DNA from: Furfurilactobacillus milii
GTDB lineage: Bacteria; Bacillota; Bacilli; Lactobacillales; Lactobacillaceae
Assembly (NCBI RefSeq): GCF_009863985.1
Contig: NZ_WEZT01000002.1
Coordinates: forward strand, 59,888-123,887
Reading direction: 5' to 3'
Length of the DNA stretch: 64,000 nt
Numbering within the stretch: position 1 is the stretch's first letter; each line of letters starts with the position of its first letter. The notes beneath the pieces are model-generated. The model saw nothing but the letters and a program-made list of their open reading frames with translations. It was not told the DNA's origin and did no database searches. Shown here piece by piece: positions 1 through 64,000 of the stretch. Both the position numbers and the translations under genes were made by a program.

Positions 1-84
1 ATTAACCAGCGACCGCTTAAAATACTCGACTGGCAAACACCGTATCAGGTTATGCTGACAAATTTGTCCAAAAATTCGGATTAA
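1..84 (+). pseudogene. IS30-family transposase, C-terminal end (cut by window edge)
   Basis: The first 27 codons read in frame from base 1 to a TAA at 82-84. The translation contains NQRPLKILDWQTPYQV, which resembles the C-terminal N-RP-K-L-W/F-TPY block of IS30-family transposases. The following bases (about 85-106) are plausibly the end of the insertion sequence. The rest of the gene lies outside the window, so it may be intact; it is listed as partial because only the end is visible. The subgroup differs from the second IS30 remnant near 25.3 kb, whose matching block reads NNRPRKCLGWKTPYEIF. Confidence 0.7.
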
Positions 85-130
85 ATTTGCAATCTACCTG
101 TTAAGGAAAATTCACTAACTGCTATGGCTA

Positions 131-406
131 CTAGTTCATAAAGCGGACGAGTGTTAATCCGAGCAGCATCCCTGATAGACAGCCGACAATCAAAGCGATG
201 ACCATCACAACGAGACTAAATAAACCTGCGATAGCCAACAGTCCAACGATGAACAATTCGATGGCCCAAAAAGTGAGCAGTGTGCCAATTTGTGGGTGAC
301 GATCAGGTGTAAACAATAAAAAGCCTGTTTGGCGGTGAAACCAAAGATAACCACTGATGAAAAAGAAGATGACTGCAAAAATGCAGATTAAAATTTTTAT
401 TAACAT
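131..406 (-). CDS. small three-helix membrane protein, function unknown
   Basis: A 91-residue protein with a hydrophobic N-terminal helix (about residues 2-22), a short polar loop containing HRQTG and TPDRHPQ, and two further membrane segments (about 42-60 and 63-87). The start ATG has a good ribosome binding site (TGAGGT, about 6 bases upstream). It lies just downstream of 6S RNA on the same strand. It resembles small DUF3899-type membrane proteins of lactobacilli, but I cannot confirm the family. No catalytic motif is visible and no function is assigned. Confidence 0.7.
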   Translation of the reverse strand: MLIKILICIFAVIFFFISGYLWFHRQTGFLLFTPDRHPQIGTLLTFWAIELFIVGLLAIAGLFSLVVMVIALIVGCLSGMLLGLTLVRFMN

Positions 407-499
407 ATTCTTACCTCATGAGAGTTAATTATAAATGACTCTTTCCTAAAACGATAGGGCGAATTGTTTTCATCGAAGTTAAAATTTGGCGATTCAAAT

Positions 500-536
500 A
501 AAAGAAAAACGCCAGCCTCTAGGAGACTGACGTTCC
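500..536 (-). terminator. 6S RNA terminator
   Basis: A 12-bp stem (AACGTCAGTCTC pairing with GAGGCTGGCGTT on the minus strand, with three G-U pairs) is followed by TTTTTCTTTT. On the plus strand these G-U pairs would be A-C mismatches, so the element works for minus-strand transcription. Confidence 0.8.
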
Positions 537-738
537 AAAGTATGCACTTTGATGAAAACTAGTGATGCCGACAACCGGCTCTTCAGAGTTGACCCGCGAC
601 AAGGCAGGTGGGCGTGGCTGTTAAGGCTTCTGATTACCAAGAGAAAAGGCCTATCATAGGCGATACTAGAGTCACACCCTAAGTAAAAAGACTGTAAGGC
701 AACACTGTAAGTTGAGCCTTGCGTACATCTTAGAATTC
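505..738 (-). ncRNA. ssrS: 6S RNA (ssrS), RNA polymerase-binding regulator
   Basis: Untranslated stretch directly downstream of rarA on the minus strand, the usual position of 6S RNA in Firmicutes. The minus strand carries a promoter (TTGCGT at 768-773, 17-base spacer, TATGTT at 745-750), a GC-rich segment that can fold into a long interrupted hairpin, and an intrinsic terminator at 509-534. The terminator stem has G-U pairs only when read on the minus strand, which fixes the strand. The predicted transcript of about 230 nt is somewhat long for a 6S RNA. 6S RNA mimics an open promoter and sequesters sigma-A RNA polymerase in stationary phase. The identity rests on position and structure, not on a covariance search. 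Confidence 0.72.
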
Positions 739-744
739 ATATCG

Positions 745-773
745 AACATAGCATGATTTTTTTAAAGACGCAA
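745..773 (-). promoter_or_regulatory. 6S RNA promoter
   Basis: On the minus strand, -35 TTGCGT (768-773) and -10 TATGTT (745-750) are separated by exactly 17 bases. The predicted transcript start is near 738. Confidence 0.6.
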
Positions 774-800
774 TTATTAGCGTTGGTTGTTTGAAAAACA

Positions 801-2096
801 TTATTTTTTGTTCCTAGGTGGTAATGGATGCCCACTAGCCGCCATTAGTCGGGCGTATTGTTCACCGAGTGCAGATTCATAGCGCCCATTGTCCTTAGGA
901 TGATAATAGGTTGCATTCGCCAAATTATCCGGCAAATATTGCTGCTTTATCCAGTCATTAGGGAAGTCATGTGGAAATTGATAGTTTACGCCGTGGCCCA
1001 GCTTAGCAGCGCCTTTATAATGGGCATCCTTTAAGTGAGCAGGAATATCACCGCTTTTACCGGCATTGACATCAGCCAGTGCACTGTCGACTGCGCTGAT
1101 GCCGGAGTCTGATTTAGGAGACAAACAAAGCTCAATCACGGCGTCTGCTAGAGGAATTCGTCCTTCTGGCAGGCCTAACTGTTGAGCTGCCGTGACAGCT
1201 GAAACGGTGTGGGCGGTGGCAGGGGGATTTGCCAGTCCAATATCTTCATAGGCGATGACAAGAAGTCGACGGCAGATGATAGTTAGGTCACCAGCGGCAA
1301 TTAAACGGCTCATGTAGTGTAGGGCGGCATTAGTGTCTGAACCCCGAATGGATTTTTGAAAAGCAGAAATAACATCATAGTGTGCGTCACCATCTTTATC
1401 CGCGGACAAGGCTTTGCGCTGTAAACATTCTTCAACGACCGGGAGTGTAATGTGGACAGTTTTATCATTGTCAGGATCAGTAGATTGAACGGCCAATTCT
1501 AGTGCATTAAGCGCACTACGCAGGTCACCATTGGTGGCACTGGCCAGGTGATGACGGGCATTTTCATCTAGATTGACCTTAATCTTACCTAAACCGTTTG
1601 ACTCGTCCGCGAGTGCGCGATCGATGGCAGTTTCAATATCTTCAGGAGTGAGGGGATAAACTTCGAAGATTTGGGTACGGCTACGAATGGCAGGATTGAT
1701 GTTGATATACGGATTTTCAGTGGTCGCTCCGATAAGAATAATGGCGCCGCTTTCTAACAGTGGTAGCAAAAAATCCTGTTTAACTTTGTCCAAACGGTGA
1801 ATTTCGTCTAGTAATAAAACGACAGTGCCACTCATTTTAGCTTCTTCGGCGACGATTTGAAGTTCTTTTTTGCCGTCAGTCGCCGCGTTAAGCATTCGGA
1901 AAGCATATTTAGTTGATCCGGCAATAGCACTTGCAATACTTGTTTTACCGGTACCAGGTGGACCATAAAGAATCATGGAAGAAAGCAGTTTCGCTTTAAC
2001 CATGCGATTAATGATTTTTCCAGGACCAACAAGATGTTGTTGGCCCACGATATCTTCAATGCGTTTAGGACGCATGCGATAAGCTAAAGGTTGCAA
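801..2096 (-). CDS. rarA: replication-associated recombination protein A (AAA+ ATPase)
   Basis: RarA/MgsA/WHIP-family AAA+ ATPase of 431 residues that acts at stalled replication forks together with recombination proteins and SSB. Visible motifs: the N-terminal RMRPKRIEDIVGQQHLVG block, Walker A GPPGTGKT (residues 45-52), Walker B LLLDEIHRL (about 94-102), a sensor-1 segment IGATTENP, and the C-terminal MgsA-type oligomerisation domain (about 250-420). Length is normal for the family. The start is TTG at 2096 with GGAGG about 6 bases upstream. It precedes the 6S RNA gene on the same strand, as in Bacillus (yrvN). Confidence 0.96.
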   Translation of the reverse strand: MQPLAYRMRPKRIEDIVGQQHLVGPGKIINRMVKAKLLSSMILYGPPGTGKTSIASAIAGSTKYAFRMLNAATDGKKELQIVAEEAKMSGTVVLLLDEIHRLDKVKQDFLLPLLESGAIILIGATTENPYININPAIRSRTQIFEVYPLTPEDIETAIDRALADESNGLGKIKVNLDENARHHLASATNGDLRSALNALELAVQSTDPDNDKTVHITLPVVEECLQRKALSADKDGDAHYDVISAFQKSIRGSDTNAALHYMSRLIAAGDLTIICRRLLVIAYEDIGLANPPATAHTVSAVTAAQQLGLPEGRIPLADAVIELCLSPKSDSGISAVDSALADVNAGKSGDIPAHLKDAHYKGAAKLGHGVNYQFPHDFPNDWIKQQYLPDNLANATYYHPKDNGRYESALGEQYARLMAASGHPLPPRNKK

Positions 2097-2147
2097 GGTG
2101 TTCCTCCGGTTAAAAGAAATGGTAAGTTGCGTGTGAGATCTAGTGAC

Positions 2148-2190
2148 ATAAACGCACTGAGTTCCTAGGGAGGGAAGCCAGTGCGTTTAT
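2148..2190. terminator. 12-bp perfect inverted repeat downstream of yueI
   Basis: ATAAACGCACTG (2148-2159) and CAGTGCGTTTAT (2179-2190) form a perfect 12-bp stem around a 19-base loop, between yueI and rarA. No strong T-run follows on either strand, so it may be a weak terminator or an mRNA-stabilising hairpin. Confidence 0.5.
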
Positions 2191-2212
2191 AGATTGAATT
2201 CAGTAATAGTTT

Positions 2213-2695
2213 TCATTTATTGAATAACCGTTGCCAAAAGCTTGTTTTTTTCACTGGCTTTGGCTGATCACTATTAGATGAAGTTTGGTCGGCATATTTT
2301 TTGGCGATGTCAACAGGATTAACGTCAATGGCCGTTTTGGCAGTGACCACCAACGCTAAGTCATCGTCACCAATTTTATATTCAGGATCATTTTTAATTG
2401 TAAATGAGACCGCATGCATGGTTGTGGTTCGAATGTAGGGTCCTAAAACGTCCTGACCTAAATTTCCGTTCATCAACACGGTATTATTAACTTCGTCTCG
2501 TTGACTGAGGTCGTTGCCGAACGCAGTGAGGTAATCGCCACTCCTAAGTTGAGCAACGGTCATGGTCAGTGCAACGCGTTCACGAAATGTTCCCAGATAA
2601 TGACGCTGTTCGTCCGGGTTGATTTTTGGAGTACCATAAATTGCATTTGAAAGGCGTTGGTTCGTATCACCATCTGTGCCATGATTATCAGCCAT
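2213..2695 (-). CDS. yueI: YueI family protein (DUF1694)
   Basis: A 160-residue soluble protein of the YueI/DUF1694 family, common in Firmicutes and of unknown function. The family-typical block PKINPDEQRHYLGTFRERVAL lies near residues 24-44. The C-terminal 30 residues are polar and basic and look disordered (SSNSDQPKPVKKTSFWQRLFNK). The ATG start has a strong GGGGAGG site. The gene lies between rpsD and rarA on the same strand but has its own spacing to both. The assignment is from sequence resemblance; no activity is inferred. Confidence 0.85.
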   Translation of the reverse strand: MADNHGTDGDTNQRLSNAIYGTPKINPDEQRHYLGTFRERVALTMTVAQLRSGDYLTAFGNDLSQRDEVNNTVLMNGNLGQDVLGPYIRTTTMHAVSFTIKNDPEYKIGDDDLALVVTAKTAIDVNPVDIAKKYADQTSSNSDQPKPVKKTSFWQRLFNK

Positions 2696-2794
2696 ATCAA
2701 TACCTCCCCAGTTGATTTCTCACTGGCTAGTATAACATAACCATTATATGTGACTGCGCATTTGGGACTTGTTACTGATTAAAAAAGAACATAG

Positions 2795-2823
2795 AAAAAC
2801 CGATGGGCGAGCCCATCGGTTTC
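2795..2823 (-). terminator. rpsD terminator
   Basis: On the minus strand, AAACCGATGGGC and GCCCATCGGTTT form a perfect GC-rich stem with a 3-base loop. It is followed by TTTTTC just beyond the rpsD stop codon. Confidence 0.88.
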
Positions 2824-2843
2824 GAGAACAAGAAGTAAGAAAA

Positions 2844-3452
2844 TTACAACTTGTTGTAGTATTCAACGATTAATGATTCGTCAATATCAGCATCCAGATC
2901 TTCACGTTCTGGCAAGCGAACTAATGAACCCTTTAAGTTGTCAGCATCGAACTCAACGTAAGCTGGGCGACCAACAACGGCTTCAACAGCGGCTTGGATA
3001 ATAACTAATTTCTTTGACTTGTCACGAACGGCAATTTCTTGGCCAACTTTAACTTCGTATGAAGGAATGTCAACACGTTTGCCATCAACAGTGATGTGAC
3101 CATGGTTAACCAATTGACGAGCTTGACGACGAGTAGTAGCCAAACCTAAACGGTAAACCATGTTGTCCAAACGACGTTCCAACAGAACGAGGAAGTTAGT
3201 ACCATGCGTGCCCTTACGAATTTTACCAGCTTTAATGAACAAGTTAGCAAATTGACGTTCAGTCATGCCGTAGGTGAAACGCAACTTTTGCTTTTCACGT
3301 AATTGCGTACCATATTCTGAAACCTTACCACGACGACCTTGACCATGATCACCAGGGGCGTATGGACGACGAGCTAATTCTTTACCTGTTCCTGAAAGTG
3401 AAACGCCTAAACGACGTGACAATTTCCAGGAAGGACCTGTATAACGTGACAT
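2844..3452 (-). CDS. rpsD: 30S ribosomal protein S4
   Basis: Primary 16S rRNA-binding protein that nucleates assembly of the 30S subunit body, and in Firmicutes represses its own mRNA. 202 residues. The N-terminal [16 protein letters not shown], the S4 core ([42 protein letters not shown], about 93-134) and the C-terminal LIVEYYNKL are all typical. No zinc-binding CxxC pair is present at the N terminus, so this is the C-minus form. The ATG start has TTGGAGG upstream. The gene is monocistronic, with its own promoter, a long structured leader and a strong terminator. Confidence 0.98.
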
Positions 3453-3640
3453 TTAAATGTCCTCCAAATAATTTGTTTGGAGTAAAATATGCGAAGTGTA
3501 GGCTCGGTATTCGTGCAGGTTGTTTTGCAATGTTCACCGGAGCAGCCCCGGATACTAGTTGAACCAACGATGGCACTAGGCAATCGCCGGCACCAATCTG
3601 TTGACGAGCTTACCACCTACTGCTGCAAATTTTACAACTG
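3453..3640 (-). promoter_or_regulatory. rpsD 5' leader, probable S4 autoregulatory RNA
   Basis: About 185 bases of untranslated leader separate the rpsD promoter from its start codon. The leader contains GC-rich self-complementary segments such as the CCGGGGCTGCTCCGG block near 3536-3552. Firmicute rpsD genes are known to carry an S4-binding leader of similar length. The fold was not modelled, so the match to the known S4 leader is inferred from position, length and the GC-rich hairpin. Confidence 0.55.
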
Positions 3641-3644
3641 AAAT

Positions 3645-3674
3645 AGTATACCGTGATTTAGGCGGTAATGTCAA
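3645..3674 (-). promoter_or_regulatory. rpsD promoter, inside the 3' end of msrC
   Basis: On the minus strand a perfect -35 TTGACA (3669-3674) and -10 TATACT (3645-3650) are separated by 18 bases. The -35 box lies within the last codons of msrC. Confidence 0.8.
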
Positions 3675-4128
3675 GATGGCTTACGAGAGCCTGTGCGAAT
3701 GCGGTTAGTTCAGCCACGTCTTCATTGCTAAACCGATTTAATGTTGGCGAGTCTAAATCCATGACACCAATTTTAACGTCATTTTTCGTTAATGGAACCA
3801 CAAGTTCTGCATTGCTGGCAGAATCACATGCAATGTGGTCGGCAAACTCATGAACATTTGGCACAACTTGTACCTCTTGAGTGGTTAAAGCTGTGCCACA
3901 GACACCACGGCCTGGTTTAATGTGCACGCAGGCGACATTTCCCTGGAATGGGCCAAGCATAAGTTCATCGTCGGCACGGTGGTATAGGTAGAAACCGGCC
4001 CAGTTAAGATCGGGAACTGTTTGCTTCAATAAAGCAGAGGCATTTGCTAAATTTGCAATTAAATCGTGCTCATCAGTTAAGAGGGCGTCTAATTGCTGAT
4101 TTAATAGGGATTTCGTTGTTTCAGACAT
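3658..4128 (-). CDS. msrC: free methionine-(R)-sulfoxide reductase, GAF domain
   Basis: Reduces free methionine-R-sulfoxide, repairing oxidised methionine in the cytosol with thioredoxin as likely reductant. The whole 156-residue protein is a single GAF domain. The three family cysteines are present at residues 67 (NVACVHI), 77 (RGVCGTA) and 101 (IACDSAS). Their spacing of 10 and 24 residues equals that of the E. coli enzyme (84/94/118). The ATG start has AAGGAGG. Its counterpart in Bacillus (ytsP) is also next to rpsD. Strong call. Confidence 0.93.
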   Translation of the reverse strand: MSETTKSLLNQQLDALLTDEHDLIANLANASALLKQTVPDLNWAGFYLYHRADDELMLGPFQGNVACVHIKPGRGVCGTALTTQEVQVVPNVHEFADHIACDSASNAELVVPLTKNDVKIGVMDLDSPTLNRFSNEDVAELTAFAQALVSHLDITA

Positions 4129-4326
4129 GTGATCCTCCTTGGGTAAGAACTAAAAAAGTATAAAGTCACAGAAACGTAATCTAAAGCGAAAAACTGGCTA
4201 TGCTATACTTTTCATTAGTTAGTTACGTTTCAATTAGTGAGATTTCAATTTGATGACGTACATTTTAATGATTTATTTCAAAAAAGCAAGCAATCAATGG
4301 CTTGCAAACGGGGATGGACGTGCAAA

Positions 4327-6048
4327 ATGGTTCAAGTTTTAATTGGCATCATCATTCTAGCAATTATCTTGTTTGGAGCGGTCTTTGCGTTCCAAAAAAT
4401 AACTGGTCGGAGAATTCAAGCGTTGAAGGATCGACGCGAGGATCTGCGTCAACTTCATGTAGACAAACAAGTTGAAACTGGTCATCAGTTGAGTTTGACG
4501 GGTCAATCGTTGACTGCTTTCAATGGCTTAACCGATGAATACCAGAGTGTGGAAACAAAGACGTTACCACGAGTTGACCAGGTGATTAATCAGCTGATGG
4601 TTGATGCACGGGGTATTAATTTTGTTAAAACCCGTAACGAGTTGCAGCAGGCAACTGACTTACTGGACGAAGCAACGGACAAGTTGATGCATGTGCAGGG
4701 CGGCCTTGAAGCGCTAAAAAAAGTCGACAGTGATCACCGAGCTGCTGTTAATCAATTGGAAAAGAAGTACCAAGATTTACGAAAGGTGCTCTTGTCTCAG
4801 AATTTAAGTTTCGGTCCTAGTATAGATAAGTTAGAACACAACCTTGCTGAACTCGAAGATCAGTTTGATGAGTTTACAAACTTATCTCAACAGGGCGATC
4901 ATGTTGCTGCCCAGAAGGTATTGGATCAGTTGACTGAGGGCACAGATGACTTGGATCATTTGATTGATACCATTCCACCGTTATATCGTGATCTGAAGAG
5001 TGGCTTCAGTGATCAACTGAACGACATTGTTGATGGTTACCAACAGATGACGTCGCAAAATTTTGTGTTTGGCAACGTGGATATTCCCGGTCAAGTAAAC
5101 CGGATTAAGGGTGAAATTCAGACAGCCAATCAACATTTATCCGATTTGGATGTTGCTACAACGACCGCCGATAATCATAATATTGAAGTTCAAATTGATG
5201 ATTTATATGCAGTCCTTGAAAAAGAAGTTAAGGCTAAGCCTGAAGTTGATGATCAAAATGAAGAGTTGCAAGCTTTCTTAGCACATGCCAAACAGCAAAA
5301 CCGCGCCCTGCAGGTCGAATTGGATCGACTTGGACAAAGCTATGTATTGAATCATGGTGAGCTCGACAATGCACAAACACTGGCAACAGAAATTGAAAAA
5401 ATAGAAGAGTACTATCGTACGGATGTCAATGCATTAGCGACGCATACCGATAGCTATTCCAACATTCAACAACATCAGTTAGATCAGCTACAAGCTTTGA
5501 CGCAGATTGAGCAGCAACAGCGTCAAATCAATGATGGCATCAAAGGATTGGGCGCACAGGAACAAAAAGCACGCCAACGTTTCCAACAGTTTGATAACCA
5601 GATGCACACCATCAAACGTCAGTTAGAGAGTCTGAACCTGCCTGGTTTGCCCAAGGACTACTTGGATTATTTCTACGTTGTCAGCGATGAAGTAGAGAAG
5701 CTGGGTGGTGCTCTGAGCCAAACTCAGATTAATATGGAAGATGTGACCAAGCAGTTAGTGATGATTCAGGCCGATTTGGCTACCTTAACGGAAAAGAGTA
5801 ACGATGTTCGTGACAGTGCCGTGCTGGCTGAGCAATTGCTTCAATATGCTAATCGTTATCGTAATTCGGATGAAGAAATGGTTGCGGCCAGCCAACGCGC
5901 TCAACAACTGTTTGATCGCGATTATAAGTATTCCGAGTCATTAGAGACAATTGCTAATGCACTTGAAAAGATTGAGCCAGGCGCATACAAACGAATTGAA
6001 GATAGTTACTATGGTAATCAACCAGAAACACCGACTTCACAGGCGTAG
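4327..6048 (+). CDS. ezrA: septation ring formation regulator EzrA
   Basis: Membrane-anchored negative regulator of FtsZ ring formation that also links the division and elongation machineries. Start at the ATG at 4327: it follows GGGGATGG and puts the single transmembrane helix (VLIGIIILAIILFGAVFAF, about residues 4-22) at the N terminus, as in Bacillus EzrA. An upstream in-frame start at 4237 would add 30 atypical polar residues. The remainder of the 573 residues is mostly coiled coil with spectrin-like repeats, ending in the family-typical block LETIANALEKIEPGAYKRIE. Transcribed divergently from msrC; a TGCTATACT extended -10 sits near 4200-4209. Confidence 0.93.
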   Translation: MVQVLIGIIILAIILFGAVFAFQKITGRRIQALKDRREDLRQLHVDKQVETGHQLSLTGQSLTAFNGLTDEYQSVETKTLPRVDQVINQLMVDARGINFVKTRNELQQATDLLDEATDKLMHVQGGLEALKKVDSDHRAAVNQLEKKYQDLRKVLLSQNLSFGPSIDKLEHNLAELEDQFDEFTNLSQQGDHVAAQKVLDQLTEGTDDLDHLIDTIPPLYRDLKSGFSDQLNDIVDGYQQMTSQNFVFGNVDIPGQVNRIKGEIQTANQHLSDLDVATTTADNHNIEVQIDDLYAVLEKEVKAKPEVDDQNEELQAFLAHAKQQNRALQVELDRLGQSYVLNHGELDNAQTLATEIEKIEEYYRTDVNALATHTDSYSNIQQHQLDQLQALTQIEQQQRQINDGIKGLGAQEQKARQRFQQFDNQMHTIKRQLESLNLPGLPKDYLDYFYVVSDEVEKLGGALSQTQINMEDVTKQLVMIQADLATLTEKSNDVRDSAVLAEQLLQYANRYRNSDEEMVAASQRAQQLFDRDYKYSESLETIANALEKIEPGAYKRIEDSYYGNQPETPTSQA

Positions 6049-6308
6049 CTAGGTTTTCTCTTCAAATAAGATAAATTGTTTCGTGAGCGTTAATTGAAAA
6101 TGCCGATTGTCTGTGTGAAGTATGCATGGATGATCGTTTTTTCGTTACAACCGCAATAGGAACATATGGTTGCTAACAATGGCACGCTCGTTATGTGATG
6201 AATGTTGTCGTGAATGGACAGATGTTCGCATGAGGGCGGGCAAACGTGATATACTGATTCAAGTTTTTAACTCGAGTCGAACCGAATTTAAAACGAGGAA
6301 GGGACAAC

Positions 6309-7457
6309 ATGATTTACTTTGATAACAGCGCAACGACAAAGGTGGCACCATCTGTTTTGGAGACGTACTCCAAAGTCAGTCAAACCATTTGGGGCAATCC
6401 GTCGTCTTTGCATAATTTTGGTGAACAAGCCTATAACTTGCTAGAGCAATCTCGTCAACAGATTGCGGATTTATTAGGCGTTAAGTTGAGTGAAATTTTG
6501 TTTACCAGTGGGGGTACTGAAGGCGACAACTGGGTCGTTAAAGGTACAGCGATGGAAAAACGGGCGTTTGGTCGCCACATTATTACTTCTTCTGTGGAAC
6601 ACCCTGCAGTGCATAACTCTATGGAGCAATTAGCACAACTTGGTTATGAGATTACGTATCTACCTGTTGATGAAGAGGGACGCGTCAGTGCGGCCGATGT
6701 GAAGGCAGCAATTCGACCGGATACGATTTTAGTCTCTGTGATGGCAGTTAATAACGAAGTTGGCAGTATTCAGCCATTAAAGGATATCGCAGCTGTTTTA
6801 CAGGATTATCCGACGATTCACTTCCACATTGACGCCGTTCAGGGCATTGGTAAAGGCATCTCGGATTTAATTTTTAACGATCGCGTTGACTTTATTACCT
6901 TTTCCGGTCATAAGTTCCATGCCCCTCGTGGCATCGGCTTTATTTACGCTCGCTCAGGCAAACGAATTGCGCCGTTGATGACCGGTGGTGGTCAAGAACG
7001 TAATTTGCGTAGTGGGACAGAGAATCTACCTGCAATCGCGGGGATGGCGCGTGCTCTACGTTTGTTACTGACAAATGAAGAGACCAACGTTGCAAATGAG
7101 CGGGCGGTTCGCGGTCGAATCTTGAATCACATCAAAGATTTTCCGAAAGTCACGTTGTTTTCACAAGATAATGACCATTTTGCACCGCATATTTTATGCT
7201 TTGCTATTGAAGGTGTTCGTGGTGAAACGATTGTGCATGCTTTTGAAGATCATGATATCTACATTTCGACAACGAGCGCTTGTTCTTCCAAGAAACATTT
7301 GGCCTCAAGCACGCTTAAAGCAATGAAGGTGCCAGACCAAATTTCAACCAGTGCTGTTCGTGTGAGCTTGGATGAAAATAATATGTTAGCTGAAGCAGAC
7401 ACATTTAATCAAGTGTTTGATCAGCTATATGAGCAGTTTAAGAAAATTAATAGCTAG
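6309..7457 (+). CDS. nifZ: cysteine desulfurase, NifZ/IscS type, partner of ThiI
   Basis: PLP-dependent desulfurase that takes sulfur from cysteine as a persulfide. The gene directly precedes thiI, so the likely sulfur acceptor is ThiI in 4-thiouridine synthesis of tRNA. 382 residues. Visible: N-terminal YFDNSATTKVAPSVL, GGTEGDNWV (PLP phosphate loop), SSVEHPAVHNSM (the stacking His), the PLP lysine in FSGHKFHAPRGIGF (about residue 202) and the catalytic loop cysteine in TSACSSKKH (about residue 326). The ATG start has a GAGGAAGG site. The 260 bases upstream hold no gene; a GATATACT -10 lies near 6249-6256. Confidence 0.93.
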   Translation: MIYFDNSATTKVAPSVLETYSKVSQTIWGNPSSLHNFGEQAYNLLEQSRQQIADLLGVKLSEILFTSGGTEGDNWVVKGTAMEKRAFGRHIITSSVEHPAVHNSMEQLAQLGYEITYLPVDEEGRVSAADVKAAIRPDTILVSVMAVNNEVGSIQPLKDIAAVLQDYPTIHFHIDAVQGIGKGISDLIFNDRVDFITFSGHKFHAPRGIGFIYARSGKRIAPLMTGGGQERNLRSGTENLPAIAGMARALRLLLTNEETNVANERAVRGRILNHIKDFPKVTLFSQDNDHFAPHILCFAIEGVRGETIVHAFEDHDIYISTTSACSSKKHLASSTLKAMKVPDQISTSAVRVSLDENNMLAEADTFNQVFDQLYEQFKKINS

Positions 7458-7541
7458 GCGATTGAGCGAATTTGTGACAAACGATCGGCAGGTAATCAAC
7501 TGCTAATAAAGTAATTGAAGACAAATAAGGGAGGCTCGTTA

Positions 7542-8759
7542 ATGCAATATGATGAAATTATGGTTCGCTATGGCGAATTATCAACAAAGGGGAAAAACCG
7601 TAAGTCGTTTATTGACCGTTTAGGCAATAATGTCCGTGGCGTGCTTCATGATATTCCCGACGTAAAGGTTCATCCTGATCATGACAGAATGCACTTAACA
7701 CTTAATGGTGCGGACTCAGCGTTAGTGATGAAACGGTTGAGCAACGTTTTCGGAATCGAAAACTATTCACCATCTGTCAAGGTGGATCTGGATCAAGCAT
7801 TGGTTGACCAACAGGCCATTGACATGGTTAAAGAGCAATACAAGCCAGGCATGACGTTTAAAATCGATACGCGCCGGTCTAATCATCATTTTGGTTTGAG
7901 CACGTATGAAATGAATGATCATCTGGGTGGTGTCATTTTAAACGCTTTTGAGGATATTCATGTCCAAATGAAGCAACCTGATTTAACGCTGCGGGTTGAA
8001 GTACGTAACAACGGGATCTTTCTGTCTAGTCAAACGTTTGCTGGCGCCATGGGAATGCCTGTGGGAACCGCTGGTAAAGGGATGATGATGTTGTCAGGGG
8101 GCATTGACTCACCAGTCGCGGCTTACCTAGCGATGAAACGTGGCGTTCAAGTCGAAATGGTGCATTTCTTTAGCCCGCCATACACGAGTCAACAGGCACT
8201 GGATAAGGCCATGGAATTAACGGCTAAGTTAACGGCCTATACTGGCAAGATTCGATTTATTCAGGTGCCATTTACCAAGATTCAGGAAGAAATCAAAGAG
8301 AAGGTTCCTGAAGGCTATCTGATGACGGTACAACGTCGGATGATGTTGCGTTTGACCGTTGCTTTAGCAGAAAAACGCCACGGATTAGGCATTTTCAACG
8401 GCGAGTCTCTAGGTCAGGTCGCGTCTCAAACGATGGAAAGCATGCTGGCTATTAATGATGTGACAACTATGCCAATCTTACGGCCAGTGGTTTCAATGGA
8501 TAAGAATGAAATCATTGATGTAGCCAAGAAGATTGATACATTTGATCTGTCAGTGTTACCGTTTGAGGATTGTTGTACGATTTTTGCACCGCCAGCACCT
8601 AAGACAAAGCCTAACCTGGATCGGACGCGCGAGTTTGAACAGCGAATTGATGTCGAAGGTTTGCTTGAGGAAGCACTGGCTGGTGTCAAAATGACAGAGA
8701 TTCATCCCGGTGAAACTTTCTTGAATCAACAAGAGGACGTATTCGCCGAACTGCTATAA
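7542..8759 (+). CDS. thiI: tRNA 4-thiouridine synthetase ThiI, without rhodanese domain
   Basis: Adenylates U8 of tRNA and inserts sulfur to give s4U. The start is the ATG at 7542, preceded by GGGAGG; a TTG at 7515 lacks a site of its own. 405 residues. Order: ferredoxin-like domain (1-60), THUMP domain (60-165), PP-loop ATPase with [17 protein letters not shown] (about 183-199), and the EDCCTIF motif near residue 344. The rhodanese-like C-terminal domain of the E. coli enzyme is absent, as in Bacillus, so the persulfide probably comes directly from the upstream desulfurase. Confidence 0.95.
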
Positions 8760-8795
8760 TGATAAAAAGATTATTTTGAAAAGTCAGGTGCAGGC

Positions 8796-9773
8796 ATGAT
8801 AACGATCAGGGATATTGCAAATCAAGCGGGGGTGTCGGTTTCAACGGCGTCGCGAGCTTTGAACGATAATCCGCGGATTTCGGCGGCTACGAGACGACGC
8901 ATTCAGTCGCTAGCAGCACGTTTGGGATACGTCCCCAACTATAACGCGAAGAGTTTAACCCGTGGTGAAGCAAACGTGGTTGGTGTCGTGTTTCCACCTA
9001 GTCAAAGTAGCACGCAGGGCAATCCATTCTTCATTGATGCCATGCGTGGCATCAATAGGGTGTTGACACAACGGCAGTATGTGCTATCTGTTGCGATTGG
9101 TGAAACGTCTGATGATGTATTGGCCAATGTGTCAGCGATGGTTGATCAGGCCAAGGTTAAACGCTTTGTTTTACTGTATTCCCACGAAGATGATCCTGTT
9201 GCCGATTATTTGCGGTTGGCTGGACTACGGTTTGTCATTGTTGGTCAACCAAGTGTTAGCCACGATGATGACTATGTTGACAATGACAATGTGGCTGCTG
9301 GTGAGGCGGGGGCAACGTATCTGCTTGATAAGCTTCATGCTAACCGACCTGTATTTGTTAGTTCTGCAGTAGATTGGCCATACGAGCAAAATCGTCGTCA
9401 AGGATTTAAACAAATTGCTGCTAAGCGTGGTGTACCGACTGTTGAAACGCAGTTACCCCGTGCTGACGCACCAATTGCTTCGATAACCGAATGGCTTGAA
9501 AAGCATCCTAACATTGATGGTATTTTGGCCACGGATGATCTGATTGGGCTGTCGTTTTATCAACGATGGCAACATGTTCATCCGGACGCACAGGTGCCAT
9601 TGGTCAGCTACAACCGATCGATTTCGTTACCGTTGCCAAACGTCAATTTCCATTCAATTGATTTGTATCCCGAACGCTTGGGTGCCGCTGCGGCTGAACT
9701 CGTTTTTCGTAAGCATTCAACGGAAGCAGGTCATGAGAATCGGATCATTCTGCCGTTTGAGCAGTTGAACTAA
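8796..9773 (+). CDS. malR: LacI-family transcriptional regulator of the maltose locus
   Basis: 325-residue LacI/GalR-type regulator. The N-terminal helix-turn-helix and hinge helix (TIRDIANQAGVSVSTASRALN, then LGYVPNYNAKSL) are followed by a periplasmic-binding-protein-like effector domain. It stands directly upstream of a sugar permease and maltose phosphorylase, so maltose control is the likely role. Two LacI-type operators overlap the permease promoter. A strong terminator separates it from the permease gene, so the regulator and catabolic genes are separate transcription units. The symbol follows context; no ligand residue was checked. Confidence 0.85.
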   Translation: MITIRDIANQAGVSVSTASRALNDNPRISAATRRRIQSLAARLGYVPNYNAKSLTRGEANVVGVVFPPSQSSTQGNPFFIDAMRGINRVLTQRQYVLSVAIGETSDDVLANVSAMVDQAKVKRFVLLYSHEDDPVADYLRLAGLRFVIVGQPSVSHDDDYVDNDNVAAGEAGATYLLDKLHANRPVFVSSAVDWPYEQNRRQGFKQIAAKRGVPTVETQLPRADAPIASITEWLEKHPNIDGILATDDLIGLSFYQRWQHVHPDAQVPLVSYNRSISLPLPNVNFHSIDLYPERLGAAAAELVFRKHSTEAGHENRIILPFEQLN

Positions 9774-9792
9774 TTAATGCGCTAAAAAATTG

Positions 9793-9850
9793 AAAGCCAT
9801 CGCTATGGTGACACCGCAAACAGGTGTTACGTTAGCGATGGCTTTTATTT
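9793..9850 (+). terminator. malR terminator
   Basis: A 13-bp perfect outer stem (AAAGCCATCGCTA with TAGCGATGGCTTT) encloses a nested GACACC/GGTGTTA hairpin and is followed by a T-rich tail. Confidence 0.85.
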
Positions 9851-9925
9851 GTGACTGATAAAGTGGAATTGCTAGACAGTTTGGCCAATTAAGACAAGTA
9901 AGTAAAAAAGTTTAAAAAACTTTTG

Positions 9926-9959
9926 TGCAAACGGTTGCTTTTTATTGTAAGCGGTTGCA
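9926..9959 (+). promoter_or_regulatory. twin LacI-type operators (MalR and/or CcpA) upstream of the maltose permease
   Basis: Two related pseudo-palindromes, TGCAAACGGTTGCT (9926-9939) and TGTAAGCGGTTGCA (9946-9959), are spaced 20 bases centre to centre, about two helical turns. Both share the CGGTTGC core. The second deviates at one position from the cre consensus TGWAANCGNTNWCA, so it could be read by CcpA as well as by the LacI-type regulator encoded upstream. Confidence 0.75.
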
Positions 9960-9963
9960 TAAT
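9935..9963 (+). promoter_or_regulatory. promoter of the maltose permease-phosphorylase operon
   Basis: TTGCTT (9935-9940) and CATAAT (9958-9963) have a 17-base spacer. The -35 box overlaps the first operator and the -10 box overlaps the second, so a bound repressor would block polymerase directly. Confidence 0.65.
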
Positions 9964-10041
9964 AAATATCGATTAATCAACGTTGCTCAATAACAACGCG
10001 TTTGCAATTATTGGTTTGATTTTTGAAATGGAGGAAGCAGC

Positions 10042-11403
10042 ATGGCAGAGAATAAGTCGTCATCGCAGAGCGTCGATAAAAAGCATAAATTACCGACATT
10101 ACCTGCTAGTGTTATTTGGATGATCAGTTTTGGTTTTCTTGGGGTCCAAATGGCCTTTTCGTTACAGAGCTCAAACATGGGTCGGATTTTCCAAACGATT
10201 GGGGCAGATCCAACCAAGTTAGGGGCGTTCTTCATCTTACCGCCGTTAGCTGGGTTGGTTGTTCAACCATTAGTTGGTTATTACTCAGACCGGACCTGGA
10301 TGCCTAAACTTGGTCGCCGGATTCCTTACTTGTTAATTGGTGCCATTGTGGCGGTTATTGTCATGATGTTATTACCAAACGCTGGTAGTTTTGGATTTGG
10401 TTATGCATCGCTGACAGCCCTTTGGTTTGGTGCTATTACCATTTTGTTCATGGATTTATCCAGTAACGTTGCGATGCAACCATTCAAAATGATGGTTGGT
10501 GACATGGTCAACGATGACCAAAAAGGTTTTGCATACGGTGTTCAAAGTTTTCTTTCTAACACAGGTGCCGTTTTAGCTTCTGTCTTTCCGTTTTTACTGA
10601 CAGCACTTGGTGTTGCCAACACAGCTAAAAAGGGTGTTGTACCACAATCTGTTATCATTTCATTCTATGTTGGTGCGGTTATCCTGATCATTTGTAGCTT
10701 ATTCACGGTTTTCCGTGTGAAGGAATACGATCCTGCTACATACGCGCAGTATCATAACATTGATGAAAATGCGAACAAGAAGAGCGAAAACATGTTCAAG
10801 TTGTTAGCACACGCGCCAAAAGTATTCTGGACTGTTACGGTCGTCCAATTCTTCTGCTGGATGGGTTTCCAGTATCTATGGACATACGGTACTGGTGCGA
10901 TTTCTAAAAATGTTTGGCAGGCAGTTAACCCAGCAAGTGCAGGGTATCAGGCCGCTGGTAACTGGTTTGGTTTAATGTCAGCAGTTCAATCACTTGCTGC
11001 TGTTGTGTGGTCACTTGTTATTGCACGGGTACCAAACAACTTGCACAAACAGGCGTACTCTTTAGGACTGGCCTTAGGGGCCGTTGGTTTTGGTTCAGTA
11101 TTCTTTATCCACAACCGCTGGTTATTAATTGTTTCATTTATTTTAATTGGTATTGCTTGGGCTTCAATGATGGCATTCCCATTCACGATCCTGACAAACG
11201 CACTTTCTGGTGCCAACATGGGAACCTATCTTGGCTTATTCAACGGGTCAATTTGTTTGCCACAGATTGTTGCCAGTGTGCTTAGTTTTGGTTTGTTCCC
11301 ACTTTTGGGTTCATCCATGCCTGTTATGATTTTACTTTCCGGTATTCTATTATTAGTCGGTGCGCTTTCCGTTGGTATCGTTCACGAAACGTATGCGGAA
11401 TAA
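10042..11403 (+). CDS. MFS sugar permease, probable maltose transporter (SLC45-like)
   Basis: A 453-residue, about 12-helix transporter of the major facilitator superfamily, related to the SLC45/GPH-like sugar carriers. It has a cytosolic polar N terminus (about 1-18). The loop after helix 2 carries YYSDRTWMPKLGRRIPY, the RxGRR-type MFS signature. Substrate is inferred from the neighbours: a LacI-type regulator upstream and maltose phosphorylase 67 bases downstream. The pathway would import maltose by proton symport and split it by phosphorolysis. Start ATG with GGAGG. The exact sugar cannot be read from the sequence. Confidence 0.85.
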   Translation: MAENKSSSQSVDKKHKLPTLPASVIWMISFGFLGVQMAFSLQSSNMGRIFQTIGADPTKLGAFFILPPLAGLVVQPLVGYYSDRTWMPKLGRRIPYLLIGAIVAVIVMMLLPNAGSFGFGYASLTALWFGAITILFMDLSSNVAMQPFKMMVGDMVNDDQKGFAYGVQSFLSNTGAVLASVFPFLLTALGVANTAKKGVVPQSVIISFYVGAVILIICSLFTVFRVKEYDPATYAQYHNIDENANKKSENMFKLLAHAPKVFWTVTVVQFFCWMGFQYLWTYGTGAISKNVWQAVNPASAGYQAAGNWFGLMSAVQSLAAVVWSLVIARVPNNLHKQAYSLGLALGAVGFGSVFFIHNRWLLIVSFILIGIAWASMMAFPFTILTNALSGANMGTYLGLFNGSICLPQIVASVLSFGLFPLLGSSMPVMILLSGILLLVGALSVGIVHETYAE

Positions 11404-11455
11404 GAGTGATGCCGAAGCCCAGTTTGCACTGAGCAGAGAACAATATATGTGAGAA
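11402..11455 (+). promoter_or_regulatory. leader with shared 19-base motif upstream of maltose phosphorylase
   Basis: AAGAGTGATGCCGAAGCCC (11402-11420) occurs identically at 44812-44830 upstream of ruvB. Here it runs into a small hairpin (GCCCAGT, loop TTGC, ACTGAGC, one mismatch) that ends about 30 bases before the ribosome binding site. The function is unknown. Confidence 0.6.
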
Positions 11456-11470
11456 GGGACGAATAAAACT

Positions 11471-13723
11471 ATGAAACAAACGTTTGACATCGAACCATGG
11501 AACGTTGTTACCCGAAAATTTGATCCAGAGGACAAGCGCCTACAGGAATCAATGACCAGTCTTGGTAACGGTAACATGGGGCTCCGTGGCTTCTTTGAAG
11601 AAGATTACAGTGGCGATACTTTACCTGGTATTTACCTTGGGGGCGTGTGGTTCCCAGATAAGACACGTGTTGGTTGGTGGAAGAATGGTTATCCTGCTTA
11701 CTTTGGTAAAGTTATCAACGCGGTCAACTTTATTAAGGTCAATGCGGTGATTAATGGCGAAAAGCTTGATTTGGCCAAAGATCAAGTGAGTGATTTTAAA
11801 CTTGATTTGGACATGCAACATGCTTTGTTGACCCGGACATTCACCGTGACGAAGGGTGCAGCTAAGTTGGCTTTCACGTTTGAACGGTTTGTCAGCGCTG
11901 CACAAAAAGAGTTAGCGGTTATTCGAGTTAGTGTTAAAAACGTGGGCGATCAGGCTGTTAAGCTAGAATTAAACTCATCGTTGGATGCTGATGTTCAAAA
12001 CGAAGACGCTAACTACGACGAACGGTTCTGGGATGTGTTGAATATTGACGGTACCAGTGACCAAGGTGAAGTGGTCACCAAGACCAAGCCGAATAATTTT
12101 GGCACGCCTCAATTTACCGTTGGGATGCAAATGACCAATAAGAGCACGTTGCCAGCTGTTGAAAACGGTGTGCAAACAGCAACTGAAGTCACGAATGAAT
12201 TTGGTGGTGAATTGGCTGCCGGTGAAACCGCTCAGTTGGAAAAGCGTGTGATTGTGGTAACATCACGTGATTATGATGACCAAATTGCCTTAACAGCAGG
12301 AATGCATGACTTGACGGCAGATGTTAACAAGCAATCATTTGATGATCTTTACCAAGCACACACGGCCGTTTGGGCTGACCGCTGGACGAAGAGTGATGTT
12401 TCCATTGAAGGGGACGTTGGTGCTCAACAGGGGATTCGTTTTAATCTGTTCCAGCTGTTCTCGACCTACTATGGTGAAGATTCACGGTTAAATATCGGAC
12501 CAAAGGGCTTCACTGGTGAAAAGTATGGTGGTGCTACTTACTGGGACACAGATGCCTTTGCAGTACCCGTTTATCTTGGCGTAACGGATCAAAAAGTTAC
12601 TCGCAATCTGTTGATGTATCGTTATCAACAATTGGATGGCGCTTACCATAATGCAAAGATGCAGGGACTTAAAGGTGCCTTGTTCCCGATGGTCACATTT
12701 GACGGTATTGAATCACACAACGAATGGGAAATCACGTTTGAAGAAATTCATCGTAATGGTGACATTGCGTTTGCGATATACAACTACACGCGTTATACGG
12801 GCGACAAGAGTTATGTCTTACACGAAGGTAGTAAAGTGTTGACGGAAATTTCCCGCTTCTGGGCCGACCGTGTTCACTTCTCCAAACGTAATCAACAGTA
12901 CATGATTCATGGTGTCACAGGTCCAGATGAATACGAAAATAACGTCGACAACAACTGGTACACCAACTACTTGGCTCAATGGACGTTGAAGTACACGTTG
13001 CAGGTATTACAAGAGGTTGACGCAAAACAGGCCGCTGATTTAGCTGTTAGCGATGAAGAGAAGAAGCAATGGCAAGATATCGTCGACAAGATGTATCTGC
13101 CACACGATGACAAACTTGGCATTTTTGTTCAGCATGATGGCTTCCTTGACAAGGATATCGAACCAGTCAGTGCGATTCCTGCTGATCAATTGCCAATTAA
13201 CCAACACTGGTCATGGGACAAAATCTTACGGTCCCCTTACATTAAGCAAGGGGATGTCTTACAGGGTGTTTGGGACTTTATTGATGACTTTACACCTGCC
13301 CAAAAGAAGGCCAACTTTGATTTCTACGAGCCATTAACGGTTCATGAATCCAGCCTATCCGCAGCCATCCATTCAATTTTGGCAGCTGATCTGCATTATG
13401 AAGATAAGGCCGTTGAAATGTACGAACGCACATCACGCTTGGATTTGGATAACTACAATAACGATACGGTCGATGGTTTGCATATTACATCAATGACTGG
13501 TAGTTGGTTAGCGATTGTTCAAGGCTTTGCCGGCATGCGGGTTCGCAATGATGAGTTACATTTTGCACCATTCCTACCGAAGAAATGGACCAGTTACCAA
13601 TTCCGTCAACTGTTCCGTGGTCGTCTGATTGAAGTTCATGTGGATGCAAACGGAACAAACGTCAAACTGATTTCGGGTGATCCACTTACGGTTTCGGTTA
13701 ATGACAAGGAAGTTAATTTGTAG
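11471..13723 (+). CDS. mapA: maltose phosphorylase, glycoside hydrolase family 65
   Basis: Cleaves maltose with phosphate to beta-glucose-1-phosphate and glucose in the cytosol. 750 residues, normal for the family. Domains: N-terminal beta-sandwich (about 1-270), (alpha/alpha)6 catalytic barrel (about 320-680) and a C-terminal beta sheet. The general acid is Glu487 in GVTGPDEYENN, the same position as the catalytic Glu487 of the Lactobacillus brevis enzyme. Other GH65 phosphorylases (kojibiose, nigerose) are related, but similarity to the lactobacillus maltose enzyme makes maltose the best call. The usual beta-phosphoglucomutase partner gene is not next to it in this window. Confidence 0.9.
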   Translation: MKQTFDIEPWNVVTRKFDPEDKRLQESMTSLGNGNMGLRGFFEEDYSGDTLPGIYLGGVWFPDKTRVGWWKNGYPAYFGKVINAVNFIKVNAVINGEKLDLAKDQVSDFKLDLDMQHALLTRTFTVTKGAAKLAFTFERFVSAAQKELAVIRVSVKNVGDQAVKLELNSSLDADVQNEDANYDERFWDVLNIDGTSDQGEVVTKTKPNNFGTPQFTVGMQMTNKSTLPAVENGVQTATEVTNEFGGELAAGETAQLEKRVIVVTSRDYDDQIALTAGMHDLTADVNKQSFDDLYQAHTAVWADRWTKSDVSIEGDVGAQQGIRFNLFQLFSTYYGEDSRLNIGPKGFTGEKYGGATYWDTDAFAVPVYLGVTDQKVTRNLLMYRYQQLDGAYHNAKMQGLKGALFPMVTFDGIESHNEWEITFEEIHRNGDIAFAIYNYTRYTGDKSYVLHEGSKVLTEISRFWADRVHFSKRNQQYMIHGVTGPDEYENNVDNNWYTNYLAQWTLKYTLQVLQEVDAKQAADLAVSDEEKKQWQDIVDKMYLPHDDKLGIFVQHDGFLDKDIEPVSAIPADQLPINQHWSWDKILRSPYIKQGDVLQGVWDFIDDFTPAQKKANFDFYEPLTVHESSLSAAIHSILAADLHYEDKAVEMYERTSRLDLDNYNNDTVDGLHITSMTGSWLAIVQGFAGMRVRNDELHFAPFLPKKWTSYQFRQLFRGRLIEVHVDANGTNVKLISGDPLTVSVNDKEVNL

Positions 13724-13814
13724 TCAGCTTTAACGCCCTTTAGCAGGGATAGTTGCTATTAGTTGACGTTTAAACTTCAAATTAAACTGTTACAAATCTG
13801 ATCTAGTGTTAAAG

Positions 13815-13973
13815 AAATTGGGACATAAGTTTATTTGGGACGAATAATGTGAGTAATATCGCGCTCCAAGGTCCTGAGAATTCTGCTTAACCCAAAACTG
13901 ACCCATTCCCAAAGTTCGGGAATAGGTCAGTTTTACGTTAATGCTCGTTCTCAAATCGGACTTGTGTCACAGC
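13815..13973. repeat. imperfect palindromic element with nested terminator-like hairpin
   Basis: In the 430-base gap after mapA, the left arm (from TTGGGACATAAGT, 13818-13830, through ATTTGGGACGAATAATG) is imperfectly complementary to the right arm (through AAATCGGACTTGTGTCAC, up to 13970). Between the arms lies a strong hairpin at 13894-13934: AAAACTGACC...ATTCCC pairs with GGGAAT...GGTCAGTTTT, 17 positions with one mismatch. The inner hairpin probably ends mapA transcription. The whole resembles a small REP- or MITE-like unit. No gene is visible in 13724-14151. Confidence 0.55.
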
Positions 13974-14160
13974 TCCTTCTTACGACAATTGCTAAAATCA
14001 GGTCAGCACTATTTATTAATCTTTATAAATCGAGACTGAAATTTAAAGTGCCAGTCCTTTACTTAACGGGGAAATGGTTTAGAATAAGGCTCAACGAACA
14101 CCTTATGACCGTAATTTGTGGTGTTTTGTGAGTGAATTTAAATAGACAGGAGTGGTTCTT

Positions 14161-14658
14161 GTGGAAATCGTTGCAGATGACAATAAAGTACAGCTGGTCG
14201 GTGAACCGCTGGCCGTTGGGGATGCGTTACCGCATTTTAAATTATTTGACGAAGATGGCAATAAGGTCAAAATGGCTGAATTGTTAGGCAAACCACTGGT
14301 CATTAGCGTGGTACCAGATTTGAACACGCCGGTATGTTCAGTGCAAACCAAGAAATTTAATCAGCAGGCCGACTATCATCAAAATGTTCGTTTTGTGACT
14401 GTTTCGAAGAATACACCGTTGGAACAAAAAAACTGGTGTGCGGCTGAAGGTGTGACGAATTTATCCGTGTTGTCGGATGAAGAAGAATCGTTCGGTTACG
14501 CGACAAATCTGTTGGTTCCTGATTTAGACGTGCTTGCGCGAGCCGTTTACGTAATGGACGCAGAGGGCAAAGTCGTTTATCGCCAAGTGGTGCCTAATAT
14601 TGGTCAGGAGCCTGATTATTTGGCCGCTTTAGACGCCTTAGAACAGTTTGAAAAATAA
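14161..14658 (+). CDS. tpx: thiol peroxidase
   Basis: Atypical 2-Cys peroxiredoxin that reduces hydrogen peroxide and alkyl hydroperoxides, recycled by thioredoxin. With the GTG start at 14161 (ACAGGAG lies 8 bases before it; a GTG at 14152 is too close to that site) the protein has 165 residues. The peroxidatic Cys59 is in NTPVCSVQTKKF and the resolving Cys93 in NWCAAEGV; their spacing of 34 matches E. coli Tpx (61/95). It appears monocistronic, followed by the valS T-box promoter 30 bases on. Confidence 0.95.
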   Translation: MEIVADDNKVQLVGEPLAVGDALPHFKLFDEDGNKVKMAELLGKPLVISVVPDLNTPVCSVQTKKFNQQADYHQNVRFVTVSKNTPLEQKNWCAAEGVTNLSVLSDEEESFGYATNLLVPDLDVLARAVYVMDAEGKVVYRQVVPNIGQEPDYLAALDALEQFEK

Positions 14659-14688
14659 TCCGCTTTAATTGTGAGATGGAAAACCATC

Positions 14689-14717
14689 TTGACGGTCAAT
14701 GCTGGACAGTCTATGAT
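14689..14717 (+). promoter_or_regulatory. valS promoter
   Basis: TTGACG (14689-14694), 17-base spacer, TATGAT (14712-14717). It drives the T-box leader and valS. Confidence 0.8.
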
Positions 14718-14723
14718 AAAAAA

Positions 14724-14997
14724 TATTAAAGATGTTTGAAAACGAATAATGCATTGAACAAGAGAGTAGTGAATCGTGGTTTTATAGCAAGCTGGTGTTG
14801 ATGGAAGGCCGGTAAACGACGTGTAGCGAAAGTAGCTTGTTGGCAGGTTTGCTGAATACGCTTGAGTGCTGAGCGTTAGTAGGTGAATTCGGGTCACGTC
14901 CGTTAAACCGTGCTTGAGTGGGGTAGCAATACCCAATTTAGGTGGTACCGCGATTAATCGTCCTAATTTTCTGTATGGAAATTAGGACGATTTTTTG
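14724..14997 (+). promoter_or_regulatory. T-box riboswitch, valine (specifier GUA), controlling valS
   Basis: The T-box sequence GGTGGTACCGCG (14941-14952) is followed by a terminator stem CGTCCTAATTT/AAATTAGGACG and T6 (14959-14996). Stem I: the lower helix ACAAG (14758-14762) pairs with CTTGT (14836-14840), flanking AGAGAGTAG (the AGUA loop) on the 5' side. On the 3' side is GAAA-GTA-G, placing the specifier codon GTA at 14832-14834, a valine codon. Uncharged tRNA-Val would stabilise the antiterminator and allow valS transcription. Confidence 0.92.
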
Positions 14998-15082
14998 TCG
15001 TTTGGAGGCACAACACGCTGCTTTCACCACACACGTTGATAACATTACTTAAAAATTATGATGAGTTGAAAGGAATGATTAC

Positions 15083-17743
15083 ATGGCAACTAAAGATTTA
15101 CCGACGAAATATGATCCACGTGCCGTTGAAAATGGTCGCTATCAAAAATGGCTGGATGCAGGATTATTTAAACCATCTGGCGATAAAAAGGCCAAGCCTT
15201 ATTCGATTGTTTTGCCACCACCAAACGTTACGGGGAAGCTTCATTTAGGACACGCTTGGGATACCGCCTTGCAAGATATGCTAGTTCGTTACAAACGAAT
15301 GGAAGGCTACGATACATTGTGGGTTCCTGGTATGGATCACGCTGGCATTGCCACGCAAGCAAAGGTTGAAGCACGCTTGCGTGAACAAGGCATTTCTCGT
15401 TACGATCTTGGCCGCGAGAAGTTCGTGGAACAAGTTTGGGACTGGAAGGACGAATATGCCGCTACTATTCATAAGCAGTGGGCTAAATTAGGTCTGTCCA
15501 TGGATTACAGTCGCGAACGGTTTACACTTGACGAAGGCCTTTCTAAGGCTGTTCGTAAGGTCTTCGTTGATTTGTATAACAAGGGTTTGATCTATCGTGG
15601 TGAATACATTATTAACTGGGATCCACAAGCCCGCACAGCGTTGTCCGATATTGAAGTTATCCACAAGGACGATAAGGGTGCTTTCTACCACGTTAAGTAT
15701 CCATTCACGGATGGCACGACGTATGAAGGCAAGGATTACATTGAAATTGCTACGACTCGTCCCGAAACAATGTTTGGTGACGTTGCTGTTGCTGTTCACC
15801 CGAGTGACGAACGGTATAAGGAATTAGTCGGCAAGCACATCAAGGTACCATTGGTTGACCGCGAGATTCCGATTATTGCGGACGAATACGTTGACCCTGA
15901 GTTTGGAACGGGGATGGTTAAAATCACGCCAGCTCATGACCCAAACGACTTTCTGGTAGGTAACCGTCATAATCTGAAACGGATCAATACCATGAATGAG
16001 GACGCAACGTTAAACGAAAATGCCGGTAAGTATAACGGGATGGATCGTTTTGACGCTCGTAAGGCCATTGTTCAAGACTTGCAGGACGGTGGCTGGATGC
16101 TAAAGATTGACCCAATCGTGCACTCAGTTGGTCACTCAGAACGGACCGGTGTGCAGGTTGAAGCCCGTCTTTCAACCCAGTGGTTTGTTAAGATGAAGCC
16201 ATTGGCAGAGCAAGCATTGGATCACCAAAAGACAGATGACAAGGTCACGTTCTGGCCTTCACGGTTTGAAGATACCTATGAACAGTGGATGAATAACGTT
16301 CATGACTGGGTTATTTCCCGTCAACTATGGTGGGGTCACCGGATTCCAGCTTGGTACAATAAGCAAACTGGTGAAACGTATGTTGGCATGGAAGCACCGA
16401 AGGACGAAGAAAACTGGACTCAAGATCCAGATGTTTTGGATACGTGGTTTAGTTCCGGCTTGTGGCCGATGACGACTATGGGCTGGCCAGACACTGATAA
16501 TCCAGATTTCAAACGGTATTTCCCAACTGATGATTTGGTTACTGGTTACGATATCATTTTCTTCTGGGTATCCAGAATGATGTTTGAATCGGTTGAATTT
16601 ACTGGCAAACGGCCGTTTAAGAACGTGCTGATGCATGGTTTGATGCGGGACAATCAAGGCCGTAAAATGAGTAAGTCACTCGGCAACGGGATTGACCCAA
16701 TGGATGTCATCGATAAGTACGGTGTCGATGCCATGCGCTGGTTCTTGGCTAACGGTTCAACGCCAGGTCAAGATGTTCGTTATGATACGACCAAACTTGA
16801 TGCGGCGTGGAATTTCATTAACAAGATTTGGAATGCTAGCCGTTACGTCATTATGAATTTAGGCGACATGGAGAAACCAGTATTGCCAGACAAAGCAAAC
16901 TGGAATTTGGCGGACCGGTGGATTTTGAGTCGGTTGAACCAAACGGTCGCTGACGTTCATCGCCTGTTCGATAAGTTTGAATTTGGTGAAGTTGGTCGTG
17001 CACTTTATAATTTCATCTGGAATGACCTGTGTGACTGGTACATTGAAATGACCAAGGAAGTGCTTAACGGGGATGACGAAGCCGCTAAGAAGAACACACA
17101 AAATGTCTTGGGTTATGTTCTTGACCAGACGTTGCGTTTGATGCATCCACTGATGCCGTTCGTAACGGAAGAACTATGGCAAGACATGCCGCATGAAGGT
17201 GAATCCATCATGGTGGCGGACTACCCAGTTGTTCACGATGACTTTGATGATGCCAAAGCTGAAACTGACATGGGTCGCTTAATTGAGTTGATCACTGCGG
17301 TTCGTAATATTCGTGGTGAAGCCAATGCACCGATGAGTAGTGCCGTTGAACTGCTGATTAAGACCAATAATCCAGAATTGAAGACACTGTTTGAAACGAA
17401 CCGTGATTTTGTGGATCGGTTCTGTCACCCGAGTGACTTGCAGATTGGACCAGATGTTGTGGCACCAAAACTGGCCATGTCAGCCATCATTTCTGATGCG
17501 GAAGTTTACATCCCGTTAGCTGAATTGATTAACTTGGATGATGAAATTGCGCGTCTTGAAAAAGAAGTCGCTAATTTGCAGAATGAAGTAACCCGTTCCG
17601 AAAAGAAACTGGGTAATGAACGCTTCGTTGCTAATGCGCCAGAAGCAGTTGTCGCAGAAGAGCGAAGTAAGCAAGCTGATTGGCAACAAAAACTAACAGC
17701 AGCCACTAGCCGTTTGGCAGAGGTTAAAGCGAGCCGTAATTAA
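15083..17743 (+). CDS. valS: valyl-tRNA synthetase
   Basis: Class Ia synthetase that charges tRNA-Val. 886 residues, normal for the family. The HIGH-type motif is in [16 protein letters not shown] (about residues 46-61). The CP1 editing domain spans about 190-345, and KMSKS is in [12 protein letters not shown] (about 528-533). The anticodon-binding domain and a C-terminal coiled coil (about 820-886, [21 protein letters not shown]) follow. ATG start with GAAAGGA. It is expressed from the T-box promoter and ends in a strong terminator at 17791-17846. Confidence 0.98.
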
Positions 17744-17790
17744 ATGAACGCTCTGTTACAAACGTTGGCTTGAAAAATAGTCAATTGAAA

Positions 17791-17846
17791 AAGCGCCGTT
17801 CTGTTAACTTGAACCAAGACAATAAGTTAACGGAACGGCGTTTTTG
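17791..17846 (+). terminator. valS terminator
   Basis: AACGCCGTTCCGTTAACTT-type stem: the left arm (17791-17810) and right arm (17823-17842) pair over nearly 18 bp and are followed by TTTTTG. Confidence 0.85.
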
Positions 17847-17923
17847 TATGCTTTTTGCATGGCTAACATAGTCGTTGATGTATGATAGCAAGTAGACAAA
17901 TTGAGAATGAGTGGGGCACTGAC

Positions 17924-19255
17924 ATGGTTAAAACGTATGAAGAGGCTGTGGCCTATATTCACGGCCGATCAAAGTTTAAAAAATCACCAACATTAGATCG
18001 TATGAGATTGTTTCTGGAGCGGTTAAACCATCCCGAAACGGATATCCAGATGGTTCATATTGTCGGAACAAACGGAAAGGGCTCTACACTAACCTTTTTG
18101 CGCAATCTATTACAGGCAGATGGGTTGACCGTGGGCAGTTTCACGTCACCATATTTGGTCCGTTTCAATGAGCGAATCAGTGTGGATGGTGAACCTATCA
18201 GTGATGCAGATATTCTGCGACTGGTTCAAATTATTCAACCAGTTGAAGCAACGTTAGACGAAGAACTGCCTGAGGGTGGACCAACAGAGTTTGAAACGTT
18301 GACCGCCATGATGTTGCTGTACTTTGCTGAAGGGCACGCTGATATCGTTCTGGTAGAAGCCGGTCTTGGCGGTCGCTTTGACTCTACCAATGTGATTACA
18401 CCGCTCTTGTCAGTTATCACAACCATTGGTTTGGACCATATGAAAATGTTGGGTGACACGGTTAGCAAAATTGCTTGGCAGAAAGCTGGCATTGCGAAAC
18501 CCGATGTCCCGATGATTACTGGAAACATCACTGATGACGGCGCGTTGTCCGTTATTCGTGAGGTCACTACACGTACGGACACGCCTTGGTTTGCCATGAA
18601 CCGTGATTATCAGATTCACTATCAGTCGGCTCAGGGCTGGCAGGAACGGTTTAGTTTTGATGGTTTTGATCAACATTTAAAGGATCTGACAATTAGCATG
18701 TTGGGTCGTTATCAAAGTGACAACGCGGCCACAGCACTAGCAACTTATCTAAAATTGCATCAATTACAACAACTGCCAGTGTCAGTTAAAAGTATTCGTG
18801 ATGGCCTCAACACTGCTTTCTGGGCAGGGCGTTTCGAGAAGTTAAACGACCAGCCTTTGGTGGTGATCGACGGTGCACATAATGAGCCAGCCGTGGATGA
18901 ACTTGCTAAGCTAATCAAAACTCATTTTGGACAACAAAGTGTGACCATTATTTTTGCGGTTTTGGCGGACAAAGCTTACGAAAAAATGTTGCCAAAGCTA
19001 GCGGCATTGCCAAACGTGCATTTGGTGCTAACACATTTCGCAGGCCCTAATGCAAAACGAAATGCGGCAGATTTGGATGCGTTGGAAGCTAGTTTAAAAC
19101 AGCCTGTACCCAAGTTTGACAATTGGCAGGTGGCAATCGCACAAACTGCAGGCGGTTTGTCCGCAGATGATGTTCTGATTATTACAGGGTCGTTGTATTT
19201 TATTTCTGATGTGCGTCATTTATTTACAGATAATGATGAAGTGGCGAACAACTGA
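17924..19255 (+). CDS. folC: folylpolyglutamate synthase / dihydrofolate synthase
   Basis: Adds glutamate to dihydropteroate and/or polyglutamylates folates. The Mur-ligase-like fold has the P-loop HIVGTNGKGST (about residues 45-55). The TSPYLVRFNERISVDG block and the GLGGRFDSTNV segment are typical of FolC. The start ATG at 17924 gives the usual MVKTYEEAVAYIHGR N terminus; the in-frame ATG at 17882 adds 14 residues without family support. 443 residues. Located between valS and radC, as in other lactobacilli. Confidence 0.94.
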   Translation: MVKTYEEAVAYIHGRSKFKKSPTLDRMRLFLERLNHPETDIQMVHIVGTNGKGSTLTFLRNLLQADGLTVGSFTSPYLVRFNERISVDGEPISDADILRLVQIIQPVEATLDEELPEGGPTEFETLTAMMLLYFAEGHADIVLVEAGLGGRFDSTNVITPLLSVITTIGLDHMKMLGDTVSKIAWQKAGIAKPDVPMITGNITDDGALSVIREVTTRTDTPWFAMNRDYQIHYQSAQGWQERFSFDGFDQHLKDLTISMLGRYQSDNAATALATYLKLHQLQQLPVSVKSIRDGLNTAFWAGRFEKLNDQPLVVIDGAHNEPAVDELAKLIKTHFGQQSVTIIFAVLADKAYEKMLPKLAALPNVHLVLTHFAGPNAKRNAADLDALEASLKQPVPKFDNWQVAIAQTAGGLSADDVLIITGSLYFISDVRHLFTDNDEVANN

Positions 19256-19306
19256 CCCTCAATTTGCGTATGTTAAGTCAACGTCATAATTTGGAGGTTG
19301 GCAAAC

Positions 19307-19783
19307 ATGAAACAAATTGGTACAAAAACAGAAGGGCAGACAAAATTAACAATTGGTACTCAAGCGGGGTCCAGCCGCACAGTCGGGATTGCGTTGAGCG
19401 ATGAAATGAGTGATTTACGTCAGGAAACGTTATTGCTACTGGCACTGAATGTTAAAAATCAGGTTGTTGCCCGTTGCGAAGTTTTCCGTGGGACAGTGGA
19501 CGCGTGCGTTGCCCATCCGCGTGATGTTTTTTATCAGGCGATTGTCGCTAATGCGGCGAGGGTAATCGTTGCACATAACCATCCGAGTGGTCTGGCCAAG
19601 CCCTCACCAAGTGATCAAGAATTTGGTCAGCGCCTGTGGTTGGCTGGTCAGTTGCTCGGCATTGAGCTACTAGATTGTTTTATCGTCGGTCGTCATAGTT
19701 ATTTCAGTTTCGGCGAGCATGATCTCTTTAATGCCGTGACGTTACCGGAAATTTTGGCTGAAAAAGATACGGCTACGTCGTAA
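19307..19783 (+). CDS. radC: RadC-like JAB1/MPN metalloprotease domain protein, short form
   Basis: Only the C-terminal MPN(+)/JAMM domain of RadC is present. The zinc motif is in [19 protein letters not shown] (His-x-His-P-x7-Ser-x2-Asp pattern, about residues 87-105). The N-terminal helix-hairpin-helix part of standard RadC (about 220 residues) is replaced by about 30 polar residues, giving 158 residues in total. The start ATG at 19307 lies 9 bases after TTGGAGG; a TTG at 19298 overlaps that site. RadC proteins are not clearly repair enzymes and their function is unsettled. It sits just upstream of mreB, as usual. Confidence 0.85.
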
Positions 19784-19817
19784 TTCGGTTTGTTTAAGGA
19801 AGAATAAAAATCTTGAT

Positions 19818-19849
19818 AACAGTGGAAACGACCTGTTTTCACTGTTTTT
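19818..19849 (+). terminator. radC terminator
   Basis: AACAGTGGAAAC and GTTTTCACTGTT form a 12-bp stem with one wobble, a 5-base loop and a following TTTT tail. Confidence 0.75.
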
Positions 19850-19854
19850 TCTAT

Positions 19855-19862
19855 GGTATACT
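19855..19862 (+). promoter_or_regulatory. mreB extended -10 promoter
   Basis: TGGTATACT gives an extended -10 (TG-N-TATACT) just after the radC terminator, about 50 bases before the mreB start. No convincing -35 box is seen. Confidence 0.5.
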
Positions 19863-19910
19863 TTTTCCGATATGATTTGGCCTAAGGGTCTTTTGAAGGG
19901 AAGAAATACT

Positions 19911-20924
19911 GTGTTTGGATTAGGACAAAAAAACATCGGCATCGACTTGGGAACTGCCAACACACTTGTATATATTGACGGCAAGGGCATCGTTGTACGC
20001 GAGCCTTCTGTTGTTGCACGTAACACGAATACAGGTGAAGTGGTTGCAGTTGGTCAAGAAGCACGTAAGATGCTGGGTCGTACCCCCGGTAGCATTTCAG
20101 CTATTCGACCAATGAAAAACGGGGTTATTGCCGATTATGATACGACGGTAGCCATGATGAAGTATTACATTCAAAAGGCCCTCGGTCGGTCTTCTGAAAA
20201 ACCATACATCATGGTATGTGTGCCAAGTGGGATTACTGAAGTTGAAAAGCGGGCAGTGATTGATGCTACTCGTGTGGCTGGTGCCCGTGATGCATACGTC
20301 ATTGAGGAACCTTTTGCAGCCGCCATCGGTGCCGGTCTTCCTGTCATGGATCCAACTGGTAGTATGGTTGTTGACATTGGTGGTGGGACTACCGATGTTG
20401 CCACGATCTCACTCGGTGGGATTGTATCCAGTCGGTCCATTCGTATGGCTGGCGACAAGCTCGATGAGTCAATTGTTGCTTTCGTTCGTCAAAAGTACAA
20501 TTTATTGATTGGTGAAACGACAGCGGAAAACTTAAAGATTCAAATTGGTTCTGCTTCTGTTGAAGCTTCTGAAAGCATGGATGGCGCATCAATCCGAGGC
20601 CGTGATTTGATTTCTGGTTTGCCAAAGACCATTGATGTTACTGCTGAAGATGTTGCCAAAGCAATTCACGACACCATTGTTGAAGTGATTGCTGCCATTA
20701 AGGAAACACTGGAAGAAACCTCACCTGAAATTGCGGCAGACGTTATCGATCATGGGATTGTCTTGACCGGTGGTGGTGCATTACTGAAGAATCTTCAGGA
20801 TGTTATTTCTGAAGCAACCAAGGTGCCAGTGTTCATTGCCAATGAACCACTCGACTGTGTGGCTATTGGTACTGGTGAATCGTTGAAGAGTATTGACGTC
20901 ATGAAACGGCGCAACAACCGTTAA
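19911..20924 (+). CDS. mreB: rod-shape-determining actin homologue MreB
   Basis: Actin-like ATPase that forms membrane-associated filaments guiding sidewall peptidoglycan synthesis. The start is GTG at 19911 ([22 protein letters not shown]), preceded by a GAAGGGA site; an ATG at 19872 would add 13 atypical residues. 337 residues. The phosphate-1 loop is [10 protein letters not shown] (8-17), phosphate-2 is [11 protein letters not shown] (about 159-169), and the adenosine motif is [11 protein letters not shown] (about 283-293). First gene of mreBCD, with an unusual 177-base gap before mreC that holds a folded RNA candidate. Confidence 0.97.
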
Positions 20925-20936
20925 TAATTCGAAAAT

Positions 20937-21065
20937 GTGTGGCACAAAGCATTGGTCTTGGTCGACAAAAATAATGTGTGAAAACGACATTGTTTTTGTC
21001 CAGACCGCGTCAACGGACGTTGAAAGTGGTTAGATAACCGCGACGCCAACGCGTTTGTGTCGCAC
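20937..21065 (+). ncRNA. structured RNA candidate between mreB and mreC (three-way junction)
   Basis: By hand-pairing, a 129-base segment folds compactly. P1 has 12 bp (20937-20948 with 21054-21065, two G-U). P2 is a hairpin of 5 plus 14 bp (20954-21006), separated by a 5/1 internal loop. P3 has GCGTC/GACGC (21007-21011 with 21042-21046) continuing into a hairpin at 21026-21041 with an AGAT loop. P1 is followed directly by TTTTT. The mreC ribosome binding site lies about 25 bases further on. The family is not recognised. It may be a regulatory leader, a processing site or a partial terminator inside the mreBCD operon. Confidence 0.5.
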
Positions 21066-21101
21066 TTTTTGATTGTGATGTTTTTAGACTTGGAGGTAAC
21101 A

Positions 21102-21950
21102 ATGCATAGATTCTTTTCAAACCGACGACTCGTAATCATCGCCGTGGGAATCATTACATGCCTGGGACTATTGACGTTATCGGTGACGGTTCGTAATCGT
21201 CGAAATACACCACCGATCATTCAACAATTTGGGAATGATGTGGCTGGTTTTGCTGACCGAGTGGTAAGTGTACCTGTTGGTGGCGTCGGTGCTGGGGTCA
21301 ATTCGATCTCTCAGTTGTTAAGCACGTATGATGAAAATCAGAAGTTAAAACAACAAGTTGATCAAATGGCCCAGGACAAGGTTCGTTTGCAAACAACTGA
21401 AAATGAAAATAAAGAATTACGTAGCGAAGCCAAGTTAAACAATAGCTTGATTGATTACCAGCCAATTACGGCTGGTGTTATTGCTCGAACACCATCGGCA
21501 TGGCAGAATCAATTGGTTATCGGCAAAGGTAAAACCAGTGGCATCAAGAAAAACATGCCTGTTCTTGCGGGCAAGGGATTGATTGGCCGCGTGATTGAGG
21601 TCAATCAAACCAACAGTAAGGTTGAGTTGATTTCTGATGATACTGACACCGCTAACCGGTTTGCTATTCAGGTCACTAATGCCGGTGGTGAGACGGTTAA
21701 TGGCATTGTGACTGGCTATGATAAAGACAAAAATCTGTTAGAAATGGGTCAGATCACGACTAAGGTTGCCATTAAAAAGGGCGATAAAGTGACAACTAGT
21801 GGACTCGGCGGCATAACCCCTAAGGGACTGTTTGTTGGCACGATTGTCTCAACCAGCTCTGACGATTATGGCTTGGCAAACAAGGTTTACATCAAGCCGG
21901 CGGGCAATCTTGGAACGGTTAACGTTGTTACAGTTGCCGCAAAACAATAA
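21102..21950 (+). CDS. mreC: rod shape-determining protein MreC
   Basis: Bitopic membrane protein whose extracytoplasmic part scaffolds the elongasome. The start ATG at 21102 (MHRFFSNRRLVIIAVGIIT) follows TTGGAGGT; an in-frame ATG at 21057 lies inside the upstream RNA structure and is rejected. 283 residues. One transmembrane helix (about 9-29) is followed by a coiled coil (about 80-112, ENQKLKQQVDQMAQDKVRLQ) and two beta domains ending in AGNLGTVNVVTVAAKQ. mreD follows after 16 bases. Confidence 0.94.
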   Translation: MHRFFSNRRLVIIAVGIITCLGLLTLSVTVRNRRNTPPIIQQFGNDVAGFADRVVSVPVGGVGAGVNSISQLLSTYDENQKLKQQVDQMAQDKVRLQTTENENKELRSEAKLNNSLIDYQPITAGVIARTPSAWQNQLVIGKGKTSGIKKNMPVLAGKGLIGRVIEVNQTNSKVELISDDTDTANRFAIQVTNAGGETVNGIVTGYDKDKNLLEMGQITTKVAIKKGDKVTTSGLGGITPKGLFVGTIVSTSSDDYGLANKVYIKPAGNLGTVNVVTVAAKQ

Positions 21951-21966
21951 ATAGGGGGATGATGAC

Positions 21967-22494
21967 ATGCGTGAATCAAGCTTACGCTGGACGTTTATTA
22001 TTGGCCTTCTGTTGAGTGTGTTTTTGGATGGCACGATCAGCCAGCAGTTCGCTGGCCATTTATTCCGCAGTTCGGCGACGGCTGTGCCAGAGATTACTAC
22101 GCTGTGGTTGCTTTGCGCGTCTTTCTTTGAAGATCAATATCATATGCCAACATATTGGTTTGCAGTTTTCGCTGGCGTGGTTTTTGACCTCTTTTACAGT
22201 GGCTATTGGGGCGTATACCTGTTTATTTTCCCAGTTATCGTATGGTTAGCTCGTACTTTACGACAAGTGCTTCCCGTTAATTTATTTGCGACATTGCTGG
22301 GCGGTTTTTTAGGTTTTACCATTCAACCATTATTGAGTTGGTCGGCCTTACAAATGATTGGTGGCACTGGTACGTCATTCGCTGATTTTATGGTAATCGA
22401 TCTGGCACCAACGTTGGCCCTAAATGAAGTGATTCTGTTGATCTTGTATGTGCCATTACGCCAACTTTATTTGCGTGGTGCACGTGTTCAGTAA
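21967..22494 (+). CDS. mreD: rod shape-determining protein MreD
   Basis: Integral membrane partner of MreC. 175 residues with about five membrane helices and few charged residues apart from the N terminus (MRESSLRW) and the C terminus (LRQLYLRGARVQ). The identity follows from position after mreC, length and topology; MreD is poorly conserved. The start ATG has AGGGGGATG upstream. In many lactobacilli minC and minD follow mreD. Here a T-box promoter starts 30 bases after the stop. Confidence 0.9.
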   Translation: MRESSLRWTFIIGLLLSVFLDGTISQQFAGHLFRSSATAVPEITTLWLLCASFFEDQYHMPTYWFAVFAGVVFDLFYSGYWGVYLFIFPVIVWLARTLRQVLPVNLFATLLGGFLGFTIQPLLSWSALQMIGGTGTSFADFMVIDLAPTLALNEVILLILYVPLRQLYLRGARVQ

Positions 22495-22525
22495 ATTTTT
22501 TTACTGTGTGGCGTATTTAATAGGG

Positions 22526-22554
22526 TTGACAGAGCGTGTAAAGAACACTATAGT
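22526..22554 (+). promoter_or_regulatory. promoter of the histidine T-box operon
   Basis: Perfect -35 TTGACA (22526-22531), 17-base spacer, -10 TATAGT (22549-22554). Confidence 0.85.
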
Positions 22555-22560
22555 GTTGCT

Positions 22561-22842
22561 AACTTAAAAATATGAATGAAATGACATTGAACAGAAGAGT
22601 AGATGACAGGCTTGTCCAGAAAGTAATCGCTGCTGTGATGATTACCATGACTGTTGTTGAAACACATCTGTGAGTCGTTTGACTGAATTTATGAAGTAGG
22701 TTAAACCGGTCGGTCCGTTACCCCAAGGAGTTTATAAACAAACTCGTTGAGTCAGTTACTGTGAAGTAATTGAAAGCTTGAGGTGGAACCGCGCGAACAC
22801 GCCCTCTTTAGTCACTAGGATGACTAAAGAGGGCGTGTTTTT
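22561..22842 (+). promoter_or_regulatory. T-box riboswitch, module 1, histidine (specifier CAC)
   Basis: A complete T-box. Stem I lower helix ACAGA (22591-22595) pairs with TCTGT (22667-22671). The 5' loop side is AGAGTAGA with AGUA, and the 3' side is GAAA-CAC-A, so the specifier CAC (22663-22665) reads histidine. A small stem III (ACTC-GTT-GAGT, about 22742-22752) precedes the T-box sequence AGGTGGAACCGCG (22781-22793). The terminator is an 18-bp stem at 22797-22836 with a T-rich tail. It controls the downstream amino-acid ABC transporter. Confidence 0.88.
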
Positions 22843-22950
22843 GTTTATAAACTCCGTGAGTTTATCGTCGTGAGGCGGTAGAAAAATGAGGTGGCACCAC
22901 GTTAACCAGCGTCCTCTAACTAGCAATTAGGCTAGTTAGGGGATTTTTTT
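22843..22950 (+). promoter_or_regulatory. second, stem-I-less T-box module (stem III, antiterminator, terminator)
   Basis: A second T-box sequence AGGTGGCACCACG (22889-22901) and a second terminator (CCTCTAACTAGC with GCTAGTTAGGGG, then T7, 22912-22950) follow module 1. Only a copy of the stem III region precedes it: TTTATAAACTCCGTGAGT resembles TTTATAAACAAACTCGTTGAGT of module 1. No stem I or specifier is present in its 108 bases. Confidence 0.8.
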
Positions 22951-23011
22951 GTGTCAAGCCGCTACATGTTGTCATTATTTTAAAAAGTTGTTCATCATAG
23001 GAGGGGTTAAC

Positions 23012-23659
23012 ATGTCGTTAACATACGTCAATCAGATTTTGCCATCATTATTTAGTGGGGCATGGATGACCATTCGTATTTTCTTTTGGACGTTGGTTGG
23101 TGCCTTACCACTGGGTGTATTAGTTAGTATGGGACTGCGGTCACGCTTTTCACCGATTCGTTGGGTGTTAAACTTTTACGTTTGGCTTATGCGGGGGACG
23201 CCGCTATTGCTTCAATTGATGTTTGTCTTTTACGGACTTCCAGACGTTAATATTGTGTTTGCCCGTTATCCCGCAGCTCTGTTCGCCTTTATCTTAAACT
23301 ACGCAGCTTATTTTGCTGAAATTTTCCGTGGTGGCTTTGCCGGTATTGACCACGGTCAGTATGAGGGTGCTCAAGTGCTCGGACTAACTTATACCCAAAC
23401 ATTGCGAAAGATCATACTGCCACAAGTGGTTAAAAGCGTTATCCCCGCTGTTGGTAATGAAGTGATCAACTTGGTCAAAGATTCATCGCTGGTTTATGTT
23501 ATTGGGTTAGGTGATCTGCTGCGTGCCGGCAATGTGGCATCTGCTAGAGATGTCACATTGGTTCCACTGATCTTAGTGGGGATTATTTATCTTTTGTTGA
23601 CGTTGGTTTGTACTTACGCCTTACGTGGATTAGAGAAACACTACAGTTACTACCGATAG
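23012..23659 (+). CDS. amino-acid ABC transporter permease, probable histidine importer
   Basis: Polar amino-acid ABC permease of the HisM/GlnP family. The start ATG at 23012 follows GGAGGGG; an earlier in-frame start at 22949 overlaps the T-box terminator. 215 residues with about five membrane helices. The N-terminal GAWMTIRIFFWTLVGALPLG and the EAA loop (YEGAQVLGLTYTQTLRKIILPQVVK, about 130-154) are typical. First gene of a permease-ATPase-binding-protein operon behind a histidine-specific T-box. That regulation, not the protein sequence, points to histidine. Confidence 0.88.
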   Translation: MSLTYVNQILPSLFSGAWMTIRIFFWTLVGALPLGVLVSMGLRSRFSPIRWVLNFYVWLMRGTPLLLQLMFVFYGLPDVNIVFARYPAALFAFILNYAAYFAEIFRGGFAGIDHGQYEGAQVLGLTYTQTLRKIILPQVVKSVIPAVGNEVINLVKDSSLVYVIGLGDLLRAGNVASARDVTLVPLILVGIIYLLLTLVCTYALRGLEKHYSYYR

Positions 23660-23671
23660 GAGGGACAAACT

Positions 23672-24310
23672 ATGCTGGAATTAAAAAACATTAACAAATC
23701 ATTTGCACAACGCAAAATTTTAAACAACTTTTCAATGGTTGTTCCTGACCAACAAATTGTTAGTATCGTCGGTCCCTCTGGTGCCGGCAAAACGACCTTG
23801 TTACGGTGCATTGCTGGATTAGAACGACCAGACTCAGGCAGCTTTCTTTTAGACGGTCAACCGTTCGATCCAGTTGAGGATCGTGGAAGTGAACGTAAAA
23901 TCGGTGTTGTATTTCAAGACTTTAATTTGTTTCCTAATCTAAGTGTGTTTGACAACATCATGTTGGCACCCAAAATGGTAACAGGTCAGACGACAAAACA
24001 GGCCCGTGAACAAGTCGAACCGTTGGTTGAATCACTTGGATTGGCTCAAGTCGTTAAACAGTATCCATTTCAGTTATCAGGTGGTCAAAAACAGCGTGTT
24101 GCAATTGCGCGAGCTTTGGCTATGGAACCAGCTATTTTATGTTATGACGAGCCAACGTCAGCATTGGACCCAACGCTTCGCGATACGGTCGGCCAACTCA
24201 TTTTAGATCTCAAAAAACGAGGAATTACCCAGATTGTTGTCACGCATGATCAGCAGTTTGCGGAAAAAATTGCCGATCAGGTTGTGACAGTTAAACCACT
24301 GAATGCCTAA
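23672..24310 (+). CDS. amino-acid ABC transporter ATP-binding protein
   Basis: 212-residue ATPase of the polar amino-acid uptake class (GlnQ/HisP-like). Walker A GPSGAGKTT (about residues 33-41), Q-loop VFQDFNLFPNL, signature LSGGQKQR (about 132-139), Walker B AILCYDEPTSALDP and the switch histidine in VVTHD are all intact. It starts 12 bases after the permease stop with GGAGG upstream. Length is slightly short but complete. Confidence 0.93.
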   Translation: MLELKNINKSFAQRKILNNFSMVVPDQQIVSIVGPSGAGKTTLLRCIAGLERPDSGSFLLDGQPFDPVEDRGSERKIGVVFQDFNLFPNLSVFDNIMLAPKMVTGQTTKQAREQVEPLVESLGLAQVVKQYPFQLSGGQKQRVAIARALAMEPAILCYDEPTSALDPTLRDTVGQLILDLKKRGITQIVVTHDQQFAEKIADQVVTVKPLNA

Positions 24311-24353
24311 GGTCATGTTAGTTTGACCAGGGATAGTGGGGAGGATGAAGATA

Positions 24354-25211
24354 ATGATTCGAAAACGAACAATAAGCAGGTATCGACGATTAGCGGCATT
24401 AGTTGCCGTCATGCTAATGGGCATTTTAGTTTTGAGTGGGTGCGAGAGCGTTGCTACCCGTGCGGATCATCAAGATACTTGGCAACATATAAAACGCCGT
24501 GGAACGGTCGTTATTGGTGTTGATGATAGCTTTGTGCCGATGGGCTTTCGCGAAAAAAATGGGAAATTGGTTGGTTACGATGTGGACTTAGCGAAGGCAA
24601 CGTTTGCCCAGTATGGTCTCAAAGTGGATTTTCAAACGATCGACTGGTCCATGAAGGAAACGGAATTGCGTAATGGGACGATTGATGCGATTTGGAATGG
24701 TTATACCATAACACCTCAGCGGGCAGCCAAAGTGGCCTTTTCCCGACCATACCTCAGAAATCGTCAGGTGTTGGTAACTAAGAGAAAGCAAAATATCCGG
24801 CAGTTTTCGGATATGAAGGGCAAAATCTTAGGCTTGCAAACCGGATCATCAGCTCAAACGTTAGTTAATCAAAAGCCTAAGCTATTGAAACAATATATCA
24901 AAGGATCGCCGATAACCTACGATACGTTTAATGATGCCTTTATTGATCTGAACGTTAACCGTATTCAGGGATTATTGATCGATCAAGTATATGCAGGCTA
25001 TTACGTTAAGCACGAACCCAATCCGTCTGCTTATCGAACGATTGTTGGCGATTTTGCCGGGGAAGACTACGCGGTTGGCTTACGTAAGGGGGATGTCACT
25101 TTACGCAAAAAGATCAACCAGGCCTTTGTTAAACTTGCTAAGAATGGGCAACTCAGTCAGATTAATCACAAATGGTTCGGGCAGGATTCAGATTCATTAA
25201 TTCAGAAGTAG
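24354..25211 (+). CDS. amino-acid ABC transporter substrate-binding lipoprotein
   Basis: SBP_bac_3 family binding protein. The start ATG at 24354 lies 10 bases after GGGGAGG; ATG 24345 is too close to that site. The N terminus is basic (MIRKRTISRYRR), then hydrophobic, ending in the lipobox LVLSGC, so the protein is a lipoprotein anchored outside the membrane. The mature part begins with IGVDDSFVPMGFREKNGKLVGYDVDLAKA, the family ligand-binding core. 285 residues. Last gene of the operon; an IS30 remnant separates it from its likely terminator. Confidence 0.92.
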   Translation: MIRKRTISRYRRLAALVAVMLMGILVLSGCESVATRADHQDTWQHIKRRGTVVIGVDDSFVPMGFREKNGKLVGYDVDLAKATFAQYGLKVDFQTIDWSMKETELRNGTIDAIWNGYTITPQRAAKVAFSRPYLRNRQVLVTKRKQNIRQFSDMKGKILGLQTGSSAQTLVNQKPKLLKQYIKGSPITYDTFNDAFIDLNVNRIQGLLIDQVYAGYYVKHEPNPSAYRTIVGDFAGEDYAVGLRKGDVTLRKKINQAFVKLAKNGQLSQINHKWFGQDSDSLIQK

Positions 25212-25276
25212 CTTTTATGGAATATTCGCGGTTTTCAACGTTCAGTTAAATTTTTTAGTCACTTGAATTGTCAAAT

Positions 25277-25442
25277 TAAGTGCAACACTACATTAAAGAA
25301 TATTTCATAAGGCGTTTTCCATCCGAGACATTTACGGGGACGATTATTCATTTGTTCTGTTCCTTTCATGATTGTTTTCGCAAACATCATTTTACAGAAA
25401 TTTGGCCATGGGCCATTCTTTATTTAATTAGTGTTGCACTTA
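25277..25442 (-). mobile_element. IS30-family remnant, internally deleted, both inverted repeats kept
   Basis: Perfect 14-bp terminal inverted repeats TAAGTGCAACACTA (25277-25290) and TAGTGTTGCACTTA (25429-25442) bound 166 bases. On the minus strand the right part encodes the last about 28 codons of an IS30-type transposase (NNRPRKCLGWKTPYEIFFNVV, about 25280-25354, stop just inside or at the repeat). The remaining transposase is deleted. No functional gene remains, so this is a MITE-like derivative. Confidence 0.82.
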
Positions 25443-25474
25443 AAGTGTAAATTCAAGCATAATAAATATTAAAA

Positions 25475-25528
25475 AGTCGTATGACACAAATTTTGAGATT
25501 ATGAGAATTTGTGTCATACGATTTTTTT
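25475..25528 (+). terminator. terminator of the histidine transporter operon
   Basis: TCGTATGACACAAATTTT pairs with GAGAATTTGTGTCATACGA (about 17 bp) around a short loop, followed by T7. It lies beyond the IS30 remnant, so the remnant probably inserted between the last gene and its terminator. Confidence 0.85.
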
Positions 25529-25638
25529 ACGTTTTTTTCGATAGCGGTTCTAGTCGAGAGGATTGTTTTTAAGGGGCTTTTCAGCTAGTATAAAGCAATG
25601 ATGACTACACAAATTTATTTTAACGGAGGCGGCTGGAA

Positions 25639-26901
25639 TTGAAACAGGATTTAGCAAACGGTGTTCATTTAACCGTTCTCCCAACCACACAATTTAAAAC
25701 AGTTAGCGTCCTGGTATCATTTTGCTCGCCAGTTCAATTAGCAACGTTAACGACGCGTTCACTTCTGGCCGATCTATTAGAGACCAGTTCGGCGATGTAC
25801 CCGACACAAACGGCGTTGGCCGCAGTGCTGAGCAATATGTATGGTGCAAATTTTAATACGAATGTCACTAAAATGGGCAACTTAGCTCAGTTTCAGTTTG
25901 CACTGACCCTAGCCAACGGTCGCTATCTAGAAGGACAACCTAATTTATTAGCTGACGGATTTCATTTCCTCAACGAAGTGATGTTAAATCCACTGGTTAG
26001 CACGCAGAATGGTATTACCGGTTTTGATCAGCAAACGTTTGATCGACAAAAAGAAAATTTGGCCATTGCCTTACGCGCCGTCAGCGATGATAAGATGCTG
26101 TACGCACGTTTACAGGCACAGCATTTGCACTTTGGCGACACTGCGGCTGCTTATCCCAGTGCAGGTCGGTTAGCTGACGTCGAAAGTCTAACGGCACAGT
26201 CAGTTTATAATGAATATCGACGTATTTTGACTGAAGATGAAGTGTTTATTTATGTTATGGGTGACGTTGATGCTGATGAAGTGGCAACGTTGCTTGATTC
26301 ATTTGATTTAACGGATCGCCCATCGATGTCACGACAAATTACGATACCACAGGAAGCTCCTTCGGGTGTCACCAGCAAAGTGGAACATCAGCCGATAACC
26401 CAAGCTAAGCTTGACCTGATTTATCATCTGCCGGTTCATTATGGTGACAATCAGTATTTTGCGGCGCAGGTTTTTAACGGACTGTTTGGCGGAACGCCGC
26501 TATCATTGTTGTTTACTAACGTTCGCGAAAAGAAGAGCCTAGCCTACTATGCTAATTCAGGCGTTAATTTCTTTAATCAAACGTTATTGGTACAGGCCGG
26601 TATCGATGGAGAGCAAGCGGTGACTGTGCAGCAGATCATTGGTGAGCAACTGGCTGATCTGGCGGCGGGAAAGTTTAGTGTGGATCGCATGAGTCAGGTT
26701 AAGGAAACGTTGATTAATCAACGTGAAGCAGCTCAGGATGCGCCACGATTGGTAGTTGGTTCTGAATTATTGGGTGACTTAACGGCTAGACCAATGACTG
26801 TAAGTGACTGGATTGATGGAATCAATGCTGTCACAGCCCAGGATGTTGCCGTAATTGCACAGCAAACGAGTTTGGCAACGAGTTATTTACTTAGTAAATA
26901 G
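25639..26901 (+). CDS. ymfF: M16-like peptidase homologue, inactive type (YmfF)
   Basis: 420-residue M16 (pitrilysin) fold protein of the YmfF type. The zinc motif HxxEH is absent at the expected N-terminal position (residues 30-60 read VLVSFCSPVQLATLTTRSLLADLLETSS), so it is probably a non-catalytic partner. The C-terminal VREKKSLAYYANSGVNFFNQTLLVQAGID segment carries the family substrate-binding R-Y-type motif. The start is TTG with GGAGG upstream. It pairs with the catalytic-type gene 56 bases downstream, as in Bacillus. Confidence 0.88.
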   Translation: MKQDLANGVHLTVLPTTQFKTVSVLVSFCSPVQLATLTTRSLLADLLETSSAMYPTQTALAAVLSNMYGANFNTNVTKMGNLAQFQFALTLANGRYLEGQPNLLADGFHFLNEVMLNPLVSTQNGITGFDQQTFDRQKENLAIALRAVSDDKMLYARLQAQHLHFGDTAAAYPSAGRLADVESLTAQSVYNEYRRILTEDEVFIYVMGDVDADEVATLLDSFDLTDRPSMSRQITIPQEAPSGVTSKVEHQPITQAKLDLIYHLPVHYGDNQYFAAQVFNGLFGGTPLSLLFTNVREKKSLAYYANSGVNFFNQTLLVQAGIDGEQAVTVQQIIGEQLADLAAGKFSVDRMSQVKETLINQREAAQDAPRLVVGSELLGDLTARPMTVSDWIDGINAVTAQDVAVIAQQTSLATSYLLSK

Positions 26902-26957
26902 CCAGCTAAAATTCAAATTGCCAATTTACAAAGTATCTGATTGATAAGGAGACAACT

Positions 26958-28280
26958 GTGGAAAAACACGATTATCAGCAGTTAGGCGAAACTATTTATG
27001 AAGAAACGCTGCCCAATGGCTTACTGGTGCAGTTGCTGCCAAAGGCAGGTTTTCATAAGACATATGCCTTAATGACAACTGACTTCGGTTCAACGGATCG
27101 AACGTTTACACCACGTGGGGCTGATGAAGCAGTGACCATTCCAGATGGGGTTGCCCATTTTTTGGAACATAAGATGTTTGAAAAAGCAGATCACGACGCG
27201 TTCGATCTGTTTGGACAATATGGTGCAGATGCAAATGCTTATACGAGTTTTACACGAACCAGTTATTTGTTTGCTGCAAGTCGTCATCTCAAAGAGAATT
27301 TAGATATTCTTTTGGATTTTGTTCAAGATCCTTACTTTACCGAGGCTACTGTAGCTAAGGAAAAAGGGATTATCGGACAAGAAATTCAAATGTATGACGA
27401 TGACCCAAGCTGGCAGTTATTTATGGGTATTGTGGGTAACTTATATCCAACAGAACCCGTTCATATTGATATTGCCGGAACGGTCGATTCAATTAGTCAG
27501 ATTACGGCAGAGCAATTAATGTCGACGTATCAAACGTTTTACCATCCAAGTAATATGAATTTATTTATCGTGGGGGCATTTGAGCCTGATTCAGTAATGA
27601 CTTGGATTAAAGAAAATCAGGCCGACAAGACGTTTGAACAACCGGCTGCGATTGACCGAACGATCATTGAAAATCATGATCAAACGGAGATACTTCCTTA
27701 TCGAAGTCGCCATTTGGACGTTACAATGCCGAAGTCAATTGTGGGGCTTCGTGGTTTAGACGATGTGCCCAGTGGGCGTGATGGATTAAAATATAGTTTG
27801 GCTGCATCCTTGTTGCTAGATATGTTGTTTGCAGATACCAGTGAGACGTATCTGAAGCTGTATGATGCTGGCATTATTGATGACAGTTTTGACTATGATT
27901 TTTCCTTAGAGCGTGGATTCCACTTTTTGACCGTCAGCAGTGATACCGATGATCCAAACAGCTTTTCAGAAGCAATTATTAATGTGTTAGAGCATGTCAG
28001 TGATTACTTATCCGGTCAGCCGGCTATTGAAAACTTTGAATTGGTTAAGCGTGAAGCAATCGGCCATCACATAATGATGCTGAATTCAGTGGAAGCCATT
28101 GCCAACGCATATGAAGGCAAGCTGTTTGATAATGCTAATTTACTTGATGAGACACAGCTGTTAGAGTCACTAACTTTAGCGGACGTTCAGTCTTTAGCAG
28201 AAGCCTTAATTCGATCTGAAGGAATTAGTGTGTTTGATGTTTTGCCAACTGAAGATACGGAAGATCTTGAAAATTCTTAA
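26958..28280 (+). CDS. ymfH: M16 zinc metallopeptidase, catalytic type (YmfH)
   Basis: 440-residue insulinase-like peptidase. The inverted zinc motif HFLEH is in GVAHFLEHKMFEK (about residues 72-77), with the distal glutamate expected in the EKGIIGQEIQMYDDDPSW region. GTG start with AAGGAG. It probably forms a heterodimer with the upstream inactive homologue. The peptide substrate is unknown. The next gene is rodZ, the standard Firmicute order. Confidence 0.92.
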   Translation: MEKHDYQQLGETIYEETLPNGLLVQLLPKAGFHKTYALMTTDFGSTDRTFTPRGADEAVTIPDGVAHFLEHKMFEKADHDAFDLFGQYGADANAYTSFTRTSYLFAASRHLKENLDILLDFVQDPYFTEATVAKEKGIIGQEIQMYDDDPSWQLFMGIVGNLYPTEPVHIDIAGTVDSISQITAEQLMSTYQTFYHPSNMNLFIVGAFEPDSVMTWIKENQADKTFEQPAAIDRTIIENHDQTEILPYRSRHLDVTMPKSIVGLRGLDDVPSGRDGLKYSLAASLLLDMLFADTSETYLKLYDAGIIDDSFDYDFSLERGFHFLTVSSDTDDPNSFSEAIINVLEHVSDYLSGQPAIENFELVKREAIGHHIMMLNSVEAIANAYEGKLFDNANLLDETQLLESLTLADVQSLAEALIRSEGISVFDVLPTEDTEDLENS

Positions 28281-28329
28281 AAAAATTCACCGTTTTTGTA
28301 ATTCAATAACAGGAACAGGCTGTTATGCT

Positions 28330-28335
28330 ATACTT
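28330..28335 (+). promoter_or_regulatory. rodZ promoter (extended -10)
   Basis: TGCTATACT carries an extended -10 (TATACT at 28330-28335) 50 bases before rodZ. No clear -35 box was found. Confidence 0.45.
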
Positions 28336-28384
28336 AAATTCAACGTGTCATTAACGTATTCTATAAAGATGGAGTCTTTATCTT

Positions 28385-29329
28385 ATGAGTGAGGAAACAC
28401 CAACTATTGGTCAAAAGTTGCAGGAAGCCCGCAACGCAAAGGGTTTAACAATTGATGACGTTCAACAAAGCACAAAAATTCAACGTCGCTACCTCATCGC
28501 CATTGAAGACGGCAAGTTTGATGAGTTGCCAGGCGATTTTTACGTGCGGGCATTTATTAAGCAATACGCCCAGGCGGTTGATTTGAACGGCGATGAGTTA
28601 TTAAAAGATTATAACGATCAGTTGCCACAGGCGGCTGCAACACATGTCATGCCAGCTGATGAGGCCCCGGCAACACGGGAAAAGACACCTCAAGTGCGCG
28701 AAAGTAACGGAACATTGGAACGGTTACGATCAATCTTGCCAATTGCACTAGTAACGTTGCTAGTTGTGGTTATTCTTGGTGCCATTTGGGTGTTTGCGGT
28801 GCGTAATGGGAATAAGTCCAGCAACAATAGTCAGATTTCCAGCAGTGCAGTTAAGGTAAGCTCTTCGAAAGATACTGAATCGAGTAGCTCAAGCAGCGCC
28901 AGTTCAAGTTCCAGCAGCTCATCCAGTAGCTCAAGTTCGAGCAGTTCAAGTAGCGACTCTAGTTCAGATAAGTCGAAGAAAAACAGTAAGGCAAAGTTAG
29001 TCTCTGTTTCTACGACGGGCGGTAACAGCACCTATCGTTTGGAAAATGCCCCTGCTACGAACAAAATTACTATTGCTGCTGACAATGCTGCATCTTGGAT
29101 GCAAGTTACACCGGCAGGTAGTTCTGCACTTTATGTCGGAACAATGCAGAGCGGTAAGTCACAAACGGTCACCTTACCTAACGGCGCAACTTCGGTCGCA
29201 GTTTCATTTGGTAATCGGACAGCGACTAAGATTCAAATCAACGGTAAAGATGTTGATATTAGTAAAGGGACTGGCAATACTGGTGTCCTGACGATTCAAT
29301 TACAGGCAGCTACTAGTAAAGCGAAATAA
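28385..29329 (+). CDS. rodZ: cytoskeleton-associated protein RodZ (YmfM)
   Basis: Bitopic membrane protein that links MreB filaments to the elongasome. 314 residues. Order: N-terminal Xre-like helix-turn-helix (IGQKLQEARNAKGLTIDDVQQSTKIQRRYLIAIEDGKFDELP, about 7-48), one transmembrane helix (ILPIALVTLLVVVILGAIWVF, about 118-138), a long polyserine linker (about 148-198) and a DUF4115 beta domain (about 210-310). The serine linker is unusually long and pure. pgsA follows after 21 bases. Confidence 0.94.
   Translation: MSEETPTIGQKLQEARNAKGLTIDDVQQSTKIQRRYLIAIEDGKFDELPGDFYVRAFIKQYAQAVDLNGDELLKDYNDQLPQAAATHVMPADEAPATREKTPQVRESNGTLERLRSILPIALVTLLVVVILGAIWVFAVRNGNKSSNNSQISSSAVKVSSSKDTESSSSSSASSSSSSSSSSSSSSSSSSDSSSDKSKKNSKAKLVSVSTTGGNSTYRLENAPATNKITIAADNAASWMQVTPAGSSALYVGTMQSGKSQTVTLPNGATSVAVSFGNRTATKIQINGKDVDISKGTGNTGVLTIQLQAATSKAK
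28862..28972 (+). repeat. polyserine-coding low-complexity tract in rodZ
   Basis: About 110 bases made almost only of serine codons (AGC, AGT, TCA, TCG, TCC), with a few Ala, Asp, Glu and Thr. The mixture of serine codon families suggests selection for the protein tract, not a simple DNA repeat. Confidence 0.9.
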
Positions 29330-29350
29330 CGTATAAGCAGAGGTCACATT

Positions 29351-29935
29351 GTGAATTTACCTAATAAATTAACGGTTTTTCGAATCATTTTGATTCCAAT
29401 TTTCTTGATCATTATGGCAATTCCCTTTAATTGGGGAGTTGTTACGTGGGCCGGAACGAATATTCCGGTCACGAGTTTGATTGGTACGATTATTTTTATT
29501 GTTGCGTCGTTAACTGATTTCTTGGACGGTCGAATTGCTCGCGGACAACATTTGGTCACAAACTTTGGTAAGTTTGCCGATCCACTTGCTGATAAAATGC
29601 TGGTAATGACTGCTTTTGTCATTTTAGTTGAGATGGGAAAGGCACCAGCTTGGGTTGTTGCAATTATCGTGTGTCGTGAACTTGCAATCACTGGTTTGCG
29701 GTTATTAATTGTTGAAAACGATGGCACTGTGATGGCTGCGGCTTATCCAGGTAAAATCAAAACAACCACGCAAATGTTATCAATTATTCTGTTATTCTTG
29801 AATAATGTGTTCTTTAATAACATTCATGTACCGATGGCTGGCATTCTGCTTTATGTCTGCTTATTCTTCACGCTCTATTCAGGAATTGATTACTTCGTTC
29901 AAAACCGGAGTGTCTTCAGCGATGGGTTTAAATAA
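29351..29935 (+). CDS. pgsA: CDP-diacylglycerol-glycerol-3-phosphate 3-phosphatidyltransferase
   Basis: Makes phosphatidylglycerol phosphate, the committed step to phosphatidylglycerol, in the membrane. 194 residues with several membrane helices. The CDP-alcohol phosphotransferase signature is complete: the pattern D-x2-D-G-x2-A-R-x8-G-x3-D-x3-D is visible in TDFLDGRIARGQHLVTN and GKFADPLADK (about residues 56-82). GTG start with AGAGGT. A terminator follows at 29949-29982. Confidence 0.95.
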   Translation: MNLPNKLTVFRIILIPIFLIIMAIPFNWGVVTWAGTNIPVTSLIGTIIFIVASLTDFLDGRIARGQHLVTNFGKFADPLADKMLVMTAFVILVEMGKAPAWVVAIIVCRELAITGLRLLIVENDGTVMAAAYPGKIKTTTQMLSIILLFLNNVFFNNIHVPMAGILLYVCLFFTLYSGIDYFVQNRSVFSDGFK

Positions 29936-29948
29936 ATAACGATTTTTA

Positions 29949-29982
29949 GGACACCTTTGCAAACTGTGAAGGTGTCTTTTTA
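29949..29982 (+). terminator. pgsA terminator
   Basis: GGACACCTT pairs with AAGGTGTCT around an 11-base loop, followed by T5. Confidence 0.8.
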
Positions 29983-30089
29983 AATACTCTTTTCAATTTT
30001 TCAGGGCTACGGTTATGTGCAAACTGTTTTATAATTAAAACTGCACGAACATTTGTGACTAAAATGCGTATGTTAGGAGTGAACATCGT

Positions 30090-31340
30090 TTGCAAGCAGA
30101 AATTATCGCCGTTGGTACGGAAATTTTATTAGGACAGATCGACAATACGAATGCGAGTTATGTTGCCCGTGGACTAGCCGGACTGGGCATCAATGTATTT
30201 CATCAACAGGTAGTTGGTGACAATCCGGAACGTTTGGATGATGCCATTGCATTGGCGGAGCAGCGAAGTGATCTCGTTGTTGTGATGGGTGGTCTCGGAC
30301 CTACACGAGATGATTTAACCAAGCAAGTTGTTGCAAGGCATTTAGGCCGAAAATTAGTGGTTGATGAGCAGGCGCTCAATAAGATTGTTACGCATTATAA
30401 AACGACTGGCCGGTCGCTAGGTGATAACGATCGATTGCAGGCGTTGTATGTGGACGGTGGTCGTTCATTACCTAACGAAAATGGTATGGCTGTTGGTGAC
30501 TTTATTCATCAGGCAAACTGGACAGACTTTTTAGTCCTGCCAGGACCGCCACGTGAATTAATCGATATGTTTGATCGAACAGTCGTGCCGGTCTTAAGGG
30601 ACACGTATCAAATTGAAGAGCGGCTAAAGTCCCGTGTATTAAGGTATTTTGGGATTGGTGAAGCAGATTTGGCGCGTCAATTAGATGATTTAATTGATAA
30701 TCAGACGAATCCGACGTTAGCCACCTATGCTAAAAGCGGTGAAGTCACGTTGCGTTTGACCGCTAACGCCAAAGACGACCAGGTTGCTAATGCTCTGTTA
30801 GATAAAATGGAGAAGACCGTTCAAGATCGCATTGGGCAGTACTTTTACGGCTACGGCGACGATAACGATTTGGCCACTGTAGTTGTTAATCAGCTCATTG
30901 CGCATCATTTAAGTATTACGGCAGCTGAAAGTTTAACTGCTGGTTTATTTCAAAGTACGATTGGATCAGTTCCTGGCGTTTCAGCTGTTTTTCCAGGCGG
31001 TTTTGTAACGTATGCGGCTTCTGCGAAACATGAGCTGATTGCTGTTCCACAGTCTGTGATTGATCAATTTGGCGTGGTCAGTGAGCAGACAGCTATTTGG
31101 ATGGCACAGCAATCGAAGAAATTGTTGCATACAGATATCGCGGTTTCATTTACTGGGGTTGCAGGTCCAGACGAGTTAGAAGGTCATCCGGCTGGCACAG
31201 TTTGGATTGGCTTAGCATATCGTGACGAACCAGTAGTTGCACATGAATATCACTTTGCGGATGATCGCCAATTAAATCGTTGGCGATCTGTACTAAACGG
31301 ATTGGATCTGATTCGTCGTGCCATCAACGATCATAACTGA
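30090..31340 (+). CDS. cinA: CinA-like competence/damage-inducible protein
   Basis: Two-domain CinA of 416 residues: an N-terminal molybdopterin-binding-like domain (AEIIAVGTEILLGQIDNTNASYVA and GGLGPTRDDLTKQ) and a C-terminal CinA/PncC domain (ITAAESLTAGLFQSTIGSVPG, about 273-293, and VSFTGVAGPD). The C-terminal domain acts as an NMN amidohydrolase in several bacteria; the N-terminal domain has ADP-ribose pyrophosphatase activity in some. Start TTG with TAGGAGTG. It precedes recA, the classical order. Confidence 0.95.
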   Translation: MQAEIIAVGTEILLGQIDNTNASYVARGLAGLGINVFHQQVVGDNPERLDDAIALAEQRSDLVVVMGGLGPTRDDLTKQVVARHLGRKLVVDEQALNKIVTHYKTTGRSLGDNDRLQALYVDGGRSLPNENGMAVGDFIHQANWTDFLVLPGPPRELIDMFDRTVVPVLRDTYQIEERLKSRVLRYFGIGEADLARQLDDLIDNQTNPTLATYAKSGEVTLRLTANAKDDQVANALLDKMEKTVQDRIGQYFYGYGDDNDLATVVVNQLIAHHLSITAAESLTAGLFQSTIGSVPGVSAVFPGGFVTYAASAKHELIAVPQSVIDQFGVVSEQTAIWMAQQSKKLLHTDIAVSFTGVAGPDELEGHPAGTVWIGLAYRDEPVVAHEYHFADDRQLNRWRSVLNGLDLIRRAINDHN

Positions 31341-31342
31341 TG

Positions 31343-31356
31343 CGAACTTTTGTTCG
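31343..31356 (+). promoter_or_regulatory. LexA (DinR) box of recA
   Basis: CGAACTTTTGTTCG carries the perfect GAAC-N4-GTTC half-sites of the Gram-positive LexA operator, 75 bases before the recA start. A TATCATAAT -10-like stretch follows at about 31387-31395. Confidence 0.85.
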
Positions 31357-31430
31357 ATTTTCCTTGCTTTTTGTTCTATTACTCGGTATCATAATGACAT
31401 TAGGTTATGTGATTGAAGGAGGATTTGCCC

Positions 31431-32552
31431 TTGGCAGATGCACGTCAGGCAGCCTTAGATGCTGCGTTAAAAAAAATTGAAAAAAACTTTGGTAAGGGAT
31501 CCATTATGCGTTTGGGTGAAAATGTAAACACTCAAATTTCCACGATTCCTTCCGGCTCTCTGAAACTAGACGATGCACTGGGAGTGGGTGGTTACCCGCG
31601 CGGGCGAATCGTTGAAGTTTATGGACCTGAATCATCAGGTAAGACAACAATTGCGTTACACGCTGTTGCTGAAGTTCAAAAGATGGGTGGTACGGCGGCG
31701 TACATCGATGCCGAAAACGCGTTAGATGCCCAATATGCTGAAGCCCTAGGTGTCAAAGTTGATGATTTATTATTGTCTCAACCAGACACTGGTGAGCAGG
31801 GATTGGAAATTACGGATGCGTTAGTTTCCTCCGGTGCGATTGACATTGTTGTCATTGATTCAGTAGCTGCTTTAGTTCCTCGTGCTGAAATTGAAGGTGA
31901 AATGGGTGATGCTCATGTCGGCCTTCAAGCACGATTGATGTCACAGGCTTTGCGGAAACTTTCTGGAACCATTAACAAAACGAAGACCATCGCAATCTTT
32001 ATCAATCAGATTCGTGAAAAAGTTGGTGTGATGTTTGGTAATCCAGAAACGACACCGGGTGGACGGGCACTTAAGTTTTATGCCACAATTCGCCTGGAAG
32101 TACGTCGTGCTGAGCAGATTAAAGATGGCACTGAAGTGAAGGGAAACCGTACTAGGATTAAGGTTGTTAAGAACAAGGTAGCTTCACCATTCCGTGTTGC
32201 GGAAGTCGACATTATGTACGGACACGGCATTTCTCAATCGGGTGAGTTGCTGGATATGGCGGTTGACAAGGATATTGTCGACAAGTCTGGTGCTTGGTAT
32301 TCGTATGATGGTGAGCGGATCGGTCAAGGCCGTGAAAATGTTAAGGCTTATCTAGAGGCAGATGAGCATCAAGCAATGCGTCAAGAAATCTATGATAAAG
32401 TGCGTAAGGCATATAACATGGATGGAAACGCAGACGATGAAGATTCGGAATCTACTGAAAACGATACGAAAGACGCTAAGACAGCAAAAGCATCATCCAC
32501 TAAAGCGGCTAAGTCTTCAGCAAAGGGCAGTGAAACAACGTTAGATGTTTAA
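31431..32552 (+). CDS. recA: recombinase RecA
   Basis: ATP-dependent strand-exchange protein and coprotease for LexA. The start is TTG at 31431, 6 bases after AAGGAGG; an ATG at 31413 places the site inside the coding region. 373 residues. Walker [10 protein letters not shown] (about residues 66-74), the MAW-like and L1/L2 loop regions ([43 protein letters not shown]) are intact. The C-terminal tail (about 330-373) is acidic and then rich in Ala, Lys, Ser and Thr. Regulated by the upstream LexA box. Confidence 0.98.
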
Positions 32553-32612
32553 CTGGATGTTTTGTGCTCAGGAATGAAACGCTTTAAAAAATAATCAAAT
32601 CAATCAATTTTC

Positions 32613-32647
32613 AAAAGACGCTGATACTATGTTAGCGTCTTTTTTTT
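32613..32647 (+). terminator. recA terminator
   Basis: AAAAGACGCT and AGCGTCTTTT form a perfect 10-bp stem around an 11-base loop, with a T8 run. Confidence 0.88.
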
Positions 32648-32658
32648 GCAGAAAAAAG

Positions 32659-32706
32659 TTGACTTTTGTCTTCATTGCTTATACAGTTAGTTACACAAGT
32701 AATTAA
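32659..32706 (+). promoter_or_regulatory. promoter and palindromic operator of the BceAB-like genes
   Basis: TTGACT (32659-32664) and TATACA (32680-32685) have a short 15-base spacer. Immediately after is the near-palindrome TTAGTTAC-ACAA-GTAATTAA (32687-32706, one mismatch), a possible regulator site at the transcript start. The regulator is unknown. Confidence 0.45.
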
Positions 32707-32731
32707 CCACATAAGCGATGAAGGAGATATC

Positions 32732-33490
32732 ATGCAAAAAACACCAGTAGTTTCAGTCAGTGGGTTACACAAAATTTACGGGCGTAAGAATGAACGACAA
32801 TATGAAGCTTTAAAAGGAATTGACTTTACGATTGATGAAGGCGAATTTGTTGGCATTATGGGAGCTTCAGGGTCGGGTAAAACAACGCTCCTCAACTTAC
32901 TATCTACACTCGATACGCCAACAAGTGGCAGTGTTGAGGTGAATGGTCAAGATATAACCGGGTTCAAGGGAAAAGCATTGTCAGATTTCCGTTCAGAAGA
33001 AATTGGTTTTATCTTTCAGGACTTCAATCTTCTAGAAAGTTTGACGGCTAAAGAAAACATTGCCTTGCCCTTATCACTTCAAGGGGTAAAGAAAGCGGAA
33101 ATTTCAAAGGCGGTTAAAGAAGTAGCCACAACATTGTCGATTGAAAATCTGTTGTCTAAATACCCTACAGAACTGTCGGGAGGTCAAAAACAGCGCGTAG
33201 CGGCCGCTAGAGCGATTGTTCATCGTCCTGCAATCATTATGGGAGATGAACCAACCGGTGCCTTAGATTCAAAGTCTGCGCGTGATTTACTAGATTTAAT
33301 GACAGATATAAATAAAAACCAACATGTTTCTGTCCTACTGGTCACACATGATCCTTTTTCAGCCAGTTTTTGTGACCGGATCTTGTTCATTCAAGACGGT
33401 CAAATTGGTCAGGAATTAAAAAAAGCTGACAATAATCGTCAAACTTTTTATCAAGAAATTCTGAACCAATTGGGTACTTTTGAACAGTAA
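32732..33490 (+). CDS. ABC transporter ATP-binding protein, BceA-like
   Basis: 252-residue ATPase of the MacB/LolD/BceA class. The start ATG at 32732 follows AAGGAG; an upstream in-frame start at 32666 would overlap the promoter. Walker A GASGSGKTT (about residues 46-54), Q-loop FIFQDFNLLESL, signature LSGGQKQR (about 149-156), Walker B IIMGDEPTGALDS and switch THD are intact. It sits 13 bases before the large FtsX-type permease. BceAB-type pairs in Firmicutes detect and remove peptide antibiotics acting on lipid II. No two-component system lies next to it. Confidence 0.88.
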   Translation: MQKTPVVSVSGLHKIYGRKNERQYEALKGIDFTIDEGEFVGIMGASGSGKTTLLNLLSTLDTPTSGSVEVNGQDITGFKGKALSDFRSEEIGFIFQDFNLLESLTAKENIALPLSLQGVKKAEISKAVKEVATTLSIENLLSKYPTELSGGQKQRVAAARAIVHRPAIIMGDEPTGALDSKSARDLLDLMTDINKNQHVSVLLVTHDPFSASFCDRILFIQDGQIGQELKKADNNRQTFYQEILNQLGTFEQ

Positions 33491-33503
33491 GCGGGGGAAT
33501 GAC

Positions 33504-35306
33504 ATGTTAACTAAATTATCATTAGCAGGAATTAAAAATCGGTTTAAAGATTACTTAGTTTTACTTACCGGTCTTATTATCTCAGCAGCTGTTTTTTACA
33601 TGTTTGCCAATTTAGCGACAAATCGTGAATTTGTTAAATCCAATACTCAAATTTCCATGGCTTCACAAGTTTTTATCTTCGGCATGATTTTGCTGATTTT
33701 GATTACGATCGTGTACATTGCCTATGCGAATTCATTTTTGTTAAGCATGCGACAACATGATTATGGTTTATTTATGATGTTGGGTGCTAAAAAGAATCGC
33801 ATTGGCGAACTGGTTTTTATTGAAACGCTACTGATTGGTGTGATTTCCACCATCGTCGGGATTGTTTTAGGAATAGGCATGAGTATGGGACTATCCCAAA
33901 TTTTATTTAATCAACTGGGGCTGACTGTGCATCATTTTAATGCCCTCTATTGGCCGGCAATTGTGACCACAATTTGTCTGTATGTCGGTTTGTTTCTCTT
34001 ATCTGGCATTTTTAATTTAGCTAAATTGGTCAGAACACCAGTGCTCAAATTGTTACACATAGATGATGAGGTTTATCTATCGAAAAGGCGGCCATTAGTG
34101 CAATTAACGGAAATTGTAGCAGGAATTTTGTTACTAGCAATTGGGTACGTTGCTATGGCCAAAATCATGACGTTACAGCTGCTGGCTGTTCCACTAGCGT
34201 TAGTGACAATCACACTTGGTAGCTATTTGCTATTTAGTGCAGTTATTGTCGGTGCAGTTGAATTACTGAAGCAAACAAATTTTGCTAACAAAAAATTGCA
34301 TAATTTTACATTAGCTCAGATCATGTTTAGAGTTCGTAGCTATACGCGGATTCTGACGATTGTATCGTTACTATTTGCTTTAGCGTTAGGGGCAATTAGT
34401 GTTGGTGCAGGTTTTCAACGACAAGCACCGCAGATGGCAAAATCGACTAGTGCCTATACAATGGCAATTAACGATATGGACAAAAAGGAACACAATCTGG
34501 TCAGCCAGTTGAACGACACGCACACGTTGACCTATTCTCAAAAGATTGTTGACAACACGGTGTACTATAACGAACAAGAATTTGTTGATCATCCTCTGCC
34601 GATGCTGGATAGCCGTCAGGCATTAAACGACGGTTCACTCAAGACGCTACCTATTTCTCAGTTTAAGAAGGTAGCCTTGGATGATATGGATTTCACCGGA
34701 CTAGTCCCGAAAAATGGTCAACAGAAAAGTGAGTTTGCAACTCAAAGCAATTTTGAAAATTTAAATAGGGCAACTACTCACACAGTTACGATCATTCGTT
34801 TAAATAATATCCTAGCGCAACGAAAAATTTTGGACCGTTTAGAAAAACTTCAACAGCAACGTTTTCCAGCACCCACTATGGCGACAGTGGGTGGTTTTCA
34901 AACCTACAAAATGTTCAATGCACTCTTCAGTGGCCTAGAATTCATGGGATTTTTCCTCGGATTTGCCTTTTTGGCGATGCTCGCTAGTTGTCTGATGTTC
35001 AAGATCTTGTCTGGCGCAAACAAAGATATTGTTCGCTACAATATGCTGAATCGGATTGGAACAAGACGGGCGCTGATGAAGCAGGCGGTGCGTGGCGAAA
35101 TTTTGACACTGTTTGCGCTGCCGGGTATTTTGGGCATTGTCGATGTATTATTCGGATTACAGATGTTTAAACCGCTGATGTATCATCCCTATGCCATGAC
35201 GGGGTGGTCGATTTTGATTTTCTGTGTTTTATACGGTGTTTATTACGGAATCACAACATTAATTTATGAACGGCTAGTGATTCCTAAAGAGCAGATGAAC
35301 GCCTAA
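33504..35306 (+). CDS. ABC transporter permease, BceB/FtsX type
   Basis: Large permease of 600 residues. The start ATG at 33504 follows GCGGGGG; the earlier start at 33480 overlaps the upstream stop. Topology fits BceB-type permeases: N-terminal helix (about 15-37), helices near 52-75, 105-135, 150-172, 200-260 and 285-310, a large external domain (about 320-470) and three C-terminal helices. The first FtsX region has QHDYGLFMMLGAKKNRIGELVFIETLL. The external domain is the presumed antibiotic-binding part. Substrate unknown. Confidence 0.87.
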   Translation: MLTKLSLAGIKNRFKDYLVLLTGLIISAAVFYMFANLATNREFVKSNTQISMASQVFIFGMILLILITIVYIAYANSFLLSMRQHDYGLFMMLGAKKNRIGELVFIETLLIGVISTIVGIVLGIGMSMGLSQILFNQLGLTVHHFNALYWPAIVTTICLYVGLFLLSGIFNLAKLVRTPVLKLLHIDDEVYLSKRRPLVQLTEIVAGILLLAIGYVAMAKIMTLQLLAVPLALVTITLGSYLLFSAVIVGAVELLKQTNFANKKLHNFTLAQIMFRVRSYTRILTIVSLLFALALGAISVGAGFQRQAPQMAKSTSAYTMAINDMDKKEHNLVSQLNDTHTLTYSQKIVDNTVYYNEQEFVDHPLPMLDSRQALNDGSLKTLPISQFKKVALDDMDFTGLVPKNGQQKSEFATQSNFENLNRATTHTVTIIRLNNILAQRKILDRLEKLQQQRFPAPTMATVGGFQTYKMFNALFSGLEFMGFFLGFAFLAMLASCLMFKILSGANKDIVRYNMLNRIGTRRALMKQAVRGEILTLFALPGILGIVDVLFGLQMFKPLMYHPYAMTGWSILIFCVLYGVYYGITTLIYERLVIPKEQMNA

Positions 35307-35317
35307 TTAATTTAAAA

Positions 35318-35372
35318 GTTGCTTCTAGGGTTAATTGCTTGATTGACGAAGCAACGGACAATCGCGTATCCT
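35318..35372 (+). promoter_or_regulatory. promoter region of the GntR-ABC operon with inverted repeat
   Basis: GTTGCTTC (35318-35325) and GAAGCAAC (35348-35355) form a perfect 8-bp inverted repeat. It overlaps a possible promoter TTGACG (35343-35348), 18-base spacer, TATCCT (35367-35372). YtrA-type regulators usually autoregulate, so this is a candidate operator. Confidence 0.4.
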
Positions 35373-35415
35373 TATCTTGCTAACACATAAAGAAAGCTAA
35401 GGCTGGAGAAAAAAC

Positions 35416-35811
35416 ATGCACTTTGACTTTGATGGCAATACGCCACTTTATTTACAAGTGGCAGAACAAATTGAAGAAGCCATTTTAACGAATGGTTTTA
35501 AGTCCGGGGAACAAGTGCCGTCAACGACCGAGATTTCCAGGGAATTTCACATTAACCCTGCAACTGTGTTAAAGGGTATGAATATTTTGGTTAATGACGA
35601 GATTATTGAAAAGCGTCGTGGACTTGGCATGTTTGTATTGGAAGGCGCACGTGAGCGGATTACGGACAAGCGGCGTACCCAATTTTATGAAGACAACATT
35701 CAGCCACTGATTAACGCCGCAAGGCAAATCGGTCTTTCGGAAGCTGTTTTGGCAGAGATGATTAAACGGGGGTATGCAGATAATGGCACTGACAATCACC
35801 AAATTGACTAA
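35416..35811 (+). CDS. GntR-family regulator, YtrA subfamily
   Basis: 131-residue regulator with an N-terminal GntR winged helix (PLYLQVAEQIEEAILTNGFKSGEQVPSTTEISREFHINPATVLKGMNIL, about 10-58) and only a short helical tail, typical of the YtrA subfamily that lacks a large effector domain. Such regulators repress adjacent ABC genes, often inducible by cell-wall antibiotics. The next gene starts inside its 3' end, so they are translationally coupled. Confidence 0.9.
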   Translation: MHFDFDGNTPLYLQVAEQIEEAILTNGFKSGEQVPSTTEISREFHINPATVLKGMNILVNDEIIEKRRGLGMFVLEGARERITDKRRTQFYEDNIQPLINAARQIGLSEAVLAEMIKRGYADNGTDNHQID

Positions 35812-36640
35812 GCACGCAGGGCGCAAGATGCTCCTTCACAGTGCCAACCTAACGTTTGAACCGGAAACAATTTATGGTCTACTGGGTCGTAACGGGGCTG
35901 GCAAAAGCACTTTACTAAATATGGTTGCCGACCGAATTCCGCGATCAAGTGGTGAAATCACAATTGACGGCCAATCAGTTCACGAAAATGATCATGTTTT
36001 ACAACGACTTTTTTTGGCCAGCGAAGATAACCTGTATCCTGCTCGTGAACGAGTAAATAACTTATTTAAGATCACGAAGCAACTATACGGCGACTTTGAT
36101 GATGACTATGCTGAATATTTAGCTAAAGCATTTGGCTTAAATACACGCACCAGTTTTGGACGCTTATCGACAGGTTATCGAACTATATTTAAGGATATTG
36201 TTGCACTTTGCGTACCGGCAGATTACATCATGTTAGACGAACCAGTTCTTGGCCTTGACGCTGGACATCGTGAACTGTTTTACCGCGAGTTGATAACTAC
36301 TTATGCGAACCGTCCACGAACCTTTATTATTGCGACCCATTTGATTGAGGAAGTAGAAACGATCCTAAATAATGTGATTGTGATTAATCAAGGTCAAATT
36401 AAACTAGCAGAGCCTGTCGAGGCACTGATGGCTCGGTCATATCGTTTGGCTGGACCAAGCGATGCGATGGCAACGTTCTTGCCTAATGTCAAGGTGCTGT
36501 CACAAAGTTCGTTTGGACATGAAACGAGGGCGATTGTAACGATGATTGGCTCACCGGCATTACCAGCGGGAATTGCTAAACAAGCTTTGAGCTTGCAGGA
36601 TCTGTTTGTGGCATTAACGGAGGGTAGTCATGAAGATTAA
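35783..36640 (+). CDS. ABC transporter ATP-binding protein of the YtrA-type operon
   Basis: The start ATG at 35783 (MALTITKLTKHAGRKML) lies about 10 bases after CGGGGG; ATG 35774 is too close to that site. 285 residues. Walker A LLGRNGAGKST (about residues 34-44) and Walker B YIMLDEPVLGLD are intact. The signature motif is divergent: LSTGYRTIFK replaces LSGGQ. This variant is seen in some YtrB/BcrA-like exporters. The C-terminal 70 residues form an extra domain with no recognised motif. It overlaps the permease gene by 11 bases. Confidence 0.88.
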   Translation: MALTITKLTKHAGRKMLLHSANLTFEPETIYGLLGRNGAGKSTLLNMVADRIPRSSGEITIDGQSVHENDHVLQRLFLASEDNLYPARERVNNLFKITKQLYGDFDDDYAEYLAKAFGLNTRTSFGRLSTGYRTIFKDIVALCVPADYIMLDEPVLGLDAGHRELFYRELITTYANRPRTFIIATHLIEEVETILNNVIVINQGQIKLAEPVEALMARSYRLAGPSDAMATFLPNVKVLSQSSFGHETRAIVTMIGSPALPAGIAKQALSLQDLFVALTEGSHED

Positions 36641-37418
36641 ACCAGTTTATCAATTTCGTCTTCAGCGTGATGCAAAACTGTTGGGATGGGGTTATTTAGC
36701 TTCGTTTGTTGGCTTGTGGTTCATTCCATTTTTGATCAGATGGATGACCAGTGGCCTTAAAGCAGCGTTACCACTTAAACCGTATCTTGCAACTAATGCG
36801 TTAGAGTCGATTATGGTCTTGTTTCTGTTTGTAGTCGGCGCACTTGTGTATCAGGGATTTGAATTATTTATTCAAAATGGCATTTCAAGGCGCACTTACT
36901 GGACAGGAAAATTACTGAGTCTGATGACAATTGCTGTTGGTATTTCCTTTATTAATGTTTTATATCGGTTACTGGTAGCACAACCGCTGGGGATGCGAAC
37001 CTTTGAAAGTGCCGGTCGCGCAGAATTTGGTCATTTCATTCAACACGGCAACATTGATATCTTTTGGTTTTGGATTCGTGCGCTGAGTACGTTGACATTA
37101 GCATTGGCACTCGGTATGCTCGTTGGCTCTGTGTTGGGGCTAATGACGACTAGGTGGAAGATTATTACATTTGTTGCTGCGCCAATTATTGGTCTTGGCC
37201 TGCTGACATTTATTTTGTACGCTGGTACAAATGGTGGTCAACCGATTTCATTCACATCGACCTGGTTGGGAAGTCTATTCCGGGTGATGTACGGATTTGA
37301 TGGCTATATTCGTTATCAACATCCATTAAATTTAGTTATTACAAACTTTATTTTAAGCGCAATCTGTTTGGCTGTTAGTTACTGCTTTAACCGTTTGTTA
37401 CGCCTAAGACGAGTTTAA
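36630..37418 (+). CDS. ABC transporter membrane protein of the YtrA-type operon
   Basis: 262-residue protein with about six membrane helices (near 20-40, 60-82, 100-120, 140-170, 175-200 and 235-257). No family motif could be recognised. Topology and position after the ATPase gene support a permease role in a two-component exporter. The ATG start has ACGGAGGG and overlaps the ATPase stop. Substrate unknown. Confidence 0.8.
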   Translation: MKIKPVYQFRLQRDAKLLGWGYLASFVGLWFIPFLIRWMTSGLKAALPLKPYLATNALESIMVLFLFVVGALVYQGFELFIQNGISRRTYWTGKLLSLMTIAVGISFINVLYRLLVAQPLGMRTFESAGRAEFGHFIQHGNIDIFWFWIRALSTLTLALALGMLVGSVLGLMTTRWKIITFVAAPIIGLGLLTFILYAGTNGGQPISFTSTWLGSLFRVMYGFDGYIRYQHPLNLVITNFILSAICLAVSYCFNRLLRLRRV

Positions 37419-37444
37419 TGGACACAAACGTTAACCATCGTTTA

Positions 37445-37473
37445 TTGACAGCTTGCCCGTTTATCAGTAAACT
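37445..37473 (+). promoter_or_regulatory. rny promoter
   Basis: Perfect -35 TTGACA (37445-37450), 17-base spacer, -10 TAAACT (37468-37473). Confidence 0.82.
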
Positions 37474-37513
37474 GAAATTGTGTAAATAATCAATTTAACA
37501 TCTTACAAGTTTG

Positions 37514-37543
37514 CGGCTGGCTTAACGGTCAGCCATTTTTGAT
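37514..37543 (+). terminator. hairpin in rny leader, possible attenuator
   Basis: GGCTGGC and GTCAGCC form a 7-bp stem (one wobble) around TTAACG and are followed by ATTTTT, only about 12 bases before the rny ribosome binding site. It lies downstream of the rny promoter, so it would act within the rny leader. Confidence 0.5.
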
Positions 37544-37561
37544 GAAGGGCGGGAATTAAAT

Positions 37562-39124
37562 ATGGTTTACGTTGTAACCATAATCCTCGTGCTCATCGCT
37601 ATTATTGCCGGTCTGTATGGCGGACTTGCTATTGCCAAGAAGCGTCACGAACGCGATGTTGACAATGCCAACAATTCTGCCGCAGCCATCCTAAAGAAAG
37701 CTCATCAGGATGCAAAAACCGCTAAAAAAGAGGCTTTACTTGAGGCTCGCGAAGAGAACCACAAGTACCGAACGGACGTTGAAAATGAATTAAAGGATCG
37801 ACGTGCGGAGGTTCAAAAGCAAGAAGATCGGTTATTGCAACGTGAAGAAGCTCTGGATCGCAAGGATAATACGTTTGAAAAGCGTGAAGCTCAATTAACA
37901 CGTAAAGAAGACAAGTTAACTAGTGATCGGGATGCACTGAAACAGCAACAGCAAGAAGCAGCAGACCTCATCGATAAGCGACAACAAGAAGTTGAACGAG
38001 TGGCAGCTTTGTCTCAAGACGAAGCACGTGATTTAGTTATTCAGGAAACAAAGGATCAGTTGGCTCATGAACGAGCTGTGCTGATTAAAGAAAGTGAAGA
38101 AGAGGCCAAGATCTCTGCTGATAAGGAAGCTAAGAACCTGATTGTTGCTGCCATTCAGCGGAGTGTTGCAGACACCGTCTCTGACAATACGGTGACGGTC
38201 GTTACATTGCCGAATGATGACATGAAGGGCCGAATCATTGGTCGTGAGGGTCGTAACATCCGGACACTTGAAACGTTAACTGGAATTGACCTCATTATTG
38301 ACGATACGCCGGAAGCAGTTGTGCTGAGTGGGTTTGATCCCGTTCGTCGTGAAATTGCTAAGTTGGCGTTGGAAAAATTGATTGCTGATGGTCGGATTCA
38401 TCCGGCTAGAATTGAAGAAATGGTTGAAAAAGCACGCAAGGAAATGGATGATAAAATCCGTGAAATTGGTGAACAAACCGTCTTTGATTTAGGCATTCGG
38501 GCCATGAATCCTGATTTAATTAAGACAATTGGGCGAATGAACTACAGAACTAGTTATGGTCAAAATGTTTTGAACCACTCTATTGAAGTTGCTAAGTTGA
38601 CCGCTGTGATGGCGGCAGAACTTGGTGAGGATGTTGCGTTAGCTAAGCGCGCAGGATTATTACACGATATTGGTAAGGCCGTGGATCATGAAGTTGAAGG
38701 ATCTCACGTTGAATTAGGGGTTGAATTGGCAACTAAGTACCATGAAAACCCAGTTGTTATTAACACAATTGCTTCTCACCATGGTGATGTTGAACCGACA
38801 TCTATCATCGCTGTCTTGGTTGGTGCTGCGGATGCTATTTCATCAGCAAGACCAGGCGCACGTTCCGAATCGCTGGAAAATTACATTCAGCGTTTGAAAC
38901 AGTTGGAAGAAATTGCTAACCGTCACGATGGTGTGGCACAAAGTTATGCCATTCAGGCAGGCCGTGAAGTACGGGTTATCGTTAAGCCTCAGGATATCGA
39001 TGATCTTCAAGCAACTGTCATTGCCCGTGACATAAAGAATGAAATTGAAAATGATCTTGAATATCCTGGTCACATCAAAGTGACCGTTATTCGGGAAACG
39101 AGAGCTGTCGAGTACGCCAAATAG
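37562..39124 (+). CDS. rny: ribonuclease Y
   Basis: Membrane-anchored endoribonuclease that initiates mRNA decay in Firmicutes. 520 residues, normal length. Order: one N-terminal transmembrane helix (about 3-25), a long coiled coil (about 28-190), a KH domain ([29 protein letters not shown], about 222-250) and an HD phosphohydrolase domain with the catalytic pair in [12 protein letters not shown] (about 360-371). The ATG start has AGGGCGGG. Usually recA lies close upstream; here two ABC modules are inserted. Confidence 0.97.
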
Positions 39125-39139
39125 GTGACTTAATAGCAT

Positions 39140-39180
39140 AAAACGACACTTAGCCGAAATTAGGCTGATGTCGTTTTTCT
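39140..39180 (+). terminator. rny terminator
   Basis: AAAACGACA plus TTAGCC pair with GGCTGA plus TGTCGTTTT around a short loop, followed by T5. Confidence 0.8.
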
Positions 39181-39366
39181 TTGTTGTTAAACATTATTTT
39201 TAGTAGGGACCACGTGTTCGAATCAACCCAGACAGTGACCGTAAAAAATGTTAAACTTAGACCATCGTTTTTTGGGACTTAGATGAAATTGTTTGTTAGT
39301 TCTAAGTGGGTGAGGCCACTTACGATGAACGACGAATTTTTTGAAGTAGTGAGGAGTTTACGTTAC

Positions 39367-41994
39367 ATGGCAAAAAAGTCAGCACAAGAGAGTATGGAAA
39401 CACCAATGATGAAGCAGTATCAGTCCATCAAGGATCAGTATCCTGATGCCTTTTTGTTTTATCGAATTGGTGATTTTTACGAACTATTTAATGATGATGC
39501 AGTTAAGGGTGCCCAATTGCTCGAATTGACATTAACCGCGCGTAACCATAATTCAGCCGATCCAATCCCAATGTGTGGTGTGCCACATCACGCCGTTCAA
39601 AATTATATTGATATTCTGGTAGACCACGGATATAAAGTTGCCATTTGTGAACAAATGGAAGACCCAGCCCTTGCAAAGGGCATGGTAAAGCGACAAGTTA
39701 TTCAGTTGATTACACCAGGAACGCGCATGGAAACCGGTGTTAGTGGCGCGAAGGAAAATAATTATTTGGCAGGTTTTACCAAACAAGACGATCATTTTGG
39801 CTTTGCATATGCAGATGTTTCTACGGGTGAACTGCGCACCGCTAATCTATCGACATTTGATACAGTCATGAATGAAGTCATGTCTGTCGAGGCCAAAGAA
39901 GTAGTTGTTGACGACACTGTACCTGCTGAGCTGACCGATCAGTTTAAGCCGCTTGGTATTTTGGTCTCACATCAAACGGAGATCACAACTGGGGCAGAAT
40001 TAAGTTTTGTAACACAAGACCTGGATGACGGTGTTGAAACGGCTGCGGTGTCCATGCTGTTGAGCTATATGGAAGGTACCCAGAAGCGGAGTCTGTCTCA
40101 TTTGCAGCGCGCAATTGCATATGAACCGTCCTACTATCTTAAAATGGATCATTATGCCAAACGAAATTTGGAATTGGCAACTAATATTCGTACTGGCAAA
40201 AAATCCGGCACACTTTTATGGTTGCTAGATGAAACTAAGACAGCGATGGGTGGTCGGTTATTAAAGCAGTGGTTAGATCGACCACTGTTGTCACTGGATG
40301 AAATCAAAGCACGTCAAGACAAAGTGGATGAGTTGCTTCAACATTATTTTGAACGCTCAAATCTACAGGATGAACTGGTCAAGGTTTACGATTTAGAGCG
40401 GTTGGCTGGTCGAGTGGCGTTTGGAAGTGTGAATGGTCGAGATTTGATTCAATTGAAGACCTCATTGCAACAGGTGCCAAAAATCAAATATGTTTTAGAA
40501 GAGTTGGATCAAAACGTGTTTGGTGACATGTTGACCGGATTAGACCCTGTTGATGATGTTGCTGAGTTGATTGATCGCGCTATCAACGACGATTCCCCAA
40601 TATCAGTGACTGATGGCGGTGTCATCAAAGATGGTTATGATGATCAGCTTGATGAGTATCGGGATGCAATGAAAAATGGTAAACAGTGGATTGCCGAGCT
40701 TGAAGCCAAGGAACGGCAAGCTACTGGGATCAGTACCCTTAAAATTGGTTATAACCGGGTATTTGGGTACTATATTGAAGTTACCAAGGCAAACCTTAGC
40801 AAGTTGCCAGATGATCGTTATGAGCGTAAGCAAACACTGACTAACGCGGAACGGTTTTCGACGCCAGAATTGAAGGAGAAGGAAACGTTGATTCTGGAGG
40901 CTCAGGAAAAGTCGACTGCCTTGGAGTATCAACTCTTTACCAAGGTTCGGGAGGTTGTGAAGGCTGCCATTGGCCGTTTGCAACGACTGGCTAAAGCATT
41001 GGCCAGCCTAGATGTATTGCAGAGTTTTGCTGTCGTTTCAGAAAACTATCGCTTTGTCCGCCCTGAATTGAATAACGGACATGATTTAGAAATTGAAGAT
41101 GGTCGTCATCCTGTTGTTGAAAAAGTACTCGGAAAACAGGAATATGTGCCTAATGATGTCCGAATGGCCGACGATACAACAGTGCTGCTTATTACTGGAC
41201 CAAACATGTCTGGGAAAAGTACCTATATGCGTCAACTGGCGTTAACCGTCGTGATGGCCCAAATGGGTTGCTTTGTGCCCGCTAAATCCGCTAGTATGCC
41301 GGTGTTTGACCAAATTTTCACCAGAATTGGTGCAGCAGATGATTTAATTTCCGGTAATTCAACGTTCATGGTTGAAATGCAGGAGGCTAACGATGCGTTG
41401 ATGCACGCGACTGCTAATAGTTTAATCTTATTTGACGAAATCGGCCGAGGCACTGCGACCTATGATGGAATGGCATTAGCCCAAGCAATTATCGAGTATG
41501 TTCATGATCACGTTCATGCTAAAACCCTGTTCAGTACGCACTACCATGAATTAACAGCACTAGACGAATCTTTGCATGCGTTGAAAAACATTCACGTTGG
41601 CGCGGTCGAAGAGAACGGTCAACTGGTATTTCTTCATCAAATTCAACCGGGACCAGCTGACAAGTCTTACGGGATTCATGTGGCCAAACTAGCGGGGATG
41701 CCGGATGGATTGTTGTCTAGGGCTAGCACAATTTTGCAAGAGCTTGAGGCTAATGCGGGTGAAACACCAACGCCTGTGAATGTGGATGAACCTTTATCAG
41801 AGCCAGCACCGGAACCTGCGTCAAAACGAAAGCAGACGGCAACAAGCAAACAGTTGGCGCTGTTTGAAACACCGACGATGGATCCGAAGGTTGCAGACAT
41901 TATCAAGGATTTAAAACAGATGAATTTAATGGGCATGACACCGATGGATGTTATGAACAAGTTTTATGATATTCAACAAAAACTACAGTCATAA
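39367..41994 (+). CDS. mutS: DNA mismatch repair protein MutS
   Basis: Mismatch recognition ATPase. The start ATG at 39367 ([19 protein letters not shown]) follows GAGGAG; an in-frame start at 39283 is upstream noise. 875 residues. The mismatch-wedge motif is in [15 protein letters not shown] (Phe-x-Glu equivalent, about residues 35-49). Walker A is [14 protein letters not shown] (about 610-623), Walker [12 protein letters not shown], and the C-terminal helix-turn-helix dimer region has [19 protein letters not shown]. It is followed by mutL after 53 bases. Both act with RuvAB-type genes downstream only by location, not by pathway. Confidence 0.98.
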
Positions 41995-42047
41995 TTTGAC
42001 CATTATTCAAAATGAAGCGGTGAAGGTTAACAAGAGGATTAAACAGT

Positions 42048-44111
42048 ATGGCAAAAATTCATGAATTACCCACTGTCCTCGCAGATCAAATTGCTGCTGG
42101 GGAAGTGGTTGAACGACCGGCATCAGTGGTGAAAGAGCTTGTTGAAAATGCCGTTGATGCGCATGCTAAAACGATTGATGTGCTGGTTGAAGAAGCGGGA
42201 CTGAAATCGATTCAAGTAGTTGATGACGGGGTTGGCATTGCGGATGAAGATGTCGAAATGGCCTTTTCACGGCATGCAACCAGCAAAATAACCTCGCGCG
42301 AAGATTTGTTTCGTGTTCATTCATTGGGATTTCGTGGTGAAGCGTTACCTAGTATCGCATCGGTTGCCGATGTTTGGCTAAAAACGGCGACGGGTAAGGG
42401 TGCGGGAAGTGAAGTGCACATCAAAGGCGGCGAAATCCTGACACATACGGCCGCGCAGTCACGACCAGGAACTGAAGTAACCGTCAGCAATTTATTTTTT
42501 AATACGCCGGCGCGCTTAAAATATTTAAAATCACCGCAAACTGAACTAGCCAACATTGTGGATATTGTGGACAGACTTGCACTGGGGCACCCAGATGTCG
42601 CCTTTAGCTTAAGTCACAATGGACGCGAACTATTGCGGACAGCAGGACGTGGGGATAGTCAGCAGGTTGTTGCAGGAATCTACGGTGTCCAAACGGCCCG
42701 CAAAATGGTGGCGATAGAAAATGAGGACGCTGATTTCAAACTGACTGGTTATGTATCGCTGCCTGAATTGACGCGTGCTTCACGTAACTACATTTCGATT
42801 CTGATTAATGGACGTTACATTAAAAATTACCAACTGACGAAGGCTCTTATTAAGGGTTATGGTTCCAAACTGATGGTAGGCCGTTATCCTATCGCCGTCC
42901 TTAATTTAACGATGGATCCGTTCTTAGTTGACGTTAACGTTCATCCAACTAAGCAGGAAGTTAGGCTAAGTAAAGAGCCTGAACTCGCGGATTTAATCGA
43001 CAAGGCGGTTTATAACCGGATTGCGCAGGAAAACTTAATTCCTGACGCTTATCAAAATTTACGTGGCGAACCAAGTCTGGATTCAAATGCTTTGGCACAG
43101 CGACTAAGCGAAGCATCGACCACCAGGAATGCAGATGTGAATGTTCATTACGCGCGGCCACAACAGTTGGCAGGACGGCAAACGCAACCGGTAGAATCAT
43201 CTTCAGCAGTTGTGGATTCAGGTTCAGAAACAGATGCTGGAACGACGGCCAGGGATGATGGTAACGTTGGTACAACGTTGCCAAATGCCTTACCAATACA
43301 AACATTGGCGCCTGTTGTGGTGCATCATGTGGACGACATGGCAGACGCTTCAGTTGCGGCTTTCGATGCGCGCTATGCTCATGATGACACGACACCATTC
43401 GGCGATGAAGAAGCACCACAAGTACCAGTGCCAAATGAGGAAACGGAAATGTTACCAGATCAATCAACCGGTAATGATGGCCAACGTCGTTTTCCAGAAT
43501 TAACTTACATTGGCCAAATGCACGGCACTTTTCTGTTTGCTCAAGCTGAAGATGGTCTTTACTTCATTGATCAGCATGCAGCTCAGGAGCGAATCAAGTA
43601 TGAATACTACCGTGTTAAAATTGGTGAAGTTAGTCGAGATTTGCAAAAACTGTTGGTACCGATCGTTTTGGACTATCCGACTAGTGATGTCTTAAAGATT
43701 AATGACGCTAAGGATAAGCTCGAACAACTGGGATTGTTTTTGGAACCGTTTGGCAACAACAGTTTTATTGTGCGTCAGCATCCAACCTGGTTTGAAGAAG
43801 GTCAAGAAGAGTCAACGATTCGTGAAATGATTGACTGGGTGCTGACTGATCACGATTTAACGGTTGCCAAATTCCGTGTGAAAACGGCGATTATGATGAG
43901 TTGTAAACGGTCAATTAAGGCCAATCATCATTTGGATGAACGGCAGGCCCGAGCGTTATTACACGATTTGGCTCAGACACAAAATCCGTTTAATTGCCCA
44001 CATGGGCGGCCTGTCGTGGTTCATTTTACTAACGCTGATATGGAAAAAATGTTTAAGCGAATCCAGGATTCTCACGAATCGTGGGCAGAATTTGATGAGC
44101 ATGAATTTTAG
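42048..44111 (+). CDS. mutL: DNA mismatch repair protein MutL
   Basis: GHKL ATPase that couples MutS to downstream repair. 687 residues. N-terminal motifs: [19 protein letters not shown] and [13 protein letters not shown] (about residues 29-105). A variable acidic linker (about 345-480) is followed by the dimerisation domain, which carries the endonuclease motif [14 protein letters not shown] (about 507-520) and CPHGRP near the C terminus, so this is the nicking type typical of species without MutH. Start ATG with AAGAGG. Confidence 0.97.
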
Positions 44112-44199
44112 CGTGTGGTTTGACTTGGGATGGATTTGAGTAATGACGTGCTCTCGTTCAGACAGTTTAAAGTTGGCCGATGCAAACGGAGGAAAATGA

Positions 44200-44802
44200 A
44201 TGTTTGAGTATTTAATTGGTCTCGTGACGGTGGTGACGCCGGCCTATGTTGTTCTAGAAGTAAACGGGGTCGGCTATTTGTTACAAACAGCGAACCCGTA
44301 CCGGTTTCAAGAGGATCCTAAAAAGAATGTTAAAATCTACGTTTACCAAGCTGTTCGCGATACTGACATTAACTTGTTTGGGTTTGTCGACAGTGAAGAA
44401 AAACAGTTATTCCTTAAATTGCTTAATGTATCAGGTATCGGTCCCAAGAGTGCACTGGCCATTTTGGCAAACGAAGATCATGGCGGCCTGATCAGTGCAA
44501 TTACAAATAATGATGTTAAGTATCTGACGAAGTTTCCTGGTATTGGTAAAAAGACGGCACAACAAATTGTTTTGGATTTACAGGGGAAATTAGGCGATAT
44601 TGGAATCGTTACGTCAGCTACGGAGGTCGAAACAGGACCTACTGTTAATTCATCAGCTCTTCGTGATGCGTTGGCGGCGCTTAGCGCATTAGGCTACAGC
44701 GGTGCGGATGTTAAACGGGTGGCGAAAAAGTTAGATGATAATCAAACAACAAGTACGGATGCCTATTTAAGTCAAGCCCTACGTTTGTTAACTCAAGCGT
44801 AG
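44200..44802 (+). CDS. ruvA: Holliday junction branch migration protein RuvA
   Basis: Binds four-way junctions and recruits the RuvB motor. 200 residues: OB-fold (1-62, [26 protein letters not shown]), tandem helix-hairpin-helix motifs ([16 protein letters not shown] and [19 protein letters not shown], about 72-130) and the C-terminal RuvB-binding domain (about 150-200). ATG start with CGGAGG. ruvB follows after 66 bases that contain the shared leader motif. Confidence 0.97.
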
Positions 44803-44811
44803 TATGATTTA

Positions 44812-44849
44812 AAGAGTGATGCCGAAGCCCGGGTAGAAACCGGGCAATA
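44812..44849 (+). promoter_or_regulatory. leader with shared 19-base motif upstream of ruvB
   Basis: AAGAGTGATGCCGAAGCCC (44812-44830) is identical to 11402-11420 upstream of maltose phosphorylase. Here it continues into a strong hairpin, GCCCGG (44827-44832) with CCGGGC, around GTAGAAA. The ruvB ribosome binding site (GAAGGGGG) follows about 10 bases later. Confidence 0.6.
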
Positions 44850-44868
44850 AACTAGAAGGGGGACTGTT

Positions 44869-45876
44869 ATGGACGACGAGTTAATGTCAAACGAGCCTGT
44901 GGACGATCAGGAAGAGTCTTTAGAGCGTTCTTTACGACCCGCAACGTTGGCGCAGTATATTGGTCAAGATACTGTCAAACATCAGTTAGAGGTCTATATT
45001 CAGGCTGCTAGTGCCCGTGAAGAATCATTAGACCACGTGCTCCTCTATGGACCACCAGGTTTAGGGAAAACAACGCTTGCCATGGTGATTGCTAATGAAA
45101 TGCACGTAAATATCAAAACCACTAGTGGTCCAGCAATTGAAAAGCCGGGTGACGTAATTGCCCTGTTAAACGAACTTCAGCCCGGCGATATTTTGTTCAT
45201 CGATGAAATTCATCGTTTGCCAAAAATTGTCGAAGAAATGTTGTATTCCGCAATGGAAGACTTTTTCGTTGATATTGTTGTCGGCCAGGGTCCCACAGCT
45301 CATCCAGTGCATTTTCCGCTGCCTCCATTTACTTTGATTGGGGCGACTACGCGAGCAGGTCTACTGTCAGCACCTTTGCGTGATCGATTCGGGATTGTGG
45401 AACATATGAACTATTATTCGACTGCTGACTTGGAAGAAATTACGTTGCGATCTGCCGATATCCTTGCGACTCAAATCGTTAAGGAGGGGGCTCATGAAAT
45501 TGCCCGTCGTTCTCGTGGCACCCCCCGAATTGCTAACCGGCTATTAAAACGGGTGCGCGATTTTGCTGAGGTTAGTGATCATGATGCCGTTGATGCTGAA
45601 ATCGTGGATCACGCACTGAAAGTCTTAGGCGTGGATGATCTCGGCTTAGACGAAGTGGATTTAAAATTGCTTCGAACCATGATTAAATATTATGATGGCG
45701 GACCGGTTGGCTTGACCACATTGGCTGCAAACATCGGTGAAGAATCGGATACGATTGCCGAAGTTTATGAGCCATACCTGCTACAAATTGGCATGATCAA
45801 ACGAACACCACGGGGTCGAACCGTGACTTCGGCAGCTTACCAACATTTAAAAATTCCCGAACCAAAAGGGGACTAA
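44869..45876 (+). CDS. ruvB: Holliday junction branch migration ATPase RuvB
   Basis: AAA+ hexameric motor for branch migration. 335 residues. [18 protein letters not shown], Walker [10 protein letters not shown] (about residues 60-68), Walker [11 protein letters not shown] (about 109-118), sensor 1 [19 protein letters not shown], and the C-terminal winged helix ([37 protein letters not shown]). ATG start with AAGGGGG. In many Firmicutes queA and tgt follow; here yajC follows directly. Confidence 0.98.
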
Positions 45877-45951
45877 TTTGCTGGATTCGTTTGGCAAGCG
45901 TCGGAAAGTCTGTTACAGTACTCTACAGAATAAATGAATGAGGTGGATAAA

Positions 45952-46416
45952 TTGGTAAGCTCTTTAACAACGACTTTAGTCGGTGCGGCTGCTCAAGGAA
46001 GTAACTTATGGAGTTCAGTACTTCTAATTGTTTTGTTTGTCGCAATCTTTTACTTTTTCATCATGCGTCCTAATCGTAAGCAACAGGATCAACGTAAGGA
46101 AATGATGAGTGGTCTTCACGTGGGCGATCGCGTGGTTACCATCGGCGGTATGCACGGTGTGATTGATTCACTCGACAGTGCTAACAAGACGGTTACAATT
46201 GATGCAGACGGAATTTACCTTGTGTTTGACCTGCAGGCCATTCATCACGTAGAAACGCCTAAATCAACAAGCACCGCTAAAGTTACTGACGCGGCTACAA
46301 GTAGTGTAACTGCTTCAACAAGTGAAGCCACGAGTGCAACTAGCGAAGCTACTAGTAGCGTTGCACAAAGCGCTGACAGTGTTGCCAGCGAAGCAACTGG
46401 AAAAGATAGCGAATAA
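45952..46416 (+). CDS. yajC: preprotein translocase subunit YajC with long Ser/Thr/Ala tail
   Basis: Accessory membrane subunit of the Sec translocase. The start is TTG at 45952, about 7 bases after GAGGTGG; the ATG at 45934 overlaps that site. 154 residues. One transmembrane helix (WSSVLLIVLFVAIFYFFIM, about 20-38) is followed by the YajC core (RPNRKQQDQRKEMMSGLHVGDRVVTIGGMHGVIDSL). The last about 50 residues are almost all Ser, Thr, Ala, Glu and Val, an unusual extension. Terminator downstream. Confidence 0.92.
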   Translation: MVSSLTTTLVGAAAQGSNLWSSVLLIVLFVAIFYFFIMRPNRKQQDQRKEMMSGLHVGDRVVTIGGMHGVIDSLDSANKTVTIDADGIYLVFDLQAIHHVETPKSTSTAKVTDAATSSVTASTSEATSATSEATSSVAQSADSVASEATGKDSE

Positions 46417-46443
46417 TTGTTTTGCATAAACTGCAGAATAAGA

Positions 46444-46480
46444 CAGGTCACACGGAGTTACCGTGCTGGCCTTTTTTATT
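46444..46480 (+). terminator. yajC terminator
   Basis: AGGTCACACGG pairs with CCGTGCTGGCCT (one bulge) around AGTTA, followed by T6. Confidence 0.8.
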
Positions 46481-46489
46481 CTGGCAAAT

Positions 46490-46503
46490 CGAACGTACGT
46501 TTG
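46490..46503 (+). promoter_or_regulatory. LexA (DinR) box of dinB
   Basis: CGAACGTACGTTTG matches the Gram-positive LexA consensus CGAAC-N4-GTTYC except at the last base. It lies 65 bases before the dinB start. Confidence 0.78.
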
Positions 46504-46567
46504 CTAAAATGGACATACAGTTAATTCAAGTTGAAATCAGTCTAGGTGAAAAGGGGGGGCGAAATCG

Positions 46568-47707
46568 GTGGCCAATACGTTGTTAAAAATTCCGCTCACA
46601 GTTAATGCGGAACGGAAAATCATCCATGTGGATATGGACGCTTTTTATGCGTCAATTGAAGAACGTGATCATCCTGAATTTCGTCATCAAGCACTGATTG
46701 TCGCACGCAATCCACGAGAAACGGGCGGTCACGGTGTTGTGACAACGGCCAATTACGTTGCTCGAAAACTGGGTGTACATTCAGCAATGAGCGCGCAGGA
46801 AGCGCAGAAACTGGCACCCAAGGCAATCTTTAAAACACCAGATTTCACGAAGTATCGTGATGTTTCGGCAACGATTCACCAAATTTTTCACGAATATACA
46901 GATCATATTGAACCGATTGCATTCGACGAGGCCTATTTGGATGTTACTAATAACAAACAAGAGATTGATTCTGCAGTGACTCTAGCACATCAGCTACAGG
47001 CCGAGATTTGGGAAAAGGTTCATTTAACTTGTTCAACCGGCATCTCCTACAATAAATTTCTTGCTAAATTGGCATCTGATTTTGCTAAACCAGTCGGTGT
47101 GACAGTCGTCTTACCCGGCGATGCAGAAGCGTTTCTTGCACCGCTGCCCATTGAAAAATTTCGTGGTGTTGGCAAGAAAACGGTGCCTAAGATGCATGAT
47201 TTGGGAATTTTGACCGGAGCTGATTTGCTGAAATGGTCGGAGGCAGATCTGATGCAAAACTTTGGCAAATTAGGGTACAGTCTCTATCGTCATGTGCGTG
47301 GTAGTGATGACCGCCCAGTCGAATGGCAACGAGCGCGCAAGTCAATTGGTCGCGAAGAAACGTATGATGCACCGTTGGATAACGAGGCAGATGTCGAAAC
47401 TCAATTACAATTGCTTGCTACAGATTTGGTCAGTCATCTAAATAAGCAACAGCGTCATGGGAAAACGATTGTTTTAAAGGTTCGTGACGCTGATTTTAAT
47501 ACGATAACAAAGCGTCAAACGCAGGCTGAATATTTTGAAAATGACGCCACGGTGCTTTATGAATCGGCCCGTGAAATTTTCGATGTCACGGCCGACTTGA
47601 GTAAGGGGATTCGGTTGTTGGGCATTACCATGACCAACTTAGATCCGTTAACTTTTGAAAACTTAAGTTTGCCACTATATTCATTGAATTCTGATCGGGC
47701 ATTTTAA
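46568..47707 (+). CDS. dinB: DNA polymerase IV (Y family)
   Basis: Error-prone translesion polymerase. 379 residues. Catalytic motifs: [16 protein letters not shown] (about residues 19-34) and [13 protein letters not shown] (about 117-129), the second with Phe in place of the usual Ser before Asp-Glu. Helix-hairpin-helix [14 protein letters not shown] (about 200-213) and the little finger domain with [11 protein letters not shown] start with a GGGGGGCG site. SOS control is expected from the LexA box. Confidence 0.95.
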
Positions 47708-47723
47708 ATTGATTGAGTCTGCT

Positions 47724-47752
47724 TTGTGTTTGATGGCTTTTTTCGCTATACT
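47724..47752 (+). promoter_or_regulatory. nrnA promoter
   Basis: TTGTGT (47724-47729), 17-base spacer, TATACT (47747-47752), 35 bases before the start codon. Confidence 0.65.
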
Positions 47753-47786
47753 TGCAGATACGAGATAAGTGGAGGTCCAATAAAAG

Positions 47787-48728
47787 ATGGACGTGCAAAA
47801 GGCAATTTTTGATGACATTAAACGTAAACAGACAATCATTATTCACCGCCATCAGCGACCAGATCCAGATGCTGTTGGCTCACAGGTCGGTCTAGCTAAA
47901 ATTCTGCAACAGGCTTTTCCAGAAAAGAAAATCTTTGCGGTTGGTAAGCAGATTCCGGGATTAGCTTGGTTAGCAGAAATGGATGAAGTAGAGAATGCTC
48001 AGTTCGATTCTGCGCTCATTTTAGTGTTGGATACCGCCAACGAACCTCGAGTGGATGATCAGCGATGGCGCCGCGGTCAGGAAGTTATCAAAATAGATCA
48101 CCATCCTGATGATGATCCGTTTGGCGATTTGAGCTGGGTGGAAGAGGATGCATCAAGTACGTCTGAAATGATTGTCGATTTTGCTAATCGTTTTGACCTG
48201 AAGGTTTCTAAGGAGGCAGCGAGGGTCCTTTACGCGGGGATTGTGGGCGATACTGGCCGATTTTTGTACTCGGATACGCGGCCTCATACCATGACAGTAA
48301 CGGCACAGTTGATGGAGACTGGTATTGATGCGGTTGCCGTTAATCAGATGGAAGATGAAATGTCCTTGCCAGTGGCCCGGTTGACCGCGTATTTGTATGA
48401 GCACCTCACGATTTCTGCATCGGGTGCCGCGCATGTTATTCTGGGCGCAGACACGATTAAATCGTTTAATTTAGGTGATGCGGGAACTGCTAGTCTTGTT
48501 CCCATGGCCGGCAAGATTGACAGTGTCAAGACATGGGCTATTTTTGAAGAACAAGATGATCACAGTTATCGGGTCCGTTTACGATCCAAGGGGCCTGTTA
48601 TTAGTGGCTTGGCTCGTGAACACAATGGCGGTGGACATCCGCTGGCAAGCGGTGCCAAAGCTAAGGATCTTGATGAAGTTAAACTGATGATTACTAAGCT
48701 TGAAGCACTGACAGCCAAAGATAAGTAA
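47787..48728 (+). CDS. nrnA: DHH/DHHA1 phosphoesterase NrnA (oligoribonuclease and pAp phosphatase)
   Basis: Degrades short RNA oligomers and dephosphorylates 3'-phosphoadenosine 5'-phosphate. 313 residues. DHH domain motifs: TIIIHRHQRPDPDAVGSQVG (about residues 16-35), LVLDTANEPR, and the name motif KIDHHPDDDPFGDL (about 98-111). The C-terminal DHHA1 motif is EHNGGGHPLASGA (about 282-294). ATG start with GTGGAGG. cshB follows 44 bases on, so RNA turnover genes are neighbours. Confidence 0.94.
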   Translation: MDVQKAIFDDIKRKQTIIIHRHQRPDPDAVGSQVGLAKILQQAFPEKKIFAVGKQIPGLAWLAEMDEVENAQFDSALILVLDTANEPRVDDQRWRRGQEVIKIDHHPDDDPFGDLSWVEEDASSTSEMIVDFANRFDLKVSKEAARVLYAGIVGDTGRFLYSDTRPHTMTVTAQLMETGIDAVAVNQMEDEMSLPVARLTAYLYEHLTISASGAAHVILGADTIKSFNLGDAGTASLVPMAGKIDSVKTWAIFEEQDDHSYRVRLRSKGPVISGLAREHNGGGHPLASGAKAKDLDEVKLMITKLEALTAKDK

Positions 48729-48772
48729 ACGCTAATGTGAGTCGTGATGATTCACGCGTTAAAGGAGAAACA

Positions 48773-50149
48773 ATGACGGAAACATTTAAGGATTTACAGT
48801 TGCGACCGGAATTATTGGAAGCACTGCAGGAAATTAATTTTGTTAAGCCAACGCCGGTACAGGCTAAGCTTATTCCTGTGATTTTAGGTGGTCGATCTGT
48901 AGTTGGTCAGTCACAAACAGGAAGCGGGAAGACTCACGCATTCTTGCTGCCAATTTTTGATCAATTAAAGATAGACGTTGATGAAGTACAGGCGATTATT
49001 GCGACGCCATCACGTGAACTGGCTAGCCAGATTTATGAGGATGCAAAGCAATTGGCTGGTCATTTCAAGGATCAGATTAGAATTGCCAATTATGTTGGTG
49101 GTACTGATCGTTCACGTCAAGAACGCCAATTAGATAAGCATCAGCCACAAGTGGTTATTGGAACGCCCGGTCGTTTACGCGATTTCATGGAAGAACACGA
49201 ACTAGATTTGCATACGGCTCGTCAATTTGTAATTGATGAAGCAGATATGACGTTAGACATGGGCTTTTTAAAGGACGTGGATAAAATAGCTGGTGCGTTG
49301 CCAAAGAATCTTCAAATGATGGTTTTTTCTGCGACAATTCCACAGAAATTGCAGCCATTTTTGAAAAAGTATTTGACGAACCCTGTGGTAGAAGAAATTC
49401 CTGTAACTTCAATTATCAGCCCAACAATTGATAACTGGTTGATTTCGACTAAGGGTAAACAAAAGGATGAATTAATCTACGAATTACTGACGATGGGGGA
49501 ACCCTACTTAGTGTTGGTATTTTGTAATACAAAACAACGAACGGCTGAACTTACTGCTTACCTTAAGGGACGTGGGTTAAAGGTTGCCATGATTTCCGGT
49601 GACGTACAGGCGCGTGAGCGTAAACGGGTCATGAAGCAAGTTCAAAACTTAGATTACCAATATGTTGTTGCAACTGATTTAGCGGCCCGTGGAATTGACA
49701 TTAAAGGGGTATCACACGTTATTAACGATGATATTCCGCATGATCTTGATTTCTTTATTCACCGAGTGGGTCGTACAGGTCGAAACGGAATGCCCGGCAT
49801 TGCAATTACGCTGTACAAGCCTGGTGAAGAAAACGAAATTGCTGAGATTGAAAAACTTGGTGTGAAGTTTGCCCCGAAGGATGTTCGTCATGGTGAAGTC
49901 GTTGATTCATACGACCGGAACCGTCGTTTCCAGCGAACGGCTACTCATGAAAAACTTGATCCGACCTTAGTGGGGATGGTCAAGAAAAAGAAAAAGAAGA
50001 TTAAGCCTGGTTATAAACATCAGATTAAGACGGCCATTAAGCGGAAAGCTCAGGCGGACAAGCGGATTGAAATGCGTGAATCGGCTCGTAGCCAGCGTCG
50101 TCAAAATCGGCGTCAAGGTGAATCCCAACGATCAAATAGAAGTCACTAG
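48773..50149 (+). CDS. cshB: DEAD-box RNA helicase, CshB type
   Basis: ATP-dependent RNA helicase. The start ATG at 48773 (MTETFKDLQLRPELLEAL) follows AAAGGAG; ATG-like starts upstream lack a site. 458 residues. Q motif (TPVQAKLIPV), Walker A SQTGSGKT (about residues 48-55), DEAD (VIDEADMTLDMG), SAT (VFSATIPQ), and the C-terminal HRVGRTGRNG. The tail (about 400-458) is strongly basic (KKKKKKIKPGYKHQIK), typical of CshB. Ribosome assembly and cold adaptation are the usual roles. Confidence 0.93.
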   Translation: MTETFKDLQLRPELLEALQEINFVKPTPVQAKLIPVILGGRSVVGQSQTGSGKTHAFLLPIFDQLKIDVDEVQAIIATPSRELASQIYEDAKQLAGHFKDQIRIANYVGGTDRSRQERQLDKHQPQVVIGTPGRLRDFMEEHELDLHTARQFVIDEADMTLDMGFLKDVDKIAGALPKNLQMMVFSATIPQKLQPFLKKYLTNPVVEEIPVTSIISPTIDNWLISTKGKQKDELIYELLTMGEPYLVLVFCNTKQRTAELTAYLKGRGLKVAMISGDVQARERKRVMKQVQNLDYQYVVATDLAARGIDIKGVSHVINDDIPHDLDFFIHRVGRTGRNGMPGIAITLYKPGEENEIAEIEKLGVKFAPKDVRHGEVVDSYDRNRRFQRTATHEKLDPTLVGMVKKKKKKIKPGYKHQIKTAIKRKAQADKRIEMRESARSQRRQNRRQGESQRSNRSH

Positions 50150-50195
50150 TTCTGAAAGCAACTGTGGTGTAGCATGTTAATTTTCTGAAAACAAA

Positions 50196-50223
50196 TTGAC
50201 ATGCTAAGCGTGAATGCTATACT
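50196..50223 (+). promoter_or_regulatory. alaS promoter
   Basis: Perfect -35 TTGACA (50196-50201), 16-base spacer, extended -10 TGCTATACT (TATACT at 50218-50223). Confidence 0.82.
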
Positions 50224-50229
50224 AAAAAA

Positions 50230-50455
50230 CAGTCAAGGATATGCAGCATGAACTTACTTTTAAGCGACGCTCTGGCCGGTGAAAAGGGCGAGGTAAGCGT
50301 GACTGTGCTCCCTTGAATAAAATTTGATAAACACTTGTTTTAAAACAAACACGCGACTCAGCGTTATGAGTGAGTGGTTAACGACAACATCGTTGCAAGC
50401 AAAGTGGTACCGCGGCCCTTGGCCGTCTTTGCAAGCGGCAGTGTTGTTTTTTGTT
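50230..50455 (+). promoter_or_regulatory. T-box riboswitch, alanine (probable specifier GCU), controlling alaS
   Basis: T-box sequence AAGTGGTACCGCGG (50402-50415). The terminator is a long helix whose arms begin ACAACA (about 50384) and end TGTTGT followed by T5-6 (to about 50452). The stem I lower helix CAAGG (50234-50238) pairs with CCTTG (50311-50315). On the 3' side GCT (50307-50309), an alanine codon, precedes it by one base. Stem I is compact (about 80 nt), and no clear AGUA loop is visible, so the specifier is less certain than in the other two T-boxes. Confidence 0.82.
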
Positions 50456-50482
50456 TCTGTCACAGGTGATGAAAGGAAAGTC

Positions 50483-53128
50483 ATGAAAGAATTAACAAGT
50501 AGCCAAGTTCGGCAAATGTACCTTGATTTTTTTGAACAGCACGGTCATAAAATTATGCCTAGTGCTTCACTAGTTCCTGTGGATGATCCAACTTTGTTAT
50601 GGATCAACTCTGGTGTTGCAACGATGAAGAAATATTTTGATGGATCCGTTGTGCCTGATAATCCACGGATGACGAGTTCACAAAAGAGTATTCGGACTAA
50701 TGATATTGAAAACGTTGGTCGGACGGCGCGTCATCACACGTTGTTTGAGATGCTGGGAAACTTTTCCGTGGGCGACTACTTCAAACATGACGCTGTTCAC
50801 TGGGCTTGGGAACTATTAACCAGCGAACAATGGTTTGATTTCAATCCAGAAAAACTGTACATCACAGTTTATCCAAAGGATACTGACGCTAAGGTAGAGT
50901 GGCTTGATGCCGGTGTTAAAGAAGACCATATTGTGGAGGCAGAGGATAATTTCTGGGATATTGGTCAAGGTCCTTCAGGTCCTGACTCAGAAATCTTCTA
51001 TGATCGTGGTCAAGAGATGAACAATGTTGCCGAGGATGATCCAGAAAATTATCCCGGTGGTGAAAATGAACGTTACCTAGAGATTTGGAACATTGTGTTC
51101 TCACAGTTTAACCACACACCGGATGGTACTTACGAACCATTGCCGCATAAAAACATTGATACGGGGATGGGATTGGAACGGGTTGTTTCTGTGTTCCAAC
51201 ATGCCCGGACCAACTTTGAAACGGATTTGTTTTTACCAATCATTCGGGCGACAGAACAGCTTTCTGATGGTAAAAAGTATGAGTCTAACAAGACTGACGA
51301 CGTTTCCTTCAAAATTATTGCTGACCACGCTCGGGCAGTTACGTTTGCTATCGGTGACGGCGCATTACCATCAAATGAAGGCCGTGGCTATGTCATTCGT
51401 CGATTGATTCGTCGGGCCATTTTGAATGGTAAAAAGTTAGGTATTAACGAAGCCTTTCTATACAAGCTTGTGCCAGTTGTTGGCGAAATTATGAAGAGTC
51501 ATTACCCAGCTGTTCTGGAACAAGCTGATTATATTGCCGGCGTCATTCATTCTGAGGAAGATCGGTTCAATGTGACCTTGGACACTGGTTTATCGTTGTT
51601 GAATGATACGATTGCTGCAACCAAGGCTGCTGGAAAAACGCAGTTAGACGGGGCAGAAGCCTTTAAGTTATTTGATACTTACGGTTTCCCCGTTGAATTG
51701 ACCACCGAATATGCAGGCGATGAAGGCTTAGGCGTTGATCAAGAAGGCTTTAAGAGCGAAATGGAAAAGCAGCGTGCCCGGGCTCGTAATGCGCGTTCAT
51801 CAGCTAAATCAATGGGTGTTCAGCGTGCCTTGTTAACGGATATTAAGTCAGTTAGCAAGTACGTGGGCTATAACCAGTTAACGGTTGAAAATGCTAAGTT
51901 GCTTGATATTATTGTTGATGAAAAATTAGTCGATCAGGCCGATGAAAATGCTGACAGTGCCGAAGTTATCTTTGATATGACACCGTTCTATGCCGAAATG
52001 GGTGGTCAGGTTGCCGATACTGGCAGTATTGTTGATGAGGCTGGACATCAAGTAGCTAAAGTTACGGATGTTCAACATGCACCAAACGGTCAGAACTTGC
52101 ATACAGTGAAGGTGACTGGCAAGCTGGTTAAAGGCGCAACTTATACGTTAACGGTAGATGCTGCACGACACAGCAAGATCGAAAAAAATCATACGGCTAC
52201 CCACTTGTTAGACCAGTCACTGCGTAACGTACTGGGAACGCATACTGCTCAGGCAGGTTCATTGGTTGAACCGCATTACTTGAGGTTTGATTTTACACAC
52301 TTTGGTCAAGTTACCAGTGAAGATCTGCATAAGGTTGAACAGATGGTTAATGACCAAATCTTTGCTGAAATCCCTGTAAAAACTGTGGAAACCGACATCG
52401 AAACGGCCAAGAAGATGGGCGCTATTGCCATGTTCTCTGAAAAGTATGGCAAACGGGTGCGGGTTGTTTCTGTTGGTGACTTCAACACAGAATTCTGTGG
52501 TGGCGACCATGTTTCAAATACAAACGAGCTGGGCTTATTCAAGATTGTGTCAGAAACTGGTGTTGGTGCAGGTGTGCGCCGGATCGAGGCTGTCACAGCT
52601 GGAGATGCCTTTAAGTTCTTAAACGATGAAGAAAACTTGTTGAGCCAAACTGCTGCATTGGTTAAGGCACCACAACTAAAGGAAGTGCCACATCGTGTTG
52701 AAGCACTTCAGGGTGAAGTCAAACAACTTGAAAGCGATCAGCGCGCATTGCAAGCTAAGATGGCTGCCCAACAAGCTGCTAGTGCATTTGACAATATTGA
52801 AACTGTCAACGGAACAACCCTAATTGCTCAGCAGGTTAGCGTTGCTGGCATGGGTCAATTACGGCAACTAGCCGATGATTGGAAACAAAAGTTACCTTCA
52901 GATGTGCTTGTATTGGCAACTGCCAGTGAAGGTAAAGCCAGCTTGTTAGTGGCAATGGCACCGGATCAGGTTAAGGTCGGTCGCAAAGCGGGTGATCTTA
53001 TCAAGGCGATTGCGCCAGCGATTAATGGTGGTGGCGGTGGCCGTCCTGACATGGCTCAGGCCGGTGGCAAGAACCCAGATGGTATTAGCGAAGCTTTGGC
53101 TCAGGCCAAGACTTGGTTGGAAAAATAA
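50483..53128 (+). CDS. alaS: alanyl-tRNA synthetase
   Basis: Class II synthetase. The start ATG at 50483 (MKELTSSQVRQMYLDFFEQHGHKIM) follows GAAAGGA; an in-frame start at 50324 would translate the T-box sequence and is rejected. 881 residues. The catalytic domain is at about 1-240, the editing domain has HTATHLLDQSLR (about 565-576), with the second metal cluster near CGGDHVSN (about 670-677). The C-terminal DHHA1 domain ends with INGGGGGRPDMAQAGGK. Followed by a terminator. Confidence 0.98.
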   Translation: MKELTSSQVRQMYLDFFEQHGHKIMPSASLVPVDDPTLLWINSGVATMKKYFDGSVVPDNPRMTSSQKSIRTNDIENVGRTARHHTLFEMLGNFSVGDYFKHDAVHWAWELLTSEQWFDFNPEKLYITVYPKDTDAKVEWLDAGVKEDHIVEAEDNFWDIGQGPSGPDSEIFYDRGQEMNNVAEDDPENYPGGENERYLEIWNIVFSQFNHTPDGTYEPLPHKNIDTGMGLERVVSVFQHARTNFETDLFLPIIRATEQLSDGKKYESNKTDDVSFKIIADHARAVTFAIGDGALPSNEGRGYVIRRLIRRAILNGKKLGINEAFLYKLVPVVGEIMKSHYPAVLEQADYIAGVIHSEEDRFNVTLDTGLSLLNDTIAATKAAGKTQLDGAEAFKLFDTYGFPVELTTEYAGDEGLGVDQEGFKSEMEKQRARARNARSSAKSMGVQRALLTDIKSVSKYVGYNQLTVENAKLLDIIVDEKLVDQADENADSAEVIFDMTPFYAEMGGQVADTGSIVDEAGHQVAKVTDVQHAPNGQNLHTVKVTGKLVKGATYTLTVDAARHSKIEKNHTATHLLDQSLRNVLGTHTAQAGSLVEPHYLRFDFTHFGQVTSEDLHKVEQMVNDQIFAEIPVKTVETDIETAKKMGAIAMFSEKYGKRVRVVSVGDFNTEFCGGDHVSNTNELGLFKIVSETGVGAGVRRIEAVTAGDAFKFLNDEENLLSQTAALVKAPQLKEVPHRVEALQGEVKQLESDQRALQAKMAAQQAASAFDNIETVNGTTLIAQQVSVAGMGQLRQLADDWKQKLPSDVLVLATASEGKASLLVAMAPDQVKVGRKAGDLIKAIAPAINGGGGGRPDMAQAGGKNPDGISEALAQAKTWLEK

Positions 53129-53210
53129 TAAATTAAAGTATTGGCTCACTCAAAGTTACTTGTGTAATTAAGCGTAACTAATGGTGTTATTGATCATAAT
53201 GTGTTTATTG

Positions 53211-53256
53211 AAAACGGAAATTAACGGTGAAATCATCGTTAGTTTCTGTTTTTGTT
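53211..53256 (+). terminator. alaS terminator
   Basis: AAAACGGAAATTAACG pairs with CGTTAGTTTCTGTTTT (16 positions, mostly paired, wobbles included), followed by T-rich sequence. The remaining gap to 53431 holds a possible ireB promoter (TTGTTA 53307-53312, 16-base spacer, TAGAAT 53329-53334) and no gene. Confidence 0.8.
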
Positions 53257-53431
53257 TCAGTTTGGGGCTGTTTATTTGACAATACGGTTACAATGGGCTG
53301 GATAATTGTTATTTGGCTAATGTTTCAGTAGAATAGTTATTAATCGGAGTGTGTAGATTTTAAGGCTCACGGTAATGGTCTGTAACTGCACGCGGAAGTC
53401 CGTTGGGTTGATTGACCATGGAGGGATACAG

Positions 53432-53698
53432 ATGAGTACGACAGATAAAACCATGTTCTTTGATTTTAATAATCAGCAACAAAAAGACGTGCATGATACG
53501 TTAACAACGGTGTATGCTGCACTTGAAGAAAAGGGCTATAACCCGATCAATCAGATTGTCGGATACTTGTTATCGGGGGATCCAGCATACATTCCGCGTT
53601 TGAATGATGCTCGCAATTTGATTCGGAAGCATGAGCGCGACGAAATTATTGAAGAACTAGTACGTTCATATTTAAAGGCGGATAACAACAATAAATGA
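53432..53698 (+). CDS. ireB: IreB family regulatory phosphoprotein (UPF0297)
   Basis: 88-residue protein of the IreB/YrzL family. In Enterococcus it is a substrate of the Ser/Thr kinase IreK and negatively regulates cephalosporin resistance. The start ATG at 53432 ([12 protein letters not shown]) follows ATGGAGGGA. The block [43 protein letters not shown] is highly characteristic. N-terminal threonines match the known phosphorylation region. It overlaps ruvX by 4 bases. Confidence 0.95.
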
Positions 53699-54129
53699 AA
53701 TTAATGGGATTAGATGTTGGTTCACGCACCGTGGGTGTTGCAGTCAGTGACGCTTTTGGTTGGACCGCGCAAGGTGTTGAAATTGTCCGCATCAATGAAG
53801 ATGAGGGTGAATTCGGTTTAGATCGAATTGAAGCGTTGGTCAAGGCTCATGGGACACAGGGCTTTGTGCTGGGATTACCGAAAAATATGAACAACACGCT
53901 TGGACCACGTGTGGCGGCGTCGCAGCATTATGGTGAGTTACTCACTGAGCGTTTTCACCAACCGGTTGACTTTGTCGATGAACGGTTGACAACGGTTGAG
54001 GCAGAACGAATGCTCGTTGAACAAGCAGATACCTCACGTAAAAAGCGTAAACAAGTAATCGATAAGTTAGCTGCTGCTCTAATTTTGCAGAATTATTTAG
54101 ACGGTCATGGTAAACTGACACAGGCATGA
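53695..54129 (+). CDS. ruvX: putative pre-16S rRNA nuclease / Holliday junction resolvase YqgF
   Basis: RNase H-like fold protein of 144 residues. The N-terminal [19 protein letters not shown] carries the first catalytic Asp (residue 7), [17 protein letters not shown] the middle motif and [17 protein letters not shown] the glutamate region. The family acts in 16S rRNA 5' maturation in E. coli; resolvase activity was proposed. ATG overlaps the ireB stop (ATGA-type coupling). Conserved cluster ireB-ruvX-yrzB. Confidence 0.95.
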
Positions 54130-54210
54130 TTGTCGGATGTCTAAGGTGACAATCAGTCGTTTAATTTTGTAAAAATTCTTCATATCGCAATAAAGAAAGT
54201 AGGAACCAAA

Positions 54211-54528
54211 ATGGCAGAAACAAAACACAGTGGTGCAGAAGACAACGACGAACAACAAATTACATTAGTTGACGATAATGGCAATGAGACACTTTACAAT
54301 GTTTTATTTACGTTTAAGTCAGACGATTATGGCAAATCATACATTTTACTTTATCCAGCCAGCGCGGCAGATGATGAAGAAGTGGACATTCAGGCATATG
54401 CATTTGATCCTGAGGAAGATGGTTCTACAGAAGGCGAACTATCACCGATTGAGAATGACGACGAATGGGACATGGTTGAGGAAATGTTAAATACTTTCCT
54501 CGATGATGACTCAAACATGTCGAATTAA
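54211..54528 (+). CDS. yrzB: DUF1292 family acidic protein (YrzB)
   Basis: 105-residue very acidic protein with the DUF1292 core ([51 protein letters not shown], about 17-67) and an acidic tail ending DDDSNMSN. The function is unknown. Third member of the conserved alaS-ireB-ruvX-yrzB cluster. ATG start with a weak AAAGTAGG site. Confidence 0.92.
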
Positions 54529-54636
54529 CTTGTAACTGACTTGTGTTTAATGACGGCGCTGTATTCCTATTCATGAGGAGTGCAGCGCTGCTTGCGTTAA
54601 CTGACTTAAATCTAGAAATAGGTGGAGCGTAACAGT

Positions 54637-55164
54637 ATGGTGTTATCGTTAATTGTTATATTATTACTGCTTATCGCGTTGGGCAGAGGGTATCGGCGTG
54701 GTTTTGTCGTTGAAGTTGCCACGACAGTTGGCTATGTGTTTGTCATTATCATTGTCAAACTATTAACGCCAACAGTGGCGGGTTGGCTGGCCCATTTGTT
54801 GCCGATGAATCATCAACCAACCGCTAATGATCAGCTATTGAATAGCCACGTAAATCATTTTTGGTCCGCCGGTTTGGCCTTTTGGCTATTGATGATTGTT
54901 GGTTTGCTTCTTCTTCGCTGGTTAACGCGATCGTTAAAATTATTTACCAATATCCCGGTGATTCACGGTATCAACGCCCTGAGTGGTGCGTTGATTGCCG
55001 GGTTACTGATGTATGTATTAATCTTTTTTGGTCTCGCAATTGCTTCTGTCTGGCCGGCAGTATGGATACATGATCAATTATTACATTCACCAGTAAGTCA
55101 CTGGATTTTGCACCAAACACCACTGCTGTCAGAAAAGATCTTTCAATGGTGGCTGACTCGGTAG
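54637..55164 (+). CDS. cvpA: CvpA family membrane protein
   Basis: The start ATG at 54637 (MVLSLIVILLLLIALGRGYRRGFVVEV) follows GGTGGA; a start at 54622 overlaps that site. 175 residues with about four membrane helices and the CvpA signature RGYRRGFVVEVATTVGYV. Homologues are needed for colicin V production in E. coli; in Gram-positives the role is unclear. It is placed directly before mutS2, as usual in Firmicutes. Confidence 0.88.
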   Translation: MVLSLIVILLLLIALGRGYRRGFVVEVATTVGYVFVIIIVKLLTPTVAGWLAHLLPMNHQPTANDQLLNSHVNHFWSAGLAFWLLMIVGLLLLRWLTRSLKLFTNIPVIHGINALSGALIAGLLMYVLIFFGLAIASVWPAVWIHDQLLHSPVSHWILHQTPLLSEKIFQWWLTR

Positions 55165-55185
55165 AAAAGGACTGAATATAAATTG

Positions 55186-57555
55186 ATGAATAAACGTGGG
55201 CTCACAACCCTCGAATTTGATAAAGTAAAAGAAAAAATGACCGGTATGTTAAGCTCGCCGATTGGTCATAGAGAGCTTGCTGAATTACAGCCGGCAACGG
55301 ATCCCAGTATCATTCAGCGACGTTTGGACGAAACAAAGGATGCCACGGACATTCTTAGGCTTAAAGGCGGTATTCCGTTGCCAGAACTGGCTGATTTGAC
55401 CCCGCACATGAAACGATTGGCCATTGACGCGGCCCTAAACGGAACTGAATTAGCTGCAGTTGGTCGTGTTTTGCAAACTGCAATGAGCGTCAGAACTTTC
55501 TTCAGTCAATTGGCGGAGGACGGAACTGAGCTGCGACAACTCAATGAGACGGCCAAACAAATTGTTGCATTGCCTGACCTAACGCGTCAGTTAAACACTG
55601 CGATTGAGCCAGATGGTCGGGTTAGTGATGCTGCAAGTGAGGAACTGGCCGCAATTCGTCGCCGCATTAAGAGCACCGAAGACCTAATTCGGTCTCGTAT
55701 GCAAAATTACGTTCGTGGCAAGCAGGCCCGGTATTTGAGTGAGCCAATTATCACGATGCGTAATGATCGTTACGTTGTTCCGGTCAAAACAGAGTATCGC
55801 GGACGTTTGGGCGGTGTCGTTCATGATGAAAGTCAATCCGGTCAAACCTTATATATTGAACCAGAAGATGTGGTGGACTTAAACAATCGTTTGCGACAGA
55901 GCCAGGTTCAGGAACGTAATGAAGAGGCCCGTATTTTACAAGAATTATCGGCCGTGCTAACACCACACCGTGAAGATATCTTGGCAAATGCGGATGTGTT
56001 GGGACATCTAGATTTTGTAAATGCTAAGGCCCGTTATGCGCATCAATTAAATGCGACAGAGCCACAATTGAGCATAGATGGACACATTAACTTAAGGCAA
56101 GCACGGCATCCATTATTAGATCCTGAAACAGCCGTACCTAATGACATCACACTTGGCGACGATTACGATGCGATCATTATCACCGGACCTAATACAGGCG
56201 GTAAAACGATTACTTTGAAAACATTGGGACTAAGCCAATTAATGGCGCAATCCGGCCTATTTATTCCGGCATTTGAGGGAAGTCATGTCGCTGTGTTTGA
56301 CAATGTTTTTGCTGATATTGGTGACGAGCAGTCCATTGAACAGTCGCTAAGTACGTTTAGCTCGCATATGGACAATTTGATTCAGATACTAAATCAAGCA
56401 ACGTCAAACAGTTTAGTGTTGGTAGACGAAATCGGCGCCGGGACGGATCCTAAAGAAGGCGCCGCGCTAGCGATTGCTATCCTAGATGCATTTGGAACGA
56501 TTGGCGCGGACGTGGTGGCCACTACCCACTATCCTGAATTAAAGGCTTATGGCTATGATCGGCCACGGACAACGAATGCTAGCATGGAGTTTGACGCGGA
56601 GACATTACAGCCAACTTATCGGTTACTATTAGGCATTCCAGGACGTTCAAATGCATTGGAAATTTCGCAGCGATTAGGATTGCGTTCAGATATTATCGCG
56701 GCGGCGCGTGAGTTGACGAGTCAAGATAGCCAAGATTTGAATGCGATGATTGGGGATCTTGTTGCCCAACGTAAACAAGCTACGGATGAGGCAGCTGCGT
56801 TGGCTGAACAATTAGCTGACGCGACAAAGTTACAGACCGAGTTGACTGCTCAATTTGATCGATTCACGGAGCAAAAAACGCATCAGCTGGATGTGGCAAA
56901 ACAAGAAGCAAATCACATTGTGGCAGATGCCAAGAAACAGTCCGACAAGATCATTCATCACCTGCGTCAAATGGAAGTGAAGCAGGGAGCTGGCGTTCGC
57001 GAGAACGAGCTCATTGACGCCCAAGGAAAGCTTAATGCGTTGAGACAAGATCCGTCACTGGCTAACAATAAAGTATTGGCACGTGCGAGAAAAAAGCATA
57101 CGTTCCATCCTGGGGATGCTGTGGTAGTCAAATCTTATGGCCAACATGGGACGATCAATCGTCAATTGAGTGCGCATGAATGGGAAGTTCAAATGGGTGC
57201 GCTTAAGATGAAAGTAGACGATTCAGATCTTGAAAAGTCTAATGAACCAACCGCCAATGAAAAGGAACAACGTGCCAGCCGTACAGCAGTTCATAGTAAT
57301 ATCGGTGCACGCGCGCAGGCACAATTAGACTTGCGGGGTCACCGTTACGATGCCGCAATGAGTGAAGTGGATCGCTTTATCGATTCAGCGTTGTTGGCTA
57401 ATCTTGGTGAGGTGACGATTGTCCATGGTAAAGGAACTGGTGCACTGCGCCAAGGAGTAACAGAGTATTTGCGGTCTAATCCGCGGGTCAAAAGCTTTGG
57501 TTTTGCACCAGCAAACGCCGGTGGTGATGGCGCAACCGTTGTCAAACTTGGTTAG
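55186..57555 (+). CDS. mutS2: endonuclease MutS2
   Basis: MutS-like ATPase fused to an Smr nuclease domain. It suppresses homologous recombination and, in Bacillus, splits collided ribosomes. The start ATG at 55186 (MNKRGLTTLEFDKVKEKM) is chosen over the overlapping TTG at 55183 because of family agreement. 789 residues. Walker A is ITGPNTGGKTITLKT (about 330-344), Walker B LVLVDEIGAGTDP, a coiled coil (about 515-630), a KOW-like region, and the Smr domain LDLRGHRYDAAM...IVHGKGTGALRQGV (about 710-760). Confidence 0.96.
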   Translation: MNKRGLTTLEFDKVKEKMTGMLSSPIGHRELAELQPATDPSIIQRRLDETKDATDILRLKGGIPLPELADLTPHMKRLAIDAALNGTELAAVGRVLQTAMSVRTFFSQLAEDGTELRQLNETAKQIVALPDLTRQLNTAIEPDGRVSDAASEELAAIRRRIKSTEDLIRSRMQNYVRGKQARYLSEPIITMRNDRYVVPVKTEYRGRLGGVVHDESQSGQTLYIEPEDVVDLNNRLRQSQVQERNEEARILQELSAVLTPHREDILANADVLGHLDFVNAKARYAHQLNATEPQLSIDGHINLRQARHPLLDPETAVPNDITLGDDYDAIIITGPNTGGKTITLKTLGLSQLMAQSGLFIPAFEGSHVAVFDNVFADIGDEQSIEQSLSTFSSHMDNLIQILNQATSNSLVLVDEIGAGTDPKEGAALAIAILDAFGTIGADVVATTHYPELKAYGYDRPRTTNASMEFDAETLQPTYRLLLGIPGRSNALEISQRLGLRSDIIAAARELTSQDSQDLNAMIGDLVAQRKQATDEAAALAEQLADATKLQTELTAQFDRFTEQKTHQLDVAKQEANHIVADAKKQSDKIIHHLRQMEVKQGAGVRENELIDAQGKLNALRQDPSLANNKVLARARKKHTFHPGDAVVVKSYGQHGTINRQLSAHEWEVQMGALKMKVDDSDLEKSNEPTANEKEQRASRTAVHSNIGARAQAQLDLRGHRYDAAMSEVDRFIDSALLANLGEVTIVHGKGTGALRQGVTEYLRSNPRVKSFGFAPANAGGDGATVVKLG

Positions 57556-57618
57556 TGAAGACAACTAAAGGCGTATTGACTGCGTGAAGTGGTCAGTTTG
57601 TAGAGATAAGCAAAAGAA

Positions 57619-57646
57619 TTGCGTGTTCCCCAAAAAAGAGTACACT
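57619..57646 (+). promoter_or_regulatory. trxA promoter
   Basis: TTGCGT (57619-57624), 16-base spacer, TACACT (57641-57646). Confidence 0.6.
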
Positions 57647-57689
57647 GTGTTTACGTACAAAAAGTTAGTGAACGGGAGGCTGAATGTTT

Positions 57690-58007
57690 ATGGCAGTTAA
57701 TGTAACAACAGACAAAACCTATGAGGCAGACACTAATAAAGGTGTTGCGGTAACCGATTTCTGGGCAACTTGGTGTGGACCATGTAAAATGCAATCACCA
57801 GTTGTGGAACAATTAGCAGACGAGATGGGTGATAAAGTTTCGTTTACAAAGATGGATGTGGATGAAAATCCTGACACACCATCAAAATTTGGAATCATGG
57901 GGATTCCAACGTTAATCGTCAAGAAAGACGGCAATGTTGTGGACACACTCGTGGGTTACCACACAAAGGAACAAATTCAAAAGACGCTAGCACAGTACAT
58001 GGCGTAG
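57690..58007 (+). CDS. trxA: thioredoxin
   Basis: General protein disulfide reductant, and probable electron donor for Tpx and MsrC in this window. The start ATG at 57690 lies 10 bases after GGGAGG; ATG 57684 is only 4 bases from it. 105 residues. Active site WCGPC with Cys29 and Cys32, the cis-proline loop GIPTLIVKKDG (about 72-82). Monocistronic between mutS2 and a strong terminator. Confidence 0.97.
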   Translation: MAVNVTTDKTYEADTNKGVAVTDFWATWCGPCKMQSPVVEQLADEMGDKVSFTKMDVDENPDTPSKFGIMGIPTLIVKKDGNVVDTLVGYHTKEQIQKTLAQYMA

Positions 58008-58039
58008 ATTCTCGCGTAATGTTCGCAAAGTGAGAATTT

Positions 58040-58086
58040 AGTGAGACTCCGACCACATCGTTATGTGGTTAGGGTCTTTTTTTGTG
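58040..58086 (+). terminator. trxA terminator
   Basis: AGACTCCGACCACAT pairs with ATGTGGTTAGGGTCT around CGTT (wobble and one mismatch), followed by T7. Confidence 0.88.
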
Positions 58087-58210
58087 TTTTCTGGTATGCT
58101 AGTCGATGTACCAAAATAGAGCCAGTCTAGTTTAAGACTTTTTTTAACAATGAATGGGGTCAAAATCGTTATACTGGAGATATTGGTACAAAGTGGAGGA
58201 CAGAGAAAAT

Positions 58211-58357
58211 ATGGCAAAGTTTAAAATATGGCTGAATCAGCCATGGGTCACATTTGTCTTACGGACTGCTTTTTATTTCGTGATTTTGTTATTGTTGATC
58301 TACTTATACAGTTACTCTGGCTTGAATCAGAGTAAGTTCATCTATAACGAATTCTAG
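58211..58357 (+). CDS. dltX: teichoic acid D-alanylation small membrane protein DltX
   Basis: 48-residue protein with one transmembrane helix (FVLRTAFYFVILLLLIYLYSYS, about 15-36) and a short external tail. The last residues GLNQSKFIYNEF carry the conserved DltX FIYNEF C terminus. The start ATG at 58211 follows GTGGAGG. DltX is a required part of the Dlt machinery and may accept or relay D-alanine through its C-terminal motif. A -10-like TATACT lies at 58170-58175. dltA follows after 21 bases. Confidence 0.93.
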   Translation: MAKFKIWLNQPWVTFVLRTAFYFVILLLLIYLYSYSGLNQSKFIYNEF

Positions 58358-58378
58358 AACGTGGGATGGAGGGAAATT

Positions 58379-59908
58379 ATGATTGATAATATGATTACCA
58401 CGATCGATAACTGGGCAGCAACGACCCCTGATGCCATTGTTTACAATGACATGGGGGAGACGCATACATATGCACAATTAAAACGTGCATCAGACGCCAT
58501 TGCTGCCTATTTGGACGGACTCAATCTACCTGCTAAATCACCGATTATCGTTTTCGGTGGTCAACAGTTTGCAATGATTGCCAGTTTTTTGGGCGCCGTT
58601 AAGGCTGGGCATGCGTACATTCCGGTGGATAAACATTCACCTAATGATCGGTTAACGATGATTGAGGATATTGCGCATCCAGCTGCAGTGATTGCTGTTG
58701 ATGCATTGCCAGTGGATGTTGGCGAACAACCTGTACTGACAGGTGATACGTTAAGTGACTTGCTCAGTGCACAAACTACAACTTACCAGTTGGCTCATCC
58801 TGTGGATGGTGATGACAATTACTACATTATCTTCACGTCAGGAACAACGGGAAAGCCCAAGGGTGTGCAAATCAGTCACACCAATTTGCTCAGTTATACA
58901 AACTGGATGCTTAGCGACGATTTTAAGCTGGCTCAAAATCCAGTAACGTTGGCACAGCCGCCATATTCGTTTGATTTATCCGTTATGGATTGGGCACCAA
59001 CACTGGCTCTGGGTGGTACTTTAATGGCACTGCCAAAACAGGTGACGGATAATTTCAAACAGTTGTTTGAAACATTGCCGACAATGAACTTGAATGTGTT
59101 TGTCTCGACGCCATCGTTTGCTGACATTTGTCTGTTAGAACCGACATTTGACGAACAGCATTTGCCAGATTTGAGTCACTTTCTGTTTTGTGGTGAAGAG
59201 CTGACTGTTTCTACTGCGAAAAATTTACGGGCGCGCTTTCCGCATGCGCACATTTTCAACACTTATGGGCCAACTGAAACGACAGTTGCCGTTACTGGCG
59301 TTGAAATAACCGATGCGCTGATCGAAAAAGGGCGTTTGCCAATTGGCACGGTTAAGTCTGACACCCAGATTCGCATCGTCGATGATGAAAACAAGACATT
59401 GCCTGCTGGTACGAACGGCGAAATCATTATTAGTGGACCAAGTGTTTCTAAGGGTTATCTTAATAACCCAGAAAAAACTGAAAAAGCATTCTTTACAGAA
59501 GATGGTCGCTCAGCCTATCATTCTGGTGATCTTGGCTTTCTTGATGAAGACGGCATGTTGCATTACTTAGGTCGCATAGACTTTCAAATCAAATTACATG
59601 GCTACCGAATCGAACTGGAAGAGGTTAATCATTATCTTGACGCCAATAAGTGGATCAAACAGGCTGTGGCAGTGCCAAAGTATGATAACAACCACAAAGT
59701 GAGTCAAATGTGGGCGTACATTGTCCCGAATTCAAAGGACGACTTTAAGAACGATCTTCAACGAACAACGGCGATTAAACAGGAACTGAAAGATGTCATG
59801 ATGGATTATATGGTTCCTAACCGTTTTGTGTACAAGGACAGCCTGCCATTGACAGCAAACGGGAAGGTCGACATTAAATCGATTATTGCCGAGGTGAACC
59901 CTGCATGA
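58379..59908 (+). CDS. dltA: D-alanine--[D-alanyl carrier protein] ligase
   Basis: Adenylates D-alanine and loads it on DltC in the cytosol. The start ATG at 58379 (MIDNMITTIDNWAATTPDAI) follows GGAGGG. 509 residues. ANL adenylation motifs: YIIFTSGTTGKPKGVQISHTN (about 147-167), NTYGPTETTVAVTG (about 294-307), YHSGDLGFLDEDG, GRIDFQIKLHGYRIELEEVN and the catalytic Lys in LTANGKVD (about 494-501). Its stop overlaps dltB by 4 bases. Confidence 0.97.
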   Translation: MIDNMITTIDNWAATTPDAIVYNDMGETHTYAQLKRASDAIAAYLDGLNLPAKSPIIVFGGQQFAMIASFLGAVKAGHAYIPVDKHSPNDRLTMIEDIAHPAAVIAVDALPVDVGEQPVLTGDTLSDLLSAQTTTYQLAHPVDGDDNYYIIFTSGTTGKPKGVQISHTNLLSYTNWMLSDDFKLAQNPVTLAQPPYSFDLSVMDWAPTLALGGTLMALPKQVTDNFKQLFETLPTMNLNVFVSTPSFADICLLEPTFDEQHLPDLSHFLFCGEELTVSTAKNLRARFPHAHIFNTYGPTETTVAVTGVEITDALIEKGRLPIGTVKSDTQIRIVDDENKTLPAGTNGEIIISGPSVSKGYLNNPEKTEKAFFTEDGRSAYHSGDLGFLDEDGMLHYLGRIDFQIKLHGYRIELEEVNHYLDANKWIKQAVAVPKYDNNHKVSQMWAYIVPNSKDDFKNDLQRTTAIKQELKDVMMDYMVPNRFVYKDSLPLTANGKVDIKSIIAEVNPA

Positions 59909-61113
59909 TTAATTTAGAGCCATATGGGAATCCCCAATACTTTGTTTATCTGCTGATTGGGTTAATCCCGCTAATGATCGGTTTGTACCATGGTCATCGC
60001 TGGCGTTGGTACCAAAGTGCCGTGTCGCTTGTTTTTATCTTTTTGATGTTTGATAGTCAGAAGTGGCAACAAGGTGTGGCACTGATTGGCTTCGTGATTT
60101 GGGAGTGGCTCATGGTCGGCGGTTATATGGCCTATCGTAAAAAAGCCAATAATCGGTGGATCTTTTACGGCGCATTTTTATTGAGTATTGTGCCATTGCT
60201 GTTTGTTAAAATTACGCCCGCCATCAATCCTGGACATACTTCTTTATTTGGATTTTTGGGGATTAGCTATTTAACCTTTAGGTCAGTTGGGATGATCATG
60301 GAAATGCGGGATGGCATTATTAAAGAATTCCATCCGATGCTGTTTCTTGAGTTCTTACTGTTTATGCCAACCATTTCGTCGGGACCAATTGATCGGTACA
60401 GACGTTGGCTTGATGATTATCAAAAAGTTCCCGATCGTGAAAAATATGTTGGCATGATTGAAAAGGCCGTGCATTACATTTTCTTGGGCTTTATGTATAA
60501 GTTTTTATTAGCCTATTTATTTGGTACCATGCTTGTACCAAAGCTGGAAATGTTAACGTTGCGCTACGGTGGAACAGGCTTCTCATGGCCATTAGTTGGG
60601 GTAATGTACGCATGGTCAATGTATTTGTTCTTTGATTTTGCCGGATATTCATTATTCGCTGTTGCCATCTCATATTTGATGGGCATCGAAACACCGATGA
60701 ACTTTAACCGGCCATTCAAGTCTCATAACTTGAAGGATTTCTGGAATCGTTGGCACATGACGCTATCATTCTGGTTTCGTGATTTTGTCTTCATGCGATT
60801 AGTTTTTGCCATGATGAAAAACAAGATTTTTAAGAGCCGGGTAACGGTCAGCAATGTTGCCTATATTTTTAACATGTTAATCATGGGGTTCTGGCATGGG
60901 GTAACTTGGTATTACATTGCTTATGGGTTACTACATGGTGTCGGACTAGTCGTCAACGATTGGTGGCTACGCTTTAAGAAGAAGCATCGTGAGAGTATTC
61001 CGCACAATAAACTGACGGAAGCATTTGCGATTTTTCTGACGTTCAACTTCGTTTGTTTTAGTTTCTTGCTCTTCTCTGGATTCTTGAGCAAACTTTGGTT
61101 CGGTCATTATTAA
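59905..61113 (+). CDS. dltB: MBOAT-family D-alanyl transferase DltB
   Basis: Multipass membrane O-acyltransferase that passes D-alanine across the membrane. 402 residues with about 11-13 helices. MBOAT features: YLTFRSVGMIMEMRDG, FMPTISSGPIDRYRRW, NRPFKSHNLKDFWNRWHMTLSFWFRDF, and the catalytic His in MGFWHGVTWYYIAYGLLHG (about 331-349). Start ATG overlaps the dltA stop. dltC follows after 63 bases. Confidence 0.97.
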   Translation: MINLEPYGNPQYFVYLLIGLIPLMIGLYHGHRWRWYQSAVSLVFIFLMFDSQKWQQGVALIGFVIWEWLMVGGYMAYRKKANNRWIFYGAFLLSIVPLLFVKITPAINPGHTSLFGFLGISYLTFRSVGMIMEMRDGIIKEFHPMLFLEFLLFMPTISSGPIDRYRRWLDDYQKVPDREKYVGMIEKAVHYIFLGFMYKFLLAYLFGTMLVPKLEMLTLRYGGTGFSWPLVGVMYAWSMYLFFDFAGYSLFAVAISYLMGIETPMNFNRPFKSHNLKDFWNRWHMTLSFWFRDFVFMRLVFAMMKNKIFKSRVTVSNVAYIFNMLIMGFWHGVTWYYIAYGLLHGVGLVVNDWWLRFKKKHRESIPHNKLTEAFAIFLTFNFVCFSFLLFSGFLSKLWFGHY

Positions 61114-61176
61114 ACCAAGTGATTTAATTTAGTAACACGTTGTTATTGCTAGCTAATTACAGGAGGAAAACTAATT

Positions 61177-61413
61177 ATGGATGTTAAAGAAACGGTTATT
61201 TCAATTTTGAACGACTTAACAGGGAACGATGTTTCGGAAGATATGGACACAAACTTATTTGATTCTGGTTTGATGGATTCAATGGGTTCAGTTCAGTTGT
61301 TACTCGAATTACAAAGTCAGTTAGGTGTTAACGTACCTGTATCTGAATTTGTTCGTAGCGAATGGGACACACCTAACAAAATTGTGACTAAGGTGGAAGG
61401 ACTTGTAGACTAA
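61177..61413 (+). CDS. dltC: D-alanyl carrier protein
   Basis: 78-residue acyl-carrier-like protein that carries D-alanine as a thioester on phosphopantetheine. The attachment serine is Ser35 in [11 protein letters not shown]. Acidic four-helix fold. ATG start with a strong AGGAGGA site. dltD starts 2 bases after the stop, so the two are coupled. Confidence 0.97.
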
Positions 61414-61415
61414 TC

Positions 61416-62690
61416 ATGAATTCCTCGAAACGACTTTGGTTGATTATCGGCCCGGTCATTACGGCATTCATCATTTTACTTTTGCTATTACTTTCGCCAA
61501 TTAACTTTGCTCACAACTCGGCGGAAACGGAGCGTCGTGCGGCGGTTTCATTAGCACCACAAGTTTTTAAGGGCCGTCAGATTAAAAAGCAGGCGTTGGC
61601 TGGTAAGTACGTGCCATTTTTTGGCTCTAGTGAGCTGTCACGGATGGATCCATTGCATCCATCTGTTTTGGCGCAAAAGTATCACCGTAATTACCGTCCG
61701 TTTTTGCTCGGTGCGGCCGGTACACAATCGTTAACACAGTATTATTCGATGCAAACGATTGACACTCAGATGAAAAATAAAAAAGCAGTGTTTATTATTT
61801 CTCCTCAGTGGTTTGTGCCACAGGGTGCCCGTCCGGATGCTTTTGGATTCTACTATTCCAAGCTTCAGACCGTCGATTGGCTCCAACAAATTCAGAATAC
61901 GAAAATGAATCGGTATGCAGCCCAAAGATTGTTAGAGATGCCTTCCGGTCATTCAGACCATGCAATTGCTCAAATGTTACGTAAAGTGGCTAAGGGCAAG
62001 CCGTTATCAAATTACAATCGTCTTCAATTATCCGTTAGTGCTTTGATTTTATCTCATGAAGATCAACTTTTCTCCGATTATCGTTTAGGGCATAACTTGA
62101 GTAAGATTGATAAAGGCGTCAAGCAATTGCCAGATTCCCAAAGTTATGCTGCACTCGACAAAACGGCAACCACGTTGGGTAAAGAGAACACAACCAATAA
62201 TTCACTGGGTATCAAGAATAGTTTTTACAGTAATCGTTTACGTGGTCATGTTGCAGAGCTAAAGGGTGAACAGGCTAAGTTTGATTACCGAAAATCTCCT
62301 GAATACAGTGATTTTGAGCTGGTACTGAATCAGTTCGCACAAACGCATACGGATGTCCTGTTCATCTTGCCACCAATCAATGAGCGGTGGGCCAAATATA
62401 CGGGACTGAATCGTGAGATGATCGACCAAACGAACAATAAGATCAAGCAGCAATTGTCCTCACAAGGCTTCAATAATGTGCTGGATTTGAGCCAGGATGG
62501 CGGTCAACCATACTTTATGGAAGACACGATTCACTTAGGCTGGCGTGGTTGGGTTGCTGTGGATGAGGGTGTTCGTCCATTCATGGCTAACAAACAGGCT
62601 AAACCGAAGTATCACATCAATACACGTTACTACTCAAAAGACTGGCAACAGTTGGATCCAACAGCACAAAATTTGACCAGCTTTAAGTAG
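61416..62690 (+). CDS. dltD: D-alanyl-lipoteichoic acid biosynthesis protein DltD
   Basis: Membrane-anchored SGNH-like protein that completes D-alanine transfer to teichoic acids outside the cell. 424 residues. One N-terminal transmembrane helix (LWLIIGPVITAFIILLLLLLSPI, about 7-29). The nucleophile Ser is in PFFGSSELSRMDPLHPS (about 67-83) and the Asp-His pair in MEDTIHLGWRGWVAVD (about 368-383). Last gene of dltXABCD, followed by a bidirectional terminator. Confidence 0.96.
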   Translation: MNSSKRLWLIIGPVITAFIILLLLLLSPINFAHNSAETERRAAVSLAPQVFKGRQIKKQALAGKYVPFFGSSELSRMDPLHPSVLAQKYHRNYRPFLLGAAGTQSLTQYYSMQTIDTQMKNKKAVFIISPQWFVPQGARPDAFGFYYSKLQTVDWLQQIQNTKMNRYAAQRLLEMPSGHSDHAIAQMLRKVAKGKPLSNYNRLQLSVSALILSHEDQLFSDYRLGHNLSKIDKGVKQLPDSQSYAALDKTATTLGKENTTNNSLGIKNSFYSNRLRGHVAELKGEQAKFDYRKSPEYSDFELVLNQFAQTHTDVLFILPPINERWAKYTGLNREMIDQTNNKIKQQLSSQGFNNVLDLSQDGGQPYFMEDTIHLGWRGWVAVDEGVRPFMANKQAKPKYHINTRYYSKDWQQLDPTAQNLTSFK

Positions 62691-62760
62691 TTAGGGTTTT
62701 GTGTGAGTAATGCGCATTTTGATGTTTTAAAAGTATTTTTAGACTAAAGTAATTAGTCGT

Positions 62761-62802
62761 AAAAAAACACTTCAGTCCATAATGGATTTGAAGTGTTTTT
62801 TC
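62761..62802. terminator. bidirectional terminator between dltD and yslB
   Basis: AAAAACACTTCA plus GTCCA pairs with TGGAT plus TTGAAGTGTTTTT around TAA (near-perfect). It is flanked by A-runs on one side and T-runs on the other, so it can stop both convergent genes. Confidence 0.85.
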
Positions 62803-62908
62803 GTACATAGATGCCAGCTGACATCGTTTTTGAATTATTAAATCATAAAAAAGTAATCTTAAATCATGGGCAATAGAGGCACATGTGGCAGGCACTTTGA
62901 GTTCACAG

Positions 62909-63418
62909 TTATTTTGACTGTTCCGCGTTAGTGGTATTTTCACTATTGATCTTTAAGCTCGGTACTCTGGCAGCAACTTCACCGACGATGTTTTTTGGAT
63001 CACTCTGAATGATAAACGTCACATGGTCTTTATGAATTTCATCAACGGTGCCTTCAGTGGCAGCACCAGTAATGATCTCGATTTCTTGGGCGAGAAAACC
63101 GGCCTCAAAGTCGAAACTTGCTTCCGGATAGGCAGCTAACCGATGACTGACTGCTGGACCGTTTAGTTCAAAACGTTGTTGTTTGCGACCACCGTGGGTT
63201 TGAACCAGCCGACCAAAATTAAGTTGTGTGAACAAAGTGGTAATGGCCTGTTCTTCTGAAAGAGGATTTTGACGCGCCATTTGGCGACCAATCCAATAAA
63301 GAATGGTGAGCTGATCACTCCCCAGAATAGCGGGAAGCACTTCATCGCGTATGAAGCCAGCGCCGAGTGCAGACACTGCGGGCTGTTGTAAAAGTTTATT
63401 ATAGGTTGATTGGTCCAT
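62909..63418 (-). CDS. yslB: YslB family protein (DUF2507)
   Basis: 169-residue protein of the YslB/DUF2507 family. The core LRDEVLPAILGS-like block (AGFIRDEVLPAILGSDQLTILYWIGRQMAR, about 20-49) and FDFEAGFLAQEIEI (about 101-114) fit the family. The function is unknown. Start ATG with AAGGAGA, divergent from murI. In Bacillus yslB also neighbours a glutamate racemase gene. Confidence 0.85.
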   Translation of the reverse strand: MDQSTYNKLLQQPAVSALGAGFIRDEVLPAILGSDQLTILYWIGRQMARQNPLSEEQAITTLFTQLNFGRLVQTHGGRKQQRFELNGPAVSHRLAAYPEASFDFEAGFLAQEIEIITGAATEGTVDEIHKDHVTFIIQSDPKNIVGEVAARVPSLKINSENTTNAEQSK

Positions 63419-63545
63419 GACTGGTCTCCTTAAAATACATAATTACCTTAATTATAGCCTTGCGGCGGCAAACTTTCATCCGTCAAAAAAGACTGGACAG
63501 AAGTTTTCAGACTGCATGCTTGAAAAAGACCACAGAAAGCGTCAT

Positions 63546-63553
63546 GCTATAGT
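63546..63553 (+). promoter_or_regulatory. murI promoter (extended -10)
   Basis: TGCTATAGT forms an extended -10 (TATAGT at 63548-63553). The nearest -35-like TTGAAA is too far upstream (22-base spacer). Confidence 0.45.
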
Positions 63554-63610
63554 TTCAAGTTTTTTAGAGAACGGCAAAAGGTACGAAAACATAAAGGGGC
63601 GTTTGTCATT

Positions 63611-64000
63611 ATGGTTGAAATGGATAAAACTCGGTTGCGGGCAGATTTGCCAATTGGCTTTTTAGATTCTGGTGTCGGCGGTTTAACGGTGGTTAAGCAA
63701 GCGTTACGTCAATTGCCCAACGAGACGATCCGCTTTATTGGTGATCAAGCTCGATTGCCTTATGGGCCACGACCCGCTGAACAGGTTGTCGATTTTACTT
63801 GGCAGATGGTTCATTTTCTGGAAAAGCAAGGCATTAAAATGCTGGTCATTGCTTGCAATACCGCAACCGCTGCCGCACTACCAGATCTGCAAAAGAAAAT
63901 GACGATTCCCGTTATTGGTGTGATTAATCCAGGTTCCAAGGCGGCCATCAAGGCTTCCAAAAACGGCCATATTGGGGTTATTGCGACAGAGGGAACAGTC
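63611..64000 (+). CDS. murI: glutamate racemase, N-terminal part (cut by window edge)
   Basis: Makes D-glutamate for peptidoglycan. The start ATG at 63611 follows AAAGGGGC. 130 codons are visible of an expected 265-270. Motifs: [18 protein letters not shown] (catalytic-site Asp and Ser, about residues 16-33), RLPYGPRP, and the first catalytic cysteine in [13 protein letters not shown] (about 77-89). The rest of the gene is outside the window. Confidence 0.95.

Follow-up and report, generated by a model that had tools for sequence, protein, structure and literature searches.

The mreBCD genes of Furfurilactobacillus milii lie within the 64,000-nucleotide stretch of DNA that we analyzed (the window), and they raise the question of what the sequence between mreB and mreC, the sole long gap within mreBCD, might do. 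The mreB coding region (19911-20924, + strand) begins with GTG, ends with a stop codon at 20922-20924, and encodes a 337-residue protein with 100% identity to MreB of F. milii FUA3430 and 99% identity to those of F. milii C5 and F. rossiae. The mreC coding region (21102-21950, + strand) starts with ATG at 21102 behind a GGAGG ribosome-binding site (21092-21096, + strand), and mreD (21967-22494, + strand) begins 16 nt 3' of mreC. The gap from the mreB stop to the mreC ATG is thus 177 nt, the length given in an earlier note on this DNA, which had proposed that the gap holds an undescribed RNA with a three-way junction.

Fold of the mreB-mreC element

Folded as RNA, positions 20937-21065 reached -56.6 kcal/mol (z = -5.7), and none of 200 shuffles was as stable, in agreement with the proposal of a real structured RNA on the + strand. 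The opposite strand was less stable (-44.1 kcal/mol, z = -3.8), as expected if the RNA that contains the G-U pairs comes from the + strand; the two G-U pairs of the closing helix that had been read as a sign of RNA are present at 20940:21062 and 20942:21060. The same element formed in a longer fold that reached into both mreB and mreC (20880-21130), and a single structure dominated the fold of the full gap.

The closing helix, P1, has the 12 bp described earlier (20937-20948/21054-21065, pair probabilities 0.83-1.0) and extends inward through 20949-20956/21045-21052, such that its strands span 20937-20956 and 21045-21065 (+ strand). Immediately 3' of P1, as the note had stated, lies a T5 tract (21066-21070, + strand), the proposed site of termination. 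Upstream of P1, the A-rich 5' extension UCGAAAA (20929-20935, + strand) can pair with 21066-21072, i.e., the T tract plus two bases, with A20932-A20935 able to pair with T5 itself. U residues are only moderately frequent in the tail beyond T5 (GATTGTGATG), and the branched part above P1 greatly exceeds the size of that in a textbook terminator; termination could therefore be inefficient. P1 encloses a long hairpin, P2 (20960-21006, + strand), whose strands 20960-20979 and 20984-21006 form about 19-20 bp with a CA bulge, corresponding to the predicted 19-bp hairpin with one asymmetric loop; P2 is nearly perfect, and its pair probabilities are near 1 for most of the hairpin.

The remainder of the junction did not fold as had been supposed. 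An 11-bp arm with a mini-hairpin, which we took to mean GCGUC/GACGC plus GUGGUU/AACCGC, was not recovered, as GCGUC/GACGC had a pair probability of 0.00 and cost 3.7 kcal/mol. In its place were two small hairpins. The first (21007-21023, + strand) has 5 bp in an uncertain register, either GCGUC/GACGU or UCAAC/GUUGA (pair probability ~0.4), the latter being preferred by the consensus fold. The second, GUGGUU-AGAU-AACCGC (21026-21041, + strand), pairs 21026-21031 with 21036-21041 at probabilities of 0.7-0.9 and carries one G-C to A-U double change in the metagenome-assembled genome (MAG) UBA11204. Since these two hairpins replace the third arm, the junction is better drawn as four-way than as three-way.

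The element is single-copy and specific to its locus

BLAST and a covariance model each found one genomic copy of the element, and we therefore rejected a dispersed repeat (REP, BOX, or MITE-like), for which many copies elsewhere in the genome would have been expected. The suggestion of a small inserted element is likewise unsupported, because there are no other copies and because counterparts of both the closing stem and P2 occur in the mreB-mreC gap of other genera. In the Rfam scan that the earlier note had recommended (4227 models, riboswitches and leaders included), the element had no match above the gathering threshold, and a permissive search of 20800-21200 gave chance-level matches only, so we also rejected a known RNA family. 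The description of the RNA as undescribed holds insofar as it is absent from Rfam, but the element is not a free-standing class, as terminator-like structures occupy this gap in most Lactobacillaceae (see below). The only Rfam matches within the window were two T-box leaders on the + strand, one (14745-14968) upstream of an 886-residue open reading frame at 15083 that looks like a valyl-tRNA synthetase, and the other (22578-22809) 3' of mreD and upstream of an amino-acid ABC transporter operon.

The search of close relatives for the structure found the whole fold in F. milii, F. rossiae, and UBA11204. In F. siliginis the closing stem and T tract are kept, the interior is shorter, most inner arms are missing, and P2 is not kept; indeed, the inner arms vary strongly between species. 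In most Secundilactobacillus species with long gaps, the core of the closing stem is the same (5' GUG.GG followed by C or U; 3' strand, e.g., UGUCGCAC followed by UUUUU) and the arms differ. When run against a family sample of 61 genomes, the whole-element covariance model found only the window's own copy; at the loci of relatives it scored strongly in F. milii, F. rossiae, and UBA11204, weakly in F. siliginis (E = 0.004), and at chance level in a Paucilactobacillus mreB-mreC gap (E = 0.13). These results indicate that the whole fold is specific to Furfurilactobacillus. The element is thus real, locus-specific, and structurally unusual.

Compensatory changes in the closing helix

For P1 we aligned 13 Furfurilactobacillus and Secundilactobacillus sequences, ungapped, with 10 nt per strand placed by flanking anchors; the alignment was assembled by hand with an artificial GAAA spacer. 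Standard pairs filled 89% of the cells, and four pairs showed double-sided changes, 15 cells in all. Across 500 shuffles, which ignore relatedness, none matched the paired cells, the double-sided cells, or the covariation score, and sliding the partner strand by 1-3 columns lowered pairing to 24-61%. Column 4 was mismatched in 8/8 Secundilactobacillus rows. Because the alignment was handmade and the species are related and not independent, this result supports, rather than proves, selection on P1 pairing. In the third arm as proposed in the earlier note, 2/5 GCGUC/GACGC pairs are by inspection broken in UBA11204. A T5 or T6 tract follows P1 at this position in every Furfurilactobacillus relative and in the majority of those from Secundilactobacillus.

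Other features of the Secundilactobacillus gaps were also apparent. In S. silagei and eight other Secundilactobacillus there is an 18-bp inverted repeat, AAATAATTCCGTATGTTC-N7-GAACATACGGAATTATTT, that is conserved almost letter for letter while the surrounding arms vary. As it occurs at one locus per genome we rejected a mobile repeat, and since it has hardly any compensatory change, unlike a hairpin kept for structure only, it could serve as a binding site for a protein or as a separate terminator. The gaps of S. paracollinoides, S. collinoides, and S. similis are 477, 471, and 217 nt long, with minimum free energies of about -197, -175, and -79 kcal/mol, respectively, and that of S. paracollinoides contains internally repeated segments.

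Terminator-like structures in the mreB-mreC gap of Lactobacillaceae

We surveyed 107 distinct Lactobacillaceae mreB-mreC gaps for a closed structure that has a folding energy of -8 kcal/mol or lower and leads directly into a T-rich tail, accepting long structures and judging significance against 60 dinucleotide shuffles (p<0.05). Such a structure was present in 101/107 gaps, and 84/107 beat the shuffles (40 on the reverse strand), although many of the species are closely related and the 84 are not a count of independent events. A few genera with very short gaps were without a terminator-like structure. Lactiplantibacillus and Levilactobacillus have GCGGGAAG-n-CTTCCCGC ahead of TTATTT or TTCTTT, and Ligilactobacillus and Liquorilactobacillus have AGGTTGG-n-CCAACCTCTTAATTTTT; the structures in these four genera look like plain terminators. 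The element is the Furfurilactobacillus version of the terminator-like structure found across the family. Separately, in five Liquorilactobacillus gaps an outer second stem encloses the ordinary terminator hairpin in a nested arrangement and ends in T4-T5 immediately before the mreC ribosome-binding site.

The closest relatives of P2 were found in two other genera. The mreB-mreC gap of Limosilactobacillus and Paucilactobacillus contains a hairpin, UGGUYRCAAAAC..GUUUUGUCCA, that has no Rfam family and shows double-sided changes in three lower-stem pairs. In each of the four genomes where we found the strict motif it had a single occurrence, at mreB-mreC, and we rejected a genome-wide repeat on this basis. 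A 19-nt alignment with a single gap matched P2 to the Paucilactobacillus 5' arm (0/2000 shuffles), and the match to the 3' arm was weaker (p 0.005-0.009), the two arms of one hairpin not being independent evidence. After Furfurilactobacillus itself, the best matches to P2 were in the Paucilactobacillus and Limosilactobacillus gaps. Although they share the gap and the sequence match, the hairpin in those genera stands alone and is followed by a U-rich tail, whereas P2 is an arm inside P1. Given the resemblance of P2 to this simple hairpin, the simplest history would be that P2 began as an ancestral terminator hairpin and came to lie inside the element once a newer closing stem and T tract had arisen outside it.

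Promoter motifs at mreBCD

An extended -10 promoter element, TGGTATACT (19854-19862, + strand), precedes mreB. In a comparison of 12 relatives, it was conserved in Furfurilactobacillus and slightly altered in Secundilactobacillus; F. siliginis and most Secundilactobacillus read TGGTATAAT. Of 75 relatives, 74 had a promoter-like site 5' of mreB, against 22 expected. By contrast, motif scans found no excess downstream: the last 200 nt of mreB had 6 promoter-like sites versus 12 expected, and the 107 gaps had 6 extended -10 sites versus 5.4 expected and 7 sites with both hexamers versus 6.7 expected. Motif scans can miss promoters; with sites in the gap and at the mreB end not above chance, we rejected a separate mreCD promoter. 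Given the motif of mreB's own promoter and the lack of excess in the gap, mreCD mRNA is probably fed by read-through from mreB. A terminator-like hairpin (19818-19846) 3' of a radC-like gene adjoins the mreB promoter on its upstream side, such that terminator-like structures flank mreB on both sides.

A probable leaky internal terminator and its alternatives

A stem that runs into a U tract, pairing that is kept, a position shared with the plain terminators of relatives, and the apparent dependence of mreCD on read-through together suggest that the element is likely a leaky internal intrinsic (Rho-independent) terminator that sets MreB above MreC and MreD. With regard to form, the G+C-containing stem followed by a U tract that is typical of intrinsic terminators is present, with P1 ending at 21065 and T5 following at 21066-21070, whereas the compact hairpin with a short loop is not, the apical part being branched and ~90 nt long. 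A simple consensus terminator scanner (loops of 3-8 nt) did not list the site, and owing to this and to the branched apex we class the element as terminator-like and not as a canonical terminator. With regard to position, it lies, like terminators that set stoichiometry, between two genes of an operon with no promoter between them in the motif scan. Tuning of the ratio of MreB to MreC/MreD, one of the roles put forward in the earlier note, is thus the most plausible reading, although the third arm and the free-standing RNA class that accompanied it were not upheld.

Under this model, mreB would be transcribed from its own promoter, and as polymerase moves out of mreB, folding would begin with P2 and the small hairpins, drawing the ends of the closing stem together. 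P1 would then zip beside the U tract, releasing part of the RNA polymerases. Their release would yield a short mreB mRNA whose 3' end is protected, while the remaining polymerases would read through to produce mreBCD mRNA, the outcome being MreB produced in excess over MreC and MreD. We infer termination, its partial extent, the folding order, and the ratio of the proteins from the structure, the P1 changes, the T tract, the relatives, and the promoter motifs. Our literature search turned up neither a Term-seq paper on a related species nor transcript-end data for F. milii.

A rather unlikely alternative is that the element acts in processing or stabilization, with RNase III or another nuclease cutting P2 and the remaining helices protecting the mreB 3' end, such that mreB mRNA would outlive mreCD mRNA without termination of transcription. 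The length (about 20 bp) and near-perfect pairing of P2 would suit such a role, and stem-loops in the cip-cel operon are reported to control ratios via mRNA processing (PMC10311766). However, P2 is not kept in F. siliginis, while all Furfurilactobacillus and most Secundilactobacillus retain the T tract adjoining P1, and the simple structures of relatives resemble ordinary terminators.

We consider it unlikely that the element is a regulated attenuator, in which a ligand, a protein, or an alternative fold selects between termination and read-through. This idea draws on nine Secundilactobacillus gaps. There, the 5' strand of P1, GGGAGUGAG at the gap start, has two possible partners: the P1 3' strand or, over nine pairs, CUCACUCUCC, which lies immediately before the mreC ribosome-binding site. 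The A.G or G.G mismatch of P1 disappears in this second arrangement, which has A-U, G-C, or G-U at that position, and the Shine-Dalgarno region can additionally form CUCCA/UGGAG. The shared strand GGGAGUG(A/G)G is kept in 9/9 Secundilactobacillus, among which S. odoratitofui and S. angelensis are without the P1 partner and S. folii is without the other. This pairing could be a mutually exclusive termination/translation switch, but the evidence is thin, since the downstream strand has a local partner too in several species and the forced alternative costs 2-8 kcal/mol in those that keep P1. Moreover, the second partner was not seen in the Furfurilactobacillus window, where one structure dominates the full-gap fold, nor did we see a conserved core like that of a ligand-binding RNA. 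It seems quite unlikely that the gap in both genera is a regulated branched attenuator in which the P1 5' strand either joins the terminator or pairs close to the mreC ribosome-binding site; if it were, termination and mreC translation would respond jointly to a cell-wall or growth signal. Finally, a functionless neutral remnant or drifting inverted repeat in an intergenic gap is very improbable, for although the inner arms vary strongly between species and F. siliginis is without most of them, P1 has compensatory changes and most relatives have a terminator-like structure at the site.

Known systems and implications

Transcription of the E. coli mreBCD genes was reportedly studied by Wachi and colleagues in 2006. 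In other bacteria, an mreB-only transcript has been observed. In Legionella pneumophila, a terminator is annotated at the mreB end and a monocistronic mreB mRNA of ~1.1 kb was seen by Northern blot (PMC4630621); the F. milii element likewise follows mreB, although L. pneumophila belongs to another phylum. Anabaena makes two transcripts, one of 3 kb for mreBCD and one of 1.3 kb for mreB only, and the authors proposed that NtcA bound at mreC halts elongation (PMC7593598), so that the monocistronic mreB is ascribed there to NtcA and not to a terminator hairpin. The ABC importer operons of Ruminiclostridium, in which Northern blots showed that internal terminators set transcript ratios (PMC9045158), resemble the leaky terminator proposed here: the site follows a first gene that is needed in excess of those downstream, and the terminators have a long stem, a 5' stretch that pairs with the U tract, unpaired stem regions, and a modest U tract. 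They differ in that the Ruminiclostridium structures are stem-loops with measured termination, while the Furfurilactobacillus structure is branched, with a closing stem and arms, and is predicted from sequence. Internal terminators that set stoichiometry are therefore already known, and the branched mreB-mreC form is a new variant; its function is probably ordinary in kind, that of an internal terminator, and its form unusual.

Control of the ratio of MreB to MreC and MreD in rods is poorly described beyond a few models. If the leaky-terminator reading is true, leaky read-through would feed mreCD across most Lactobacillaceae, with the leak setting the ratio, and the branched form in Furfurilactobacillus suggests that terminators can gain arms while the closing stem persists.
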